Both the position numbers and the translations under genes were made by a program. The notes under the pieces were generated by a model. It searched no databases and was not told the origin of the DNA. It worked only from the letters and a program-made list of their open reading frames with translations. A stretch of 64,000 bases of DNA from Aquipluma nitroreducens. Lineage in GTDB: Bacteria > Bacteroidota > Bacteroidia > Bacteroidales > Prolixibacteraceae. The stretch's first letter is position 1. Each line of letters opens with the position of its first letter. The stretch is taken from positions 1,178,001 to 1,242,000 of the forward strand of contig NZ_AP018694.1 of assembly GCF_009689585.1 (NCBI RefSeq), written 5' to 3'. Below are positions 1 to 64,000 of this stretch, one piece after another.

Positions 1-1
1 G

Positions 2-160
2 GCTGAAATAACCTGTCCCACCAAGTATTTTGACGATGCGTCGAGTATCAACATCAAAAACAGTTCGATTTACGGAATAGGTGTTCTAAAAACATCAATA
101 CAATACAGGTTGCAGAAATGGGGGATTTTAAAAAATATCATTTATAAAAAGAATAATTAG
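2..160 (+). CDS. C-terminal end of a family 2 glycosyltransferase (partial)
   Basis: This is the last 52 codons of a gene that begins before the window, ending at TAG 158-160. The segment begins EITCPTKYFDDASSI and continues with a basic tail rich in Tyr, Ile and Lys. The CPTKYF-x-ASSIN signature is one I associate with the C-terminus of DPM1-like GT2 enzymes of surface-glycan loci. That fits the glycosyltransferase cluster that follows on the opposite strand. The catalytic part is outside the window, so the assignment rests on the C-terminal motif and context only. Confidence 0.5.
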   Translation, partial: AEITCPTKYFDDASSINIKNSSIYGIGVLKTSIQYRLQKWGILKNIIYKKNN

Positions 161-194
161 CACATAGAAAAATCGCAGAAACTACTTTTATGAA

Positions 195-229
195 TAAAAA
201 ACCTGATAAACAGTTTATTTTTCAGGTTT
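195..229 (-). terminator. Intrinsic terminator for the minus-strand glycosyltransferase operon
   Basis: Arms AAACCTGA (199-206) and TCAGGTTT (222-229) form an 8-bp perfect stem, followed on the minus strand by a T-rich run. The hairpin overlaps the last codons of the membrane protein ending at 215 and lies between convergent genes. Confidence 0.55.
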
Positions 230-1768
230 AATATTCTGAATATCATAAACCAAAACATTTTCAAACTTTCCCACTTTTTTTTGAATGAATGGTTTCAAAT
301 ATTCCCTTGAAAGAATAGTTGAGTCATTAATCACTAGATATTTTGCACCTTGCTCAATACGCCAGTAAAATGTTTCGGCCTTTGAAAAATCACTCGCGAA
401 ATCGGTATAACCTTTTCTGTTCATATAATATAGTGTGGTATTAATTGTAAAATCAGGGATGGATATAACTTTATCTTCCTGGTTTACTCCCCACTTCTGA
501 AAAGAAGGTCCAATATCAATCAATGTCTTAAAATGCTTATTATAAGTCTCATTCATCCACCCTTCATATCTTTCATTCAGATGTTTCCGACAAGCAATAG
601 CATTCCAAATAAAAAAGACCGAAATTAACCCGTAAGCTGCAAATTTTAAATACAACTTCAATTCTAGCCTTTTAAGCTGGATAATAAAGATTGTCCAAAC
701 AGCAACCAACACCACAACAAGGTTAATCATGTAATAATCATGATAATCCAAGATCTTAAACCAAAGAAGGACTTGAATCAAAAACCCGAGAGGTAAAACA
801 AGAATGAAATACCGCATTATTGGGCTTAACTTTCTGATTGAAGCGACCAGATACAGCCAAATTAGGAGAGTAATATATTGGGTGTATGGTAAGAAAAGTT
901 GTCTGAAAAAAATCTTATCCTGTATGTCAATTATCCTGTAAAAATCTGCCTTAGTCACATCCCAGATCGGCCATATTCCATGATAAGAAAAATGCCCTTT
1001 ATTTATCGTATTGTAATAATCAGCATAAACATACCACAAAACCACAGGAATGAAAGCTAACACAAAGGGTAAAAAATATTTCAGCTTGAATTTAAAAATC
1101 CGGCGGTTTTCCTTGAGGAAAATTAATTCAAAAATCACCCATCCTGCAAGAGCAACAAACGAAATTGCAGAAGTAACCTTTATTAGCATCGACAGGCAAA
1201 AAAACAATGCCGAACCCCAGAGGTCAATTGCCTGCCGGTTGTTTAAAAACCTGAAAATAAAATACCATGCAATAAAAACAAATGACAAGGCCGGAACATC
1301 CGGCAAAAAGTTAGGCCCGTAAAAAACGATCATTGGTGAAGTAAAAATCAGCAAACTGACAAACCCTGCCCAAAGCTGACTCTTTAGCAAATGTTTTAAA
1401 CTTAGATACAAAGAAAATAATCCCATAAAAAGTATGGCGATCTGCACCAATTTAAAAATCCATTCATGTTTACCGAAAACTTTCCAAAGTTGTGCGACAA
1501 AATAATAAATCACCGGGAATTCTCCCACCGCCTTTCCTGAAATACCTCCATTCCCAAACTGGTTGTGCATTTCAGGCTCTAAAAAAGGAAGGTTGTACTG
1601 GTAGTAGTTTTGAGTTAAAGATATGCTGTTTGTTTGTCTCCAGACATGTACTGACTGAGGGGGATCAAAGAACGTTTTGTTTAGCCCGTAATAAAAAAAC
1701 ATTGACAAAAGTACCGATGCAAAAATTACATTTCCAAACCAATTTGATTTTATAAAGTCTAGTTTCAT
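215..1768 (-). CDS. Multi-pass membrane glycosyltransferase (GT39/ArnT-like, GT-C fold)
   Basis: About 517 residues with roughly ten hydrophobic segments and a soluble C-terminal tail. Soon after the first membrane segment it carries PPQSVHVWRQT, a luminal-loop motif typical of ArnT/PMT_2-type transferases that move sugars from polyprenyl-phosphate donors on the periplasmic face. I chose the ATG at 1768 (MKLDFIKSNWFGN) because it leaves a short cytosolic tail before the first helix. An in-frame ATG at 1837 and a TTG at 1849 would add 23 or 27 residues of unconvincing sequence. It is the last gene of a minus-strand series that includes a GT2 likely to make the lipid-linked donor. The acceptor cannot be told from sequence. 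Confidence 0.7.
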   Translation of the reverse strand: MKLDFIKSNWFGNVIFASVLLSMFFYYGLNKTFFDPPQSVHVWRQTNSISLTQNYYQYNLPFLEPEMHNQFGNGGISGKAVGEFPVIYYFVAQLWKVFGKHEWIFKLVQIAILFMGLFSLYLSLKHLLKSQLWAGFVSLLIFTSPMIVFYGPNFLPDVPALSFVFIAWYFIFRFLNNRQAIDLWGSALFFCLSMLIKVTSAISFVALAGWVIFELIFLKENRRIFKFKLKYFLPFVLAFIPVVLWYVYADYYNTINKGHFSYHGIWPIWDVTKADFYRIIDIQDKIFFRQLFLPYTQYITLLIWLYLVASIRKLSPIMRYFILVLPLGFLIQVLLWFKILDYHDYYMINLVVVLVAVWTIFIIQLKRLELKLYLKFAAYGLISVFFIWNAIACRKHLNERYEGWMNETYNKHFKTLIDIGPSFQKWGVNQEDKVISIPDFTINTTLYYMNRKGYTDFASDFSKAETFYWRIEQGAKYLVINDSTILSREYLKPFIQKKVGKFENVLVYDIQNIKPEK

Positions 1769-1893
1769 AATAGTGTAAAACATATTGATATTCCTTGCTT
1801 TAATTACCCTCTGCCACGGGTTCAAATACAAAATCATTTTTACCGTCAATTTACAACAACCCTTACAAATATTGAAAGTATTCTGCTTCCAAA

Positions 1894-3768
1894 TTAAAAC
1901 CCAGATATGGTCAATTTCAGATTCTCAAGTAACAAGTTCTTTTTCCCATTGTTCCAAACATATAAACTCAATATTGCTCCTTCCGGGAAATTAGCATTCA
2001 ACCTCAATGTAAATGAAGTTTCCTGCCAATTCTGAATATCGGAAGGTTTTGCTGCCAATACTACCTTATTATAACTTACCGATTTCTGATCAGCTTCAAC
2101 AGATAAAACCAACAATCCGATGCCCAGCTCCAGGGGCTCTTGCAAAAGAATCCGGGCAGAAGCTGAAATTTCCAGAAAATCCTGAGCCTGAATTTCAGCA
2201 ACAGGAACTTGAATAGAAGGACTAAACTCCAATTGGGAATCCATCTTCAACACCTTTTTCCCGTCAATCATTATCACATGTTCATCCCTTGAATCACCAA
2301 AAGCCAACTCACGGAACAAAACCTGTTTCTTTTCCTGAATGATTTTTTGTTCCACTTTTCTGAAAATATAAATGCCATAATCATAACCTCCAAGAACCTT
2401 AAAGTTTTCGGATGGCAGTATAGTCTTAATGAGCTGAAGGTGTAAATCATCCATCAGATTATCAAGCTGAACACCTCCTTCATTAGGGCCAAAATGGGCA
2501 TCCCAGACTAGTAAATTTCCTATGTTCATGCTATTCGACGGTTGTAATTTATCTGCTACACCCTGAAATGATAATGACTGATCATATGGATCAAAATTCA
2601 AAAGATGAACCAGATACGGATCAAAATAAAAGATTCGTTGCTTATCTAAATCTTTCTCTTTCAACCATTCAGAAGTTACCCTGATTAGCTTCTCTTCACC
2701 GCCAGGAGGAATTGGAACCGGATATTTAAAGAATGGATATGAAGAAATTATGATTCCAAATACGAAAATAAAGACCAGTGAACGTCTTCTGTTGTGTTCA
2801 AATTTCTTCAATACTTCATGCATTCCTCTCATCGATAACAATGCTGCCAGTGGCACAACGCCTGCAATGACCCGAATCAATCCCAGCGACCTGCCTTCCC
2901 ACAACCACCTTACTACCGAATGAGCTGCAAAATAAACAAGAAACCCACCCACAACGAGCAGGTAAAAATAATGCTCGTTGTTTACCTTTCTGAAATTTTT
3001 AAGTATTGCGTAAGTCGAAAAAACAAAACCAACTAACCAAAAGATCAAGATTGGAATACCAAGAATATTATCAATCGAATAAACAAAATGAAACAATGAA
3101 TCCGTTCCATAAATTCCCTGATCCCCTCCTCCTTGCGATTGGGGAAAAATCCAGAAAAAATCATGAAAAACCGCCCAACCAATCAGACTAAAAAAGAAAA
3201 AACCAAAACCAAGAAACGGAATGGCACGATATTCCTTCTTTAATAAATATGCGGTCAGAAACAGAGGCAATATCACAAATCCTTCATTTCGGGCAAAAGG
3301 AAGTAGCGAAATGATCATTGCAGAAAAGATGAAGCGGTCTTTAATGAAAAACCAAACGGCAGAAATAAGTACCAGCCCAAATAGCGGTTCTGTAAGTCCA
3401 GAAGGAATAATAATAAAATATATCGGGGCAAAAAGCAACATCAGAATAGCCATATAACTGGCATGCCATTTATAAATTCTTGCAATATCATAAGCAATGA
3501 AAGCGGAAAGCAATGCAACGCCAGCATTGAAGATTTTGATACCCAGAAATCCGAATTGAGAAAAGGGTGAACTCAAAATATTAAATACTGGTTTTCCCCA
3601 TAAGTCCAGAAAAAGATGTGGATATTTAAATGCATAGCGGGAAATCCGGTAGTGCGAGTAACTATCAGCCCCTCCCCAGTTCCCTTTGGAATAGACGGAA
3701 AAAAGCACAAAAAACAAAGCACAAAAAAATAGAATAATATAAGCTACCCGATTATCAATTTTCTTCAT
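1894..3768 (-). CDS. Multi-pass membrane glycosyltransferase-like protein with a C-terminal soluble domain
   Basis: 624 residues. The first ~400 hold about ten hydrophobic helices, starting immediately (VAYIILFFCALFFVLFSVY). The first extracytoplasmic loop reads KGNWGGADSYSHYRISRYA, the usual acidic-loop position of GT-C enzymes, here with GGADS. The last ~220 residues are soluble; the extreme C-terminus is beta-rich and resembles the tail of the protein at 4578-6278. It sits between a methyltransferase (27 bp away) and another GT-C protein, which argues for one operon that decorates a surface glycan or lipid. The substrate is unknown; a pure membrane-scaffold role cannot be excluded. Confidence 0.6.
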   Translation of the reverse strand: MKKIDNRVAYIILFFCALFFVLFSVYSKGNWGGADSYSHYRISRYAFKYPHLFLDLWGKPVFNILSSPFSQFGFLGIKIFNAGVALLSAFIAYDIARIYKWHASYMAILMLLFAPIYFIIIPSGLTEPLFGLVLISAVWFFIKDRFIFSAMIISLLPFARNEGFVILPLFLTAYLLKKEYRAIPFLGFGFFFFSLIGWAVFHDFFWIFPQSQGGGDQGIYGTDSLFHFVYSIDNILGIPILIFWLVGFVFSTYAILKNFRKVNNEHYFYLLVVGGFLVYFAAHSVVRWLWEGRSLGLIRVIAGVVPLAALLSMRGMHEVLKKFEHNRRRSLVFIFVFGIIISSYPFFKYPVPIPPGGEEKLIRVTSEWLKEKDLDKQRIFYFDPYLVHLLNFDPYDQSLSFQGVADKLQPSNSMNIGNLLVWDAHFGPNEGGVQLDNLMDDLHLQLIKTILPSENFKVLGGYDYGIYIFRKVEQKIIQEKKQVLFRELAFGDSRDEHVIMIDGKKVLKMDSQLEFSPSIQVPVAEIQAQDFLEISASARILLQEPLELGIGLLVLSVEADQKSVSYNKVVLAAKPSDIQNWQETSFTLRLNANFPEGAILSLYVWNNGKKNLLLENLKLTISGF

Positions 3769-3795
3769 TGTTTGTCTAATATGCCTATGCGTTTA

Positions 3796-4542
3796 TTATT
3801 TATTAAATTCATATTCGTCTTTTTGAACGACCATAATTACCGATAATCCAAGCAGGCTGCCAAGAGTCCAGTCAACAACTTTCCAGAGTGGAACGAGCCT
3901 ATCGTACAAACGCATTTGTCCACCGGGAATGGTGTTTTTTTTCATTAGCTTGCCTGAAACAAACCAGCCTAAAATGCCGATTACATTAAAATATTGCGAA
4001 TGAATAACCTTGAATCCCGGAATCGCCATCACTTTTTTCAGGCTTTTCGGAGTGTATCTTCTCTGATGTTCCAAGGCAATATCGAACTGATTAAACAATG
4101 ATTGAAAAGCCGGAACCAAAATCACAAGGTTTCCGCCGGGTTTCAAAAGTAACCTGCAATTTCGGATGGCTTGTTCGTGATCTGGAACATGTTCCAGCAC
4201 ATTCAACGCGAACACGGTATCAAATTGTCCGATCAGATGAGGATATTTTTGTTCCAGTTCCTTTTCAGCAAAATCGAGCGTGAAAAGTCCTTTTAAATTA
4301 TCGAAACCACTAAACTTACTTTCCAGAATATTGAAATAATCAGGGCTTAAATCACTCAACGAAATTTCGAAGCCATCGTCCAGAAAGTATTGTGAAATAT
4401 TGCCTATTCCGCTCCCAACCTCAAGAATATTTCCGGAACAGTATGGTTTTATAGTCTGATACATCCATTGGTTAAATTTACCTGCATCAGAAATTACCTC
4501 TAATGTTTCTGTGCCATGATTGAGAATATCGTCATTTATCAT
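3796..4542 (-). CDS. Class I SAM-dependent methyltransferase
   Basis: 248 residues. Motif I (ILEVGSGIGNISQYF) is at about 36-50, an acidic loop (ISLSDLSPDYF) follows, and FDTVFALNVLEHVPD at about 105-119 is the usual motif IV/post-IV region of Methyltransf_11/23 proteins. After LLKPGGNLVILVPAF comes a C-terminal part with a hydrophobic stretch (GILGWFVSGKL, GLSVIMVV), consistent with membrane proximity. It is closely spaced with membrane glycosyltransferases on both sides (27 and 35 bp), so it probably methylates a glycan or lipid-linked intermediate. The acceptor is inference. Confidence 0.75.
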   Translation of the reverse strand: MINDDILNHGTETLEVISDAGKFNQWMYQTIKPYCSGNILEVGSGIGNISQYFLDDGFEISLSDLSPDYFNILESKFSGFDNLKGLFTLDFAEKELEQKYPHLIGQFDTVFALNVLEHVPDHEQAIRNCRLLLKPGGNLVILVPAFQSLFNQFDIALEHQRRYTPKSLKKVMAIPGFKVIHSQYFNVIGILGWFVSGKLMKKNTIPGGQMRLYDRLVPLWKVVDWTLGSLLGLSVIMVVQKDEYEFNK

Positions 4543-4577
4543 CCTAAAAAATTTACACCTTGATTTATAACAAAAAG

Positions 4578-6278
4578 CTACTCTAAATATAAATCGAATT
4601 CACTAACAGTCAATGTTTCTTTGTTTTTATTCCAAATATAGGTAGCAATTGTTGCATTTTTTGGTATTGAAGCCGGAATCCAAAACTCACCTTCAACAGT
4701 CTGTTTTTTATGAAGTTTACCGTCCGGTACCTGATCTTTTAGCCGGAAGGCATTCCAGTAAAGCGTCGTATCAGGAGTTTCAATAGCTAAAACCAAGGCG
4801 GCCTCCGAATCTTTCGATTCAAGCGTTACTTCTGTTCGAACAACGGCTTTTTTATATTTTAAATAGTAAATTTTGCCTGCTTGCAAATACAAAGTTTTTG
4901 AATATTCATTTTCAGGAGCCATGTGTTCTAGTCCTTTCATATCCAAAGTCTGATGATACTTCCGGATTTTTACCAGGAACGAAACATACTCCTTAAAATC
5001 CCAATCACCTCCCTGGAAACATCTGTTGTAAGAATAAACTAACCGAAGGTTAAAGATGCTAAGTCCAAAAATCAAGAGAATAATAAGATATCTTTTACCT
5101 ATTCTGAATTCAGGAATAAGTGAATAGATGTACCCTAACGGAAGTGAAAACAAAACAAGAAACTCAACATAATTCCGACTTCCAAAGCCGCATCCAAATG
5201 AAAAGATGAACCAGGATGCAAAAATATATGTAGCCACCAGAAATGTGATTAAGATAACCCAGCCATTCCTCATTTTGTTCTTAATCATTAGCAACATACC
5301 AGCAATGAAAGCCAGATACAGCGGACTGTATAGAAATAATCCATTGTTAGGAGAAAACCACAGTTCCAGAATTTTAGGTGATTTCCAATTCGAAAAGCCA
5401 AAGCCTTGATACGAATCAGTAATATAGCTTCCTGATACATATTTCCAATATAAAAACTGAGGTAAAAATACGATGAAGGAAGAAACAAGTAAAATCAGGA
5501 TTACCCTGAAAGATAAAAATCGTTTGACCCGCTGAATAAATTCTGCACTTGAATTACAATCGAGACAAAACAAAAATGGAAAAAGCAAGATATTACTTGG
5601 TCGGATTAACACAATCAACGCGAAAAGTAAACTCCAACAAATGAAATAGAGATACGTTCGTTTCGTTTCTCCTAAAAGCATCATTTTGGTCAGCCATGCA
5701 ACTACTGCAAACAATGCGAACGAATAAATATGCGACATTCCGGTACTATCAATCGCATAATAATACAGATTTGTTCCAAAAAAAAGCGTAAGAATGGTGA
5801 ACCACACCGTGCGATTTCGGTAATAAAAAAGCAAGAATTTTCGAAGAAAAAACAATCCCAGGATGCAATAAAACAATGCCGCCAGATCGGGTACCTTATG
5901 ATATATTCCTGAAAAACCATCTTGCGGCTGATTTAATATTCCGGCCAATACATGGATGATTAAAAAGAACGGAGCTTGAAGGATAGCCGTTCCACAGGTA
6001 TATCTGGATATTACCTTATTCTTTTCTAAATCGAGAGAAAATCCTAACCCTGTTTTTTCTTCAATCTTTTCGGGAAAACTTTTTGCATCAAAATGATAGA
6101 TAAACAGACCCGGAAGATACACATAATACCCTGCCTGGTCGGCCCACAAAGGAGTCATCCAGTTGAAAGTCCCTGATTTATGATGGCGGTTACTTATCAG
6201 TAAAGCCAATAACGTGGTAATCAAAATCCAGACTAATAGTGTTCTAATCGAATTAAGAAATCTTATAAATTGATGCAT
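4578..6278 (-). CDS. Multi-pass membrane glycosyltransferase-like protein
   Basis: 566 residues with an N-terminal membrane anchor (LLVWILITTLLALLISN), a first loop WADQAGYYVYLPGLF with an Asp at the GT-C position, about ten further hydrophobic helices up to residue ~400, and a soluble beta-rich C-terminal domain of about 130 residues. That tail (ALVLAIETPDTTLYWNAFRL...) is similar in style to the tail of the protein at 1894-3768. Start ATG at 6276-6278 lies 18 bp from the target duplication of the IS element, so the native promoter or operon linkage to the upstream GT2 has been interrupted. GT-C fold is likely, exact sugar unknown. Confidence 0.6.
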   Translation of the reverse strand: MHQFIRFLNSIRTLLVWILITTLLALLISNRHHKSGTFNWMTPLWADQAGYYVYLPGLFIYHFDAKSFPEKIEEKTGLGFSLDLEKNKVISRYTCGTAILQAPFFLIIHVLAGILNQPQDGFSGIYHKVPDLAALFYCILGLFFLRKFLLFYYRNRTVWFTILTLFFGTNLYYYAIDSTGMSHIYSFALFAVVAWLTKMMLLGETKRTYLYFICWSLLFALIVLIRPSNILLFPFLFCLDCNSSAEFIQRVKRFLSFRVILILLVSSFIVFLPQFLYWKYVSGSYITDSYQGFGFSNWKSPKILELWFSPNNGLFLYSPLYLAFIAGMLLMIKNKMRNGWVILITFLVATYIFASWFIFSFGCGFGSRNYVEFLVLFSLPLGYIYSLIPEFRIGKRYLIILLIFGLSIFNLRLVYSYNRCFQGGDWDFKEYVSFLVKIRKYHQTLDMKGLEHMAPENEYSKTLYLQAGKIYYLKYKKAVVRTEVTLESKDSEAALVLAIETPDTTLYWNAFRLKDQVPDGKLHKKQTVEGEFWIPASIPKNATIATYIWNKNKETLTVSEFDLYLE

Positions 6279-6296
6279 TTATATGAAACCATTAAT

Positions 6297-6304
6297 TTAA
6301 ACGA
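6297..6304. repeat. Left 8-bp target-site duplication of the IS1595 element
   Basis: TTAAACGA at 6297-6304 is repeated exactly at 7270-7277, directly outside the two inverted ends. Eight bp is the usual duplication length of the IS1595 family. Confidence 0.85.
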
Positions 6305-7269
6305 TTGAATTAGGCATTTAAGTAATAATTGGTTTATATGGGAAGGGATCAGCTTTAACCATTCTTTTCAATAGGTTGTCAAAAATTCCATCTTTCATAT
6401 TGCTACGGTTAAACCGATAACAGTATTCGTCAATATAAGCCTGCAAATTGTCAACCTGATGGTGCATTCCCCTGAGCCAGCCTTTGAATCCCATAATACA
6501 CCGGTGCAAATCGGGGAAGTTACCACCCTTTTTCCCAGAATCAACCTGTACGAGGTTTTTGAAGTCTTTTGATAAAGGAGCATATCCCCGCCATTTATCC
6601 GTTTTTATTTGTGCATCCAGACCAATAGTTGTTTTCATAAATTCACCAAGTTCTTTTGAACTGCTCTTCTGGATAACCTTCCCATACATACGGCTAACTC
6701 CTTTGCCGCTGCGCTCAATGGCAAATACAACCAGCTTCTTTTTTGCGTTTTTTCTTCCCACAACTCCTTCTTCCTGGCCACCAACAACGGTCTCGTCAAC
6801 TTCGGCATTACCATTGATTTTGTGGTTACCACTGCTCTCCATCGCTTTCATTGCCTTGCCTTTGAACTTCCAGCAAGTTTTTTGTCTTAGTCCCAGCTTT
6901 CTGCTCAGTTCAGTACTACTAATCCCTTTTTTATTCGTGCTGACATAGTAAACGATGTAAAAGGCCTTTAATACAGAAAACTTCAACTGATGAAACAACG
7001 TCCCGCTCGTTGGTGAAGATATGCGGTGACAACTGGTACACTGCCTGTCGTATTTACGCTTACCATTGCAATATTTGGTGTGTCCGCAGTTGGGGCATAC
7101 AAAACCAGTTCCCCATTTTAATTCACTCAAATAGGCATAACAGGAATCCTCGTCAGGGAAACGTTCCTGGAACTCAAAAATAGTCAGGCTTCTGAATTTG
7201 TTCTCCATTGCTAATGCTTTTTCCCCAAAGTTGGCCATTTCTATTGTATTTTCAAAACGCCTAATTCAA
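6305..7269 (-). mobile_element. Complete IS1595-family insertion sequence (965 bp)
   Basis: The ends are inverted copies of TTGAATTAGGC (6305-6315 and, as complement, 7259-7269), with weaker matching further in. They are flanked by identical 8-bp duplications TTAAACGA. The element carries one intact transposase gene and its inner end overlaps the transposase stop codon. Intact gene, ends and duplication suggest recent insertion. It sits between a GT2 gene and a membrane glycosyltransferase that would otherwise be about 80 bp apart on the same strand. Confidence 0.9.
6318..7238 (-). CDS. IS1595-family transposase
   Basis: 306 residues. An N-terminal zinc ribbon is visible (CPNCGHTKYC ... CTSCH, about residues 48-75), followed by a helical linker and an ISXO2-like DDE domain. 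Catalytic candidates are the Asp of NAEVDETVVGG (about 148), the Asp of KTDKWRGY (about 214), and the Glu in HHQVDNLQAYIDEYC, preceded by a histidine-rich loop. Length and order match the IS1595 family. Start at 7238 is used; an internal Met at 7208 (MENKFRSLTIFEF) is an alternative. No frameshift or internal stop is present, so the element may be active. Confidence 0.92.
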   Translation of the reverse strand: MANFGEKALAMENKFRSLTIFEFQERFPDEDSCYAYLSELKWGTGFVCPNCGHTKYCNGKRKYDRQCTSCHRISSPTSGTLFHQLKFSVLKAFYIVYYVSTNKKGISSTELSRKLGLRQKTCWKFKGKAMKAMESSGNHKINGNAEVDETVVGGQEEGVVGRKNAKKKLVVFAIERSGKGVSRMYGKVIQKSSSKELGEFMKTTIGLDAQIKTDKWRGYAPLSKDFKNLVQVDSGKKGGNFPDLHRCIMGFKGWLRGMHHQVDNLQAYIDEYCYRFNRSNMKDGIFDNLLKRMVKADPFPYKPIIT

Positions 7270-7277
7270 TTAAACGA
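7270..7277. repeat. Right 8-bp target-site duplication of the IS1595 element
   Basis: TTAAACGA, the exact partner of 6297-6304. Confidence 0.85.
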
Positions 7278-7330
7278 ATTCATTTTTAAGAACTTCAAAG
7301 TAGCTCAGAATAGGCGTCGAATTAACAAGA

Positions 7331-8053
7331 CTATTTCGACCATGTGTTATATTTTAGAACCACATAAAAGGCTCGCAATCCATCTTTCCAACTAATTTTC
7401 TTTCCCTCCGCATACGTTCTTCCGTAATAAGAAATTCCAACTTCATAAATCCGGACATCGGGGAATCTTGCAATTTTTGCAGTTACTTCAGGTTCAAAAC
7501 CAAAGCGGTTTTCCTTCAATTTTATTTGTTTGATAATGTCGGCCCTGAAAAGTTTGTAACAGGTTTCCATATCGGTAAGGTTCAGATTGGAGAACATGTT
7601 GGAGAAAAAAGTAAGCATCTTATTACCGATTGAATGCCAAAAAAATAAAATCCGGTGCGGGTTTCCTCCTGAAAATCGCGAACCAAATACCACATCGGCA
7701 AAACCTTCCACTATTGGTTTTAGCAAATCGTTGAATTCGCGCGGATCGTATTCAAGGTCGGCATCCTGAACAATAATGTAATCTCCGTTAGCCTCCGCAA
7801 TTCCCCTATGAATGGCTGCTCCTTTCCCCTTATTTTTGGGTTGACTAAAAAGCTGAATGTTGACTTCCGGATTCGCCTCTTTAAATTTCTCGACAACGGC
7901 AACTGTCTGATCTTTTGAAAAATCATTAACTACGATTATTTCCTTTTTCATTCCTCCTATCAACACGACTTCCGAGACTTTATACAAAATTGAAGAAATT
8001 GTTCTTTCTTCGTTATAGGCTGGAATTATAATTGAAAGTAATTTTTCACTCAT
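7331..8053 (-). CDS. DPM1-like family 2 glycosyltransferase (polyprenyl-phosphate sugar synthase type)
   Basis: 240 residues, the length of a catalytic GT-A domain without added membrane helices. The N-terminus [15 protein letters not shown] and VNDFSKDQT bind the nucleotide sugar; [12 protein letters not shown] carries the metal-binding DxD-type motif; GSRFSGG follows as in dolichol/undecaprenyl-phosphate mannose or glucose synthases. The likely reaction is transfer of a hexose from a nucleotide sugar to a polyprenyl phosphate on the cytosolic face, supplying the three GT-C-type membrane proteins downstream. It is the first gene of the minus-strand cluster, now separated from the others by the IS1595 element. 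Confidence 0.82.
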
Positions 8054-8203
8054 TCTACAAAATTTATCTTTTTGTGTATTGGATCTTTATGCTAACCAAA
8101 AATCAGAATAATTATTGCCGATGATCTATATTTTTAGTACAAAATTTTTGCACCCAAAAGTAAATGCTTTTTATGATTTAACCTAAGTTCAAATTAAATG
8201 CAG

Positions 8204-10165
8204 TTATCGCATTTTATCCCCGTTGCTGATTAATTTCACTACTTCCGTTTTTCCTGAACAAGTTATTCTACAAAAATAAACACTGGCAATAGCTTTTACC
8301 GACCCGTTTTGTTGCGGAATCCAGGTTAATTGATGCCTCCCTTCACTTTGAAAAGAATGGATGAGTGCTTCAATCTTCCGACCGGTCAGATCATAAATAC
8401 TCACCTCAACATCACCCGATTCTGCAAGATCGTATTCAATGGTAGTTTCGGAAGTAAATGGATTGGGGTAAGCTTTGGCCTTGAATCCTGTAGTTTCCAA
8501 TTGTTTTGCAGCAGATGTGATTGGGGACCCATTAATCCGAATTTCGTCGAACCATATTTTTTGTGTTCCCAAAGCGTTAAACTCTGAGATAATCTCAAAG
8601 CGGTCAACCGCTTTCCAATCGTATTTACCTTCAGGATTATACCACGAACTGTCCCATGAGCCAGTTTCCCTGAAGCTACTTAGCGGAATTCTCAAATGTT
8701 GCCAGATTCCGTTCCAGGTCACTTTTGTCTGATCAATGTCGTAGCTTATTCGCCACGGATGATCGCCCACAACGGTAGATTTGGTATCCAGAAACCTGAT
8801 CTGGAATTTTGTGCCAGGAGTATCACCCTTCACCCAAAAATCCAATTCGTAATTATTTGCAATCAGTTTCGAAAAATCCTTATTGGGTTTGAAATTGAAA
8901 CCAGGTCCGGCATATTGATTGCTGCCAGTCCAGTAAATAGAGTATTTACCTGCCTGAGCATCGGACGAATAATAATCGATCGTACCGTTTCCTGCATTTC
9001 CCGATTCAAAAATCGACTGTCCGATGTAGTCAGTGTAAATATCAATTGGTTTAGTTTCCGGAGTAATCACAAACTCGCTTTGCACAGGAACAGTAAAATT
9101 CAAACTCTTCAGAATTTCGGTGTCCAGATCGTAATCGAACAATTCGCTGGTTCCCTTTTTAAACAGACCAAATCCACCCTGATAATCCCAGGTTGTCCAG
9201 GCCATCCCTTTTTCTTCGAGATATTTGCGCACCACATCGTACCAGAAAACCCGATCAGCATGAGGGCTATTGGGAATGTAAACGCCAAACTCGCCGCAAA
9301 ATAACCGCACGTTTCGGGTTGTCTTAAAGTTTACTGCAACATCGAGTAATTGCTTTACTTTGGCAACAGTTCCATCGTTTTTATAATTATTCAGCGAACT
9401 TTCAACCCAGGTACCTTTGGCGCTGGCTGGAGTAACAGGCATTCGGGCGGCATCATACGGAAAAGGCACTCCCGCCAAATCCTGCATGTAGCTGGTCCAG
9501 GTTGCTCCCTGATGGGTGAATATAAACGGATCGTAAAAATGAAATGTATAAATCAGATTGGTATCGTCATAAAGCGGCATATTGTTTAGTTCGTTGTAGC
9601 TGTTATATCCTGAAGCTCCAACAACGATGGTATGTTTGGTATCGATTGCCCGAATCGCGGCGATAACTTTTTGCTGAATCTGGCACCAGGCAACAGTTGC
9701 AATTCCATGAGGCTCGTTCAGAATTTCGTAATACACGTAGTTCGAACGGTTTTTATAGTGTGCGGCCATCTGCGGCCAAACTTTCAGAAGAACCGTTTCG
9801 ATAGACGGTTGGGTATCCACATTTGGATCGAACGAATGATTGTCGAGCAAAAGGTGAATTTGCAGTTCTTCGGCCCAATCCACTACCTGATCCAGGAAAT
9901 CAAAGAACAGCGGATCAATCAAATAATCGGGCGAACCATTAGTCATGAAGTGCAGGTTAATCGGCAAACGAATAACATCGCAACCCAGACTTTTTATCCG
10001 GATTAAATCCTGTTTGGTATATTTGGTAAATTGTATTTGCCGGGCACTACCTGTTTGAAACCAGTTTGTCAGGTTTACTCCTTTCGAAAAGGGAGTTTGT
10101 GCTTGAAGTGTTGATAAACCCAAAACGAATACAATGATTGATACTATCTTAAATCTCAACTTCAT
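8204..10165 (-). CDS. Secreted GH5 endoglycanase with CBM-like module and T9SS sorting domain
   Basis: 653 residues. A signal peptide (1-22) precedes a GH5 catalytic domain of about 340 residues. ILNEPHG gives the acid/base Glu151 and FCGEFGVY the nucleophile Glu292; GCDVIRLPIN and LLLDNHSF are further GH5 strand motifs. Residues about 375-560 look like a beta-sandwich carbohydrate-binding module of the CBM11-like type (YELDFWVKGDTPGTKF, KIWFDEIRI). The last ~80 residues are a T9SS type A sorting domain (AYPNPFTSETTIEYDL ... GDVEVSIYDLTGRK). The enzyme is expected at the cell surface or outside the cell, acting on beta-1,4-glucan or mannan. It diverges from a GH44 gene 125 bp away; the pair probably answers the same plant polysaccharide. 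Confidence 0.88.
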   Translation of the reverse strand: MKLRFKIVSIIVFVLGLSTLQAQTPFSKGVNLTNWFQTGSARQIQFTKYTKQDLIRIKSLGCDVIRLPINLHFMTNGSPDYLIDPLFFDFLDQVVDWAEELQIHLLLDNHSFDPNVDTQPSIETVLLKVWPQMAAHYKNRSNYVYYEILNEPHGIATVAWCQIQQKVIAAIRAIDTKHTIVVGASGYNSYNELNNMPLYDDTNLIYTFHFYDPFIFTHQGATWTSYMQDLAGVPFPYDAARMPVTPASAKGTWVESSLNNYKNDGTVAKVKQLLDVAVNFKTTRNVRLFCGEFGVYIPNSPHADRVFWYDVVRKYLEEKGMAWTTWDYQGGFGLFKKGTSELFDYDLDTEILKSLNFTVPVQSEFVITPETKPIDIYTDYIGQSIFESGNAGNGTIDYYSSDAQAGKYSIYWTGSNQYAGPGFNFKPNKDFSKLIANNYELDFWVKGDTPGTKFQIRFLDTKSTVVGDHPWRISYDIDQTKVTWNGIWQHLRIPLSSFRETGSWDSSWYNPEGKYDWKAVDRFEIISEFNALGTQKIWFDEIRINGSPITSAAKQLETTGFKAKAYPNPFTSETTIEYDLAESGDVEVSIYDLTGRKIEALIHSFQSEGRHQLTWIPQQNGSVKAIASVYFCRITCSGKTEVVKLISNGDKMR

Positions 10166-10290
10166 TCTTTTTTGTGTTGATAAACTATTACTGTAATCTG
10201 ATCGACTAAAGTATCGAAAAAATTGAGTTTATTTGTAATTGTACTTTTTACATTTTGACTTTTAATCGAACGACCTAACAAATTGCTGAA

Positions 10291-12213
10291 ATGAGAATAA
10301 TACCTATTCTTACAATTTTATTCATACTGCTAATTGTTGGCAATCCTGGTTTTGCACAAACTCCGGTTCGGGTTGACATCGACCTGACAAAACCCACCAA
10401 AGCAGTTTCTCCGTACATCTATGGCAAAAATAATGTTCTGCCAAACACCTTTTTAACATCCGGAACATCCGAAGAAGTTACAAAAGCCAAAGAAGCCGGA
10501 GTCCGCTTCATACGCCAGGGAGGCGGGAACAATAGCACCAAATACAATTGGAGGTTAAAACTATCGAGTCATCCTGATTGGTACAACAATGTGTATGCAA
10601 ACGACTGGGATATTGCAGCTAAAAACATGTTCGATAAATTACCGGGAGTTCAGGGAATGTGGTCGTTTCAGCTTCTTGGTATGGCCGCCGCAAATGCAAA
10701 TAATAATTTTTCCGATTGGACATACAATCAATCGCAGTGGTGGAGCGGCGTTGCTCAGAATCTGGCAGGTGGTGGACAGCCGAACAAAGCAGGTGGCGCA
10801 AAAGCTACAGTCGAAGGCAATCCAAATCTTTACCTGATGCCTTGGACAGCCGATTCTACAGTCGGGATTCTCGATAAATGGTTTGGCGCCAAAGGACTTG
10901 GATACGACAAAAGCAAAATTCAATATTGGAGCATGGACAATGAGCCTGAAATATGGTCTGGCACGCATGACGATGTCATGAAAACCCAATGTTCGGCTGA
11001 GGAATTTATGCAACTCTATTTTAAAGTGGCCAAAGCTGCACGCGCCAAATATCCTGACATCAAACTTTCAGGACCAGTTCCGGCAAACGAATGGCAATGG
11101 TACCGATGGGGCAACGACGGAATACCATCGGACGGAAAAAAATATTGCTGGCTCGAATTTTTCATCAAACGAATCGCTGAAGAAGAAAAAGCAAGTGGCA
11201 TCCGTTTGCTTGATGTGCTTGATATTCATTATTATCCTGAAACCTCTGATGCCGCCAAATGCGTACAGTTGCATCGCGTATTTTTCGATCGCAACTACGA
11301 TTATCCCGAAGCGAATGGCGTTCATACTGTAAACGGAGGTTGGGATTCAAACATCAACAAGGAATATATTTTAGGCCGGTGCTCCGATTGGCTAACCAAA
11401 TACATGGGCGCCAATCATGGCGTAGGTTTGGCAGTTACCGAAACAGGTATGAAATCAACCAATGCGAATGTTCAGGCAGTTTGGTATGCCTCAATCCTGG
11501 GCGAATTTATGAAAAACGGCGTTGAAATTTTCACCCCATGGAGCTGGGATATTGGCATGTGGGAAACGTTACACTTATACAGCCGTTACAACCAGGAAAA
11601 CTACGTTCAGGCAACGTCTCAGGATGAAACGTTGATTTCAGCCTACCCAACGGTAAATGCAACATCCGATTCGATGACTGTTGTTCTGGTTAACCGTTCG
11701 CTGACCGAGAAAAAAACCGTTGATCTAAATATTTCAGGATATCATGCATCTCCCGGCTCATGCCCTATGTATTCGATCGCTGGCCTTGGCTCGGCAGAGA
11801 CGTTTGTTTCACACGCCAGTAATGCCCTGAAAAAAACTCAGGTTCAGACCACAACAAGTCGCATTAGCATTGAGCTGGTGCCATTGTCAGTCAATGCAAT
11901 CATCCTGAAATCGCTTGTGATGGGGTCGACTCCGGAACTCCCGAAGAATAATTTCAACGCAACTGCTTATCCAAATCCCGCAAACGACCAAACTACACTT
12001 GATTTTTCGCTTCCGGAAAAAAGCACGATGAATATTGCACTATTCAATTCTAACGGACAAGTTCTGAAAACGATTATCAATTCGGCTTTCGAGGCCGGAA
12101 ATCATCAGCTCAATCTGGACACCAGCAACTATCCGGATGGAATTTATTGGATAAGATTCTATTCTGAAACTAATGTTGAGACCATTAAGCTGATTAAAAC
12201 TAAAAACCAGTAA
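10291..12213 (+). CDS. Secreted GH44 endoglucanase/xyloglucanase with T9SS sorting domain
   Basis: 640 residues with a signal peptide ending about FAQ (21-23). The catalytic domain shows GH44 hallmarks: FIRQGGGNNSTKYNW (about 73-87), YWSMDNEPEIW with acid/base Glu218, and AVTETGMKS with candidate nucleophile Glu384. The family cleaves internal beta-1,4 bonds of xyloglucan, carboxymethylcellulose and related glucans. A C-terminal beta domain precedes a T9SS type A tail (AYPNPANDQTTLDFSL ... GIYWIRFYSE). It is first in a plus-strand series with a DUF1349 protein and a GH26 that ends at the terminator at 14030-14072. Confidence 0.9.
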   Translation: MRIIPILTILFILLIVGNPGFAQTPVRVDIDLTKPTKAVSPYIYGKNNVLPNTFLTSGTSEEVTKAKEAGVRFIRQGGGNNSTKYNWRLKLSSHPDWYNNVYANDWDIAAKNMFDKLPGVQGMWSFQLLGMAAANANNNFSDWTYNQSQWWSGVAQNLAGGGQPNKAGGAKATVEGNPNLYLMPWTADSTVGILDKWFGAKGLGYDKSKIQYWSMDNEPEIWSGTHDDVMKTQCSAEEFMQLYFKVAKAARAKYPDIKLSGPVPANEWQWYRWGNDGIPSDGKKYCWLEFFIKRIAEEEKASGIRLLDVLDIHYYPETSDAAKCVQLHRVFFDRNYDYPEANGVHTVNGGWDSNINKEYILGRCSDWLTKYMGANHGVGLAVTETGMKSTNANVQAVWYASILGEFMKNGVEIFTPWSWDIGMWETLHLYSRYNQENYVQATSQDETLISAYPTVNATSDSMTVVLVNRSLTEKKTVDLNISGYHASPGSCPMYSIAGLGSAETFVSHASNALKKTQVQTTTSRISIELVPLSVNAIILKSLVMGSTPELPKNNFNATAYPNPANDQTTLDFSLPEKSTMNIALFNSNGQVLKTIINSAFEAGNHQLNLDTSNYPDGIYWIRFYSETNVETIKLIKTKNQ

Positions 12214-12288
12214 ATTAGCCAAACACTAAATCGCTAACTAAACCACTATGCAAAAAAGAACATTCCCTTTTTACTGATCATCCTTCTG

Positions 12289-12930
12289 ATGACAGGCCTT
12301 TCGTTATCAGCCAAAGAAAAAACTATTTCACTAAAGAAATTCAAATCCACCGACATCGGGAATCCCGACATTTCCGGTTCATCGCGTATTCAGGATAACA
12401 GCATCACCATTACTGCCGGTGGCGCTGATGTGTGGGGCGTTGAGGACGAGTTTCGGTTCGTTTACATGGAACAAACCGGCGATTTTGATCTGATTGCCCA
12501 AATTGAGAGCCTCACCGAGCCACATTTGTACACCAAAGCCGGATTGATGGCCCGCGAAGATCTCTCGGATAATAGTCGTCACATCTTTTTTCAGGTATTT
12601 CCAAACAACAATCCACGGAACAAAAACAATGGCGGTTACGAATTTCAATACCGGAAAGAAAAAGCCGGCGAAATGAAAGCCATTTATCCTGCCAAATTCG
12701 ATGGAATTCCTGAATTTCCGGTTAATTATCCCAATACCTGGATCAGGCTGAAACGGGTTGGAAACGACTTTACCGGATTTTACAGCGCGGATGGGAAAAC
12801 ATGGAAGCTATACACAACTTTCAACATGGAAATTCCAGAGAAAATATACCTGGGTTTTGCAGTTACCTCACACAACACAAAAAAAGCGGCCACCGCCATA
12901 TTCAAAAACATTTCAGAATTAAAGGAATAA
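12289..12930 (+). CDS. DUF1349 (concanavalin A-like) secreted protein; signal peptide apparently frameshifted
   Basis: 213 residues from the ATG at 12289. The body is a DUF1349/LamG-like beta-sandwich: FRFVYMEQTGDFDLIAQIESL, YTKAGLMAREDLSDNSRHIFF and WIRLKRVGNDFTGFYSADGKTW. These proteins are usually exported and occur beside glycosidases, where they may bind carbohydrate. The ORF as it stands begins inside a signal peptide (MTGLSLSAKEK). An ATG at 12248 would start a perfect one (MQKKNIPFLLIILLMTG) if the run of six A at 12252-12257 had seven; as given, that reading ends at a TGA after nine codons. Either a sequencing error or a real 1-base deletion is present. It lies between GH44 and GH26 with 10 bp to the latter. 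Confidence 0.75.
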   Translation: MTGLSLSAKEKTISLKKFKSTDIGNPDISGSSRIQDNSITITAGGADVWGVEDEFRFVYMEQTGDFDLIAQIESLTEPHLYTKAGLMAREDLSDNSRHIFFQVFPNNNPRNKNNGGYEFQYRKEKAGEMKAIYPAKFDGIPEFPVNYPNTWIRLKRVGNDFTGFYSADGKTWKLYTTFNMEIPEKIYLGFAVTSHNTKKAATAIFKNISELKE

Positions 12931-12940
12931 CACAACAACT

Positions 12941-14023
12941 ATGAAAAATTTAGTAATCTTTCTACTCTTGTTTTCCGGATTAGCAACATGGGCTGCGAAA
13001 CCAGTACCTTCCGACCCGAAAGCAACTCCCGAAGCAGTTGAGCTGTATCAAAAAATGTTGAAGCTGGAGCCTAAAGGAATGATGTTTGGACATCAGGATG
13101 CCTTTGCTTACGGAACAACCTGGTATGCGCAGGAAGGCCGTTCTGACGTGAAAGACGTTTGCAGCGACCATCCGGCAATCATTGGTTGGGAACTGGGGCA
13201 TTTGGAACTTGGAGGCCCATACAGCCTCGACTCTGTTTATTTCGACAACATTCGGAAAGGAGTAAATTATGCCAACAAAATTGGAGCAATTAATACCATA
13301 AGTTGGCACTTCCGCAATTTATTAACCGGAGGAACTGCCTGGGATGTGAGTTCAAAAAAGACAGTGGCATCTATCTTGCCAGGCGGTGAAAAGCATCAGC
13401 AATATCTGCAATACCTCGACAAACTGGCCACTTTTATGCTAAGCCTGAAAACTGATCAGGGGAAATACATTCCGGTTTTGTTCAGGCCTTTTCACGAACA
13501 TACCGGAAGCTGGTTCTGGTGGGGTAAAAACCTGTGTACGGTTGACGAATACAAAGCGCTGTGGCGGTTTACCGTGAATTACCTCCGAAATGAGAAAAAC
13601 ATTCATCATTTACTATTCTCTTATTCAACCGACCGTTTCGCAACAGCCGACGAATATCTGGAACGCTATCCGGGCGACGACCTGATTGATTTGCTCGGAT
13701 TTGATCTGTACGACAACGGACCTGATTATCAGACCATGTTAAGTAATTGCGCCAGGATTGTTACACAGATAGCCACACAAAAGGGGAAAATTGCTGCAGT
13801 TACCGAAGCTGGTGATCCAACTGGCAAAAAAACAGAATGGTGGACTAAAGCCATACTTGAAAACCTCCGTCCGTATAATCTTTCGTATGTTTTGGTGTGG
13901 AGAAATTCGTTCACGAAAACGAAAGATGTTCCTTTTGGTCCATACAAAGGCAGCCCCAGCGAACAGGATTTTGTAAAGTTCTACAACGACCCGAAAACCT
14001 TGTTTCTGAAAGATATTCAATAA
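12941..14023 (+). CDS. GH26 beta-mannanase-like glycoside hydrolase
   Basis: 360 residues with a signal peptide of about 18 residues (LVIFLLLFSGLATWAA). GH26 signatures are clear: GMMFGHQDAFAYG near the N-terminus, ISWHFRN, LFRPFHEHTGSWFWWG with acid/base Glu186, and AAVTEAGDP with nucleophile Glu289. The family hydrolyses internal beta-1,4-mannosidic bonds. There is no T9SS tail (it ends FLKDIQ), so it probably works in the periplasm on imported oligosaccharides, while the T9SS-sorted GH5 and GH44 act outside. It is the last gene before a strong terminator. Confidence 0.9.
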   Translation: MKNLVIFLLLFSGLATWAAKPVPSDPKATPEAVELYQKMLKLEPKGMMFGHQDAFAYGTTWYAQEGRSDVKDVCSDHPAIIGWELGHLELGGPYSLDSVYFDNIRKGVNYANKIGAINTISWHFRNLLTGGTAWDVSSKKTVASILPGGEKHQQYLQYLDKLATFMLSLKTDQGKYIPVLFRPFHEHTGSWFWWGKNLCTVDEYKALWRFTVNYLRNEKNIHHLLFSYSTDRFATADEYLERYPGDDLIDLLGFDLYDNGPDYQTMLSNCARIVTQIATQKGKIAAVTEAGDPTGKKTEWWTKAILENLRPYNLSYVLVWRNSFTKTKDVPFGPYKGSPSEQDFVKFYNDPKTLFLKDIQ

Positions 14024-14029
14024 AACAAG

Positions 14030-14072
14030 AAAGAGTCAACCGACAGCATTTCGCTCTGGGTTGACTCTTTTT
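14030..14072 (+). terminator. Intrinsic terminator of the GH44-DUF1349-GH26 operon
   Basis: Perfect 12-bp stem, arms 14030-14041 (AAAGAGTCAACC) and 14059-14070, loop 17 nt, followed by T residues. A looser T-rich tract on the other side could let it work for the minus strand too. Confidence 0.85.
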
Positions 14073-14128
14073 CCGTTATAATAACGTTTAGTTTATAGTA
14101 ATCGGGTACAGGCTTCTATCGTTTCAGA

Positions 14129-14842
14129 TCAAACATTCACATTGAATAAATATCCAACAAACGCAGTTATTCCCATAGCAACTGTACCCCAAAATGTAAT
14201 TCGAATTACTGCTTTTACTATACTTGAACCGCCAGTTTTTGCTGCCAAAGCCCCTAAAATAACCAGGAAGAAAATCGCGAAGCCATAGAGATAATACTCC
14301 AGGCTTTTCACCGGAAGAAAAAGTGTGACAATAAGTGGAAGTATTCCCCCAACAGTAAACGATAAGCCTGAAGCAAAAGCTGCCTGGATGGGTTTGGCCT
14401 GACTTATTTCATTTATTCCCAATTCATCACGAATGTGTGCTCCCAGCGCATCGTGTTCTGACAATTCCTGGGCAACCAATAAAGCAGTTTCTTTTTTAAG
14501 TCCTCTTCTCTCGTAAATCTCAGCTAAAAGTCCTAATTCAATCTCAGGCATTTCAATTAATTCTTGCCTTTCCCGCTCAATATCTGCTTTTTCTACATCA
14601 GTTTGAGAACTTACAGAAACATATTCGCCTGCTGCCATTGATAAAGCACCAGCCACCAATCCGGCTAAAGTTGCCAACACAATGGGGTCTCGAAGTTCAC
14701 TCGCCGCCGCAATTCCGATCGCAAGACTTGATGTCGATAAGATCCCGTCGTTTGCTCCCAAAACGGCTGCTCTCAACCAATTGCTTTTGTGAATGAAATG
14801 AATGTCTAAATAATCGTCTAATCCCTTTGTTTTCTCGGTCAT
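14129..14842 (-). CDS. VIT1/CCC1-family Fe2+/Mn2+ transporter
   Basis: 237 residues. Typical VIT family features are WLRAAVLGANDGILSTSSLAIGIAAA in the first membrane segment, GALSMAAGEYVSVSSQTDVEKADIERER leading into a Glu-rich cytosolic loop (metal-binding region in plant VIT1), then three C-terminal helices (SFTVGGILPLIVTLFL, YYLYGFAIFFLVILGALAA, AVIRITFWGTVAMGITAFVGYLF). Five membrane segments in total. It presumably moves ferrous iron or manganese out of the cytosol. It stands alone between convergent and same-strand unrelated genes. Confidence 0.88.
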   Translation of the reverse strand: MTEKTKGLDDYLDIHFIHKSNWLRAAVLGANDGILSTSSLAIGIAAASELRDPIVLATLAGLVAGALSMAAGEYVSVSSQTDVEKADIERERQELIEMPEIELGLLAEIYERRGLKKETALLVAQELSEHDALGAHIRDELGINEISQAKPIQAAFASGLSFTVGGILPLIVTLFLPVKSLEYYLYGFAIFFLVILGALAAKTGGSSIVKAVIRITFWGTVAMGITAFVGYLFNVNV

Positions 14843-15013
14843 TTTAATTGTTTTTTATAACTCTCAAGGTGTAATTCTCAAAAATTCTTCGCTTTAGCCA
14901 ATCCGATTTCAGGCACATTATCGCAATGAAAATGCTCAAGGCGATTCTGATTGGACACGACTTTTCAAATATACAGATATTCTATGTTCAATTTAAAAAA
15001 GACGCGATTCTTA

Positions 15014-15577
15014 CTAGCGGATCAGTTGCTTTTCAAACAATGGCATATAAATCGGACCAGCGGGAGTGGTTATGCTTTCAAACAAAACAACTTTGTTCAT
15101 ATTAACCCGATCGAAAACTGCCTCCTGATATTCTGTTAGCAACGATTGAAATGCAAAAGGATTATCCGCTCTTTTCACGCGGGCAATCGTCAAATGTGGC
15201 TTCAGTGGTTTCTGGTCGAATGAAAATCCATTTTGCTGAAGTAATTCGCCCAACATCGAATAGGCTAACATCAGTGGCTGAAGATTTTGAAGGCCAAGCC
15301 ATAAAACCTTTGGATTGTGGGCATTGGGGAACACTCCTACCCCAAACAAACTAGTTTCATAAGCCTGTATTTTACTGAACGATTCGTCGATTAATCTTTT
15401 CAGCAGTGGAACCGCTGAATCTTCGGTGCTACCCAGAAAAAACAAAGTAATATGCCAATTTCCAGGAATAGTCCAATTCAACACATTCCGGTTCAATTGT
15501 GTGTCATTCCTCCAAGTCTCAACCTGCTGAACTGATCTTTGAGATTCGATTGGAATACCGATAAAAAGTCGTTTCAT
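15014..15577 (-). CDS. thpR: RNA 2',3'-cyclic phosphodiesterase (ThpR/LigT family)
   Basis: 187 residues. The two catalytic HxTx motifs of the 2H phosphoesterase family are present: HITLFFLG (about 42-49) and HLTIARVK (about 128-135). The start RLFIGIPI is typical. Family members open 2',3'-cyclic phosphate ends of RNA and can ligate tRNA halves in vitro; the cellular role is unclear. It is followed upstream on the same strand by a PanE-like gene 29 bp away, so the two may be cotranscribed without functional connection. Confidence 0.85.
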   Translation of the reverse strand: MKRLFIGIPIESQRSVQQVETWRNDTQLNRNVLNWTIPGNWHITLFFLGSTEDSAVPLLKRLIDESFSKIQAYETSLFGVGVFPNAHNPKVLWLGLQNLQPLMLAYSMLGELLQQNGFSFDQKPLKPHLTIARVKRADNPFAFQSLLTEYQEAVFDRVNMNKVVLFESITTPAGPIYMPLFEKQLIR

Positions 15578-15606
15578 GACCTAAACTTACTGACTTTTTT
15601 CGAATT

Positions 15607-16530
15607 CTATTTATCCAGCAGATGAGCCTGAATAAATCGCAATTGTTTTTCGAGCATAGCAACTTTACACATTTCAAAGCCGGCCTTTCCTGCAGTTTCC
15701 AGCGGTTTCGAATAAATGTATTCGATTTCCATAGCACGGCGATGATCGTAATCGAGTTTCATGCTGGGCGCGTAGGGTTTCATTTTGACGGTCATGTCGA
15801 TCATCTGCTGGGCCAGCGATTCTTTCAGCGGAACTCCGCAGGCATTGGCTCCGTGAATCACTTCCAGCATCAGTTCTTTCGACAGCTCGCGGGTTTGATT
15901 ATTCGACATCAAACGGTCGGTGGTGGTATTCAAAACGACCGTCATGCCATTAAAAGGAATGTTCCAAACCAGTTTTTGCCAACGGGAAAATTTCAGATCA
16001 GGCGAAAGTTCCGAATGAATTCCTGCCAACTGAAAATCGGAGACAATTTGTTTCAGAATTTCCTGCTCAGGAACATTGTACGAACCAATAATCAGCTTTC
16101 CATAATCGAGGTGATGAATATGCCCAGGCCCAATTTTGTTCGAGCAGATAAATGCCAATCCGCCCGCAATGGCAACTCCCGGCAACTGAGCCGAAAGATC
16201 TTCTTCGAGACCTAGCCCATTTTGCAACAAAACCACAACACTTTTAGCATGAAGAATCGGCTTGATCAATTCGGGCAAATGGTGATTCCCGGTCGTTTTC
16301 AGGCAAACCAGAATCACATCGCATAAAGGCATTTCTTCCGTATTGGGATATGCATTCACTTCCGACAAATGAAAATCGCCATTTACGGATTCAACCTGAA
16401 GTCCATGATTGCGAACATATTCATAATCGCTCCGGAATAAAAAATGAACTTCATGACCAGCCTTGGCCAGCATTCCGCCATAAAATCCGCCCAAAGCGCC
16501 TGTTCCAATTACTCCGTACCTGATTGCCAT
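15607..16530 (-). CDS. panE: 2-dehydropantoate 2-reductase (ketopantoate reductase)
   Basis: 307 residues. The N-terminal Rossmann motif is VIGTGALGGFYGGMLAKAGHEV (GxGxxG), followed by LLQNGLG and AGLAFICSN-type central segments, and KLVWNIPFNGMTVV, which holds the catalytic Lys and Asn of ApbA/PanE. NADPH-dependent reduction of ketopantoate to pantoate in coenzyme A synthesis is expected. I chose ATG at 16530; the reading frame can be extended by two codons to a TTG at 16536 without support. ApbA-family paralogues with other substrates exist, so the substrate is moderately certain. Confidence 0.8.
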   Translation of the reverse strand: MAIRYGVIGTGALGGFYGGMLAKAGHEVHFLFRSDYEYVRNHGLQVESVNGDFHLSEVNAYPNTEEMPLCDVILVCLKTTGNHHLPELIKPILHAKSVVVLLQNGLGLEEDLSAQLPGVAIAGGLAFICSNKIGPGHIHHLDYGKLIIGSYNVPEQEILKQIVSDFQLAGIHSELSPDLKFSRWQKLVWNIPFNGMTVVLNTTTDRLMSNNQTRELSKELMLEVIHGANACGVPLKESLAQQMIDMTVKMKPYAPSMKLDYDHRRAMEIEYIYSKPLETAGKAGFEMCKVAMLEKQLRFIQAHLLDK

Positions 16531-16668
16531 TTTCAAATCTGATTTCTGTGTTCAGGCAAAAATAACTACAAAGCCAGTTTTAAGTAGCTTAAAGACTGTT
16601 GAGCCAATAAATCGTAACAAAAAAGTTACAAGCCACCTGCTACACATAAATCACTCAAAAGAATTCAT

Positions 16669-16676
16669 TAGTTTTG
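16669..16676 (+). promoter_or_regulatory. Candidate -7 element for the GH97 gene
   Basis: TAGTTTTG fits the Bacteroidota TAnnTTTG -7 consensus, 33 bp before the ATG at 16710. No TTTG at -33 was seen. Confidence 0.35.
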
Positions 16677-16709
16677 AGAACCAAACATCTAAACACTAAT
16701 ACACCTAAC

Positions 16710-18641
16710 ATGAAATTAACTCTTTTTTCACTGCTACTAATACTTACCGGTCTTTCCATTCAAAACTTATCGGCTCAGGAAACCAAATCGATCTCGTCTC
16801 CTGACGGAAATCTTACCATTATCATTCAACTTGACAAAGATGGAGCCTTGAGTTATTCTTTCAATGCTTTTAAGCAAGCAGCTATTTTAAACTCACCAAT
16901 GGGATATTCTGCCGGGAATTCAGTTTCGGTGCCTTCCTCTGGTTGGGCTATCAAAAATTCTGAACAACATTCAGTAATCTCTGTATGGAAACCAGTATGG
17001 GGCAAACGGTCGGTGGTTCCTGACGAATACAACGAAATAACGTTTAATCTTATTGGTCCGGATACCACTAAACTTCAGCATTTATGTTTGGAAGTCAGAG
17101 CATACAATGATGGTGTAGCTTTTCGCTACAGTGTGCCGGATGAAGAGAAAAACAGTTTAATAGCCACATCAGAATTAACTGCCTATCACTTTGCTGGCGA
17201 CTACACAGCCTGGTTCTATAACGGCGAAAACGCAAATATTGGCCCTGTAAAACTTTCGGAAAACGATGCGAAACGATTGCCGGTAATGACTGTCAAAGCC
17301 AGTGATAAATTATACATGGCCATTCATGAAGCAAATTTAGCAACTGGCGATCCTCTGGTTCTTCAGTCCACAAAAGGCAGTACCTCTTTTTCTGTTGTTT
17401 CTAATCCTGGAACTCTGAAAGCAGGTTTTCAATCGGCCTGGCGGGTGATTCTTTGCGGTAAAACGCCCGGCACGATGGTCGACTCGCATATGATCGAACT
17501 TTTAAACCCTCCGGCAGTGGGCGATTTCTCGTGGGTAAAACCCGGAGTCGCAGTATGGGACTGGCGTATTGACGGTGCGCAAGTTGATGGCTTCACCTAC
17601 GGAATGAATTATCCATCGTGGGTTCGTATGGTTGATTTTGCTGCCGAAAATAACATTCGCTACTTAGTTCTGGACGCCAACTGGTACGGCCCGGAACACG
17701 AAGCAAAATCAGACCCGCTGAAAGGCGATAAAGTGAATGATGTAAAGAAATTACTTCAGTATGGGAAAGAAAAAGGAATCGGGATCTGGCTGTATCTTAA
17801 CGATGTAGGTGGGCGCAAATTCCCGATTGAACAAACCTTGAAACAATATGGTGACTGGGGCGCTGCTGGCATCAAATATGGATTTATGAGGGGCAATCCC
17901 ACTGAAAAAAATGAATGGACACGCAAGATTACGGAACTATGTGCACAAAATCACCTCCTTTGCGATTTTCACGATGGGCCGGTACATCCTTACGGACAGA
18001 TGCGCACCTTCCCCAACGCAATAACTCGTGAATATTGTCATGCCCAGTTAGATGGACATCATGTTTTTGTTCCTTCAACTTTTGTGACTACCGTTTTTGT
18101 AAATATGTTGTCGGGACCAATCGACATGAATAATGGGATGTTCGATCTTCGACAAGGGAAGACGACTCGTGTTGACGAAAATCAACCAGTTCCATCCACC
18201 TTGGTTTCGGAAGCTGCTCGCACACTAATTGTTTTTTCAGGGGCAACGATTATTCCTGACATTCCTGAATATTACCGTAAATATCCCGATTTGCTGAAAT
18301 TTATTGCTTCGCAGAAAATGCCATGGCAAGAAAGCAAAACACTTTCAGGAGAAATTGGCGAATACATTGTGGAAGCACGACAAGCAAACGACGGAGTTTG
18401 GCTTGTTGGTGCTGCTTCCAATGAATCGCCCCGGGAGCTTGATATTCCACTCAGTTTCCTGAAACGTGGAAAATATGATATGACAATTATTCAGGATGGC
18501 GACAATGCCCATTACCTTACCAATCGCGAGGTATTGAAATCGGAGAAAAAAATCATGAAGCCGTCAGAAACAGTGCATGTAAAACTTGCCGCCGGTGGTG
18601 GCGCCTGCCTGATTATTAAAGAAGTGGGCAGACTAAATTGA
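16710..18641 (+). CDS. GH97 glycoside hydrolase (SusB-like alpha-glucosidase type)
   Basis: 643 residues from ATG 16710 (MKLTLFSLLL); an upstream TTG would only add residues before a clean signal peptide. Signal peptide to about LSAQ. The N-terminal beta-supersandwich and the barrel motifs VWDWRIDGAQVDGFTYGMNY, YLVLDANWYG and IKYGFMRGN are GH97-like. At the position where retaining GH97 members have the nucleophile Asp (usually IKVDF) this protein has Gly (KYG, residue 391), which from memory is the state of inverting, SusB-type alpha-glucosidases; TREYCHAQLDG (Glu441) is then a candidate catalytic Glu. Periplasmic action on alpha-glucosides is expected. No SusCD genes are nearby. Confidence 0.85.
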   Translation: MKLTLFSLLLILTGLSIQNLSAQETKSISSPDGNLTIIIQLDKDGALSYSFNAFKQAAILNSPMGYSAGNSVSVPSSGWAIKNSEQHSVISVWKPVWGKRSVVPDEYNEITFNLIGPDTTKLQHLCLEVRAYNDGVAFRYSVPDEEKNSLIATSELTAYHFAGDYTAWFYNGENANIGPVKLSENDAKRLPVMTVKASDKLYMAIHEANLATGDPLVLQSTKGSTSFSVVSNPGTLKAGFQSAWRVILCGKTPGTMVDSHMIELLNPPAVGDFSWVKPGVAVWDWRIDGAQVDGFTYGMNYPSWVRMVDFAAENNIRYLVLDANWYGPEHEAKSDPLKGDKVNDVKKLLQYGKEKGIGIWLYLNDVGGRKFPIEQTLKQYGDWGAAGIKYGFMRGNPTEKNEWTRKITELCAQNHLLCDFHDGPVHPYGQMRTFPNAITREYCHAQLDGHHVFVPSTFVTTVFVNMLSGPIDMNNGMFDLRQGKTTRVDENQPVPSTLVSEAARTLIVFSGATIIPDIPEYYRKYPDLLKFIASQKMPWQESKTLSGEIGEYIVEARQANDGVWLVGAASNESPRELDIPLSFLKRGKYDMTIIQDGDNAHYLTNREVLKSEKKIMKPSETVHVKLAAGGGACLIIKEVGRLN

Positions 18642-18823
18642 GAATTTCAATTACTCACATCTTGTTAACATTGAATTTTAAGAAATTACCTATGATCAAC
18701 TGCAATTCTTGACACTTGCCTAATTCTGCATCACCTAAATTTTCAGAATCAACAAAGCCTCAAAACATTTTGCGCTTCTAAATGGTTTTATTACTCAGTT
18801 TCAAACTTATAGATGAAGCAATA

Positions 18824-19264
18824 ATGGAAACCAAAGCATTTGTATTCGAGCAAACTTTTCAGGTACCAAGCTCATTTGTTTGGCAAGCTATAACAGACAG
18901 AGATGAAATGAAACTCTGGTATTTCGATCTTCCGGAGTTTAAACCGGAAGTTGGCTGTGAATTTCGATTTATGGGAGGACCAGCTGAGGACCGGCAATAC
19001 CAACACATTTGTCGGGTTACGGAGGTTATTCAAAGCAAAAAAATTGCATACTCCTGGCGTTACTACGGTTATGAGGGAAGCACACTGGTGACTTTTGAGC
19101 TTTTTGATGAAGGCAACCAAACCAGGTTGAAACTAACACACGAAGGTCTGGAAACATTTCAGGCTGACAACCCCGATTTCGCAAAGAAAAACTTTGCAGA
19201 AGGATGGACCTGGCTCATAGGTACTTCATTAAAGGAATTTCTTGCAAAAAAACAGAAACTTTAA
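18824..19264 (+). CDS. SRPBCC/AHSA1-family protein
   Basis: 146 residues from METKAFVFEQTF at 18824; an in-frame ATG at 18782 would add 14 residues that do not fit the domain start. The sequence follows the START-like AHSA1 pattern: VPSSFVWQAITDRDEMKLWYFD, FRFMGGPAEDR, VTEVIQSKKIAYSWRYYG, LTHEGLETF, and NFAEGWTWLIGTSLKEFL at the C-terminus. These small proteins bind hydrophobic ligands or act in toxin/detergent response; no ligand can be told. It precedes a DoxX-like gene by 11 bp, probably one transcript. Confidence 0.8.
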   Translation: METKAFVFEQTFQVPSSFVWQAITDRDEMKLWYFDLPEFKPEVGCEFRFMGGPAEDRQYQHICRVTEVIQSKKIAYSWRYYGYEGSTLVTFELFDEGNQTRLKLTHEGLETFQADNPDFAKKNFAEGWTWLIGTSLKEFLAKKQKL

Positions 19265-19275
19265 AATTATACCCA

Positions 19276-19653
19276 ATGAAAATCGCTTCAATTATCGTTC
19301 GTGTCTTGATGGGTCTCATGTTTGCATTTGCGTCCATCGTTGTGCTATTTAAACTCATGCCTCAACCTGAACAAACAGGCAATGTTAAAATCTTCATGGA
19401 TGGAATGACCGCTTCGGTCTACCTGATGACCACCGTGAAAATTGTTGAACTCATATGTGCCATTGCTTTTCTATCCGGAAGATTTGTTCCGTTGGCAAGT
19501 GTGGTTATCTTTCCAATTACCCTGAATATTCTGTTGTTCCATGTATTTCTGGAACCATCAGGATTACCTGTTGCAGTATTGCTAATGATTGGGAATCTGT
19601 TCCTGGCATTTTATTATCGCGACAAATACAAGCCGATGTTAGCCCCAAAATAA
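19276..19653 (+). CDS. DoxX-like small integral membrane protein
   Basis: 125 residues from ATG 19276 (MKIASIIVRVLMGLMFAFASI). A start at 19204 would overlap the preceding gene and adds no membrane sequence. Four hydrophobic segments are visible (about 4-25, 48-68, 72-92, 98-116), the DoxX/DUF4870-like topology. Function in this family is poorly known; it is often cotranscribed with AHSA1 proteins, as here. Confidence 0.7.
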   Translation: MKIASIIVRVLMGLMFAFASIVVLFKLMPQPEQTGNVKIFMDGMTASVYLMTTVKIVELICAIAFLSGRFVPLASVVIFPITLNILLFHVFLEPSGLPVAVLLMIGNLFLAFYYRDKYKPMLAPK

Positions 19654-19683
19654 GAAATTGTGTTTCTCATCATTCAAACAGAT

Positions 19684-19723
19684 AGCACGAACCAGTCAAA
19701 TCCAGATTGATTCGTGCTTTTTT
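19684..19723 (+). terminator. Intrinsic terminator after the AHSA1-DoxX pair
   Basis: Arms AGCACGAA (19684-19691) and TTCGTGCT (19711-19718), followed by a T run to 19723. Confidence 0.8.
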
Positions 19724-19811
19724 ATGTCAGATCCTGAACTGTTAAAAAGCGGAATTTAACAGTTACCGGATATTTTTTTCGCTAAATTTAAAGTGTCTAA
19801 AAAAGATAGCC

Positions 19812-20171
19812 ATGAAACGAAAAGTATTTATCTTAGCCATTTTTGCATTGATTTCCTATTCGTTATCAGCTCAATCGAAACAGGACTCAAAATCAAATTC
19901 AATCAAAATCGGGTTCAATTCCTATCAGCAAATTCTGAATGATACGTTGAAATTAAGCGTTCCACCCGAAGGCGAAAATCGTCAATTCTTATTTCAGAAA
20001 AATGAGCTGCAAAACCAGGATCTTGCGCAATTTGACGCCCAGAGATCTATCATTTCAGATCAACAGTTCAGGATGCCGATATTGAATCCCGCATTTAAAT
20101 CGGAAATGCCCGCAATGAGGCCTGATTCCTCAGTTCATTTCTTTCTTCGCATCAAAAAGATTGGGAAATAA
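19812..20171 (+). CDS. Small secreted protein of unknown function
   Basis: 119 residues; not recognised. A signal peptide is clear (MKRKVFILAIFALISYSLSA). The mature part is polar and Gln/Asn/Ser-rich (QQILNDTLKLSVPPEGENRQ), has no Cys, and ends in a basic segment (FFLRIKKIGK). It stands alone between the terminator at 19684 and the acetylesterase gene. The A-rich leader before ATG 19812 is typical of Bacteroidota start regions. No domain was identified. Confidence 0.6.
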   Translation: MKRKVFILAIFALISYSLSAQSKQDSKSNSIKIGFNSYQQILNDTLKLSVPPEGENRQFLFQKNELQNQDLAQFDAQRSIISDQQFRMPILNPAFKSEMPAMRPDSSVHFFLRIKKIGK

Positions 20172-20310
20172 GATTCAATTCCCGAAAAAATGAGGCTTCC
20201 GGCCTTTAACATTTATCCGTAATTTCAGCTCAATTCCATTGCTTCAATATCGATTTTCAACTAACTTGCATCCTCAAATTCAGATAAATATAAAAACCTA
20301 ATCAACTAAA

Positions 20311-21735
20311 ATGAAACGAACAGCCTTTTCAATGATGACTATTCTTCTGGTCATCTTTTTTTCTGTAAGTCAGGCATTTGCAGAAATTAAATTACCTTCC
20401 ATTTTTTGCGACAACATGGTGATGCAGCAGCAAACTCAGGCCGCAATTTGGGGCAAAGCCAGTAAAAACGCGACCGTTAGTATATCCACATCATGGAATG
20501 GGAAAAGCTACAGCGCCAAAGCTTCGGCAGATGGTAGCTGGAAAATACAAGTTGTAACGCCTAAGGCTGGCGGCCCTTATGAAATCACGATCAGCGACGG
20601 CAAATCACTGAAACTAAAAAATGTATTGATCGGCGAGGTTTGGGTTTGCTCCGGACAATCGAACATGGAAATGCCTATGAAAGGATATAAAAACCAACCG
20701 ATTATGGGTGGTTTAGATGCTATCGCACTTTCTTCAAACCCAAACATCCGGTTGTTCTCGGTTAAAAAAGCCACCAGCGTGGAGCCACTTGACGATTTGA
20801 CCGGTGGATGGAAATTGTGCGAACCCGAAAATGTAGCCGAATTTAGTGCAACAGCCTATTACTTTGGATTAATGTTGAATAAAGTCCTGAAAGTTCCGGT
20901 TGGCCTGATCAATACAAGCTGGGGCGGAACCCGTATCGAACCATGGATCAGTGAAATGGGATGCAAAAACTTCGATTGGGTGAAACTTCCGGAGAAGAAA
21001 CCGGTTGAAAACCTCTCGCAACAAACACCAACCGTTCTGTTCAACGCCATGATCAACCCGATTGTAGGCTATGGAATGCGTGGCGCTATCTGGTACCAGG
21101 GAGAATCGAACCGCAACGAACCCAAAGAATATCAGAATCTGATGCCGGGACTAATCGAAAACTGGCGCTCTTTGTGGGGAATCGGCGAATTCCCATTTTA
21201 CTTTGTTCAGATTGCTCCATTTGATTACGGCCCAACCGGATTGAGCTCAGCTTACCTTCGCGAAGCCCAATTAAAAGCATCAACAGCGATTAAAAACATC
21301 GGCATGGCTTGTATCATGGATATTGCTGAAAAAGATTGCATCCATCCGGCAGCCAAAGAAACGGGATCGAAACGCCTCGCCTTGCTTGCACTGGCTCAAA
21401 CCTACGGGATAAAAGGAATTGCCAGCCAAAGTCCTGTTCTGAATGAGATGAAGGCTGATGCAGGAGTGGTTAAACTGACCTTCGACAATGCACCCAACGG
21501 ATTAACTTCGTATGGTAAGGAATTAAGTTGCTTCGAACTGGCTGGAGCCAATAAACGTTTCTTCCCAGCTAAAGCTTTCATAACCGGAACTGGCATTACC
21601 TTAATTTCGCCTTCTGTTGCTGAACCTGTTGCCGTACGTTATGCATTTAAAGATTTTATTGTCGGCGACTTATTCAGCACAGAAGGATTGCCAGTTTCAT
21701 CATTCAGAACCGACGAATGGGAACCTGAAAAATAA
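20311..21735 (+). CDS. Sialate O-acetylesterase-like SGNH/SASA esterase
   Basis: 474 residues with a signal peptide ending about AFA (22-24). The catalytic Ser lies in EVWVCSGQSNMEMPM (Ser117), the SASA-family block; TSWGGTRIEPW and AIWYQGESN are further family blocks, and DCIHPAAKETG carries the likely catalytic Asp/His. These periplasmic enzymes remove O-acetyl groups from sialic acids or from xylan and mannan side chains in Bacteroidota. Given the glycosidases around it, hemicellulose deacetylation is as plausible as sialate. Ends in a very strong terminator. Confidence 0.88.
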   Translation: MKRTAFSMMTILLVIFFSVSQAFAEIKLPSIFCDNMVMQQQTQAAIWGKASKNATVSISTSWNGKSYSAKASADGSWKIQVVTPKAGGPYEITISDGKSLKLKNVLIGEVWVCSGQSNMEMPMKGYKNQPIMGGLDAIALSSNPNIRLFSVKKATSVEPLDDLTGGWKLCEPENVAEFSATAYYFGLMLNKVLKVPVGLINTSWGGTRIEPWISEMGCKNFDWVKLPEKKPVENLSQQTPTVLFNAMINPIVGYGMRGAIWYQGESNRNEPKEYQNLMPGLIENWRSLWGIGEFPFYFVQIAPFDYGPTGLSSAYLREAQLKASTAIKNIGMACIMDIAEKDCIHPAAKETGSKRLALLALAQTYGIKGIASQSPVLNEMKADAGVVKLTFDNAPNGLTSYGKELSCFELAGANKRFFPAKAFITGTGITLISPSVAEPVAVRYAFKDFIVGDLFSTEGLPVSSFRTDEWEPEK

Positions 21736-21748
21736 ACGATCGGGTTAT

Positions 21749-21805
21749 CTCCATAAAAAAGCAAAACCTCTGATTTCATATCAGAGGTTTTGCTTTTTTA
21801 TGGAG
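21749..21805. terminator. 26-bp perfect hairpin, bidirectional terminator
   Basis: Arms 21749-21774 and 21780-21805 are perfectly complementary with a 5-nt loop. T6 and A6 tracts lie inside the stem on both sides, so it can stop transcription from either direction. Confidence 0.85.
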
Positions 21806-21894
21806 CTGAACAATCTGCATTCAGTAGATGATTAGCCTTTCTATCCGAAGAATTAATTATTACGAATATCCGATTGCATACTTAATTGAATCTA

Positions 21895-22110
21895 CAATTG
21901 GGGCTTTGCCCCAAACCCTAAATCCTTTTTTGTCTTAACACAAAAAAGGATTCAAAAAAAGTCAAGGCAGAGTCCGCTTCGCTCGAAAAACTAACGTTCG
22001 ACGGCTAAAATCTTTTAAACTCGCCTATCGGCTCAAACAGAAAAGATTTTTTAACGCCGCCTTCACTTGTTTTTCGGCTCACCGGCCAAGGCCAGTCACT
22101 CTTCTTTAAG
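21895..22110. repeat. Complex inverted-repeat element, probably a dispersed non-coding repeat
   Basis: The 404-bp gap 21736-22139 has no gene. After the terminator it holds GGGGCTTTGCCCC (21900-21912), a 13-bp perfect hairpin (21921-21933 with 21940-21952), a 10-bp hairpin (22007-22016 with 22041-22050), and outer arms around AAGTCAAGGC (21958-21968) and GCCTTCACTT (22060-22069) with one mismatch. The nested layout looks like a folded repeat; I recall similar blocks in other Bacteroidota genomes, which needs a search to confirm. Confidence 0.5.
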
Positions 22111-22139
22111 TTTTAGGTAAAAAACGGATACTCATTTAA

Positions 22140-24248
22140 TTATTGCACTTTCCAAACCAGTACATCGGCGGTTTTCATCGATTTGCTGCCAATCAAAACT
22201 TTGGCATTAGCCGGAAGGTTCATTTCATAAACCTTATCGGAGTAATTCATGGCTATCCCAAATCCATCGCGATATTCAACCATAATTCCCTGCGGATAAT
22301 TCTCCACCGGAATACCTTGCTGTTTGTACAATTTAGTAAGTACCTGTTTTTCCAAATCACCTGTTTTGGAGTCAACACCAATGTAAGTTACCGTTCCTTT
22401 ACCCAGTTTGTGGAAAACAATGGCCGACGTTCCGGCGTAGAAATCGCCTTCGTACGTTCCCCAGGTTTCTGTTCCGGCGAAAGGTTTTAGCAGATCGCCC
22501 CAACTGGTCCATGCAAATTCCTGATTGTTGAATTTTATTTTATCCGGAGATTGCGGCATCAACAAATCGTACGATTCAACCTCGGCGCCAAACAATTTCC
22601 ACATCGGCTGATAGAATTTGGCTTCCCACAAATGTCCGCTGCGATCCTGAATTCCGGTACGGCAGCTCATCACCAGATTACCGCCCTTCTCGGCATAAGC
22701 AGTCAATTTATCAATCATCTGCTGATCGATCATTTCGTAAGCGGGTACAATCAAAACCGGATAATTGGCAAAATTGGTGGTGTCGCGTACAAAATCAACC
22801 GGAGCGCCAAACGATTTCACGGCTTTGTAATATTTCAGGAAATGACCCTCAGTATTCCATTCGGTGGTTTGTTTGTTCAGATTGAGTCCCTGAACATTGT
22901 CGGTATTAATCAGGATTCCGGTTTTACGCTGTTCGTAAGCTTTTGGCAGTGCAGCTTTCGGGTCGTAATTTTTACGCAACGTCTGTATTTCCTGAATAAA
23001 CTGGCTGAATTCTTTTCCTCCGGGAGTTGGTGTTACACCATCGGGGCCTACCATGCCATAATGGTATTGCTCGTAACCATACAATGGAGCACGAAAGCGA
23101 TACGAACAGGTAAATTTACTTCCTCCGGCAAACACGTGCCACAAATACATGTGGATAGCGCCCGGAAGTGGCTGCGGATTGATGCTTCCCCAGTTCACCT
23201 GACCAGGCTGAAGTTCCATAACGCCGTAAGCGCCTTTCAGCGGACGGAAAAAATCGTTGGCCATGGCAATGCGCGAATATTCACCCACGCGGTAACCTTT
23301 CGGTCCGATACCTAGATCGCCACCATAAACCATATACCGGGTATAAGCCACAAAATCCAATTCTTTGCTCTGACCAACATAGCCCACATCGTACATCGGA
23401 ATATAGTTTGAAGTAATCCATTGGTCTTTCGAAGCGTATTTTTTGATTTCGCGGGCCTGTTCATCCAGAAAAGTTGCTGTTTCGGCATCGGCAAAACGAT
23501 AATGATCGAGTTGCCCATGAAGGTTCATCCCCCATTGTTTGTGAAGCGGGATATTTATCTCGTCGAAACTGGAATAAGTCCCGCTCCAGAAATTGTTTCC
23601 CCATGACTGGTTCAACGCATCAATGGTTTTGTATTTTTCTTTCAGCCAGTCACGAAACCTCTGAGGCGCATCAACACCATAATCGAGAAAACGGCGAGGC
23701 TCATTATCCACTTGCCAACCAATCACACGTTTATCATTTCCATAACGTTTGGCCAGTTCAGCAATCATTTTCATCGAATACATGCGGAAATAATTGCTCG
23801 AAAAAGTGGCATGTTGCCGTCCGCCATGATCCATTTTCGTACCATCCTCGTTGGTTGCAAGCACATCCGGGTGTTTGCGCACCAGCCACACCGGTGGAGT
23901 TGCTGTTGAGGTACACATCACCACTTTCAGGTTATATTTGGCAGCAAGTTGCAGTGACCGATCGAGCCACCGGAAATCGTATTTTCCTTCTTCGGGTTCA
24001 AGTTCTGCCCAGGCAAATTCGGCAAAGTGGGTAAATTCGAATCCCATTTTGGCCATGTTCTGGAAGTCGCGCTCCCATTGTGTCGAGTCCCAATGTTCAG
24101 GATAATAGTAAACGCCCACAGAAGTTAGGTCTTTGGCCGGGAAAAATTTCCCGATATTCTGAGCATTCAAATTGAAACTCAAGAAAAGCCCGAATATACT
24201 CAGAATTAGCAGTTTCGGTAATGATACAAATTTCATCAGCATGATCAT
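22140..24248 (-). CDS. GH42 beta-galactosidase
   Basis: 702 residues. The N-terminus has a signal peptide (LLILSIFGLFLSFNLNAQ); ATG 24248 is used, with ATG 24236 (MKFVSLPKLL) an equally good start. GH42 motifs are GVYYYPEHW, FAEFAWAELEPEEG, GWQVDNEPRR with acid/base Glu183, and GVMELQPGQVNWG with nucleophile Glu345. A trimerisation-type Rossmann domain follows (VDFVRDTTNFANYPVLIVPAYEM) and then a C-terminal beta domain. It releases terminal beta-galactose, perhaps from galactan or galactosylated hemicellulose side chains, in the periplasm. It is monocistronic in appearance. Confidence 0.93.
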   Translation of the reverse strand: MIMLMKFVSLPKLLILSIFGLFLSFNLNAQNIGKFFPAKDLTSVGVYYYPEHWDSTQWERDFQNMAKMGFEFTHFAEFAWAELEPEEGKYDFRWLDRSLQLAAKYNLKVVMCTSTATPPVWLVRKHPDVLATNEDGTKMDHGGRQHATFSSNYFRMYSMKMIAELAKRYGNDKRVIGWQVDNEPRRFLDYGVDAPQRFRDWLKEKYKTIDALNQSWGNNFWSGTYSSFDEINIPLHKQWGMNLHGQLDHYRFADAETATFLDEQAREIKKYASKDQWITSNYIPMYDVGYVGQSKELDFVAYTRYMVYGGDLGIGPKGYRVGEYSRIAMANDFFRPLKGAYGVMELQPGQVNWGSINPQPLPGAIHMYLWHVFAGGSKFTCSYRFRAPLYGYEQYHYGMVGPDGVTPTPGGKEFSQFIQEIQTLRKNYDPKAALPKAYEQRKTGILINTDNVQGLNLNKQTTEWNTEGHFLKYYKAVKSFGAPVDFVRDTTNFANYPVLIVPAYEMIDQQMIDKLTAYAEKGGNLVMSCRTGIQDRSGHLWEAKFYQPMWKLFGAEVESYDLLMPQSPDKIKFNNQEFAWTSWGDLLKPFAGTETWGTYEGDFYAGTSAIVFHKLGKGTVTYIGVDSKTGDLEKQVLTKLYKQQGIPVENYPQGIMVEYRDGFGIAMNYSDKVYEMNLPANAKVLIGSKSMKTADVLVWKVQ

Positions 24249-24318
24249 TTGATTTAGATTTTAGGGTAATAAATTGGCAATACAAGTATAATTCATTTCA
24301 CCGGATTTTTATGAAAAG

Positions 24319-24360
24319 AAAAAATCCTGAACCCATAAATTCATGGACTCAGGATTTTTT
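24319..24360 (-). terminator. Intrinsic terminator of the first hemerythrin gene
   Basis: Arms AAAAATCCTGA (24320-24330) and TCAGGATTTTTT (24349-24360), with further pairing inside and a T-rich run on the minus strand. Nearly the same hairpin follows the paralogue at 25332. Confidence 0.8.
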
Positions 24361-24382
24361 AATATGGAGTATTGCATAACGT

Positions 24383-24970
24383 TCAACTCGCCAGAATCAA
24401 CTCTTCCAACGCTATGGCTTTGGGATGAAGGATGTCGTTTTCGAGGTGAACATGTACATGCAAATCATCATCAAACTCTTTCAGTTTCTCATACAGAACC
24501 CGAAACGTATCGGATGCATCACGAGGTGGAGTATAGTTGCTGCTTAGTTTTGACAACCGCTGCATCATGATGCCGGCAGTTTCGTGCTCGGTTTCCATCA
24601 CCCTCGCGGGAACTTTTACCGATCCGAAACCAGGCCTGTCAACATGTGTCAGGTCTGATTTGGCCTGATTCAATTTTTTAATATAGGGGAACAAAACAAG
24701 CTCTTCTTTTTTCAGATGAAGGAGCATCTCGTTTGAAATTTGTTTAAACAGACTCTGAATAATTGCGAGTTCAGAATGCGTTGCACCATACGAATCAACC
24801 ACTTCAGAGGTAAGTGCCTTGATCTGCAAAATGGCATTTTTCACATACTCATGATGCGTTTGTATAATATAATCGGTCAAGTAATCACAGTTCCAGTTGT
24901 TATAATTGTGAGTCGATAATACGTTCTCATTCGTGATTTCTACAGCCGAAGAATTAATCAGATTTGGCAT
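24383..24970 (-). CDS. Hemerythrin-domain protein, RIC-like paralogue lacking the DUF542 domain
   Basis: 195 residues, similar along its length to the protein at 25332-26060 but without the N-terminal Cys-Cys domain. Iron-ligand histidines and acids are in TDYIIQTHHEYV, GATHSELA, HLKKEELVLFPYIKKL, VMETEHETAGIMM and HVHVHLENDILHPKA. RIC/YtfE proteins carry a diiron site and repair nitrosylated or oxidised iron-sulfur clusters. The N-terminus retains a degenerate linker (NVLSTHNYNNWN). Gene and downstream terminator appear to be a tandem copy of the neighbour. Confidence 0.82.
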   Translation of the reverse strand: MPNLINSSAVEITNENVLSTHNYNNWNCDYLTDYIIQTHHEYVKNAILQIKALTSEVVDSYGATHSELAIIQSLFKQISNEMLLHLKKEELVLFPYIKKLNQAKSDLTHVDRPGFGSVKVPARVMETEHETAGIMMQRLSKLSSNYTPPRDASDTFRVLYEKLKEFDDDLHVHVHLENDILHPKAIALEELILAS

Positions 24971-25074
24971 CGCAAAGAATTTTATAGTCAGTTCTCTCCA
25001 AAACTAATGAAAATTCCCATTTCCCACGGTTAAAAAAGCACCAAATTTATATCATTGGTGTCCCGGTAAAATTC

Positions 25075-25222
25075 TGAGATTCTTCGCTTCGCTCAGAAAA
25101 ACAGTTATTTACACGAGTCTGGAGGGAAAGAAGGGTAGGTTTGCAGCAAAGCCGCAAACCTACCCTTCTTTCATCACACCTCATTGATTGTCATTTCGAA
25201 CAAAGTGAGAAATCTTAATGTG
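25075..25222. repeat. REPIN-like palindromic element
   Basis: The 361-bp gap 24971-25331 has no gene. An 18-bp perfect hairpin (25127-25144 with 25154-25171, 9-nt loop) lies between two imperfect inverted arms: AGATTCTTCGCTTCGCTCAG near 25079-25098 and, as complement, AGATTTCTCACTTTGTTCGA near 25195-25215. Such paired arms around a hairpin are the layout of REP doublets. Confidence 0.5.
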
Positions 25223-25269
25223 ATATGAATTGCTAAGTTTTACCGAACTATAGCGAATTTCATTAAAAG

Positions 25270-25306
25270 AAAAATCCTGAATCCGGATTTTGGACTCAGG
25301 ATTTTT
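25270..25306 (-). terminator. Intrinsic terminator of the RIC gene
   Basis: Arms AAAAATCCTGA (25270-25280) and TCAGGATTTTT (25296-25306), extended by inner TCC/GGA pairing, with T run on the minus strand. Confidence 0.8.
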
Positions 25307-25331
25307 ACAAAAACCCCTATTTATAAACCAA

Positions 25332-26060
25332 CTAACTTGCCAATACTAGCTGCTCCTTCTCAATAGCTTTCGGGAAAAGGATATTGTTTTCCAAATGAAT
25401 ATGACGGTGTAAATCGTCTTCGAATTCTTTCAGTTTTCCATAAAGTACCCGAAAGGTGTTACAGGCATCTTCCGGCGCTGAATAACCATCGCTGATCCGG
25501 TACATTTCCTTCAGAATTAATCCGGCATTTTCGTGCTCTGCTTCCATCACCGAAATCGGTGAACCTATCGACCCAAAACAACCAGGATCGGTGCATTTAC
25601 CCGCGGATTCATCGGCTACAAGCTTTTTGATATACGGAAAGAGTATCATCTCTTCCTTTTGCAGGTGAGCCAATAATTCTTCAGCTAAATCCTGAAACAA
25701 TTCGTTTATCCGGATGACTTCGGAATGATGCTCGCCATGAACATCCGCTACTTTTTGTGCCAACGGCAGAATTTGTGGAATCGCCTTTTTTACATACTCA
25801 TGATGTGTATTCTGAATGTAATCGGCCAGAAATCCGATGTTCCAGCTATCAAAATCGTGAACGGCTGAACCTACTTTATTTTGCAGGTTTTCCAATGCCC
25901 GAATGACGATTGACTCATCGGTCTTGGCATTTGCACAGGCCTCTGAAACCGAAATCTTTCCACCACAGCAAAAATCAATTCCGTAGCTGCTGAACACATC
26001 GGCAGCCCTGAAATCGAGTTTTACAATTTCCCCTACTGATTTATTTTTAATGTTTTCCAT
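25332..26060 (-). CDS. ric: Iron-sulfur cluster repair di-iron protein (RIC/ScdA/YtfE)
   Basis: 242 residues. The N-terminal DUF542 (ScdA_N) domain contains FSSYGIDFCCGG (Cys31-Cys32). It is followed by a hemerythrin-like four-helix bundle with ligands in THHEYVKKA, GEHHSEVIRI, HLQKEEMILFPYIKKL, VMEAEHENAGLIL and HRHIHLENNILFPKA. This is the standard full-length architecture. The protein restores Fe-S clusters damaged by nitric oxide or peroxide in the cytosol. It lies 68 bp downstream of the NO reductase gene on the same strand and shares its probable NO-responsive promoter. Confidence 0.92.
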   Translation of the reverse strand: MENIKNKSVGEIVKLDFRAADVFSSYGIDFCCGGKISVSEACANAKTDESIVIRALENLQNKVGSAVHDFDSWNIGFLADYIQNTHHEYVKKAIPQILPLAQKVADVHGEHHSEVIRINELFQDLAEELLAHLQKEEMILFPYIKKLVADESAGKCTDPGCFGSIGSPISVMEAEHENAGLILKEMYRISDGYSAPEDACNTFRVLYGKLKEFEDDLHRHIHLENNILFPKAIEKEQLVLAS

Positions 26061-26128
26061 TTTTTTTGATTTTATTAGTGTTACATCGCCTCGCTGGTTA
26101 GAAACCGACGGACATCTTCAAATATATT

Positions 26129-28378
26129 TTATGCATTCTCCTTTTTCACCGACCAGCCAAAGACCAGTCCGGCAACGAAATACACCAATGCCACCACTCC
26201 CACTGCAAAAATGGTATCGCCGATCACCCGCAACCAGCGAAGGGTTTGCATAAATGGCTGTTGAAGGAAATCGGCAGACCGGGCGTACCATGTACCATAC
26301 TGAACACTGGCTACTGTTTGCAGCAATCCAACGGGCAATACACTGATCAATACCATCAGGGCAAGACCAATATTGATTGACCAGAATGCAATGGATAACG
26401 ATTTATCATTCCACACACTTTTCACCCACATGTTCCGGAGAACAAAAAGCATAAGTGAAATTCCAAGCATTCCGTAAACGCCAAACAATGCGGTGTGCCC
26501 ATGCACTGCGGTGGTATTTAATCCTTGCATGTAATACAAAGCGGTTGGTGGATTGATAAGGAATCCGAAAATACCTGCTCCAACCAGGTTCCAAAATGCT
26601 ACTGAAATCAATCCGTAAATTGGCCAGCGGTAAGCTGTCAGCCAGTTGGTATGTTTACTCAGTTTGTAATTGTGCCATACTTCGAAACCCATCAGCACCA
26701 ACGGAACGACTTCCAATGCACTGAATGTCGCTCCCAAAGCCAGGATTGCAGTTGGCGTTCCGGTGAAATACAGGTGATGGAACGTTCCGATAATACCTCC
26801 GCCCAAAAAGACGATCGTTGAGAAAAGAACAGCTGTTGTTGCCGATTTTATCCGGAGCAACCCAAGTTGTACGAAAATAAAGGCCGAAACAACTGCGGCA
26901 AAAACTTCGAAAAACCCTTCAACCCAAAGGTGAACCACCCACCAGCGCCAGTATTCGGCAACGGCCAGATTGGTTTGCTGTCCCCACATCAGCCCGGCGC
27001 CATAAAAAGAGCCGATGGCAGCCGAAGCAACCACAAAAAGAATAATCAGGTTACGGCTTTCGGAAGGAGTTTTCAGGATTGGGATTAACGGGCGAACCAT
27101 CAAAGCCAGCCAGATGAATAGACCAGCGAACAGGAAAATCTGCCAGAAGCGGCCAAGGTCAACATATTCGTAACCCTGATGACCGAACCAAAAGTTCTGA
27201 GCCAGTCCCAGTTTCTGCATTACGCCCATCCATTGGCCAGCCAACGAACCTACAACAATGACTAGCAGCGCTCCAAACAACACGTTAACGCCAAGTCGCT
27301 GAAACTTAGGTTCGTAGCCCGAAACTGCCGGAGCAATGTATAAGCCAGTAGCCAGCCACGAAGTCGCAATCCAGAAAATAGCCAACTGTACGTGCCAAGT
27401 TCGCGAGATCGAATAAGGTAAAATGGTATCAAGGTTTAGTCCGTAAAAAGAGTTTCCTTCGACACCAAAATGCGCGGTAACAACACCCATGATCACCTGA
27501 ACCAGAATCAAAGCTGTTACAATAACAAAGTATTTCAGGGTCGCCTTCATCGATGGCGTCGAGGTGAGATTGATCAGCGGATTAGTAGCCGGCATTTCAA
27601 TGTGTTCCTCATTATCGCGGGTGCGGGCATACTGATAGGCCATTAAGGCAACACCCAATAGCAAAATAATCACGCTGAAACCAGTCCAGATGTGCAAATC
27701 GCCTGTAGCCACATTGGCAACCAATTCTTCGTGCGGCCAGTTATGTGTATAAGTCAATTCACTTCCGGGACGCTCGGTAACGCAAGCCCACGATGCCCAC
27801 CAAAAGAAAGCAACCATCTTTTCTATCCGATCCTGTGATTTAATCGAATTTTCAGGAATGGAATAACTCTCACGCAGTTTAGCCATTTCAGGATTGTTAG
27901 TAAATAATCCGGAGTAAAAAGTACTGGTGCTCTGAATGGCTGAAGCTCTGGTTGCACTTACAGTAATTGTTTTAGCCGATTCGCTGTAAGTGTTTTTCCG
28001 GATATCCTGCTGAAGTTTGATCTTCAGGAACGCCTGATCTGCCGGATCAATTTCAGTAAATTTTTTACTGAATTTTTCCATCGACAGGACGTCGAGCATT
28101 GCAATTGCTTCTTTGTGAAGCCAGTCTGCTGTCCAGTCGGGTGCCTGATAAGCGCCATGCCCCCAAACACTTCCCAATTCCTGGCCGCCAATCGATTGCC
28201 ATACATTTTGACCATCGCGAATGTCTTGTCCGGTAAATAGCACCGTTCCGTCAGCGGTTACCACTTTGTCGGGAATTGGCGGTGCCTGATGGTAAATCTC
28301 AATTCCGAAGTAACCGAGCACTCCGAAACTGAGCACCATTACCGCAGTAAATCCAAACCATAGTTTTCGAATGTTCAT
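26129..28378 (-). CDS. norZ: Quinol-dependent nitric oxide reductase (qNor)
   Basis: 749 residues, the single-chain length. An N-terminal membrane helix and a periplasmic NorC-like domain (GQDIRDGQNVWQSIGGQELGSVWGHGAYQAPDW) are fused to a 12-helix heme-copper oxidase-type core with heme/FeB ligand regions HVQLAIFW, VVHLWVEGFFEVF, GTFHHLYFTG and VHGHTALFGVYGM. No heme c motif is present, as expected for quinol-fed enzymes. It reduces 2 NO to N2O at the cytoplasmic membrane. Neighbours are a repair protein and a divergent Crp/Fnr regulator; no nitrite reductase is in the window, so detoxification rather than denitrification is likely. Confidence 0.94.
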   Translation of the reverse strand: MNIRKLWFGFTAVMVLSFGVLGYFGIEIYHQAPPIPDKVVTADGTVLFTGQDIRDGQNVWQSIGGQELGSVWGHGAYQAPDWTADWLHKEAIAMLDVLSMEKFSKKFTEIDPADQAFLKIKLQQDIRKNTYSESAKTITVSATRASAIQSTSTFYSGLFTNNPEMAKLRESYSIPENSIKSQDRIEKMVAFFWWASWACVTERPGSELTYTHNWPHEELVANVATGDLHIWTGFSVIILLLGVALMAYQYARTRDNEEHIEMPATNPLINLTSTPSMKATLKYFVIVTALILVQVIMGVVTAHFGVEGNSFYGLNLDTILPYSISRTWHVQLAIFWIATSWLATGLYIAPAVSGYEPKFQRLGVNVLFGALLVIVVGSLAGQWMGVMQKLGLAQNFWFGHQGYEYVDLGRFWQIFLFAGLFIWLALMVRPLIPILKTPSESRNLIILFVVASAAIGSFYGAGLMWGQQTNLAVAEYWRWWVVHLWVEGFFEVFAAVVSAFIFVQLGLLRIKSATTAVLFSTIVFLGGGIIGTFHHLYFTGTPTAILALGATFSALEVVPLVLMGFEVWHNYKLSKHTNWLTAYRWPIYGLISVAFWNLVGAGIFGFLINPPTALYYMQGLNTTAVHGHTALFGVYGMLGISLMLFVLRNMWVKSVWNDKSLSIAFWSINIGLALMVLISVLPVGLLQTVASVQYGTWYARSADFLQQPFMQTLRWLRVIGDTIFAVGVVALVYFVAGLVFGWSVKKENA

Positions 28379-28461
28379 AGTGAATAGATTAATGATTTAT
28401 ATTTTGTATTTCCAGTTAATTATTTATATTTAATATTTACAGCTAATTAATTATCCTGAAA

Positions 28462-28469
28462 CAAATATA
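28462..28469 (-). promoter_or_regulatory. -7 promoter element of the NO reductase operon
   Basis: On the minus strand TATATTTG matches TAnnTTTG. A transcript would start near 28456, about 78 nt before the ATG. No TTTG sits at -33, as expected if an activator is required. Confidence 0.55.
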
Positions 28470-28490
28470 GATCAGCGTCAGGTCCTGATT

Positions 28491-28508
28491 TTATGAGCAG
28501 GATCATAA
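28491..28508. promoter_or_regulatory. Candidate Crp/Fnr-type operator TTATGA-N6-TCATAA
   Basis: Perfect 6-bp inverted arms with a 6-nt spacer. Its centre (28499.5) is about 43 bp upstream of the predicted NO reductase transcript start, the distance for a class II activator. The regulator gene at 28651 diverges from here. Confidence 0.6.
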
Positions 28509-28650
28509 GGCATTAATTCACTCAAATAACTATCATTCAATATGTAACAAGTAATTTTGTTGATTTTAGAAAATAAGTTTTGAATATAAATAAGATTAAA
28601 ATCTCTTAAATTATTCTTTTGATTAAATTTGAAGATCAAATTGCCCAACT

Positions 28651-29244
28651 ATGATTGACGAAGACCTACTTAATGAATTTGGCGCTGTGGAAATAAAAAT
28701 CGGAAAAGGGGTGCACCTCTTTCACGAAAAACAAAAAGCGGCGCATTATTTCCAGATTAAATTCGGAAAAATAAAAATGTTTAACCTCACCGCCGATGGA
28801 AAAATCTTCACCCAAGGTTTTTTTGAAGCTGGTGGAAGTTTTGGCGAACCTCCTCTTTTCACTGATTCGAATTACCCGGCCTGCACCATTGCAGAAGAAG
28901 ATACGACCTTGTTAAAACTCTCGAAGTCCAGATTTTTTAAACTCCTGAAGGAAAACCCCGATATTCATTTCGAAATTACCCGAATGCTGGCAACTCGCTT
29001 GTTGTACAAATCGATGCAACTGAAAGTGATTTCGAGCTTTAAACCTGAACACCGCATTTTAAGCCTGATTGATTACTTGAAAAAAGAAGAAGGTATTCCG
29101 GAAAGTCAAAAATTCGGGGTGAGCCTCACCCGTCAACACATTGCCGACCTGACTGGGTTACGCGTTGAAACCGTAATCCGCACAGTAAAAACACTGGAAA
29201 AAGACGGGAGTCTGAAAATAATCGGGCATAAAATTTACAGGTAG
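28651..29244 (+). CDS. Crp/Fnr-family transcriptional regulator, probable NO-responsive activator
   Basis: 197 residues. A cyclic-nucleotide-binding-type beta roll (about 1-115; FGKIKMFNLTADGKIFTQGFFEAGGSFGEPPLF) leads through a dimer helix to a winged helix-turn-helix (LTRQHIADLTGLRVETVIRTVKTLEKDGSL, about 150-180). There is no N-terminal Cys cluster, so it is not an Fe-S FNR; DNR/NnrR-type heme sensing of NO is possible. It is divergent from qNor with 272 bp between, containing an 18-bp palindrome. The specific ligand is inference from context. Confidence 0.85.
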   Translation: MIDEDLLNEFGAVEIKIGKGVHLFHEKQKAAHYFQIKFGKIKMFNLTADGKIFTQGFFEAGGSFGEPPLFTDSNYPACTIAEEDTTLLKLSKSRFFKLLKENPDIHFEITRMLATRLLYKSMQLKVISSFKPEHRILSLIDYLKKEEGIPESQKFGVSLTRQHIADLTGLRVETVIRTVKTLEKDGSLKIIGHKIYR

Positions 29245-29265
29245 TAAAATCTTTAGGATTTGGCG

Positions 29266-30606
29266 CTAAACTGGGTTCATAACTCTTGCGTCAATCCTTG
29301 TACTTCGGTATAACAGCAACATAAAAAACAGACTGAGTATAAAAAATACGGTAATGGCCAGCACCGAAAAACGCATGCTACCAGTGATTGCTTCGATTAG
29401 TCCAAAGCTAAAAGTACCGGCAACGGTGGCAAGTTTTTCCATCACATCGTAAAAGCTGAAAAACGAAGTGTGGTCTGTGGTATCGGCCGGAAGCATTTTG
29501 GAATAGGTGCTGCGAGCCAGCGATTGCGAGCCACCCATGACGATGCCAATAAAAAATGCCACAGTTAAAAACCCAATGGCATCGGTAACAAAATAAGCGC
29601 CTATACAGATAATGGCCCACGAAACAACCGTGATCATGAGCGCTCTCAAATTTCCCAATTTTTCGGAAATGCGGGCAAACATCCAGGCTCCCAACATTCC
29701 AACGAGTTGAATGGCCAGAATGGTTGGGATAAGTATATTTTCGCGCAAGCCTAATTCCTTTTCGCCATAAGTTGCAGCCATAAACATAGTTGTCAGCACA
29801 CCCATCATCAGGAAGAAAAAGCCGGTCAAATACAGACTAAGTTGGCGAGACTTCCGAATCTGATTAAATACCGTTCGCAATTCCTTATACCCATTTGTCC
29901 AAACAGACTCGTGTTTCGTCCGCTGGCGATACGTGTATTTGGGCAAGCGGCTAAACGTGATCTGCGAAAAACCAATCCACCACAAAAAAACCGTAACAAA
30001 CGAAATACGGGCAGGCAAGGAACTATCGGCAGCAATACCAAACAGATTGGGTTCCATGATCATCAACAGGTTAAAAAGCAGCAATACAACACCACCCAGG
30101 TAACCCATCGAATACCCACGCGCGCTTATCCGATCCTGATCTTCAGGCTCAGCAATAACCGGAAGAAACGAATTGTAGAACACGATGCTTCCGCCATAAC
30201 CAATGGTTCCCAACGCAAATGCAATTACGCCCAGTTCGATGTGATTTTTGTCGAAGAAGAATAAAGCCCCGCAAGCCGTGGCGCCAATCAGCGTAAAGGC
30301 ACGCATGAAACCTTTGCGACGACCCGTATAGTCGGCCATCGACGAAAACAAAGGCGACATAATGGCAACCAACAGGTATGCAACGGCAATTGCCCACGAA
30401 TAAAGAACTGTATTTATTACCGGCAACCCAAAGAAATGAACCGTAAAATCGTTTCCCGTGCGGGTAATCGTGTTGTAATAAATGGGAAAAATAGCTGATG
30501 CGATGGTTAACTGGTAAACTGAATTGGCCCAATCGTACATTACCCATCCCCGTACAATACGTTTATCGCCTTTCACAATCGTTTGAACGTCGTTTCGCTT
30601 TATCAT
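29266..30606 (-). CDS. MFS transporter, UMF1/Atg22-like family
   Basis: 446 residues with about twelve membrane helices. The N-terminus RGWVMYDWANSVYQLTI is the characteristic YDWANS motif of the UMF1 family (Atg22-like). Other MFS hallmarks are MADYTGRRKGFMRAF after helix 2 and GGSQSLARSTYSKMLP in the second half. Substrates of bacterial members are not established; Atg22 of yeast exports amino acids from the vacuole. It ends 21 bp from the convergent Crp/Fnr gene with no clear terminator between. Confidence 0.85.
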   Translation of the reverse strand: MIKRNDVQTIVKGDKRIVRGWVMYDWANSVYQLTIASAIFPIYYNTITRTGNDFTVHFFGLPVINTVLYSWAIAVAYLLVAIMSPLFSSMADYTGRRKGFMRAFTLIGATACGALFFFDKNHIELGVIAFALGTIGYGGSIVFYNSFLPVIAEPEDQDRISARGYSMGYLGGVVLLLFNLLMIMEPNLFGIAADSSLPARISFVTVFLWWIGFSQITFSRLPKYTYRQRTKHESVWTNGYKELRTVFNQIRKSRQLSLYLTGFFFLMMGVLTTMFMAATYGEKELGLRENILIPTILAIQLVGMLGAWMFARISEKLGNLRALMITVVSWAIICIGAYFVTDAIGFLTVAFFIGIVMGGSQSLARSTYSKMLPADTTDHTSFFSFYDVMEKLATVAGTFSFGLIEAITGSMRFSVLAITVFFILSLFFMLLLYRSTRIDARVMNPV

Positions 30607-30743
30607 GCATTCCTAGTTTTATAGTTGCGGTATTATTTGTCCAAAATTTCAAGTTTAGCGTAAACGTAGTTATTTCTTTTTTCCATTTATACTGCACATT
30701 AAAAAAAAATTGCCCACCCTTGTGAGGCAGGCATTTTATATCC

Positions 30744-30770
30744 GTAAAAACAAACTTTCCGTTTGTTTTG
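30744..30770 (-). terminator. Intrinsic terminator of the GH2 gene
   Basis: Arms AAAACAAAC (30747-30755) and GTTTGTTTT (30761-30769), 5-nt loop, T run on the minus strand directly after the gene. Confidence 0.7.
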
Positions 30771-33700
30771 CTATTCAATCTTGATCGTGTAAGTGAACGA
30801 AGTTGGTTCGGCAAAAACCTGGTACTGAGGCAAAGGTCTTGGGCCACAACCTGCAGAACCGACTCCGAGTGTTTTATGACTGATGCATAACACAGTAGCG
30901 CTGCTTTGTGGCAAATCAATGCGGTACTCGGTTTTTTCCATTTCTTCGTCGGTATAAGGCAGGGCGGTAATTTGCATCAAATCCTTGTCGCTGGTTACTT
31001 TAATGCCCGCTCCGGCTTTCTGCGAAATTTCGGTCCAACGAACATCTTCGTGATTTCCGTTATCCATCGGCTTTTCGTATGGAGTCATCTGTTCGGCAAT
31101 TGTGCTGCTGTAAAGACCAACATCGAAACCTCTTTTGCGGTCGCTGTAGTTTTCCATCGGGCCTCTTCCGAAATACGAAATCTGATCGAGTTGCTTGTTC
31201 AACATTAACCGAACGCCGATACGTGCAACCACTAATTTCGGATTATTTGAATCTACTTTATTGCTGGCTTTGATTTCGCCATTGCCGTTTACCGAGTAAA
31301 CAACTTCGTAGGTAGCTTCAAATCCGTTCTTTCCTTCAGCCTTCATTTTTACTGAAATCCGGGCATTGTTGGCATCAACCTGATTGGCTTCAACTTCAGT
31401 AACAGTCCATTTCAGCTCTTTCAAACCGTTTTTAACCCAGTCGCGGTCGGCCCACATATCGTCGTTGCGGTGAGGTGCACGCCACAAATGCAGTTTCGGC
31501 CCACCTTCGCCTGTCAACAATTCCTGATTGCCTTTTTTGATGCTTGTGAACGTTCCAACTGCTTTGTCGAAAGCCAGAGAGAAGTCTTTTCCTTTAACCA
31601 AAACCTCTTTTTCGTTCTGGGTTAATGTAACCGGCACATTAGCAACAGCAACAGGCGCTTCAGCCACTTTTACCGGCAACTGGAATTGATGTGTTGAGAC
31701 TTCGAAACCTTTCTTTGCCCACAATTCGTCGTTGTTTTGTGTGAACGAAATTCTCACAAAATATTCTGCTCCCGGTTTTGGATTAGTTACCTTGCAAGGC
31801 ACACTAACAATTTGTTCAGCTCCGGGTTTCAATTCCTGAAGGTTCAGTTTTCCGCTTGAAATCACTTTACCATTTTCAGCAAGGCTCCAAGAACCGGTAA
31901 ATCCATTCAGGTTGATAAACTGGAAGCGGTTACGGATTTTGACGGTTGCTTTTTCAGCATCAGCAACTGTAATTCCAATCCACTGATACGCTTTTTTCAT
32001 TTCCGGATAGTGTGGTTTAGGCGAACGATCGGAGAAAACTGTTCCCTTGTGGATGAAATATTTGTCGTTCGGAAATTCGCCAAATCCGCCGCCATAAGCG
32101 ATAATCGGATGTTTCGGATCGCGGTTGTTGTACAATCCCTGATCCTGATATTCCCAAATAGCGCCACCCAAAAGGGCTGGATATTTATCGAACAAATCGT
32201 TGTATTCACCAATAGCTCCCATGGAGTTGAACATGGCATGAGCATACTCGCACAAATAGAACGGCTTGGTGTAGGCCGTGTCGCTTAAAGCAATCTTTTC
32301 AGTTCCTTCCGGACTGGTGTACATCCTTGAATCAATATCGGCAGGATTATTTTTCTTGATTCCGAAGCGTTCGTAATGAACAAAACGGGTTGGATCGATG
32401 GCTTTAATCGCGTTCATCGCAGCTACAAAATTGGAGCCTATTCCGCCATTCTCATTTCCAAGCGACCACAACACAATCGATGCATGGTTTTTAAAGTTCT
32501 CAGTATTGGCCACGTTGCGGTCAATAATCTGTGCCTTAATCGTAGGTTCTTCGTCGAACTTTCCATCGTAACCATGACACTCCACATTGGCTTCGGCAAC
32601 CAGCCAAATTCCCCATTCGTCACACAGTTCGTACCAGCGTGGATCGTCGGAATAGTGGCAAGTGCGCACGTGGTTACAATTTCCTTGTTTGATCACTTCC
32701 AGATCGCGAATCATTTGAGCCTCGGTAATGGCATGACCAACTTCAGGCCAATGTTCGTGGCGGTTAACACCTTTCAGCTTGATTGGCGTTCCGTTAACCA
32801 GGAAAAGACGGCCTTTAATCTCAATTTCGCGGAACCCGGTTTTTGACGACAAAATTTCGGTGGTTTTTCTGCCTTCGTTCAAGGTTAAAACAGTAGTATA
32901 TAATTTTGGCGTTTCTGCTGTCCATTTGGCTGGATTCTTCACCGGAAATTTCAGGGTAACAACCTGCTCTTCACCAGGATTCAAAGCAGGAACAGCAACT
33001 TCGGCTTTTGCACCTTTCACTTCTTTGATTCCATCGAAAAGTGTAGCAACCAGTTTCTGAGCGACTCCTTTTGATGAGCCGTAATTTTTAATCTTAGCGG
33101 TTACGTCAACAGTTGCATTTTCATATTTCGCATCAAGATCGGTTTTTATGAAATAGTCGCGAACATGCGTATCAGGAGTACTCCAGAGCGTCACATTCCG
33201 GAAAATACCGCTCAACCGCCACATGTCCTGATCTTCAAGGAAACTTCCGGCAGTAAAACGGTAAACCTCAACTGCCAGAATGTTTTTGCCCGGTTTAACG
33301 TATTTGGTTACATCAAACTCAGCAGCGTTGCGGCTGTTAATGCTGTACCCCACTTTTTCGCCATTGATCCACAGGAAGAAACCGGCATCAACACCATCGA
33401 AAGTAAGAAATAACTGACGACCATTCCAGTTTTGAGGAACTTCAAACTCGCGGCGGTAACTTCCAACGGGATTTCTTTCTTTGTAGGCAGTGAAAGTTTT
33501 TGGTGGTTCGCTCATCACATGAGGATAATCTTTTTTGAAGATATAACCCATATTCCTGTAGTATGGAGTTCCGTAGCCCAAAACCTGCCAGTTTGATGGG
33601 ACCGGAATTTCTTTCCAGCCCGATACATCAAACGAAGGTTTGTAGAAATCGACCGGGCGCTGCTGTGGCCATGCTACCCAATTGAATTTCCACATACCAT

Positions 33701-34001
33701 TCAGGCTTTGGCAAAACGACGAAGCATGGCGAATTGCTTTTAGCGCTTCGGCCTGATTGCCGTAAACCATTAATGTGGCATGAGCCGGTTCTTTGTTGAT
33801 GCCCAGTAATTCGGGATTCTCAATTTCGGGAGGAATAGCTGCCCCCACAACTACAGTATCAGTACTATTAGCAGATACTGAATTAATCGTTGAATTTTGC
33901 TCAACGAATTGTTTTTTTGTTGAAGAAGTCGATCCATTGCGAAAGGCTTGTGCAATGAAAACGGCCATTATGGCCAGACTTATAAATACAAATCTTCTCA
34001 T
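30771..34001 (-). CDS. GH2 beta-galactosidase (LacZ type)
   Basis: 1076 residues from ATG 34001 (MRRFVFISLAIMAVFIAQAF, a signal peptide); an upstream in-frame start at 34061 adds 20 residues before it. Domain order is LacZ-like: sugar-binding jelly roll (FNWVAWPQQRPVDFY, FLTFDGVDAGFFLWINGEKVGYS), two immunoglobulin-like domains around a TIM barrel (GVNRHEHWPEVGHAI, LWSLGNENGG with acid/base Glu517, YLCEYAHAM with nucleophile Glu585), and a C-terminal beta-galactosidase small-chain domain with YFGRGPMENYSDR. A linker of low complexity rich in Ser/Thr/Asn follows the signal peptide. Probably periplasmic; acts on beta-galactosides, alongside the GH42 enzyme. Confidence 0.93.
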   Translation of the reverse strand: MRRFVFISLAIMAVFIAQAFRNGSTSSTKKQFVEQNSTINSVSANSTDTVVVGAAIPPEIENPELLGINKEPAHATLMVYGNQAEALKAIRHASSFCQSLNGMWKFNWVAWPQQRPVDFYKPSFDVSGWKEIPVPSNWQVLGYGTPYYRNMGYIFKKDYPHVMSEPPKTFTAYKERNPVGSYRREFEVPQNWNGRQLFLTFDGVDAGFFLWINGEKVGYSINSRNAAEFDVTKYVKPGKNILAVEVYRFTAGSFLEDQDMWRLSGIFRNVTLWSTPDTHVRDYFIKTDLDAKYENATVDVTAKIKNYGSSKGVAQKLVATLFDGIKEVKGAKAEVAVPALNPGEEQVVTLKFPVKNPAKWTAETPKLYTTVLTLNEGRKTTEILSSKTGFREIEIKGRLFLVNGTPIKLKGVNRHEHWPEVGHAITEAQMIRDLEVIKQGNCNHVRTCHYSDDPRWYELCDEWGIWLVAEANVECHGYDGKFDEEPTIKAQIIDRNVANTENFKNHASIVLWSLGNENGGIGSNFVAAMNAIKAIDPTRFVHYERFGIKKNNPADIDSRMYTSPEGTEKIALSDTAYTKPFYLCEYAHAMFNSMGAIGEYNDLFDKYPALLGGAIWEYQDQGLYNNRDPKHPIIAYGGGFGEFPNDKYFIHKGTVFSDRSPKPHYPEMKKAYQWIGITVADAEKATVKIRNRFQFINLNGFTGSWSLAENGKVISSGKLNLQELKPGAEQIVSVPCKVTNPKPGAEYFVRISFTQNNDELWAKKGFEVSTHQFQLPVKVAEAPVAVANVPVTLTQNEKEVLVKGKDFSLAFDKAVGTFTSIKKGNQELLTGEGGPKLHLWRAPHRNDDMWADRDWVKNGLKELKWTVTEVEANQVDANNARISVKMKAEGKNGFEATYEVVYSVNGNGEIKASNKVDSNNPKLVVARIGVRLMLNKQLDQISYFGRGPMENYSDRKRGFDVGLYSSTIAEQMTPYEKPMDNGNHEDVRWTEISQKAGAGIKVTSDKDLMQITALPYTDEEMEKTEYRIDLPQSSATVLCISHKTLGVGSAGCGPRPLPQYQVFAEPTSFTYTIKIE

Positions 34002-34141
34002 TTTTAAAATGGGTTTAGTTATTTTAATGCCGAAATTACATATAAAAAAGAGAAGAGGCATTCAATTATATTCATTCATATGTCCATATGGATTTCATTG
34101 ACAGTTCTTTCACATTGACATTCTGACACTTAAAAACAATG

Positions 34142-34975
34142 CTACCTTACTTCGTTCAATTTTACTGAAATCGGTTTACTGGCTTCTCCGGCATAAATGC
34201 TTACATGAGGGAATGGTATTTCAATTCCTTCGCGATCGAAGGCTTCTTTAATTTCGATGAAAACACTGTTTTTCACAGCGGTATAATTGGTTTTCTCGAA
34301 CCAAACGCCAAACGTAATGTTGATGCTGCTGTCGCCAAACGACTGAAAAAGAATATACGGTTCAGGTTCTTCGAGGCATAGCGGATTGTTTCGGGCAACA
34401 TTTTCGAGTACCGATTTTACTTTCCTAAGATCTTCTTTGTAAGCGACCCCAATCTGAAAATCGAGCCGACGAATAGGAAAACGGGTTACATTTGTCAGTT
34501 CCGAAGAAATAACCGTTTGGTTCGGTATCCTGATCAGCAAATTATCGAAAGTTTTAATTTTTATCGAAAGTAAATCGATGGAATAAACAGTTCCGGATTT
34601 TTCGCCAATCCTCACCACATCACCGATCTCGAAGGATTTTTCGCCTACCAGGAAAAGCCCGCTAATGATGTTCCCGATACTGGTTTGCGAGGCCACACCA
34701 ATGACAATACCCATCACACCTACAGCTCCAAAAAGTGCGGTTAAGTCGTAGTTTAATTCGCGGGTAACAATTAACACCAATCCGGTATATCCGGTATAGG
34801 TAACTGTCCTGGTAATTAACATCATACGTTGACGTGAAAGTTGTTTTCGCAACGACCGTCTCAGCATAAAAGCAATCATCTGGATGGAACTGAGGCCTAT
34901 TATCAGGATAAAAACGATCCGGATAAATTTCTCGATGGTTGCCGGATTAATGTATTTTTCAAGACCGAGATCCAT
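34142..34975 (-). CDS. Small-conductance mechanosensitive channel (MscS family)
   Basis: 277 residues. Three N-terminal membrane helices end in the pore helix (LTALFGAVGVMGIVIGVASQTSIGNIISGLFLV), followed by the MscS beta domain (FEIGDVVRIGEKSGTVYSIDLLSIKIKTFDNLLIRIPN) and the alpha/beta C-terminal domain. It releases osmolytes during hypo-osmotic shock. The upstream gene on the same strand ends 3 bp before its start region, so the two are translationally close and probably cotranscribed. Confidence 0.92.
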   Translation of the reverse strand: MDLGLEKYINPATIEKFIRIVFILIIGLSSIQMIAFMLRRSLRKQLSRQRMMLITRTVTYTGYTGLVLIVTRELNYDLTALFGAVGVMGIVIGVASQTSIGNIISGLFLVGEKSFEIGDVVRIGEKSGTVYSIDLLSIKIKTFDNLLIRIPNQTVISSELTNVTRFPIRRLDFQIGVAYKEDLRKVKSVLENVARNNPLCLEEPEPYILFQSFGDSSINITFGVWFEKTNYTAVKNSVFIEIKEAFDREGIEIPFPHVSIYAGEASKPISVKLNEVR

Positions 34976-34978
34976 AGC

Positions 34979-35779
34979 TTAATTTTGATACATGTTTTTA
35001 ATAAAGAAGAAACTTCGGCGGAGCAGTTTTCTTGATTCCGACAAGCGGGACTTGGCAATCAGAACGATATTCTTGCCCTGAATGTCGTCTCGGGTGCTTA
35101 AGCTGACACTCTCAGCCTGATCCTGTCCTTTAAATTCAATGGTAATGTAATTCGTCAAAATCTGATCGCCTTTCAGGTAGAGGTTAAACTCTTCAACCCG
35201 TAATATGAGGCGCTGCAAATCAAGTACTCCGAAAGTATTGTTAATAATTTCAACCGAGGCAATGGCTTCCCAAATCCGGGCATCAACCTCTTTCAGCGAT
35301 TTGTAGTAATTACTACCAATTGAATAGGCAGGCTCCCCGCTGTCAATCTCGCCAAACCAGGTATCCGATAAGCGTTGCAATGGAATTTCCATCAGGCGGT
35401 TTTCGTCCTTCACTTCATTGAAATAAAATTGCAAAGTCAACGGAATCCGAAAAAACAAATTCGCCGATTCGCCGGCACTTATTTTGATGTTCTTGTTATT
35501 TTTGAAAACAACCGCTTTATTAGGTAAAGCAGGCACAACAATCAATTCATTCGAATTACCGGTATAAAACTGAAGAACATTAGGTCCATCAACCAATTCG
35601 TCAACTTCTTCAACCAATAAATCGTCGGAAGCCTGATCAACCACTTCACTTTTCACCAACCATCCGTTCTGAATATGCTTTACCACTATTTCAGAATAGC
35701 CAGCCTTAAATAACCGTGTTTGATTGGCTGCAAAATGATATTTTTTCCAGAAACTCCGCATATTCGTTTGAATTGACAT
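34979..35779 (-). CDS. DUF432-like protein paired with MscS
   Basis: 266 residues, no signal peptide or membrane helix, rich in beta strands (LFFRIPLTLQFYFNEVKD, LQRLSDTWFGEIDSGEPAYSIGSNYYKSL). I recognise it as DUF432-like from the WFGEIDSGEPAYS-type block, a family I recall beside mechanosensitive channel genes in archaea and bacteria. The 3-bp gap to the MscS gene supports a shared role, perhaps as a soluble partner. Function unknown. Confidence 0.6.
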   Translation of the reverse strand: MSIQTNMRSFWKKYHFAANQTRLFKAGYSEIVVKHIQNGWLVKSEVVDQASDDLLVEEVDELVDGPNVLQFYTGNSNELIVVPALPNKAVVFKNNKNIKISAGESANLFFRIPLTLQFYFNEVKDENRLMEIPLQRLSDTWFGEIDSGEPAYSIGSNYYKSLKEVDARIWEAIASVEIINNTFGVLDLQRLILRVEEFNLYLKGDQILTNYITIEFKGQDQAESVSLSTRDDIQGKNIVLIAKSRLSESRKLLRRSFFFIKNMYQN

Positions 35780-36015
35780 TTTTCTGAATTAAAAGTAAAG
35801 TAAATTTTAATAGCATCAGCAATTGATCTGTCATCAAAAGGTTAAACATGTGCAATTCGCTTGCAACGCGGACATCGTGAACCATAATATCCCTCTGTTG
35901 TTTAAAGCACACTTATCTGTAGCAGAGTTTAGTCCAATCCATCTCAGTTATACTCCTGATGAAAACCGGACTTCGATTGCAACAGAAACCTCGGAATAAA
36001 TTTAAACGAATAATT

Positions 36016-36744
36016 ATGGACTCAAGTAAAAATAAAATGAGAGTTGAGATCTGGAGCGATGTTGTGTGCCCATTCTGCTACATCGGCAAACGGAAATTTG
36101 AAGCCGCCCTGTCAGAATTTAAAGAATCTTCAAATGTTGAAATTACATGGAAAAGCTTTCAGCTTTCTCCTGACACACGAACTGCCCCTGAGAAAAATAT
36201 TCATCAATATTTGGCAGAACACAAAGGGATAAGCCTGGAGCATGCCAAATCGCTCAATAATCAGGTTACTAATCTTGCCAAACAGGTTGGTTTGGTTTTT
36301 AACTTCGATCAGGCAATTCCGGTAAATACATTCAACGCGCACCGATTTCTGCATCTGGCAAAACAGCACGGATTTCAGGAAGAAGCTGAAGAAAAATTAT
36401 TCAAAGCTTATTTCACTGATGGCAAAAACACCGACGATCATCAAACGTTGATGCAAATTGGAAGTGAAATTGGCCTGAACCCTGATGAAGTAAAACAAGT
36501 TTTGGAGAGCGACCAATATGCGGGCGAAGTTCGGCAAGATGTTGTGGAAGCTCATCAATTGGGAGTACGGGGAGTTCCATTTTTTCTATTCGACCGGAAA
36601 TATGCAGTATCGGGAGCTCAGGATAGCAAAGTTTTTTTAGAAAGCCTGGAAAAAGCATTTGCAGCGTGGCGAAAAGAAAACCCGAAATCAACTATTGAAA
36701 TTACTGAAGGAGATTACTGCAGCCCGGACGGTGCCTGTAACTAG
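36016..36744 (+). CDS. DsbA-family protein (FrnE-like, cytosolic)
   Basis: 242 residues from ATG 36016 (MDSSKNKMRVEIWSD); a longer reading from 35959 adds 19 residues of untypical sequence. The thioredoxin-fold motif is EIWSDVVCPFCYIGKRKFE with CPFC. Further family blocks are PVNTFNAHRFLHLAKQHG, LFKAYFTDGKNTDDHQTL and GVRGVPFFLFDRKYAVSGAQ, with the cis-Pro. No signal peptide, so it acts in the cytosol, as for FrnE-type polyketide/thiol oxidoreductases and disulfide isomerases. The tail GDYCSPDGACN adds two Cys, unusual and possibly metal- or redox-linked. Confidence 0.88.
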   Translation: MDSSKNKMRVEIWSDVVCPFCYIGKRKFEAALSEFKESSNVEITWKSFQLSPDTRTAPEKNIHQYLAEHKGISLEHAKSLNNQVTNLAKQVGLVFNFDQAIPVNTFNAHRFLHLAKQHGFQEEAEEKLFKAYFTDGKNTDDHQTLMQIGSEIGLNPDEVKQVLESDQYAGEVRQDVVEAHQLGVRGVPFFLFDRKYAVSGAQDSKVFLESLEKAFAAWRKENPKSTIEITEGDYCSPDGACN

Positions 36745-36775
36745 TGTCACGTCAACGTTATACTGTCGAAAAGAT

Positions 36776-36842
36776 CGTCACCCTGAACTTGTTTCAGGGT
36801 CTCATCTAAGTAGAGATGCCGAAACAAGTTTGGCATGACGTT
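36776..36842. repeat. Imperfect palindromic repeat (REP-like)
   Basis: Two imperfectly inverted arms of about 28 nt: CCCTGAACTTGTTTCAGGG followed by TCTCATCT, and AGAGATGCCGAAACAAGTTT followed by GGCATGACG. The first arm is itself a small hairpin. A decayed copy of one arm is at 56337-56358. Confidence 0.5.
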
Positions 36843-36883
36843 GCGACAAGAGTCTTTGGATACTACACTAGACATTTAGAATG

Positions 36884-36922
36884 AAGCAGCTCCGATGAGT
36901 TTGATCATTGGAGCTGCTTTTT
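36884..36922 (+). terminator. Hairpin terminator between convergent genes
   Basis: Arms AAGCAGCTCC (36884-36893) and GGAGCTGCTT (36910-36919), more pairing inside, T run to 36922. Confidence 0.7.
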
Positions 36923-36927
36923 CAATC

Positions 36928-37428
36928 TTATTTGGTTTTGATTCCCATATTGAGCGACCCGGTTAGCTTTCCGATGTCTTCCGGATTAATTACCCCGCGA
37001 ATGCTAATCAATGTGTTACTGCTTCCACCAACTACGAGTAGCAACTCCGAAAGTTTACCGTTTGAGCCACTTCGTCCATAAAAGCGAACGACTTCATCTT
37101 TATCAGTTACTTCCATCAATACATCGTATTTGTTGTTTCTGAAGAATCCGTCAGCGTCCAGTTCCTTATAGAAATTAAGTTTCTGGTTCATAATCGAATC
37201 CTCAACCGACAAAACACGAATGCCGCTGATTTTATTCAAAATCTCAAGTTCATCGTCTTTCTTATCAGCGAAACTGTTGGCTAAACTCAGCAATTTACCG
37301 CTGATATTTACGGTCGTAAACCCTTCTTTGTTGGCATACTTATTAAATAGCTTGTCAATCGGGCTATTGTCCTGAGCCATCACCCATAAAGGGATCAGCA
37401 AAACTAAAATCATTACTAATTTTTTCAT
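36928..37428 (-). CDS. DUF4252 secreted/periplasmic protein
   Basis: 166 residues from ATG 37428 (MKKLVMILVLLIPLWVMAQ, a signal peptide); an ATG at 37452 is also in frame. The mature part DKLFNKYANKEGFTTVNISGKLL ... FRNNKYDVLMEVTDKDEVVRFYGRSG ... LLLVVGGSSNTLISIRG follows the DUF4252 pattern, common in Bacteroidota at the end of ECF sigma operons. Function unknown; probably a cell-envelope sensor or effector. The start overlaps the 3' end of the upstream gene by 65 nt in a different frame. Confidence 0.8.
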   Translation of the reverse strand: MKKLVMILVLLIPLWVMAQDNSPIDKLFNKYANKEGFTTVNISGKLLSLANSFADKKDDELEILNKISGIRVLSVEDSIMNQKLNFYKELDADGFFRNNKYDVLMEVTDKDEVVRFYGRSGSNGKLSELLLVVGGSSNTLISIRGVINPEDIGKLTGSLNMGIKTK

Positions 37429-37966
37429 GACTATTCTTTTTAAGTTTTTCATTTAATTTCTTCATTTGCTCAAATCCTTTGTTCAGCTTTTTCATTCCTG
37501 AATTGTAAGGATTGGCTGCATTCTCAATTTCCCCGATCGGCCTTAGCTGCGCCAATCCTTTGTTGTATTTTCCGGCAACAAATTCAAGGGTTTTGGTGGC
37601 TTCAGAATAAGCCTGATCAGGATTCGTAAATGTGTCTTTCCAGGCATTTTGACTGCTGTAAAAATTCACAGCCAACATCACCAAAATCACAGAAGCCGCA
37701 ACTCCGGTTACCATCTGCCACATCCAGCGGTACCGCAACTTTTCCTTATGCTCCGATTCCAGAATGTAGTTCATCAAATCGTCGCCCAAGCCAAGATCTT
37801 CTTCAGCCGAAAGTTCCTTCATTCCTGAAAACATCGGAACATACATTTTCAGGTTTTTATCCACCTCTCCGGAAGTAAAATAAGTGATCAGTTCATTTTC
37901 TTCGTCGATCGTGGTTTCGGCATCAAAGTACTTTTGAAGCAGAATATTTATTTTCTGTGATTCCAT
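37364..37966 (-). CDS. Membrane-anchored protein in the sigma operon, possible anti-sigma factor
   Basis: 200 residues. The N-terminal ~75 residues are acidic and helical (ILLQKYFDAETTIDEENELITYF), a pattern of Bacteroidota anti-sigma-like proteins; one membrane helix follows (MVTGVAASVILVMLAVNFY, about 85-103), and the C-terminal periplasmic part is charged (KGFEQMKKLNEKLKKN). No recognised domain. Position directly after an ECF sigma gene with a 44-nt overlap argues that it binds or tethers that sigma factor; inference. The last 21 codons overlap the next gene. Confidence 0.6.
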   Translation of the reverse strand: MESQKINILLQKYFDAETTIDEENELITYFTSGEVDKNLKMYVPMFSGMKELSAEEDLGLGDDLMNYILESEHKEKLRYRWMWQMVTGVAASVILVMLAVNFYSSQNAWKDTFTNPDQAYSEATKTLEFVAGKYNKGLAQLRPIGEIENAANPYNSGMKKLNKGFEQMKKLNEKLKKNSHEKISNDFSFADPFMGDGSGQ

Positions 37967-38465
37967 AGTTTTGAATTTTTATGATTTCATCCCGTACTTT
38001 TTTGCGGGCACGCGATAGATTTACCCGGATTGCGTTTACATTCATCGCGGTTGCATCGGCAATTTCTTCAAACTCGAGTTGTTCAATATCACGTAAATGT
38101 ATTATTGCTCGTTGCAGGTCGGGCAATTCGGTGATTATTCGTCTGACCAGACTCGCTGAATTTGCCATATCAAGATGATCTGTATCTGAACTTTCTTCTT
38201 CAGCGAAATTCACTTTTTTCATCGAGTCAATCGAGATCGTTCTTCGCGAACGAATCATATCCAGACAGCGATTTCGCGTCATCCGAAAAGCAAAAGCTTC
38301 CAGATTTTCAATCTTTTCCAGTTCGTCACGTTTTTGCCAGAGCTTCAAAAATACATCCTGAAGTACATCCTTCGCCTCTTCTTCGTCCTGAAGAATCTGA
38401 ATGGCAAACCGCAACAACTTGTTGCTGATTGGAAGTACATCGGTTTTAAAATCTCTGGCTAACAT
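37923..38465 (-). CDS. ECF-type RNA polymerase sigma factor
   Basis: 180 residues. Region 2 is ILQDEEEAKDVLQDVFLKLWQKRDEL (about 28-55) with the -10 recognition helix near EAFAFRMTRNRCLDMIR. Region 4 is LPDLQRAIIHLRDIEQLEFEEIADATAMNVNAIRVNLSRARKKV (about 120-160). It directs core RNA polymerase to its own regulon, probably held inactive by the membrane protein encoded downstream. The basic, Ser-rich C-tail after region 4 is short. First gene of a three-gene operon. Confidence 0.9.
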   Translation of the reverse strand: MLARDFKTDVLPISNKLLRFAIQILQDEEEAKDVLQDVFLKLWQKRDELEKIENLEAFAFRMTRNRCLDMIRSRRTISIDSMKKVNFAEEESSDTDHLDMANSASLVRRIITELPDLQRAIIHLRDIEQLEFEEIADATAMNVNAIRVNLSRARKKVRDEIIKIQNYGITENKYSASKVL

Positions 38466-38574
38466 TCAAGCTCTTTTCTGATTGTTTCAAAGTTAAGACG
38501 AACCAGACCGAATTTCATTACATGGAGAAAGAAAAAATTGCATGGAAACGCAGATTAAGAAGTGATCAGTCGTC

Positions 38575-38625
38575 AGTCGCAGTGTTCAGTATTCAAACTG
38601 GAAACTGAGACTGATTACTGCGACT
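38575..38625. repeat. Nested inverted repeat
   Basis: AGTCGCAGT (38575-38583) and ACTGCGACT (38617-38625) enclose a second pair (TTCAGT/ACTGAG). It overlaps the last codons of the DUF4268 gene and may be its terminator or a dispersed repeat. Confidence 0.4.
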
Positions 38626-39088
38626 AATAGAGCTCGGCGTCGAGCACATCCTTGATTTCCATCAAGTTATTTTCGAGCAGGAGCATATTACCGATCATGA
38701 AGTTAAAGATGTCGGGCCATTGATTCTGGCGGTGAAAATCGACATTAGGAAGCAAAGTGTAAATGCGGCAAACTTCCTGCCCGCTTTCCCTGACAAAGCA
38801 AATGTCCCATTCGAGTGGTGCGGGAAAACCTTCTTCCAGAAATTTTCGGTATTTCAGAAGAGTTTCAAATATCTCCAGGCGTCGGCTTTCCAATCGACTA
38901 TTTATTTCAATCATGACCAGAGCTTCGGTGCGCGAAACTTCAAATTTCAGGTCGATACCGCTGAGACCAGTATCATACAATACCCACTTTTTCTTTTTAT
39001 GGCGCAACTCGGGAACGATCTCGCATCGCCGGGCAAATACAATCCAGAATTCTTTTCGCAACAGCTTGGCCTGTTCTTTACTATACAT
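38624..39088 (-). CDS. DUF4268 protein
   Basis: 154 residues, cytosolic, no membrane segment. The pattern KLLRKEFWIVFARRC ... KWVLYDTGLSGIDLKFEVSRTEALVMIEI ... LEEGFPAPLEWDICFVRESGQEVCRIYTLLPNVDFHRQNQWPDIFNFMI matches my memory of DUF4268, a nuclease-like or DNA-mimic-like fold of unknown role found widely in Bacteroidota. It is flanked by non-coding palindromes on both sides and appears to be a single-gene unit. Confidence 0.65.
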   Translation of the reverse strand: MYSKEQAKLLRKEFWIVFARRCEIVPELRHKKKKWVLYDTGLSGIDLKFEVSRTEALVMIEINSRLESRRLEIFETLLKYRKFLEEGFPAPLEWDICFVRESGQEVCRIYTLLPNVDFHRQNQWPDIFNFMIGNMLLLENNLMEIKDVLDAELY

Positions 39089-39115
39089 GTGTAAAAATTA
39101 GTTCTACTTAAACAC

Positions 39116-39216
39116 ATTTGAAAAATCAACCTTTTTTACCCTTAATCCCTAAAGGGAAAAGGTTGATTTTTCAGCTTTCTCCCTTCAGGGACGGGGTGAA
39201 AAAGCTGAAAAATCAT
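39116..39216. repeat. Three-armed, mutually exclusive hairpins
   Basis: The 386-bp gap 39089-39474 has no gene. Arm A (39120-39135) pairs perfectly over 16 bp with 39157-39172. The overlapping arm 39165-39178 pairs perfectly over 14 bp with 39201-39214. Because 39165-39172 is shared, only one hairpin can form at a time. Small CCCT/AGGG pairs lie in both loops. Confidence 0.55.
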
Positions 39217-39401
39217 TCTCCGAATTGAATCTGTTAAAGTAGAATTAGTTTGCAAAGAAAATAGAAAAAGCAATAAAAGCATATTCGATACCAAATCAGA
39301 AAATCAATTTTGGATATAAATTACCTTTCTGGAGATAAAAACAGGTTGTTCTTCGATATTATTCAATTATAATTCTGAAAATATCTATCTTGATACAACT
39401 T

Positions 39402-39417
39402 ATCAGTTTATACTGAT
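39402..39417. promoter_or_regulatory. Short palindrome upstream of the small secreted protein
   Basis: ATCAGT-TTAT-ACTGAT, 58 bp before the ATG at 39475. Could be an operator; no regulator is known. Confidence 0.25.
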
Positions 39418-39474
39418 CTCCAATCTAACCGGTTATTATTCCGGAGTATCTATTCAAAACTAAAAACTTTCAAG

Positions 39475-39828
39475 ATGAAAAAATTGCTATTTGCGTTTGT
39501 ATTCGTTCTTTTAGGAACGTTCGTTTCCAGTGCTGCAGAAATTGATGGAAAATGGAAAACTTCAATAAAAGGCCAGGACGGAGACATGGAACTTGTCTTT
39601 ATTTTTAAAGCTGACGGAGCTACTTTGGCAGGATCTATTGTGTCACCTATGGGTGAATTACCTTTTACGAACGGGAAAATTGACGGGAAAGAATTTTCGT
39701 TCGATTTGGATATGATGGGAACGACAATTAAGCATAAAGGAACCGTAGAAGGTAATGAGATTAAAATGAAATCAGAAGGTGGTCCGGGGGGTGATGCTGA
39801 GTTGATTTTAAAGAAAGTGGTTGAATAA
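39475..39828 (+). CDS. Small secreted beta-rich protein of unknown function
   Basis: 117 residues with a signal peptide (MKKLLFAFVFVLLGTFVSSA). The rest is about eight short beta strands with Gly-rich turns: EIDGKWKTSIKGQDGDMELVFIFKADGATLAGSI ... GKIDGKEFSFDLDMMGTTIKHKGTVEGNEIKMKSEG. The repeat of (F/I)-x-G-x-(I/F)-x-G-x-E-(F/I) resembles a lipocalin-like or calycin barrel seen in small Bacteroidota proteins. I do not recognise a named family. Ends at a bidirectional terminator shared with enolase. Confidence 0.65.
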   Translation: MKKLLFAFVFVLLGTFVSSAAEIDGKWKTSIKGQDGDMELVFIFKADGATLAGSIVSPMGELPFTNGKIDGKEFSFDLDMMGTTIKHKGTVEGNEIKMKSEGGPGGDAELILKKVVE

Positions 39829-39847
39829 ACAACTTTTTACTTCAAAA

Positions 39848-39879
39848 AAAGCCGTCTAAAACTCAATTCAGACGGCTTT
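39848..39879. terminator. Bidirectional terminator between the small secreted protein and enolase
   Basis: Arms AAAGCCGTCT (39848-39857) and AGACGGCTTT (39870-39879), A run before and T residues after. Confidence 0.8.
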
Positions 39880-39898
39880 CTTATAAATTATACTGATA

Positions 39899-41245
<1,347 letters not shown>

Positions 41246-41449
41246 CTAATTATCAGATTATAAACTTCTTTAAAATCAGTACAAAGATAATAAAACCTTC
41301 TGAAGCATGGTTAAAAAACAATGAACTGTAAATTATCTAAAGAAAACAATCAAATGATCGGATTGTTATGAAACGCTTAAAAATAATTGCAATAAACTAC
41401 TGAAGGATTACAGCCAAACTCTTTATCTTTCCAGAACAAAATACGATCC

Positions 41450-42883
41450 ATGCGAACATCATTCTTTTTTACCTGCATTCTTGCACTTTGGGCAACATTT
41501 TCAACGGCCCAAAATTCCATTAATACAGCTCAGCAAAAAGTTGCCGGTTGGCAAACCACTTCCGGATTAGCAAACGCGAGCATCTGCATTTCGGTTTCCG
41601 ACAACCAAACCAATTCGAAACTGATTGAATCGAAACCTCAACTTAGCCTGGTTCCCGCCTCAATATTGAAAACAATAACAACTGCTACTGCTCTGGAAGT
41701 ATTTGGTCCTGAATTCCGGTTCCAAACGACCTTATCATACTCCGGAACGGTTCACAACGACACACTTTTCGGCAATTTGCAAATCATTGGTGGTGGCGAT
41801 CCTACGCTTGGCTCCATGTATTTTCCGGAAAACAAAAACTTTATGGATGAATGGGTAAAAGCAATCGGGAACAATCACATTCGGGTGATAACCGGGAACC
41901 TGATTGTTGATGCGACGATTTATGAAAAAGTACAGGTACCCGGAAGCTGGGTGTGGGAAGATCTGGGCAATTATTTTGGCGCCGGGGCTTCCGGAATCAG
42001 CGTATTCGACAACATGTACGAAATTCACCTGAAATCGGGTGGCGAAGCCGATAACCCAACCCAGATTTTACGGGTTATTCCTGAAATTCAGAACCTGGAA
42101 TTGACAAATGAAGTGCTTTCATCTGATGTGAACAGCGATCAATCTTATGTATTTGGAAGCCCTGAAGATAATAAAAGAGTCATTCGGGGAACCATTCCTA
42201 AAAACCAGTCGGACTTCGTTGTCAAAGCTTCGGTTCCAAACCCGTCGGTACTTTTAGCCAGCGAATTCAGGAAAAAGATTTTAGCAAACGGAATCGTCTT
42301 TTCAGGAGAAACAAAGTTCGAAAAAGCAGTGGGTTCCGGAAAATTATCAGTCATTCAATCGCCGCCCTTACGCCATATTATCCGGGTAACTAACCACGAA
42401 AGCGTGAACCTGTTTGCCGAACATTTCCTGAAACATCTGGCCTTTCAGAAAACCGGTTTGGGAACCACCAAAGACGGCTGCCTGTTCGTGGTGCAATTCT
42501 GGAAAGACAAAGGATTGGACATGACCGGATTTTTCATGAACGATGGCAGCGGATTATCCCGATTCAACGCGATTACGGCTAACCAGATGGTCGATATCCT
42601 GAACTATATGAAAACCAAAAGTTTGTATTCAACCGACTTTTATAAATCGCTGCCAACCGCCGGAAACGGGACGTTGACAGCTTTCAGCACTGAAAACTTT
42701 CCACAGGACTGTTTGCATGCTAAAAGCGGCTCGATGACCCGTGTTCGTTGCTATGCCGGTTACCTGACTACCGAAAGTGGCCGGCAACTTTCGTTTGCTG
42801 TAATGCTGAATAATTTCTCGTTCAGTCAGAAAGAAGCTTCAAAAAAAATAGAGGAATTGCTGGTTGAATTGAGAAAATTATAG
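41450..42883 (+). CDS. dacB: D-alanyl-D-alanine carboxypeptidase/endopeptidase (PBP4, peptidase S13)
   Basis: 477 residues with a signal peptide (FFFTCILALWATFSTAQ). Active-site motifs of the S13 family are SxxK in LVPASILKTIT (Ser71-Lys74), SGLSRFN (SxN) and HAKSGSMTRVR (KTG equivalent, here KSG). The inserted domain between SxxK and SxN (IIGGGDPTLGS ... SWVWEDLGNYFGAGASGISVFDN) is characteristic. It trims peptidoglycan in the periplasm. Followed 87 bp later by a toxin-antitoxin pair, unrelated in function. Confidence 0.92.
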   Translation: MRTSFFFTCILALWATFSTAQNSINTAQQKVAGWQTTSGLANASICISVSDNQTNSKLIESKPQLSLVPASILKTITTATALEVFGPEFRFQTTLSYSGTVHNDTLFGNLQIIGGGDPTLGSMYFPENKNFMDEWVKAIGNNHIRVITGNLIVDATIYEKVQVPGSWVWEDLGNYFGAGASGISVFDNMYEIHLKSGGEADNPTQILRVIPEIQNLELTNEVLSSDVNSDQSYVFGSPEDNKRVIRGTIPKNQSDFVVKASVPNPSVLLASEFRKKILANGIVFSGETKFEKAVGSGKLSVIQSPPLRHIIRVTNHESVNLFAEHFLKHLAFQKTGLGTTKDGCLFVVQFWKDKGLDMTGFFMNDGSGLSRFNAITANQMVDILNYMKTKSLYSTDFYKSLPTAGNGTLTAFSTENFPQDCLHAKSGSMTRVRCYAGYLTTESGRQLSFAVMLNNFSFSQKEASKKIEELLVELRKL

Positions 42884-42926
42884 ATAATCAATGAATTCAG
42901 TAAGAAAATAAAAAAATATTTTTTAG

Positions 42927-42950
42927 ATGTACCAGAATCCAGTACATTTG
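42927..42950 (+). promoter_or_regulatory. YefM operator overlapping the -7 promoter element
   Basis: ATGTAC (42927-42932) and GTACAT (42942-42947) form an inverted repeat with a 9-nt spacer; TGTACA-type cores are the known sites of YefM. TACATTTG (42943-42950) fits the -7 consensus and overlaps the right arm, so repressor binding would block RNA polymerase. Confidence 0.6.
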
Positions 42951-42970
42951 CAATGTTAAAATTTGAAATC

Positions 42971-43243
42971 ATGATTGAACTATCAGTGAATAAATTTAGG
43001 GCAAACCTGAAAGACTTTGTAGATAAAGCGATTGAGGAGCATCAGGCAATCAGGATAAACCGCCGTTCAGGAAAGGATTTTATTGTTATCAGTGCTGAAG
43101 ACTGGGAACGTGAACAAGAAACGATGTATGTTCTGAGGAACAATTCATTGATGAATCAGGTTGCTGAATCACAGGCGACTTATGAAAAGAACAGCGGATT
43201 TAAACCATCTCAGGAAGAACTAGATGCGATCAATCGTATTTGA
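42971..43243 (+). CDS. yefM: Type II antitoxin, Phd/YefM family
   Basis: 90 residues from ATG 42971 (MIELSVNKFRANLKDFVDKAI). An ATG at 42953 is in frame but lies at or before the predicted transcript start, so I prefer 42971. The N-terminal Phd/YefM fold (ELSVNKFRANLKDFVDKA, HQAIRINRRSGKDFIVISAEDWE) binds DNA; the C-terminal helix (ATYEKNSGFKPSQEELDA) is expected to cover the toxin. It overlaps the toxin gene by 20 bp, typical of translational coupling. Confidence 0.85.
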   Translation: MIELSVNKFRANLKDFVDKAIEEHQAIRINRRSGKDFIVISAEDWEREQETMYVLRNNSLMNQVAESQATYEKNSGFKPSQEELDAINRI

Positions 43244-43499
43244 AGGGAATACGTGGGCGGTTTATGAAGAATTGAGGCAAAAAGATAAGGTTCTTCACAA
43301 AAACCTTTGCAAAATCCTGAAAGAAATGCAAAGGGAAAATCCTGAAGAAGGTAGCGGGAAGCCCGAACAGCTAAAATATGGATTGACAGGACTTTGGTCG
43401 AGAAAGTTGTCTCAATATGATCGGCTGATTTATCGATTTGATGCCGATGCCATCCATATTTTTGCTATTGGCGGACATTATGAGGAGTTTAAAAGATAG
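43224..43499 (+). CDS. yoeB: YoeB-type ribosome-dependent mRNA endoribonuclease toxin
   Basis: 91 residues. The RelE/ParE superfamily pattern ends in the YoeB-specific LTGLWSRKLSQYDRLIYRFDADAIHIFAIGGHY, in which the conserved Glu/Arg/His-Tyr residues of the active site can be found (E near 46, R65, H83-Y84 approximately). YoeB cleaves mRNA in the ribosomal A site. Neutralised by the upstream antitoxin. Confidence 0.88.
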   Translation: MRSIVFEGNTWAVYEELRQKDKVLHKNLCKILKEMQRENPEEGSGKPEQLKYGLTGLWSRKLSQYDRLIYRFDADAIHIFAIGGHYEEFKR

Positions 43500-43503
43500 C
43501 TAT

Positions 43504-43530
43504 AAAAAAGCCCCGTTTTTCAACGGAGCT
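43504..43530 (-). terminator. Intrinsic terminator of ilvC
   Basis: On the minus strand AGCTCCGTT (43530-43522) pairs with AACGGGGCT (43517-43509, one U-G pair) and is followed by six T (43509-43504). Confidence 0.7.
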
Positions 43531-43555
43531 CTCTTAGGTATAGGAATAACCTTAA

Positions 43556-45031
43556 TTATACAATACTTTTCATGGCGGTCATTTCGGCACGCAATTCTTC
43601 GCCAATGATTTCAACATCGTGGTAACGAATAATTTCGTTTACGCTGATCAGTTGTTTGTTGTCAACACCATTGCCTTTGCCTGCTCCATATGGTTTCCCA
43701 ATTACGTCAACATCAATTTTCGACATGAAATCGGCCAACAGAGGTTTGCAGGCATGATCAAATAAATAACAACCATATTCAGCAGTATCAGAAATTACAC
43801 GGTTCATTTCGAAGAGCTTTTTACGTGCAATGGTGTTTGCAATCAGCGGAGTTTCGTGCAGCGACTCATAGTAAGCCGATTCTTCTTTAATTCCGGCCTC
43901 AGTCATGGTTTCGAAAGCCAACTCAACGCCAGATTTTACGAAAGCAACCATCAAAACGCCATTGTCGAAATATTCCTGTTCGCTGATTTCCATGGTTCCG
44001 GCAGGAGTTTTCTCGAAAGCAGTTTCTCCGGTTTCGGCACGCCAGGTCAACAGGTTTTTATCGTCGTTTGCCCAGTCTTCCATCATGGTTTTCGAGAAAT
44101 GACCCGACATGATATCGTCCATGTGTTTCTGGAACAATGGGCGCATGATGCGTTTTAATTCTTCGGAAAGCTCGAAAGCTTTAATTTTAGCCGGATTAGA
44201 TAAGCGATCCATCATGTTGGTAATTCCACCATGTTTCAATGCTTCGGTAATCACTTCCCAACCATACTGAACCAATTTGGAAGCATATCCGGCATCAATT
44301 CCTTTTTCAACCATTTTGTTGAACGACAGGATTGAACCGGTTTGCAATAAACCACAAAGAATGGTTTGCTCGCCCATCAAATCCGATTTAACTTCGGCAA
44401 CAAACGACGAACTTAAAACGCCAGCTTTGTGGCCACCAGTAGCAGCAGCGTATGCTTTGGCAATTTCGAAACCATCTTTATTCGGGTCGTTTTCAGGATG
44501 AACGGCAATCAAAGTAGGGACACCAAAACCACGTTTGTACTCTTCGCGAACTTCTGATCCTGGTGACTTTGGAGCAACCATGATTACTGTAATGTCTTTG
44601 CGGATTTGCATTCCTTCTTCAACAATATTAAACCCGTGCGAATAAGAAAGTGCTGCTCCTTTTTTAATCAAAGGCATCACCGCATTAATTACGCCAGTGT
44701 GTTGTTTATCCGGAGTGAGGTTGATAACCAAATCAGCAGTCGGAATCATTTCTTCGTAAGTTCCAACTTTAAATCCGTTTGAACTTGCATTTTTGTACGA
44801 CTGACGTTGTTCTTTAATTGCTTCGGCACGAAGTGTGTACGAAATATCCAATCCTGAATCGCGCATGTTTAAACCCTGGTTCAAACCCTGAGCGCCGCAA
44901 CCGATGATTACGATTTTTTTGCCTTCCAGCTTTTTAACGCCATCAGCAAACTCCGAACTGTCCATAAATTCGCAGGTACCCAATTGTTCTAACTGAAGAC
45001 GCAACGGTAATGTGTTGAAATAATTTGCCAT
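43556..45031 (-). CDS. ilvC: Ketol-acid reductoisomerase, long class II type
   Basis: 491 residues, the length of the E. coli-type class II enzyme with duplicated knotted domains. The NADPH-binding motif is [17 protein letters not shown] (about 35-51); [21 protein letters not shown] is the conserved loop. It rearranges and reduces acetolactate or acetohydroxybutyrate to dihydroxy acids in valine, leucine and isoleucine synthesis. It is separated from ilvDBN by an AraC regulator and a DUF4251 gene and has its own 202-bp upstream region. Confidence 0.96.
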
Positions 45032-45190
45032 TTTCTTTTTGATTTTATTGTGTTTAGAATTTTGTCAAAACGTTGATCTTACAAAGCAAAAGAATAATCA
45101 TCAAAATGCAGAGTAAAAAATCAATTATTTTAGGTACTTTTCATGGATTACCAAATTAAAAAACTTATAATCGGATTAATTTTAACTAAA

Positions 45191-45223
45191 TACCAATAAG
45201 TTAATACTTTTTTCATATTGGTA
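45191..45223. promoter_or_regulatory. Inverted repeat between ilvC and the AraC-family gene
   Basis: TACCAATA (45191-45198) and TATTGGTA (45216-45223), 17-nt spacer. It may be the terminator of the AraC gene or an operator for ilvC; no T run supports the first. Confidence 0.35.
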
Positions 45224-45233
45224 ATTTTACCAT

Positions 45234-46121
45234 TCATTTAAACGATTCAGAACGAAACTGTACTGGAGTGAAACCAGTTTCCCTTTTAAAAAACTTCGTA
45301 AAATACGACTGATCTTCAAAGTTCAACTGATTAGCAATTTCAGAAATGCTCAAATTCGTATGAACCAGCAAACGTTTTATTTCAAGTAATTGTTTCGCTT
45401 TAATGATTTGGGAAGAAGTTTTGCCTGTCAGCGATTTTACGGTTTGGGTCAAATGATTCGGAGTTATGCCAATCATTCCCGAATAATCGCTCATCGAAAG
45501 ATTCTTCTGGTGATTTTCTTCGACCAGATGAAAAAACCGTTTAACCAGGATTTGTCCTTTCCCTTTATTCAACAGATTTTCAGTTACCTGATAACGAGCG
45601 GCACAGGTAGTCAGGATGAGATCGAGAATGGAGCGCAGCATTTCAGTATTTGATTCTTCAGTATCACGAATTTCAGCAATACCTTGCCTGAACAAACTTT
45701 CCAGGAAACGAATGTCATTCTCATTTTCGAGCAACAACGGCGGATTATCCTGATGAATGGTGTAAAAAAATGGAAATTCAATCAGGGTATTCTGATTGCT
45801 TCGATTGAGTAGGTAAAAATCAGCAGTAAAGATAAAAATGAAGCCTTCGATATCGTTTGAAAGTTCGAGTTTGTGCGCCTGTCCGGGCGACATAAAGAAG
45901 ACACAGGGTGGCTTGATTTCATACTTGTTTGTATCAATCACATGATAGCCAGAACCCTTCAACAGATACAATACCTCGAAAAAATCGTGCCGGTGTGGAT
46001 ATTTTACGCTAAAGTGACGGTTGGCATCAAACACCTCAACCTGAAATTGTTGACTTTTTCGTTCAGGAGAACTGAAATTGTGCAAACTATAAACCGGCAA
46101 TTGTTCGGCGTGATTCTTCAT
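45234..46121 (-). CDS. AraC-family transcriptional regulator
   Basis: 295 residues from ATG 46121 (MKNHAEQLPVYSLHNFSS); the in-frame ATG at 46142 lies inside a palindrome and is less likely. The N-terminal cupin-like part (YPHRHDFFEVLYLLKGSGYHVIDTNKYEIKPPCVFFMSPGQAHKLEL) binds a small ligand. The C-terminal AraC DNA-binding domain has MSDYSGMIGITPNHLTQTVKSLTGKTSSQIIKAKQLLEIKRLLVHTNLSISEIANQLNFEDQSYFTKFFKRETGFTPVQFR-type helices. It sits upstream of ilvC on the same strand, but no evidence ties it to branched-chain amino acids. Confidence 0.9.
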   Translation of the reverse strand: MKNHAEQLPVYSLHNFSSPERKSQQFQVEVFDANRHFSVKYPHRHDFFEVLYLLKGSGYHVIDTNKYEIKPPCVFFMSPGQAHKLELSNDIEGFIFIFTADFYLLNRSNQNTLIEFPFFYTIHQDNPPLLLENENDIRFLESLFRQGIAEIRDTEESNTEMLRSILDLILTTCAARYQVTENLLNKGKGQILVKRFFHLVEENHQKNLSMSDYSGMIGITPNHLTQTVKSLTGKTSSQIIKAKQLLEIKRLLVHTNLSISEIANQLNFEDQSYFTKFFKRETGFTPVQFRSESFK

Positions 46122-46125
46122 AAAT

Positions 46126-46152
46126 GTACTTTCGCATTGCATACGAAAGTAC
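46126..46152. promoter_or_regulatory. Palindrome at the start of the AraC-family gene
   Basis: GTACTTTCG (46126-46134) and CGAAAGTAC (46144-46152) are perfect 9-bp arms with a 9-nt spacer, 4 bp before the ATG at 46121. It may be an autoregulatory operator or a 5' UTR hairpin. Confidence 0.45.
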
Positions 46153-46182
46153 GAACAAATTGGTTAAAATACCACGCCGATT

Positions 46183-46725
46183 CTATAAATGCTGGCCTAC
46201 ATACACTGAAGATTTTTCCCAGGGAACAAAATTACCATCAAAGGTCAGTCTGCCCGAACTCATTCCTGTCAATGTTGCTGTTCCTCTACCTGAGGCTGAA
46301 ATATTAATAAACAAGTCGTAAATACCAATCGTAGTCATCACATTCATCCTTAAGGTAAATGCCTTGTGCTTTGCATCTTCAGTTAATTCCCACTTATTGA
46401 TATTGCCTTGCGCAGTTACACCACCCACTCCATTTGGACCTATTCTGAAATTCGAACCAATTTGAATTGTAGCTTCAGTAGAATCAACAGCGACAAAGTT
46501 AATCGTGGAATTTACGAGGACACGGTTACCATACCGGTCTTGTAAATAATCGGCCTCTAGCACAAAGTCTTTATTCTCCAGCATGGCTTTGGTCTGCTGA
46601 AAATCCTTTTCAAGATCAGCGTTCCGCTTTTCCTTTTTAGTTAGAATCGCATTTTCATCATTCCCCTGAGCAAACAAAACACTGGCCGAAATGATGAGTC
46701 CGAAAAATAGAATTAATCTTTTCAT
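46183..46725 (-). CDS. DUF4251 periplasmic protein
   Basis: 180 residues with a signal peptide (MKRLILFFGLIISASVLFAQ). The body LENKDFVLEADYLQDRYGNRVLVNSTINFVAVDSTEATIQIGSNF ... GGVTAQGNINKWEL follows the DUF4251 pattern; the C-terminus is beta-rich. The family is common in Bacteroidota and has no known function. It stands alone between the AraC gene and the ilvN terminator. Confidence 0.8.
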   Translation of the reverse strand: MKRLILFFGLIISASVLFAQGNDENAILTKKEKRNADLEKDFQQTKAMLENKDFVLEADYLQDRYGNRVLVNSTINFVAVDSTEATIQIGSNFRIGPNGVGGVTAQGNINKWELTEDAKHKAFTLRMNVMTTIGIYDLFINISASGRGTATLTGMSSGRLTFDGNFVPWEKSSVYVGQHL

Positions 46726-46915
46726 GGCTTTATCCTTTCTTTTTTATTCCTGATAAGCGTTCACAAGATTCATTCCGAAGTGATAAAAAACAAGACCTCA
46801 TTTTTATTCGTTAGCAAAATTTAACGATTGAAATATTCGCCTTCGCGAAATATGATTTGAATATCTGAATTTTCATCTGTCAATAATTTGTTTTTTGAAT
46901 CACTGAAGCGCAAAC

Positions 46916-46964
46916 AAAAATGCCTAAAGTTCCTGACAAAGAATTGTCTATCAACTTTAGGCAC
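46916..46964 (-). terminator. Intrinsic terminator of the ilvDBN operon
   Basis: TGCCTAAAGTT (46921-46931) pairs perfectly with AACTTTAGGCA (46953-46963); a small GACAA/TTGTC hairpin lies in the loop; five T follow on the minus strand (46920-46916). Confidence 0.82.
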
Positions 46965-46992
46965 TTCAAATTGTGGCACTCCGAACTCTCTT

Positions 46993-47535
46993 CTAATCCA
47001 CCTGTTCGAGCATGGCATCGCGTTCTTGCAGAAAAACAGAAAGTCTTTCAATGGTACTACGGGTAATGGCAACCCTTCCAGAGCGTATAAACTGAGTGAC
47101 ACCAAAAGCATTCAATTCATCAAACAACTTTTGAGTTTCGTCTGAATGACCTGTTTTTTCGATTACCACATACTCGCGGGTAACTTCAAGGATTCGGGCT
47201 CCCGAATTACGTACGATCCTTTCCACTTCATCCGAATCGAACAAAAACTCGGTCGAAACTTTATACAGGGCAATTTCCTGATAAATCATCTCATCGTTCG
47301 TATTGGCAAAAACTTTCAGAACATCAACTATTTTCTCCAGTTGCCCAACAACTTTTTCAACCCTGTCAGCAGTTTCGCGAATCACAATGGTGAATTTAAA
47401 AACTCCGGCAATAGCCGATTCCGAAACCGTTAAACTGTCAATATTGATTTTCCGCCGGGTAAAAACAATCGTTATCCTACTTAATAATCCAATATGGTCT
47501 TCCGAAAAAACGGTTATGATATATTCTTGTTTCAT
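46993..47535 (-). CDS. ilvN: Acetolactate synthase small (regulatory) subunit
   Basis: 180 residues. Two ACT-type regions are visible: YIITVFSEDHIGLLSRITIVFTRRKINIDSLTVSES (1-40) and a second half with IYQEIALYKVSTEF and RAILEVTREYVVIEKTG-like segments typical of IlvH/IlvN. It binds valine and tunes the large subunit in the cytosol. It starts 12 bp after the ilvB stop and is the last gene of the operon before the terminator at 46916. Confidence 0.93.
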   Translation of the reverse strand: MKQEYIITVFSEDHIGLLSRITIVFTRRKINIDSLTVSESAIAGVFKFTIVIRETADRVEKVVGQLEKIVDVLKVFANTNDEMIYQEIALYKVSTEFLFDSDEVERIVRNSGARILEVTREYVVIEKTGHSDETQKLFDELNAFGVTQFIRSGRVAITRSTIERLSVFLQERDAMLEQVD

Positions 47536-47547
47536 GTCAGTATTGAT

Positions 47548-49245
47548 TTAAGGTTCGAGTAAAATATCAGAGATTGAAGCTCCGGTTGGAATCATTGGAA
47601 AAACATTATCTTCCTGTTCAACAACCACTTCAAGTACATATGGACCATTATGATCGAGCATTTCCTGAATAGCACCTTCCAACTGATCGCGTGAAGTTAC
47701 TTTCTGCGATGCCAATCCGTAAGCTTTGGCAATTCCAACAAAATCAGGGTTTTTCATTTCAGTAAACGAATACCGTTTTTCGAAAAACAGTTGCTGCCAT
47801 TGACGAACCATACCTAAAAAATTATTATTCAGGATGATGATTTTAACGTCCAGATTATATTGCGAAATCGTTCCCAATTCCTGAATGGTCATCTGAAACC
47901 CACCATCGCCCGACATCGAAAATACTGTACGATCAGGACGACCAATTTTAGCGCCCATTGCGGCAGGTAAACCATAACCCATTGTACCAAGTCCTCCGGA
48001 AGTGACATTACTTCTGGATTGGGTAAATTTAAAATAACGGGAAGCAATCATCTGTTGCTGACCAACATCGGTAACCAGAATTGCATCGTTGTTCGTTTTT
48101 TCGGAAGCAATGCGCACCACCTCACCCATGGTAAGTCCAACCTTCTTCGGATGAATATCATGCGAAATCACCTTCTCGTATTCAATTTTATCACATGCCC
48201 TAAATTCATTGAGCCATTCCTGATGCGAATTTGGTGCGACATTATCAATCAGCATCCGGAGCGATTTTTTTGCATTTCCTAAAACCGGAGCATCGGCATG
48301 TATAATTTTATTGATTTCAGCAGGATCGACTTCAAGATGTACAATTTTAGCCTGTCGGGCATATGCGGCCACTTTCCCGGTTACCCGATCGTCGAAACGC
48401 ATTCCAATGGCAATAACCACATCAGCTTCATTGGTTTTGATGTTCGGACCATAATTTCCATGCATTCCAAGCATTCCAACATTTAGCGGATGCTCGCTTG
48501 GAAGAGCCGAAAGTCCAAGCAAAGTCCATGCTGCCGGTATTCCGGTTTTTTCAACAAACTCTTTCAATTCAGCTTCAGCTCCACCCAGAACAACACCATG
48601 ACCAAACAAAACAATTGGCTTTTTTGCTTCGTTGATAATATCGGCAGCTGCTTTTACCTGAAATGGATCTACAGGATATTCAGGTAGGTAACTCCTGATC
48701 TTAGTGCATTTTTTATACTCAAAATCGATCTGAGCAAACTGCGCATCCTTCGCAATATCAATCAACACAGGTCCCGGACGGCCAGTAAGTGCAATGTGAA
48801 ATGCCTTGGCAATTGCTTCAGGAATTTCCTCAGCATGTGTAACCTGATAGTTCCATTTGGTTACCGGCAACGAAATACCCACCACGTCTGATTCCTGAAA
48901 AGCATCGGTTCCGAGCAATGGCGATGCAACCTGACCTGAGATACAAACCAATGGAATGGAATCAATCAGTGCATCGGCCAAACCTGTTATCAGGTTAGTT
49001 GCCCCAGGGCCCGAAGTTGCAAAGCAAACACCGACTTTACCAGTTACTTTTGCATAACCTTCGGCAGCATGAATTGCTCCCTGTTCGTGCCGGGTGAGGT
49101 AGTGAGTTACTTCCTGGTCGTAATCGTATAGTGCATCATAAATCGGCATGATTGCACCTCCCGGATACCCAAAAATTGTATCAACCCCTTCCGCCAAAAG
49201 AGATTTGATTACGGCTTCTGAGCCGTTTATTCGCTGTGTTGCCAT
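47548..49245 (-). CDS. ilvB: Acetolactate synthase large subunit
   Basis: 565 residues. The N-terminal part has IFGYPGGAIMPIYDAL and the catalytic Glu in LTRHEQGAIHAAEGYAKVTGKVG; the central FAD-type domain follows; the C-terminal TPP-binding motif is GLGTMGYGLPAAMGAKIGRP ... SMSGDGGFQMTIQELGTISQYNLDVKIIILNNNFLGMV (GDG to NN). It condenses two pyruvates, or pyruvate with 2-oxobutyrate. Second gene of the ilvDBN transcript; the 114-bp gap to ilvD contains AT-rich sequence with TTTAGG repeats but no clear terminator. Confidence 0.96.
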   Translation of the reverse strand: MATQRINGSEAVIKSLLAEGVDTIFGYPGGAIMPIYDALYDYDQEVTHYLTRHEQGAIHAAEGYAKVTGKVGVCFATSGPGATNLITGLADALIDSIPLVCISGQVASPLLGTDAFQESDVVGISLPVTKWNYQVTHAEEIPEAIAKAFHIALTGRPGPVLIDIAKDAQFAQIDFEYKKCTKIRSYLPEYPVDPFQVKAAADIINEAKKPIVLFGHGVVLGGAEAELKEFVEKTGIPAAWTLLGLSALPSEHPLNVGMLGMHGNYGPNIKTNEADVVIAIGMRFDDRVTGKVAAYARQAKIVHLEVDPAEINKIIHADAPVLGNAKKSLRMLIDNVAPNSHQEWLNEFRACDKIEYEKVISHDIHPKKVGLTMGEVVRIASEKTNNDAILVTDVGQQQMIASRYFKFTQSRSNVTSGGLGTMGYGLPAAMGAKIGRPDRTVFSMSGDGGFQMTIQELGTISQYNLDVKIIILNNNFLGMVRQWQQLFFEKRYSFTEMKNPDFVGIAKAYGLASQKVTSRDQLEGAIQEMLDHNGPYVLEVVVEQEDNVFPMIPTGASISDILLEP

Positions 49246-49359
49246 CTTATTTTAATTTTTATTTGTTTTCAATTTTAAAGTTTGAAGTGCCTAGAGTAAA
49301 ACTCCATGTGCGATCTTCGTTTTTACAACTTTAGCGCACTTTAGGTACTCTAGTTTACT

Positions 49360-51189
49360 TTAGTCAATCAATCGCATTGCTCCGCGATCGGCTGAAGAAA
49401 CCATACTGGCATAGGCTTTCAACGCCTTGCTCACCTTACGGTCACGCGGGTTTGGCAGATATGCCATATTACCTTTTGCGACTTCAAGTTCTCTGCGCGC
49501 AGCTAATTCCTCATCACTCAGGAGAACATCAATTTTGCGTGTCAGGATATCGATTTCGATTAAGTCTCCATCCTGAATCAAAGCGATATCGCCGCCAGCA
49601 GCAGCTTCCGGAGAAACATGCCCAATTGACAATCCTGATGTTCCGCCTGAAAAACGTCCGTCGGTAATTAACGCACAAGCTTTGCCAAGGTTCATCGATT
49701 TGATGTACGAAGTTGGATACAACATTTCCTGCATTCCTGGGCCGCCCTTCGGGCCTTCATAAATAATGACTACCACATCGCCGGCCTGCACTTTATCGCC
49801 AAGAATTCCATTGCAGGCATCGTCCTGCGATTGGAATACCTTGGCAGTTCCTTTAAAATGATAGACTGAGGGATCAACTCCTGCGGTTTTAACAATACAG
49901 CCGTTGCGGGCAATGTTGCCGTACAAAACAGCCAAACCACCATCTTTGTTGTAAGCGTGTTCGTAATCGCGGATACAACCGTTGGCACGGTCGGTATCTA
50001 ATTCTTTAAAATAGTTTTCATGCGACCCCATAACCAGATTACGTCCACCACCGGGTGCTGATTTATATCTCCGGAAGGCATCTTCAATCGCTGTTGGAGC
50101 CATCACATCGTATTTGGCTATTGCTTCACCCAACGTATTTCCATCGGCACGAGGAACTGAAGTATCGAGCATACCTGCACGTGAAAGTTCGGCCAAAATA
50201 CCAAGGATTCCACCGGCACGGTTTACGTCTTCCATGTGGTAATTCCCACTTGGGGCAACCTTGCAAAGATTTGGGGTAACGCGCGACAATTCGTCAATGT
50301 CTTTCATCGTGAAATCGACTTCACCTTCTGACGCAATAGCCAAAATATGCAATACTGTATTGGTTGAACCGCCCATGGCAATATCGAGTTTCATCGCATT
50401 CTGGAAAGCAGCTTTTGTGGCAATATTTCGTGGCAAAACCTTTTCATTGCCATCTTGGTAATATTCGTAAGTCATATCAACAATCCGATTGGCAGCCTCA
50501 TCAAACAGACGCTTACGGTTAGCATGGGTTGCCAGAATAGAACCGTTTCCAGGAAGAGCCAGACCAAGTGCTTCGGCCAGACAATTCATTGAGTTAGCGG
50601 TAAACATTCCGGAACAAGAACCGCAGGTTGGACAAGCGTCACGTTCAACTTTTGAGATTTGCACATCGGAAACAGAGTTATCAGCGGCCATCACCATGGC
50701 ATCAACCAAATCATACATTTTACCATCAATCTTACCAGCTTCCATAGGACCACCAGATACAAAGATGACAGGTATATTGAGGCGCATAGCAGCCATCATC
50801 ATTCCGGGGGTAATTTTATCGCAATTTGAAATGCAAACCATTGCATCGGCGCGATGTGCATTGCACATAAATTCGACGCTATCGGCTATTACATCACGCG
50901 ATGGCAACGAATACAACATTCCGTCGTGTCCCATGGCAATTCCATCGTCAATGGCAATGGTGTTGAACTCTGCCGCGAAACAACCTTTTTTCTCGATGAT
51001 TCCTTTGATATACTGACCAACTTCATGAAGATGAGCATGGCCGGGGACGAATTGTGTAAACGAATTGACGATCGCAATTACTGGCCGTCCAAAATGTTCT
51101 TCCTTCATTCCATTTGCTCTCCAGAGGCTTCTTGCTCCAGCCATACGCCGTCCTTCGGTCGTTGTAGCTGATCTCAATCGATTTTGCAT
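49360..51189 (-). CDS. ilvD: Dihydroxy-acid dehydratase
   Basis: 609 residues. The Fe-S ligand and signature motifs are [42 protein letters not shown] and the C-terminal [20 protein letters not shown]. It dehydrates the dihydroxy acids made by IlvC to the 2-oxo acids of valine and isoleucine; the enzyme uses an iron-sulfur cluster. First structural gene of the operon, 26 bp after the attenuator terminator at 51216-51251. Confidence 0.97.
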
Positions 51190-51215
51190 ATAGTTTAATC
51201 TTAAATTATTACCCT

Positions 51216-51251
51216 AAAAAAAAGCCCTTCTCATTAAATGAGAAAGGCTTT
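51216..51251 (-). terminator. Attenuator terminator of the ilvDBN leader
   Basis: On the minus strand AAAGCCTTTCTCATT (51251-51237) pairs with AATGAGAAGGGCTTT (51235-51221, one U-G pair), then eight T (51223-51216), between the leader peptide and ilvD. Confidence 0.88.
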
Positions 51252-51284
51252 CAAGTTTTTAGCTTACATTATACCATTCTCATT
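51237..51284 (-). promoter_or_regulatory. Antiterminator pairing of the ilvDBN leader
   Basis: AATGAGAATGG (minus strand, 51284-51274), lying over the leader stop codon, is complementary (one mismatch) to CCTTTCTCATT (51247-51237), the 5' arm of the terminator. Forming it prevents the terminator. Confidence 0.75.
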
Positions 51285-51345
51285 CAGCACGAAGGAGGAC
51301 CACCACGCTGATAATGACTAGAGATATAATGCTGATATTTTTCAT
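51280..51345 (-). CDS. ilvL: ilv leader peptide (21 residues)
   Basis: The ATG at 51345 begins MKNISIISLV and the peptide ends VLLRAE with TGA at 51282-51280. Of 21 residues, five are Ile, four Val and three Leu, including a Val-Val-Val-Leu-Leu run. All three branched-chain amino acids are sensed by codon choice (ATC, ATT, ATA, GTC, GTG, CTA, CTC, CTT). It lies between a promoter and the terminator/antiterminator ahead of ilvD, the design of ribosome-mediated attenuation. Confidence 0.8.
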   Translation of the reverse strand: MKNISIISLVIISVVVLLRAE

Positions 51346-51367
51346 TACTGTTGTCGTTTAATGTTGG

Positions 51368-51397
51368 CAAATGTAGAAATTAATTTGAACAACCAAA
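51368..51397 (-). promoter_or_regulatory. Promoter of the ilvDBN operon
   Basis: Minus-strand -7 element TACATTTG (51375-51368) and -33 element TTTG (51397-51394) with 18 bp between. The transcript would start about 16 nt before the leader ATG. Confidence 0.6.
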
Positions 51398-51515
51398 ATA
51401 AATTTGAAAGTAAAATACTTGTTTGTCTGAAAAACCATAAAAAAATCCATTCCATTTTAAACAATTAAATTGCTAATGTGATGTTTTTACAAACAATTTC
51501 GAATTTGAGATTTCT

Positions 51516-54500
51516 TCATTTTATCAATACTTTTCGGCTTTCAGTCCTGTTTTCATAAACCATCCGAAGTATATATTGCCCTGATCGGAATCCTTTCACA
51601 TTTATCTGGAAACCATTCGAGATCGTAAAATCATCGTGAAGTTCTGAATAATAAACCTGACCATTCACTCCAACCAATTCAATTACATACATTCCGCAAG
51701 GTGCATTTTGCAATGAAATGTTCAACATATCTTTCGCCGGATTTGGAAATACCTGTAATTCGTTCTTTTTCATTTCGAATTCACCAACATGAACAGTAAT
51801 TTGAGTTGAAGCATCAAATTCTGCCGGAGTACTTTCCATTAAGCTAACATTGTCGGTGGCAATACTGTAGAATTTATACTTTGAACCAACATTACCAGTA
51901 AATTCAGCCGATTTTAAGGTTGTATTAATTTTAAATGGCCGCAGTGCAATGTCATTTTCCATTACATAAACAGAATAATATGCAACTCCTGAACCGACAT
52001 CACTACCAGTCCACGACACCGGAAAATTATTGTTGATAGTCGCATTAAGCGCATACACCTGACTTTGGGGTTTGTCTAAATCGAGCGTATTTACGAACTC
52101 ATTTGTCGCAATTGGAGTATTGGCATCAAATACAATGAATGCTTTATTTTTAAGTGCAGAATTTGTTCCCAATTCCTTTTTCAAACCAACCGAAAAGCTA
52201 ACAAACCCTTCACCTACCCGATTGGTATTATTTGGAGGAAGAAATCCAACAAACGGATCTTCCTCAATATCCATTGTGGTTGGATTTAATGACATAAATT
52301 CCCATTTAATAGCTCCTGAAATTGTATCCAGTTTTCCGGAAACGCGTGCAATCAAATTCATTTTTGGTTTCATGTCAACATCCATCGAAAATTGCCTCAG
52401 CTTCTTGCCATTAGGTGCAAGGATTGTATCGCCAAATCCGAATGATCCGAATCCGAACTCTTTGAAGTCAAATTTCTTTATATCAAGTGTATCCGTAACT
52501 GTGACAACATGTGCAGGAGCAGTTGCTGTGCTTTTGTTCTCGAACAAAATGGTATAAGGCATGGTATTGTTTTTCTGAACCCAATGCAGATCGCCAAATC
52601 CGGCAGGCCCGATCATTTCGTTGGGGTCGAAAGATGAAACGGCATTAATACCCATCTTATTTTTATACAGTGGATCATACAACTCGTGGCATTCCTTGTT
52701 TTTCTGATAACCGTCGAACATCGATTTAACCAACATTCCACCTTTCAGAATGGCTTCTGCCCCCGTAAAACTTGCCCCACAACTAATTACACACGATGAT
52801 AATCCATACACATGATCCCAGAATGTTTTAGGTTTATCGGGTTTCGGGCTAACGGCATCAAATGGATTCCAGGCATAAGTTAAAACATCGTAAGCACAAC
52901 CTATAGGCAATACCATACCAATAAGATCGGCGGCTCCTGATGAAGCGGCATCCATCGCTGCTGAAGCCACACAGGCATTCAGTTTCGTTTTCTGATCGGG
53001 CCAGTCATCGGTTGCTGAACTTGCACTCTTTGTAGAAGTTTGTTCAGTTCTGTAGAATGGTGCATTCATCCAGCTTTCAATATTAAAACTCCCCGGACTC
53101 TTCACCCTGATATGAATATTTTCAGAACTTTTAGCTGTAATCATCGGAACAACTAACGAATAAATCCGAGCATCCTTCCCAATTCCAAAGTAGTCTTTCC
53201 ATATAAAATAATCTTTTGTTCGCGCAGTTATTAAGGATGGAAATTTTGTTTTGATATATGCATTGGCTTCAATCCTGAAATCGATCAATTCGACTTCAGT
53301 TTCCGGATAATTCTGAATGGCGATATTTAATGGCACTCCCAACGCATCAAGATTCCCATTATTACCATAATTAATCGTGTACGATTGCCACCTGTTAAAT
53401 AAAATTGCTCCTCTACCCGAAACACTGACCCAAGGAGCTGGCTGTTCAGCCGTAACAATTGCAAAAGCATCTTTAAGAATTTGCTCCGCGCCATTTTGCT
53501 TAACAACCACATCCCATTTTCCAATTGCTTTTCCGTTCAGGTTAAAATAGGCAACAAGCACACCCTTGGCCGTCCCTACCAGTTTTTCTCCTGAAATATC
53601 AGATTCTCCCGACTTGCGCAAGGAAATTGTAGTTCCTTCAACAACCAAACCTCCACCGAAAACCGAAATTGTTGCATATCCGCCATTCCCAGCCTGAAGT
53701 GGTTCAACCCGGTCTAACCCAACGACAGTTGCTTTTTTAATGATTGCCGTTTTGCTGTTGCTATTCATGGCTTCGAGCGAAATGCTGTACTCTCCTGCTT
53801 TTGGATAAGAATATACAGGATTTCCATTATCTGAAACGGTTCCGTCGCCATAACTCCAGTTGTAGGTTTTCCCGTTTTGAGTTTTATTGGTCAGCGAAAC
53901 CTGATTCATGTTTTGGTAAAAGTCGAATTCAGGGATTGGAGGATTAAAATCGGAGGTCTTCAAAATGCCCAGATACAAAGGAATCGCATCATTTCCATTT
54001 CCGGAGACGTCTTTAAATGTATCGTCAAAATTCAGAAAAAGCTTTAATCCGGATTCATTACCAGTAAAGGTTTTTACCTGATTTTTCAACAGTTCGTCCT
54101 GCGAAAGTGCTTTATTCCATAATCTGATGTTATCGACCTGATATTTGGTGGTTCCATAAAATGCGCTTCTCGACCCAATCATCAACAGTCCATTTCCCTG
54201 AATAATCTTACCGGTCACGGTTTGCTGAGCGCTTAAAAGCCCGTCGACATAAGTTTTAAAATTATTCAATCCGGATTTGGCATTGTAGGTAAATGCAACA
54301 TGATGCCAAAGTGTATCAGCAATAGAACAGGCTCCCCAGTTGACAAAATCGCCCTTGTCGGTTTCCAATCCCGAATTAACACAGAATTTCCCATTGGTTT
54401 TTCGGAACCCTAACTGATAGCCATTGGGTGCATAATCGTAGGAATCTGCTCCGTTCACTTTAGCCAAAACATTTACCTCGTGCAGCGATGCAGGATCAAG

Positions 54501-56078
54501 TTTCACCCACGCTTCTGCTGTCATGGCTGAATCAAAATCAAGAGACGGGGATGAAGGAACAATAACCAGTTCAACTTTTTGCGGAGTCATAACCGTTTCA
54601 ATTGCCAAGGCTTTGTTTATTTTCCCTGAAGAAGGTTGATTCCCAATGTATTTGTAAAAAATATCCACATCGGTACCATACCACCATTTGGCTTCCGACA
54701 TCCAATGCTTTCCACCATTCGAATCAATCGTCAGATCAGATTTGATGTATGAAATGTTACGATTCAAAAATGGAGCGCCAACGATTGCCTGTGAAAAAGA
54801 TTTCCCTCCATCAGTCGATTTTGTTGAAAACATGGACTGCCCTGAAATATAGACCGTCGATCCGGTTGCATCATTTGAATCGATTATTAAACCAGGATAC
54901 CAGGTACTTTCTACATTGCTGAATCCATCTGGAAGTACACTTTTTGATGTTGAGAACGTATCGCCATTATTGGATGATTGCAAGAAGAAAATTTTACCTC
55001 CAGTGCTTTGATATGCCATGTAAACATGTCCATTTTTAGCAACTATTGTTTCCATTGCTGCCTGCAATCCATTTCCGGGTAAAATCGCATTATTAACATC
55101 GTTGGCCTTTTCGAAAGTAAGTCCATTATTAGTTGATCGGGCATAAAGTGTTGTCCACTCAATATTTTCGTTGTATCCCACAAAGATCACATGAATATTA
55201 TTTCCTGACTTGGCAATCTTTGGAGCATAATGGCCGTCGAAATAACACCGGCATCTTTCACGCACAATTGTAGGTGATTCATTATAGGTTGTTGATATTT
55301 TCTGAGTAGTAAATGTTTGTCCAATATCGTTCGATATCGAAACGAAGACCTTCCCAATATTAAGTCCATAATAATAATAGATATACTCAGAAACTACAAT
55401 CATCTGCGTACCATCGAACCAAAAATCGGTTAACTCGCTTGGTTCTTCAGAAATTAATTTATCTGTAAAATTCGATCCGCCATCTGTTGAAGTAATCATA
55501 CGTAGTCCATTTTTTGCTCCTGATCCCATGTAAGCAATTGCCACTTTTCCATTACTGGCTATGATGTGACAACCATAAATATTCTTGTACCCACCTCCTG
55601 TTGAGACTATTTCTTGCGGACTTCCAAACGAACTACCTCCGTTGGTTGAGCTTAGGCAATAAATCCGACCTGTTCCATTCCCGGAATAATCATAATCACA
55701 ATAAGCAATATGAACATTATTCCCATCTACTGCCAATTTTCTGGTTTTAGGTTGACGGGAATACTCATTATTTTTAAGTTTGGCAATAAGCTTGGGCGTT
55801 TCCCATGTTTTTCCAAGGTCGATCGACCGGCAATAATAAAATGGATTCTCAACGCCATATTTATTCTCTAACCAAACTACATGGATTGTATTCCCGTGGA
55901 TAATCATTTCTGGCACGACATCATCAACTGCCTCGGCATTGACTGGTATCGATAAATTGGTAAGGTAATTTGACATTTGGGGATTATTCGCAACCACCTG
56001 GAATACAGACAAAAAGACGACCACCAAGAAGCTAAAAAACTTCCCGTAATTTCTCCATGAAACTTCCGATTTTTTCAT
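51516..56078 (-). CDS. Large T9SS-secreted surface protein with sialidase-like repeats, LamG and PKD domains
   Basis: 1520 residues with a signal peptide (FFSFLVVVFLSVFQVVA). Residues about 40-480 hold Asp-box-like BNR repeats (S-x-D-x-G-x-T/F: RSIDLGKTWET, SSTNGGSSFGS, TSTDGGSNFTD, SSNNGDTFS, STDGGKSF), suggesting a beta-propeller. LamG follows (about 500-660), then PKD (YNWSYGDGTVSDNGNPVYSYPKAGEYSISLEA, about 740-790), several beta domains, a DUF11/DUF7619-like segment (NTMPYTILFENKSTATAPAHVVTVTDTLD, about 1165-1195) and a T9SS type A sorting tail (VFPNPAKDMLNISL ... GQYILRM). No catalytic Arg triad or Asp of true sialidases was recognised, so binding or adhesion is as likely as hydrolysis. 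Confidence 0.8.
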   Translation of the reverse strand: MKKSEVSWRNYGKFFSFLVVVFLSVFQVVANNPQMSNYLTNLSIPVNAEAVDDVVPEMIIHGNTIHVVWLENKYGVENPFYYCRSIDLGKTWETPKLIAKLKNNEYSRQPKTRKLAVDGNNVHIAYCDYDYSGNGTGRIYCLSSTNGGSSFGSPQEIVSTGGGYKNIYGCHIIASNGKVAIAYMGSGAKNGLRMITSTDGGSNFTDKLISEEPSELTDFWFDGTQMIVVSEYIYYYYGLNIGKVFVSISNDIGQTFTTQKISTTYNESPTIVRERCRCYFDGHYAPKIAKSGNNIHVIFVGYNENIEWTTLYARSTNNGLTFEKANDVNNAILPGNGLQAAMETIVAKNGHVYMAYQSTGGKIFFLQSSNNGDTFSTSKSVLPDGFSNVESTWYPGLIIDSNDATGSTVYISGQSMFSTKSTDGGKSFSQAIVGAPFLNRNISYIKSDLTIDSNGGKHWMSEAKWWYGTDVDIFYKYIGNQPSSGKINKALAIETVMTPQKVELVIVPSSPSLDFDSAMTAEAWVKLDPASLHEVNVLAKVNGADSYDYAPNGYQLGFRKTNGKFCVNSGLETDKGDFVNWGACSIADTLWHHVAFTYNAKSGLNNFKTYVDGLLSAQQTVTGKIIQGNGLLMIGSRSAFYGTTKYQVDNIRLWNKALSQDELLKNQVKTFTGNESGLKLFLNFDDTFKDVSGNGNDAIPLYLGILKTSDFNPPIPEFDFYQNMNQVSLTNKTQNGKTYNWSYGDGTVSDNGNPVYSYPKAGEYSISLEAMNSNSKTAIIKKATVVGLDRVEPLQAGNGGYATISVFGGGLVVEGTTISLRKSGESDISGEKLVGTAKGVLVAYFNLNGKAIGKWDVVVKQNGAEQILKDAFAIVTAEQPAPWVSVSGRGAILFNRWQSYTINYGNNGNLDALGVPLNIAIQNYPETEVELIDFRIEANAYIKTKFPSLITARTKDYFIWKDYFGIGKDARIYSLVVPMITAKSSENIHIRVKSPGSFNIESWMNAPFYRTEQTSTKSASSATDDWPDQKTKLNACVASAAMDAASSGAADLIGMVLPIGCAYDVLTYAWNPFDAVSPKPDKPKTFWDHVYGLSSCVISCGASFTGAEAILKGGMLVKSMFDGYQKNKECHELYDPLYKNKMGINAVSSFDPNEMIGPAGFGDLHWVQKNNTMPYTILFENKSTATAPAHVVTVTDTLDIKKFDFKEFGFGSFGFGDTILAPNGKKLRQFSMDVDMKPKMNLIARVSGKLDTISGAIKWEFMSLNPTTMDIEEDPFVGFLPPNNTNRVGEGFVSFSVGLKKELGTNSALKNKAFIVFDANTPIATNEFVNTLDLDKPQSQVYALNATINNNFPVSWTGSDVGSGVAYYSVYVMENDIALRPFKINTTLKSAEFTGNVGSKYKFYSIATDNVSLMESTPAEFDASTQITVHVGEFEMKKNELQVFPNPAKDMLNISLQNAPCGMYVIELVGVNGQVYYSELHDDFTISNGFQINVKGFRSGQYILRMVYENRTESRKVLIK

Positions 56079-56147
56079 AAGGTTATGATTTTGATTTTCT
56101 GTATAAAAGGTACAAAAAAATAGATCAATAACCTACCAGTAAGACAT

Positions 56148-56174
56148 ATAACATGATACTTCGACACATGTTAT
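56148..56174. promoter_or_regulatory. Palindrome upstream of the large surface protein
   Basis: ATAACATG (56148-56155) and CATGTTAT (56167-56174), 11-nt spacer, 70-96 bp before the ATG. Further AACATG or CATGTTAAC-like copies occur at about 56230 and 56308. Confidence 0.4.
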
Positions 56175-56336
56175 TCAAACAAACTCACCAAAGGCTTGGA
56201 ACGTCTTTTGGAAAATGGTTTCGAAAAAACATGTAACGTGATCAAAGATCAAACGATTATTAAGTTTCTGTTTCAGAACCATATCAGAAAAAAGGGAATA
56301 TATAGTATCATGTTAACAAACTTTTGAACCAATGTT

Positions 56337-56358
56337 ATGCCAGACTTGCTTCGGCAAC
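56337..56358. repeat. Decayed copy of a REP-like arm
   Basis: The 462-bp gap 56079-56540 has no gene. ATGCCAGACTTGCTTCGGCA at 56337 matches, with few changes, the complement of an arm of the palindrome at 36776-36842. Confidence 0.4.
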
Positions 56359-56540
56359 CCTTCGCTAAAGTGATCATTAAAAATGGATTACTCTCCGAGC
56401 AGCCCGCCGGACAATATTAAATAGAGATGACACTAGTCCATTGCAATATTCATTCAGAAAAATTGATTTTTAACTCAACAACTAATGCACCTACTAATGT
56501 GTTGAAAAATTGAAGGTTGTAATGAGTTTTCATGAATAAC

Positions 56541-59492
56541 CTATTCTCTATCTGTTAACGGCAGGGTAAAATAAAAAGTTGATCCTACTTGTGATTCCGA
56601 TTCGAGCCAAATTTTTCCACCCATCAGTTCTATCAGATTTTTTGTAATTGCCAATCCAAGGCCATTACCACCATACTGCCTCGAATTTGAAGCTTCAACC
56701 TGACTAAAGCGATCGAAAATTTTCGCATGAAAATCTGCGGGAATACCAATTCCCGTATCTCTTATTTCAAATTGCAGCATCGCTCCTTTCTGCGTGTATT
56801 CCAATTGCACAAATCCCTCGTTCGTAAACTTAAGTGCATTACTCAAGAGGTTATTAAATATCTGATTTAATCTTTCAGGATCGGCCATAATACGAACAGC
56901 CTCTAATTCCATTTCATATTTAATCCGGAAATCGATTCCTTTTTCTTCAAATCTACATCTATAATTTTTCCCAATATCAGTAACTATTTTTAGAACAGGA
57001 ACTTCACGTGTACGAATATAAACCATCCCCGATTCCATCTTCGAAATATCCATGATATCACTAATAATACTTAAAAGGCTATTCCCGTTACTGATTATGT
57101 GCCCGATAAATTCATCTTTCTCTTCAATTTCAAAATGCGAATCAGCAAGCAATTCAGAGAATCCAATGATACTATTTAAAGGTGTTCGTATTTCGTGCGA
57201 CATATTCGCCAAAAATGCCGATTTGAGCCGATCACTTTCTTCGGCCTTATTTTTAGCCACAATTAAATCGGCCTCCATTTGCTTACGTACACTTATATCT
57301 TCTTTAATGGCAACATAATTTATAATTTCATCATACTCATTCTTTATCGACGTCATTGTAATCCACTCCCAGAAGTATTCGCCATTTTTTTTTCGGTTTA
57401 ATAATTCACCGCGCCATACTTCGCCTGAACTTATTGTATCCCACAGCTGTACATAAACTTCACTGGGAGTATGTCCTGATTTTAGAATCCGGGGGTTTTG
57501 TCCAATCACTTCTTCTGCCGTGTATCCGGTAATTTCCGTGAATTTAGGATTTACATATTCAATATCTCCGTTCACATCGGTTATAACAATGCTTGAAGGG
57601 CTCTGCTCGATGCTCATACTGAGTTTTTGTATCTTCTCTTCCGCATTTTTAATTTCACTGATGTCACGGCCAATACCTACCAGGCCTGAAGAATTTCCAT
57701 TATCATCGAAAATCGGGATCTTCGAAGTAAGCAACCACTTTTTCCGCCCATCAGCATCACAAAAAGCTTCCTGATGATTTAATACAGCCTCACCTCTTTG
57801 AATCACTCTTAAATCATCCAAATGACCACGAAGTCCAATCTCACCGCTAAATAGCTCCAAATCAGTTTTTCCGATGGCTTCATCCTCTGATTCAAGACCA
57901 ATAACCTTAAGATCAGCCGGGTTAGCTATTACCTTTCGGCAATACCTGTCTTTTACATAGATGGTATCTGGCAGATTATCGATTAACGTTCTAAGCAACT
58001 TCCGCTCTTCAAGAACCTGTTTTTCAGCCTTCTTTTTTTCTGTGATATCGATTACAGAAATTATTCCGGCAGGTCGCCCCATATAACTGATGCTACTACC
58101 TGACAAATAAGCCCATCTTTCAGTTCCGTCCTTATTCAGTAATTTAAGCTCATATGATTTAGGGTTTCCACTACCTGATTGTCTTTCCTGACCATTTTTA
58201 AAAACCAAATTCCGACATTCAGGAGCTGCTATCTCCCAGTATTTTTTTTGGTAAAGTTCATCCAGCGAGAATCCTGACATCTTTTCGGCAGCAGGATTCA
58301 CATACACCCAGTAATCATTCTGATAAATACCAATAACTGCCGGAGACGAATCTGCCAGATTCCTAAATTTATCTTCGCTTTCCTTTAAAGCTTTTTCTGT
58401 TTGTTTCCGATCATTGATATTGCGAGCCTGTTGAATGTTTTGATAAGCAAGTTGAGACATCTGTTGTGCCACTGTGTGTAACATTTCAGCTACTAATCGA
58501 AACCGTTCCTCCGACATAGGGGTTACTTCAGAAAATGCCTCTAAAGTATCCTTTTCATCTGCACCTATTTCCCGGGCATATAACTTAATTTTTTCAACGT
58601 CCTGAGTTTGATCCCTTACCTGACCAATCACCCAATTCGCAATATGTACGCCATCTATTGTTATACTCGATCCGGCATCCCATAAACCTCCGCTAAGACA
58701 TGGCTGAATGATTGGACCATCAGCATTTGGAACGCCTAAGGCAGAATCGGAATAAATACAATGTTCTAATCCTTTTTGGGTCTTTCGAATGATATCATTG
58801 CAAAGTCGGCAAAAGTTACTTGGATTTGTTATTGGACTTCCATCGGGATTCGTAATAATGGAAGCCACCCCCATGGCTTTGGCAAACTGATCCTGAAGTT
58901 TTTGAATTTCTTCGAGATTGAATAAATCTGAGAAATTAATATCGCTATCTGAATTTGCTGGCTGAGTTAACGAAACAATTTGTTTACCCATCAATTCTTC
59001 TTTCAGCTTTCGTTGCTTAATCTCAGCCTCAAGTTGCTCATTAATATCTTCTAATTCTATTTTTTTGCACAGCAACTGAATCCTCATTCCTTCCAGGCGC
59101 AGATGATTCTTTAACCTCGCCAGAACTTCTTCCTTCCGAAATGGTTTTGAAATGAAATCGACCCCACCAAGCTGGAATCCAGTTAAAATAGATTGTTCGT
59201 CATTGAAAGCACTAATAAAAATTATGGGAATATCCTGAGTTTGTGGATCTGCCTTTAGTTGTTTGCAAAGTTCAAAACCATCCATATCCGGGATTCTGAC
59301 ATCAAGCAAAATAATTGAAATTGATTTCGATCTTACAATGTCCAGAGCCTCCCGGCCCGAAGATGATAAAATTACAGAATACCCCTCTGTACTGACAATA
59401 GCATGTAATAGCTGAAGATTCGTAGAATTATCATCAACGATTAACACATTTATCCCATCCCTTCTTTGATCAAAATCATTCAAAGAATCCAT
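56541..59492 (-). CDS. Hybrid sensor: REC, PocR, three PAS domains and histidine kinase
   Basis: 983 residues without a membrane segment. An N-terminal receiver domain (about 14-130, phosphoacceptor Asp64 in ISIILLDVRIPDMDG, Lys in VDFISKPF) is followed by a PocR ligand-binding domain (about 185-355) with Cys residues in NFCRLCNDIIR, LEHCIYSD and QPCLSGG, three PAS domains (about 375-490, 500-620, 625-745), and HisKA/HATPase (NMSHEIRTPLNSIIGF, His near 760; NLLSNALKF, DTGIGIP, GGNGLGLAI). Cytosolic; PocR suggests sensing of a small hydrocarbon-derived or metal-linked ligand. No cognate DNA-binding response regulator is adjacent. Confidence 0.9.
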   Translation of the reverse strand: MDSLNDFDQRRDGINVLIVDDNSTNLQLLHAIVSTEGYSVILSSSGREALDIVRSKSISIILLDVRIPDMDGFELCKQLKADPQTQDIPIIFISAFNDEQSILTGFQLGGVDFISKPFRKEEVLARLKNHLRLEGMRIQLLCKKIELEDINEQLEAEIKQRKLKEELMGKQIVSLTQPANSDSDINFSDLFNLEEIQKLQDQFAKAMGVASIITNPDGSPITNPSNFCRLCNDIIRKTQKGLEHCIYSDSALGVPNADGPIIQPCLSGGLWDAGSSITIDGVHIANWVIGQVRDQTQDVEKIKLYAREIGADEKDTLEAFSEVTPMSEERFRLVAEMLHTVAQQMSQLAYQNIQQARNINDRKQTEKALKESEDKFRNLADSSPAVIGIYQNDYWVYVNPAAEKMSGFSLDELYQKKYWEIAAPECRNLVFKNGQERQSGSGNPKSYELKLLNKDGTERWAYLSGSSISYMGRPAGIISVIDITEKKKAEKQVLEERKLLRTLIDNLPDTIYVKDRYCRKVIANPADLKVIGLESEDEAIGKTDLELFSGEIGLRGHLDDLRVIQRGEAVLNHQEAFCDADGRKKWLLTSKIPIFDDNGNSSGLVGIGRDISEIKNAEEKIQKLSMSIEQSPSSIVITDVNGDIEYVNPKFTEITGYTAEEVIGQNPRILKSGHTPSEVYVQLWDTISSGEVWRGELLNRKKNGEYFWEWITMTSIKNEYDEIINYVAIKEDISVRKQMEADLIVAKNKAEESDRLKSAFLANMSHEIRTPLNSIIGFSELLADSHFEIEEKDEFIGHIISNGNSLLSIISDIMDISKMESGMVYIRTREVPVLKIVTDIGKNYRCRFEEKGIDFRIKYEMELEAVRIMADPERLNQIFNNLLSNALKFTNEGFVQLEYTQKGAMLQFEIRDTGIGIPADFHAKIFDRFSQVEASNSRQYGGNGLGLAITKNLIELMGGKIWLESESQVGSTFYFTLPLTDRE

Positions 59493-59714
59493 ACTGCTTG
59501 CTTTTTATGCTCAGATAAAACAAAATCTGAGCGATATAATATCAATTTTCTTTTCCAATAATATTAGCTCCATTTTTCATTCTGCCTTAAAAGTATAAAA
59601 ATCAAACTATTTGAGTGAATTAATCTATGAAATTTTCATAATAATCCGCAAATTCATAAAACATCTTCTTTCTAAAATTTCAGAAAACTTTCCAAACCGA
59701 TAGAAACGCTATCT

Positions 59715-60419
59715 TCAAATTTTCCCAATCATGAAAATGGCCGGCCGTTTTTGAATATCCGGAATGTGAGTTTTCCAATAAGCAATCGGTTTACTAAGAA
59801 TGAATTCGGTATCAAGGGTGATGTCGGCAGCAATGCACAGCATTGTTTGCGGATCGCAATTTTTCAGCAATTCATCGAGTAATTGGGCGTTTCGGTATGG
59901 GGTCTCAATAAAAATCTGGGTCTGACCTTCGGTTTGCATCCGTTTTTCAAGCATTTTAATTTGCAGCGATTTCTCCGGATTTTTAATAGGTAGGTAACCG
60001 TTAAAAGCAAAATTTTGACCGCTCATTCCTGAAGCCATCAGTGCCAGCAAAATTGATGAAGGTCCAACCATTGGAACAACCTGAATATTTTTGGTGTGTG
60101 CAATTTTCACCACTTCGGCACCTGGATCTGCCACCCCGGGGCAACCGGCTTCCGAAATGATGCCAATGTCCAAACCTTCCTTGTTCGGCTCCAGAAAGCG
60201 ACTGATTTCCTTTTTTTCAGTATGCTGATTCAGCTCAAAAAAGGTTAAGTCGTCAATTACTATGGCCGGATTCACTTTTTTCAGGAAGCGACGGGCTGTA
60301 CGTATATTTTCGACAATAAATACCGGTATCGATGAAATCAGATGGGTTAAATCGGGCGGTAAAACCCGTTCGATAGTCGTATCACCTAAAGTCGTTGGAA
60401 TCAAATATAGTTTTGCCAT
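59715..60419 (-). CDS. SAM-dependent tetrapyrrole methylase-fold methyltransferase, RsmI-like
   Basis: 234 residues. The fold motifs are LYLIPTTLGDTTIERVLP, VIDDLTFFELNQHTEKKEI, IGIISEAGCPGVADPGAEVV (the GCPGxxDPG block of RsmI-type enzymes) and VVPMVGPSSILLALMASGMSG. RsmI 2'-O-methylates C1402 of 16S rRNA; this compact Bacteroidota version may do the same or have another substrate. Divergent from an MBL-fold gene; both have TATTTTTG -7-like elements between. Confidence 0.78.
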   Translation of the reverse strand: MAKLYLIPTTLGDTTIERVLPPDLTHLISSIPVFIVENIRTARRFLKKVNPAIVIDDLTFFELNQHTEKKEISRFLEPNKEGLDIGIISEAGCPGVADPGAEVVKIAHTKNIQVVPMVGPSSILLALMASGMSGQNFAFNGYLPIKNPEKSLQIKMLEKRMQTEGQTQIFIETPYRNAQLLDELLKNCDPQTMLCIAADITLDTEFILSKPIAYWKTHIPDIQKRPAIFMIGKI

Positions 60420-60432
60420 TTGTATTTTTTTT

Positions 60433-60440
60433 CAAAAATA
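60433..60440 (-). promoter_or_regulatory. -7 element candidate of the RsmI-like gene
   Basis: Minus-strand TATTTTTG, 14 bp before the ATG. No -33 TTTG. Confidence 0.35.
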
Positions 60441-60473
60441 GTTAAAAACCTTCGGTAGGTAGAGGGTAATCCT

Positions 60474-60481
60474 TATTTTTG
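60474..60481 (+). promoter_or_regulatory. -7 element candidate of the MBL-fold gene
   Basis: TATTTTTG, 19 bp before the GTG at 60500; this favours the GTG start over a TTG at 60479 inside the promoter. Confidence 0.35.
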
Positions 60482-60499
60482 CAATCAAATAACACGATA

Positions 60500-61261
60500 G
60501 TGAAACTTACCTTTTTAGGAACTGGAACATCGCAGGGAGTGCCCGTAGTTGCGTGCCAATGTCCGGTTTGTTTGTCAAACAATCCGAAAGACAAACGATT
60601 ACGTGCTTCTGTTATGATTGAAACCGGGACTCAATGCCTGGTCATTGACGCCGGACCCGATTTCAGGCAACAAATGCTCTCTCATCATGTCCGTCATTTA
60701 AATGGCATTCTGCTCACCCACGAACACGTCGATCATATTTTTGGGCTCGATGATATCCGCGCTTTTAACTGGGTACAAAAACAGCCTACCGATATTTATG
60801 CCGAAGAGCGCGTGCAGATTGCCATACGGCGAATTTTTGATTACGTGTTTGCCTCTTTCCGCTATCCCGGAATTCCACAAATGCACCTGCACTTGATTGA
60901 AAATAAACCTTTCCAAATAAATGATCTGGAAGTAATTCCCATACGTGGCCTCCACTATAAATTACCCGTTTTTGGATTTCGTTTCGGGAAATTAGCCTAC
61001 GTAACAGATGTAAACCATCTGGAAAATACCGAGATTGATAAACTTAGGGGGTTGGACGTTTTGGTTTTGAATGCTCTAAGAAAAGAAGAACACATCTCGC
61101 ATTTCAACCTCAGCCAAGCCTTGGAATTGATTACAGAAGTAAAACCTGGCAAAGCTTACCTGACACACCTTTCACATCAAATGGGTTTTTACGATGAAGT
61201 GCAAAAAGAGCTTCCGGAAAATGTATTTCTGTCGTTTGACGGGTTGGAGATAGTCGTTTAA
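60500..61261 (+). CDS. MBL-fold metallohydrolase (PhnP-like)
   Basis: 253 residues with a GTG start at 60500 giving VKLTFLGTGTSQGVPV, the normal family N-terminus. A small Cys pair (CQCPVCLSNN) lies early, as in PhnP, then LVIDAGPDF, the metal-binding LTHEHVDHIFGLDDIR (HxHxDH), and YVTDVNHL and LTHLSHQMGF. PhnP members are phosphodiesterases; the substrate here is unknown. Convergent with pabC. Confidence 0.85.
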   Translation: MKLTFLGTGTSQGVPVVACQCPVCLSNNPKDKRLRASVMIETGTQCLVIDAGPDFRQQMLSHHVRHLNGILLTHEHVDHIFGLDDIRAFNWVQKQPTDIYAEERVQIAIRRIFDYVFASFRYPGIPQMHLHLIENKPFQINDLEVIPIRGLHYKLPVFGFRFGKLAYVTDVNHLENTEIDKLRGLDVLVLNALRKEEHISHFNLSQALELITEVKPGKAYLTHLSHQMGFYDEVQKELPENVFLSFDGLEIVV

Positions 61262-61353
61262 GGATGTCCGTTGACTGAAGTCAACGGCAAAGAATACCCT
61301 TATGTCATCAGTTGAGCCATATCCTTTGCCGTCAGTTTCAACTGACGGACATA
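61262..61353. repeat. Paired imperfect palindromes between convergent genes (REPIN-like)
   Basis: ATGTCCGTTGACTGAAGTCA at 61263 and the complement of the end (ATGTCCGTCAGTTGAAACTG) are similar arms of about 33 nt. Each arm also folds on itself (CCGTTGACTGAAGTCAACGG; CCGTCAGTTTCAACTGACGG). It fills the 93-bp space between two gene ends and may terminate both. Confidence 0.55.
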
Positions 61354-61354
61354 G

Positions 61355-61954
61355 CTAACAAACAATCTTTGCCACTAAAACAATTGGCATTTCCTCAAAA
61401 TCAATCATCGCATTGATCAGTCCGACTTTCTGAAAACCAGAAATATCTTCTTCCCTGATTTCTTTTTCGGAGATAATTCCCCGATCGAGTAGCAATTGGC
61501 GTTTGGTTCCTTTAAGCAAAGGTGTGGTTGGCGTAAACCAGGTCTTTCCATCAAAAAAGAGTAAATTGGCAGCAAATGAATCGGTCACCAATCCGTTTTT
61601 AACAATGATAATGTCATTGCAATTTTCGCGCTGAGCAAACAATTGCTGAAGAATTTGCCGGTCGGTGTATTTTAGATGATAGTCAATACTTTCGTAACGA
61701 ACCACTTTCAGGCTTTGGATGGTTCTGAAAACATAAGGTTCGATTTCAATTTTCCCGATCGAACTGCCATACAAAACCCGCACTTTAAAAACTCCGGAAA
61801 TACAGTTTTCGGGAACTGTAATTGCTTTTGCCAAATCAACCGTTCCGGCATCAGGAAAAAGTTCGCCCATCGCACGATTCATCCGCATCTGGTGATATTC
61901 CAGATTTTGAACTACCCCATTTTTCAACTTCAATGACTCAACTAATAGGGACAT
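61355..61954 (-). CDS. pabC: Aminotransferase class IV protein, probable aminodeoxychorismate lyase
   Basis: 199 residues, short for the family (usually 230-290). Class IV blocks are HQMRMNRAMGELF, DRQILQQLFAQRENCNDIIIVKNGLVTDSFAANLLFFDGKTWFTPTTPLLKGTKRQLLL, with DYHLKYTDR holding the candidate PLP Lys, and EDISGFQKVGLINAMID at the end. It would release pyruvate from aminodeoxychorismate to give p-aminobenzoate for folate. It overlaps pabB by about 17 nt, strong context support. Confidence 0.8.
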   Translation of the reverse strand: MSLLVESLKLKNGVVQNLEYHQMRMNRAMGELFPDAGTVDLAKAITVPENCISGVFKVRVLYGSSIGKIEIEPYVFRTIQSLKVVRYESIDYHLKYTDRQILQQLFAQRENCNDIIIVKNGLVTDSFAANLLFFDGKTWFTPTTPLLKGTKRQLLLDRGIISEKEIREEDISGFQKVGLINAMIDFEEMPIVLVAKIVC

Positions 61955-62909
61955 ATACTTTCTGAATTAGTTCGTTGTATTCGGTTTGGCAATCGCTTAA
62001 AAAGGTGACTCCTCCCCCACTTTTGAAAACCAACTCATGGCCTTCCTGTTCCAAATACCGGATTAAAACACAGCTATCCAGATTCACGCCATCAAAAACA
62101 CCAAAGACACCCGTGTAATAACCTCGCTGACAAGGCTCAACGTTGCGAATGATTTCCAGGGTTTTAGGTTTTGGAGCTCCGCAGATCGACCCGGCAGGCA
62201 ACAATTTAGCCAAAATAGTTCCGATCAATTGCCGATAATTTTCCGGAAGTTTTCCCGAAACCTGAGAGCTCATCTGCAATAAATCACCTTGATTAGTCTT
62301 GATCTTATCAATATACATCAACTTTTCAACCTCAACATGAGTAGCAACCATACTCAGATCATTCCTAATCAAATCAACAATGGTATGATGCTCGGCCACT
62401 TCCTTTTCATCATTCAGCAAAACTTGTTCTGCATTATCAAGGTTGGCATCAATCGTTCCTTTCATCGGGAATGAGGAAATAATTCCATCATTAATGCGCA
62501 CAAATATCTCAGGAGAGAAACACACAAACTGATCTTTTAACCAAACTTTGTAGGACGCCTCGCTTCGGTAAAAAATCTCTTCCGGAGTAAGGTTTGTCTT
62601 TACCCGAGAGGGCATCGTTAAGTTGAGCAAATACGTGTCTCCATTGTGGATATGTTGCTGAACTTTGTTGAACGCTTGCTGATATTGCCCGAACTCAACC
62701 GGATGAATATTCCAGACAACTGACTGATCCTGACTTATTCCGGGATGAAAATTACTCTTTTCAGGTGTTTTCCAAAGAATTGCGGATGCGTCGTCAAGCT
62801 CAAAGATCAAAGGTTCCTCAAAATCAAAGTCGATCACAAAAACGAATGGTTTGCCTTGCGCTCCCAGTTCGTTCATTTGGTTGATTGTATGTTGCTGAAA
62901 TTCGCTCAT
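61938..62909 (-). CDS. pabB: Aminodeoxychorismate synthase component I
   Basis: 323 residues from ATG 62909 (MSEFQQHTINQMN); the frame extends to a TTG at 62921. This is the chorismate-binding domain alone, shorter than E. coli PabB (about 450). Signatures are SSFPMKGTIDAN, LIRNDLSMVA, GSICGAPKPKTLEIIRNVEPCQRGYYTGVFGVFDG and FKSGGGVTFLSDCQTEYNEL. It aminates chorismate with ammonia from a glutaminase subunit (PabA/TrpG) not seen here. Overlapping with pabC. Confidence 0.9.
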   Translation of the reverse strand: MSEFQQHTINQMNELGAQGKPFVFVIDFDFEEPLIFELDDASAILWKTPEKSNFHPGISQDQSVVWNIHPVEFGQYQQAFNKVQQHIHNGDTYLLNLTMPSRVKTNLTPEEIFYRSEASYKVWLKDQFVCFSPEIFVRINDGIISSFPMKGTIDANLDNAEQVLLNDEKEVAEHHTIVDLIRNDLSMVATHVEVEKLMYIDKIKTNQGDLLQMSSQVSGKLPENYRQLIGTILAKLLPAGSICGAPKPKTLEIIRNVEPCQRGYYTGVFGVFDGVNLDSCVLIRYLEQEGHELVFKSGGGVTFLSDCQTEYNELIQKVYVPIS

Positions 62910-63093
62910 AACGGAGGTCAAAGATATGAAAAAAGCAGGAAGACCGGAGTCCGAAGTCGGAGATGGGATCGCGGCACACTGAGTGCGATGTTCCCTGAAC
63001 TGCGAAGCGAGATTAATTGAGGAATGGAGGTTAATTCTTCAAATTGATTTAAAAAATCACTGAGATTTCGTATTTGTGTGCTATTTTTGAATC

Positions 63094-63774
63094 ATGAGTA
63101 TCGCAGAAAACATAGACCTCGTAAAAGCAAACCTACCGGCTCAGGTTCAGCTTATTGCCGTATCTAAAACCAAGCCGATTGAAATGCTTGTAGAAGCATA
63201 CCGCCATGGACAACGGGCCTTTGGAGAAAACAAGGTTCAGGAATTGGTCGGAAAATTTGAGGCACTTCCGAAAGACATTGAATGGCATTTTATCGGCCAT
63301 ATGCAAACCAACAAAGTGAAATACATTGCCCCGTTTATCCATTTAATTCACGGCGTTGATTCGTTTAAACTGCTTAAAACCATCAATACTGAAGCAAAAA
63401 AAATAGACCGGATTATTCCCTGCCTGCTTCAGTTTCACATTGCTGAAGAAGAAACAAAATTTGGGTTCTCGCTGGCTGAGGTTGAAGAAATGCTGAAATC
63501 TGATGAATTTAAACTTCTGGATCACGTAAAAATTTCAGGAGTAATGGGAATGGCAACTTATACCGACGATGAAAATCAAATACACAAAGAATTTGCTTGC
63601 CTGAAAACCTATTTCGATCAGCTAAAACTGGGCTATTTTGCAAACAAAACCGAATTCAAGGAAATCTCAATGGGAATGTCGGGTGATTACCTGATTGCCA
63701 TTGAAGAAGGAAGTACGATGGTCCGGATTGGAAGTACAATTTTTGGCGAAAGGAATTACAATTCTGAAACCTAA
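63094..63774 (+). CDS. YggS-family PLP homeostasis protein
   Basis: 226 residues. The PLP Lys is in LIAVSKTKPIEML (Lys25), followed by AFGENKVQELVGKFEALP, WHFIGHMQTNKVKYI, QFHIAEEETKFGFSLAE, GVMGMATYTDDEN and SMGMSGDYLIAIEEGSTMVRIGSTIFGER, all YggS/PLPBP blocks. It buffers pyridoxal 5'-phosphate and affects amino-acid pools; no enzymatic activity is firmly established. Followed after 46 bp by a DHODH-like gene. Confidence 0.93.
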   Translation: MSIAENIDLVKANLPAQVQLIAVSKTKPIEMLVEAYRHGQRAFGENKVQELVGKFEALPKDIEWHFIGHMQTNKVKYIAPFIHLIHGVDSFKLLKTINTEAKKIDRIIPCLLQFHIAEEETKFGFSLAEVEEMLKSDEFKLLDHVKISGVMGMATYTDDENQIHKEFACLKTYFDQLKLGYFANKTEFKEISMGMSGDYLIAIEEGSTMVRIGSTIFGERNYNSET

Positions 63775-63820
63775 TGAATCAATTGATTGTTATTTGGTCA
63801 ATACACCAAATCCAATCGAT

Positions 63821-64000
63821 ATGATTAATCTGGAAACCCAATACATGGGATTGAAATTAAAAAATCCCATTATAATAGCCAGTTCTGGCCTTACCAATTC
63901 CATCGAAAAAATTAAAGACCTTGAAAAAGCAGGAGCAGGAGCAATTGTCCTGAAATCAATTTTTGAAGAACAGATCAACAACGAAGTAAATAACCAGGTC
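63821..64000 (+). CDS. Dihydroorotate dehydrogenase-like protein (5' part only)
   Basis: Sixty codons from ATG 63821 run off the window. The start MINLETQYMGLKLKNPIIIASSGLT and KIKDLEKAGAGAIVLKSIFEEQI match the N-terminus of class 1-type DHODH barrels (FMN-binding ASSGLT; GAGAIVLKS). Many Bacteroidota carry such a DHODH-like paralogue with an unknown exact role, so pyrimidine synthesis is not certain. Confidence 0.65.
   Translation, partial: MINLETQYMGLKLKNPIIIASSGLTNSIEKIKDLEKAGAGAIVLKSIFEEQINNEVNNQV

Follow-up and report, generated by a model that had tools for sequence, protein, structure and literature searches.

What controls the branched-chain amino-acid genes that begin with ilvD in Aquipluma nitroreducens? 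The question is raised by the DNA at 51216-51397 of the window (the whole 64,000-nucleotide stretch analysed here), which lies between ilvD and a long upstream gene on the minus strand whose ORF ends at 51516. The answer favoured here, at a probability of about 93%, is a ribosome-mediated transcription attenuator through which charged tRNA-Ile, tRNA-Val and tRNA-Leu, by their supply, would set the expression of ilvD-ilvB-ilvN. The stretch holds an ORF rich in codons of the pathway, an intrinsic terminator between this ORF and the gene, and an antiterminator that excludes the terminator and shows complementary changes across relatives; a further property, that a stall on a control codon frees region 2 and arrival at the stop codon masks it, is seen in the folding model only. 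The reading thus draws on the parts themselves, their conservation, their complementary changes, the pathway-specific codons and the predicted effect of stall position. The parts are as follows.

51368-51397, minus strand: promoter-like motif, TTTG (51397-51394) and TACATTTG (51375-51368), 18 nt apart, read from the sequence
51280-51345, minus strand: leader peptide ORF, MKNISIISLVIISVVVLLRAE and its stop, 21 codons, read from the sequence and conserved in relatives
51303-51332, minus strand: predicted region 1, pairing with 51292-51280 and 51275-51266, from the RNA fold
51274-51284, minus strand: region 2, AATGAGAATGG, 5' arm of the antiterminator, overlapping the leader stop codon, from duplex and covariation
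51237-51247, minus strand: region 3, CCTTTCTCATT, common to antiterminator (2:3) and terminator (3:4), from fold and covariation
51225-51235, minus strand: region 4, AATGAGAAGGG, 3' arm of the terminator, from fold and covariation
51216-51252, minus strand: intrinsic terminator, hairpin 51252-51220 and a run of eight T at 51223-51216, from fold and script

Direct reading places the promoter motif and a 21-residue leader with 12 Ile, Val and Leu residues exactly where the first-pass annotation had put them. The same holds for regions 2, 3 and 4 and the eight-T run, and region 3 can indeed pair with either 2 or 4. The motif, which we take to be of the Bacteroidota promoter type, recurs in relatives: among the 62 single units whose sequence is long enough, 50 have TAnnTTTG no more than 75 nt from the leader ATG, against a background of 10 in 146 windows. 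The leader contains five Ile, four Val and three Leu (12 of 21 residues), all within codons 4-18, and leaders of this type are found at 19 loci, the window's own counted. The RNA from 51360 to 51213 folds at -47.2 kcal/mol (z -5.6; 0 of 200 shuffles equally good), the terminator part (51265-51213) has a z of -5.1, and the hairpin-plus-T-run script gives the terminator hairpin -19.2 kcal/mol. This hairpin is absent from the output of a generic sigma-70 and terminator scan, which does not cover this promoter type. The 3:4 helix is paired throughout, and the 2:3 helix at 10 of 11 positions with one T.T mismatch, giving a duplex of -14.3 kcal/mol. Regions 2 and 4 had also been described as sharing a core that makes the switch symmetric; a count over 20 close-group loci found this core, AATGAGAA, twice in 3 of them, and the symmetry is therefore not a conserved feature.

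Downstream of the terminator, the genes that would be controlled are these.

49360-51189, minus strand: ilvD, dihydroxy-acid dehydratase, first gene of the operon (NF009103 1048.8 bits, TIGR00110 788.9 bits)
47548-49245, minus strand: ilvB, acetolactate synthase large subunit, probably in the same operon (TIGR00118 736.6 bits)
46993-47535, minus strand: ilvN, acetolactate synthase small subunit, probably in the same operon (TIGR00119 104 bits)
46917-46967, minus strand: hairpin of -23.7 kcal/mol behind ilvN, where the transcription unit probably ends

A terminator was looked for in the gap between ilvD and ilvB, and none was found. Because of the hairpin at 46917-46967, ilvC (45031-43556) is probably a separate transcription unit; its control by the same switch was considered and rejected: the hairpin stands behind ilvN, and the gap between the AraC-type gene and ilvC showed no terminator. 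Between ilvN and ilvC lie an ORF of 180 aa (46183-46725) and a gene read as an AraC-type regulator (45234-46142). A second protein of the IlvD family, a 559-aa open frame with 35-46% identity, is encoded elsewhere in the genome (G000:C1:730341-731972; L002, L003).

A simpler account, which we regard as very improbable, would have the hairpin end the upstream gene, whose stop is near 51516, or act as a constitutive brake, and would treat the ORF as a chance hydrophobic microprotein. Intergenic hairpins with a T run are generally known to be common, and short hydrophobic ORFs are naturally rich in Ile, Leu and Val; yet a promoter-like motif and a conserved ORF stand between the upstream gene and the hairpin, and the pairing of ORF with hairpin recurs ahead of ilvD. 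IlvD is present in 81 of 101 genomes, the window's counted, and the upstream DNA was taken for all 81; one locus (L068) had no upstream sequence, and 80 had at least 100 nt. With a unit defined as an ATG ORF rich in Ile, Leu and Val followed by a terminator within 90 nt, 72 of these 80 loci, again counting the window's, carry one, a handful of them weak (for example L057, L059, L066, L072 and L081). One of the eight loci without a unit, L009, is cut by a contig end. When repeated with at least 300 nt of upstream DNA, the search was positive at 70 of 77 loci, in 0 of 462 dinucleotide shuffles and on 0 of 77 reverse strands. The leader ORF and its Ile, Val and Leu codons, whose conservation the first-pass annotation had proposed as a check, are thus kept in relatives.

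A second set of 80 named loci, from genomes overlapping with the first set, gave units at 61 of 70 loci titled as Bacteroidota (one, L151, is probably spurious) and includes a Prolixibacteraceae MAG with an IlvD 99% identical to the window's. Units were found at 0 of the 10 loci titled Spirochaetes, Fibrobacteres/Fibrobacter or Desulfo- that encode a similar IlvD, 69-72% identical to the window's. These ten attenuator-free records (L131, L132, L135, L140, L145, L154, L156, L158, L160 and L163) possibly reflect gene transfer without the switch, or partly misnamed MAGs. Run over 395 genomes from across the phylum, a covariance model of the unit gave candidate matches with E of 0.01 or better in 121, many of them weak.

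The leader codons also follow the pathway of the gene behind them. Valine makes up 36% of the Ile, Leu and Val residues in ilvD leaders (69 distinct leaders, 798 residues) and 1% in leuA leaders (2 of 239 residues, 23 distinct leaders). Such a leader was found at 25 of 29 leuA loci of relatives that had upstream sequence, under slightly looser criteria and with 30 loci taken (L242 lacked the upstream part); because at least 18 of the 25 come from the window's own genus, these leaders are not independent. Valine is no less hydrophobic, yet leuA leaders are nearly without it, which argues against a merely hydrophobic peptide. Leaders that match the operon behind them in the window's genome are listed here.

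L203:800-936 (G000:C1, about 3958299-3958435), plus strand: attenuator copy ahead of leuA, covariance model match
L223, reverse complement 1339-1468: His leader MSKAIKHYGHHHVILSLGRQ with terminator, ahead of hisG
L258, reverse complement 279-551, and L224: serial pair of Trp leaders upstream of a trpE-like gene (named by reading)

The leuA copy is the one strong further match of the covariance model in this genome (E 1e-7). Two of the weaker matches (third onward, E 0.009 and above) were inspected and dropped, as they showed no sensible unit rich in Ile, Leu and Val. The leuA leader, MTRFANISLLGLILGILLIWMRD, contains Leu and Ile, and Val is absent. One protein of the leu operon has citramalate synthase CimA as its best NCBIfam match (663 bits against a cut-off of 950), and the further genes, named from their translations, are leuC, leuD, leuB and a methyltransferase. 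A CimA-like gene would let the operon serve both Leu and Ile synthesis, which would fit the codons of its leader. The hisG gene (TIGR00070) is preceded by a His-rich leader (..HYGHHH..) and a terminator, and the Trp-rich leaders (..WLPWW.. and ..WWWH..) are each followed by a terminator of their own; His-rich and Trp-rich peptides at His and Trp operons likewise speak against chance hydrophobicity. The best 2:3 duplexes are -13.1 kcal/mol for the first trp leader and -11.7 kcal/mol for the his leader. For the second trp leader a convincing 2:3 partner was looked for and not found, the best duplex being -8.5 kcal/mol.

If regions 2, 3 and 4 form alternative helices, they should change together across relatives. 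Among 81 units (80 called automatically and one added by hand), region 3 is mostly CCTTTCTC or CCATTCTC and the matching region 2 mostly GAGAAAGG or GAGAATGG. Region 2 spans the stop codon in most units, whereas one group has it in the last leader codons (..EKG and stop). Outside the window's group, an A at the diagnostic position of region 3 goes with T in region 2 in 15 of 17 distinct units, and for a T the region 2 base is A or G in 35 of 38; another six units there have no readable diagnostic site. For the 61 distinct units outside the window's group, the 2:3 duplex with the unit's own partner averages -15.6 kcal/mol against -12.0 (sd 0.33) with swapped partners, so that a swap between units costs 3.6 kcal/mol on average, a difference reached in 0 of 2000 permutations. 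When the region-2 side was shuffled within each unit, at most 2 of 200 shuffles paired as well in 52 of 77 distinct units, and at most 10 of 200 in 68 of 77.

An alignment of 53 of the 80 units, from which 27 near-duplicate, divergent or doubtful units had been dropped beforehand, gave the same picture. The 3:4 helix is paired in 97.9% of cells and scores 0.292 for covariation (shuffled 0.174, sd 0.010), and the 2:3 helix in 92.5% of cells with a score of 0.271 (shuffled 0.186, sd 0.011), with 0 of 500 shuffles reaching either score. Both helices do better than their shuffles on paired cells, on two-sided cells and on the covariation score, and better than slid versions of themselves as well; for 2:3, 45 of 500 shuffles reached two of the five measures, namely pairs with a two-sided change and further pair types. 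One position varies as a triple, with A/T in region 2, T/A in region 3 and A/T in region 4. On a tree of 54 named loci the region-3 base changes six times, yielding three independent pairs, one of them on supported branches. An attempt to prove covariation on the tree was underpowered, the independent changes being too few for a sign test. Given this shared history and the small number of independent changes, the case rests on pairing and the other lines of evidence, not on a count of events.

Regions 2, 3 and 4 therefore do change in a complementary way across relatives, as the original claim had led one to expect, and covarying 2:3 partners are foreign to a plain terminator or brake. The window's own group departs from the rule: in 16 of 16 distinct units the diagnostic position of region 2 does not match region 3, and the 2:3 duplex carries one or two mismatches. 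Because of the mismatch at this position, the antiterminator of this group is weaker than in most relatives.

How stall position would act on the switch was modelled by folding the nascent transcript as far as region 3 after taking out the segment covered by the ribosome. The ribosome footprint was set at 12 nt from the A site. In this model, the probability of 2:3 pairing is 0.76-0.89 for stalls at codons 2-17, 0.69 at codon 18, 0.43 at 19, 0.09 at 20 and 0 at codons 21-22 (the last sense codon and the stop), so a stall at any of the Ile, Val and Leu codons should permit read-through, and no such codon stands beyond that range. The proposal that all three amino acids are sensed at once is supported by the model, which predicts antitermination at each of the 12 codons. 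In ribosome-free RNA the 2:3 probability is predicted to be low (0.13), because region 1 takes region 2, which is paired upstream with a mean probability of 0.55. The predicted region 1 helices are 51332-51323 with 51275-51266, 51317-51314 with 51283-51280, and 51311-51303 with 51292-51284. The first-pass annotation had reported no clear region 1; for the window the fold supplies one, yet a 1:2 protector hairpin is present, by the model criterion, in 45 of 81 units and missing in 36. Across the units, a stall beats arrival at the stop codon in 80 of 81 and beats ribosome-free RNA in just 45 of 81, so the protector hairpin is not a general feature. Since at equilibrium the complete RNA prefers 3:4 whatever the stall state (probability 0.63-0.88), the switch must be kinetic, decided before region 4 is transcribed.

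The following sequence of events would account for these features. RNA polymerase would start a few bases past TACATTTG, with a ribosome translating the leader behind it. When Ile, Val and Leu are plentiful, the ribosome would reach the stop codon and cover region 2, region 3 would pair with region 4, and transcription would end at the T run, presumably at 51216. When any of the three is scarce, the ribosome would stall on a control codon (codons 4-18) and leave region 2 free; 2:3 pairing, if kinetically favoured in the cell, would then form before region 4 is made, and polymerase would read through into ilvD. Starvation would in this way relieve termination. If translation is absent, region 1 would pair with region 2 and termination would follow.

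The absence, by the model criterion, of a 1:2 hairpin from 36 of the 81 units would fit a leader that acted on translation or on Rho-dependent termination and not through a choice between 2:3 and 3:4. A strong intrinsic terminator with a T run, together with a covarying and mutually exclusive antiterminator, leaves little need for such a mechanism, and we give it only a slight chance. Least probable of all is a T-box, riboswitch or other ligand- or tRNA-binding leader. Such elements are generally known to end in terminators ahead of ilv and leu genes as well, but the features conserved here are a reading frame and regions 2-4, and Rfam at the gathering cut-off matches no family, T-box included, anywhere in the window. 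With the threshold relaxed to E 5 over the attenuator, the best Rfam match is Thr_leader (RF00506; 22.9 bits against a cut-off of 55), and Phe_leader (RF01859) reaches 15.3 bits against 55. The ribosome-mediated attenuator accordingly stays the preferred reading.

The relatives also bear on the mismatch within the window's antiterminator. At nine of the 72 positive ilvD loci, two complete units stand one behind the other, and at L081 a first unit that starts with GTG is possible. A promoter motif lies near the leader in 9/9 upstream units, with TTG 15-27 nt before it in seven; among the downstream units the motif occurs in 1/9, 71 nt before the ATG and hence at the upstream terminator, and that TTG in 0/9. 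From the upstream terminator to the downstream ATG there are 19-54 nt in eight pairs and 117 nt in one. Judged from this motif placement and the short gaps, both units are probably on one transcript. The region 3 code is CCATTC in upstream and CCTTTC in downstream units in all nine pairs. Because the codes differ, each upstream region 2 forms its better helix with the region 3 of its own unit (9/9), and the downstream region 2 prefers its own in 8/9, L033 being the exception.

Both units of a pair carry codons for the same amino acids. The idea that serial units read different amino acids was examined in 11 pairs and found unsupported (Ile/Leu/Val 53/36/45 upstream and 43/37/39 downstream), with the Ile share higher upstream in 7/11 and the Leu share higher downstream in 8/11. 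The named set adds two-unit loci in Marinifilum fragile (L149) and Sunxiuqinia dokdonensis (L095); another Sunxiuqinia locus, L111, likewise has two units, and Draconibacterium (L100) has one. Among 17 stretches of more distant genomes, picked by model matches, the automatic caller found two units in six (L206, L207, L208, L209, L210 and L213); L211 and L212 have neighbouring model matches, yet the caller gave no unit there. In L206 / L259 (G357), two nearly identical Ile-rich units follow one another ahead of an ilvE-like gene (named by reading), along with a further terminator upstream and a third model match. These two units, probably a recent duplication, use a single pairing code, which shows that distinct codes are not a universal rule. 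In L207 and L208 (G125 and G322), a gene read as ilvN-like is preceded by paired leaders that are nearly pure runs of Ile (MKNIINIAVIIIIIIIR), and the switch there may read mainly Ile. Three further loci (L044, L046 and L052) have an upstream-type terminator (AACCATTCTC..) after a promoter-like motif at about -208 to -179 from ilvD; no leader rich in Ile, Leu and Val was found before it, and a decayed first unit is possible.

In the window's genus group, a leader and region 2 of the upstream type are joined to a terminator of the downstream type. Compared with L024, a locus of the same genus that has kept both units, the leader and spacer are nearer the upstream unit in 11/11 loci and the terminator nearer the downstream unit in 10/11, L019 being nearly tied and L007 nearer the upstream type. 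Immediately ahead of the terminator, both L024 units have AACGATATGAA(A)GCC, a repeat that would make a natural deletion point. Comparison with the other eight pairs is mixed; for example, in most rows the downstream unit is the closer one to the leaders when L033 is used, and the upstream unit the closer one to the terminators when L035 is used. On the tree, the window's group stands beside L093, which has one unit and only 164 nt of upstream sequence, and near the two-unit loci L094, L095 and L111. From these sequence comparisons, the window's unit is probably the product of a fusion between two serial attenuators, which would explain the mismatch in its 2:3 helix. Drift of the group's terminator without fusion is possible. 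Combining the fusion reading with the serial loci, we consider it reasonably likely that Bacteroidota place attenuators for the same signal in series with different pairing codes, and that the window's is a fused remnant of such a pair, in a genome that still carries a serial pair of Trp leaders. If so, polymerase would have to pass both gates, and a sharper response with lower leakage would be expected.

Leader-peptide attenuation is textbook biology, and Vitreschak 2004 reportedly mentions Bacteroidetes/Chlorobi. The leu, ilvGMEDA and ilvBN attenuators of E. coli and Salmonella have a leader peptide rich in the amino acids of the pathway and a mutually exclusive antiterminator and terminator. 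The unit described here resembles them in both respects and in the kind of target; unlike them, it has region 2 on the leader's own stop codon and a different promoter type, and it shows no sequence relation to them, the Rfam leader families falling below their cut-offs. That the same ilv/leu logic operates in Bacteroidota, as the first-pass annotation proposed, is supported by leader conservation and complementary changes. The leu, ilvGMEDA and ilvBN attenuators of E. coli and Salmonella are named in PMC1183508.

Within the phylum, strong clues for leader-peptide attenuation ahead of amino-acid biosynthesis operons have been described for Flavobacterium psychrophilum, in a main text that does not mention ilv (PMC9723704). 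In Bacteroides thetaiotaomicron, short ORFs in long 5' UTRs are reminiscent of attenuation leader peptides; the example given is a hypothetical gene, and the main text is again silent on ilv (PMC7366714). The Rfam motif Bacteroid-trp (RF01692), a cis-regulatory RNA of Bacteroidetes (PMC2864571), is tied by its name to trp and thus to a different amino acid; in the window's genome its best match, 30.7 bits against a cut-off of 49, falls at the serial Trp leaders. Serial control has parallels elsewhere. In Salmonella mgtCBR, a single leader RNA contains two short ORFs that work as attenuators, with ATP and proline as signals (PMC3641672); the serial units here differ in having a terminator each and codons for the same amino acids. 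In bacilli, thrZ and trpE have multiple adjacent T-boxes, two or three antitermination units in series ahead of the gene (PMC2494555). Unlike the serial units here, T-boxes bind tRNA and have no leader peptide. No report of this attenuator or of serial leader-peptide attenuators in Bacteroidota was found among the titles and abstract openings of the open papers listed, a scope outside which Vitreschak 2004 and Lopatovskaya 2010 lay. The kind of attenuator is known and was already suspected in Bacteroidota; the serial arrangement in relatives is the more novel part.

Taken as a whole, the evidence, all of it computational, gives a complete, order-wide picture of how Bacteroidales may adjust the synthesis of branched-chain amino acids, through an RNA element that has no Rfam match. 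Its covarying core serves as a model that finds further copies, such as the one ahead of leuA in the window's genome. The serial units are a natural experiment, placing two attenuators for the same signal in one leader and offering a view of how such pairs arise and collapse.
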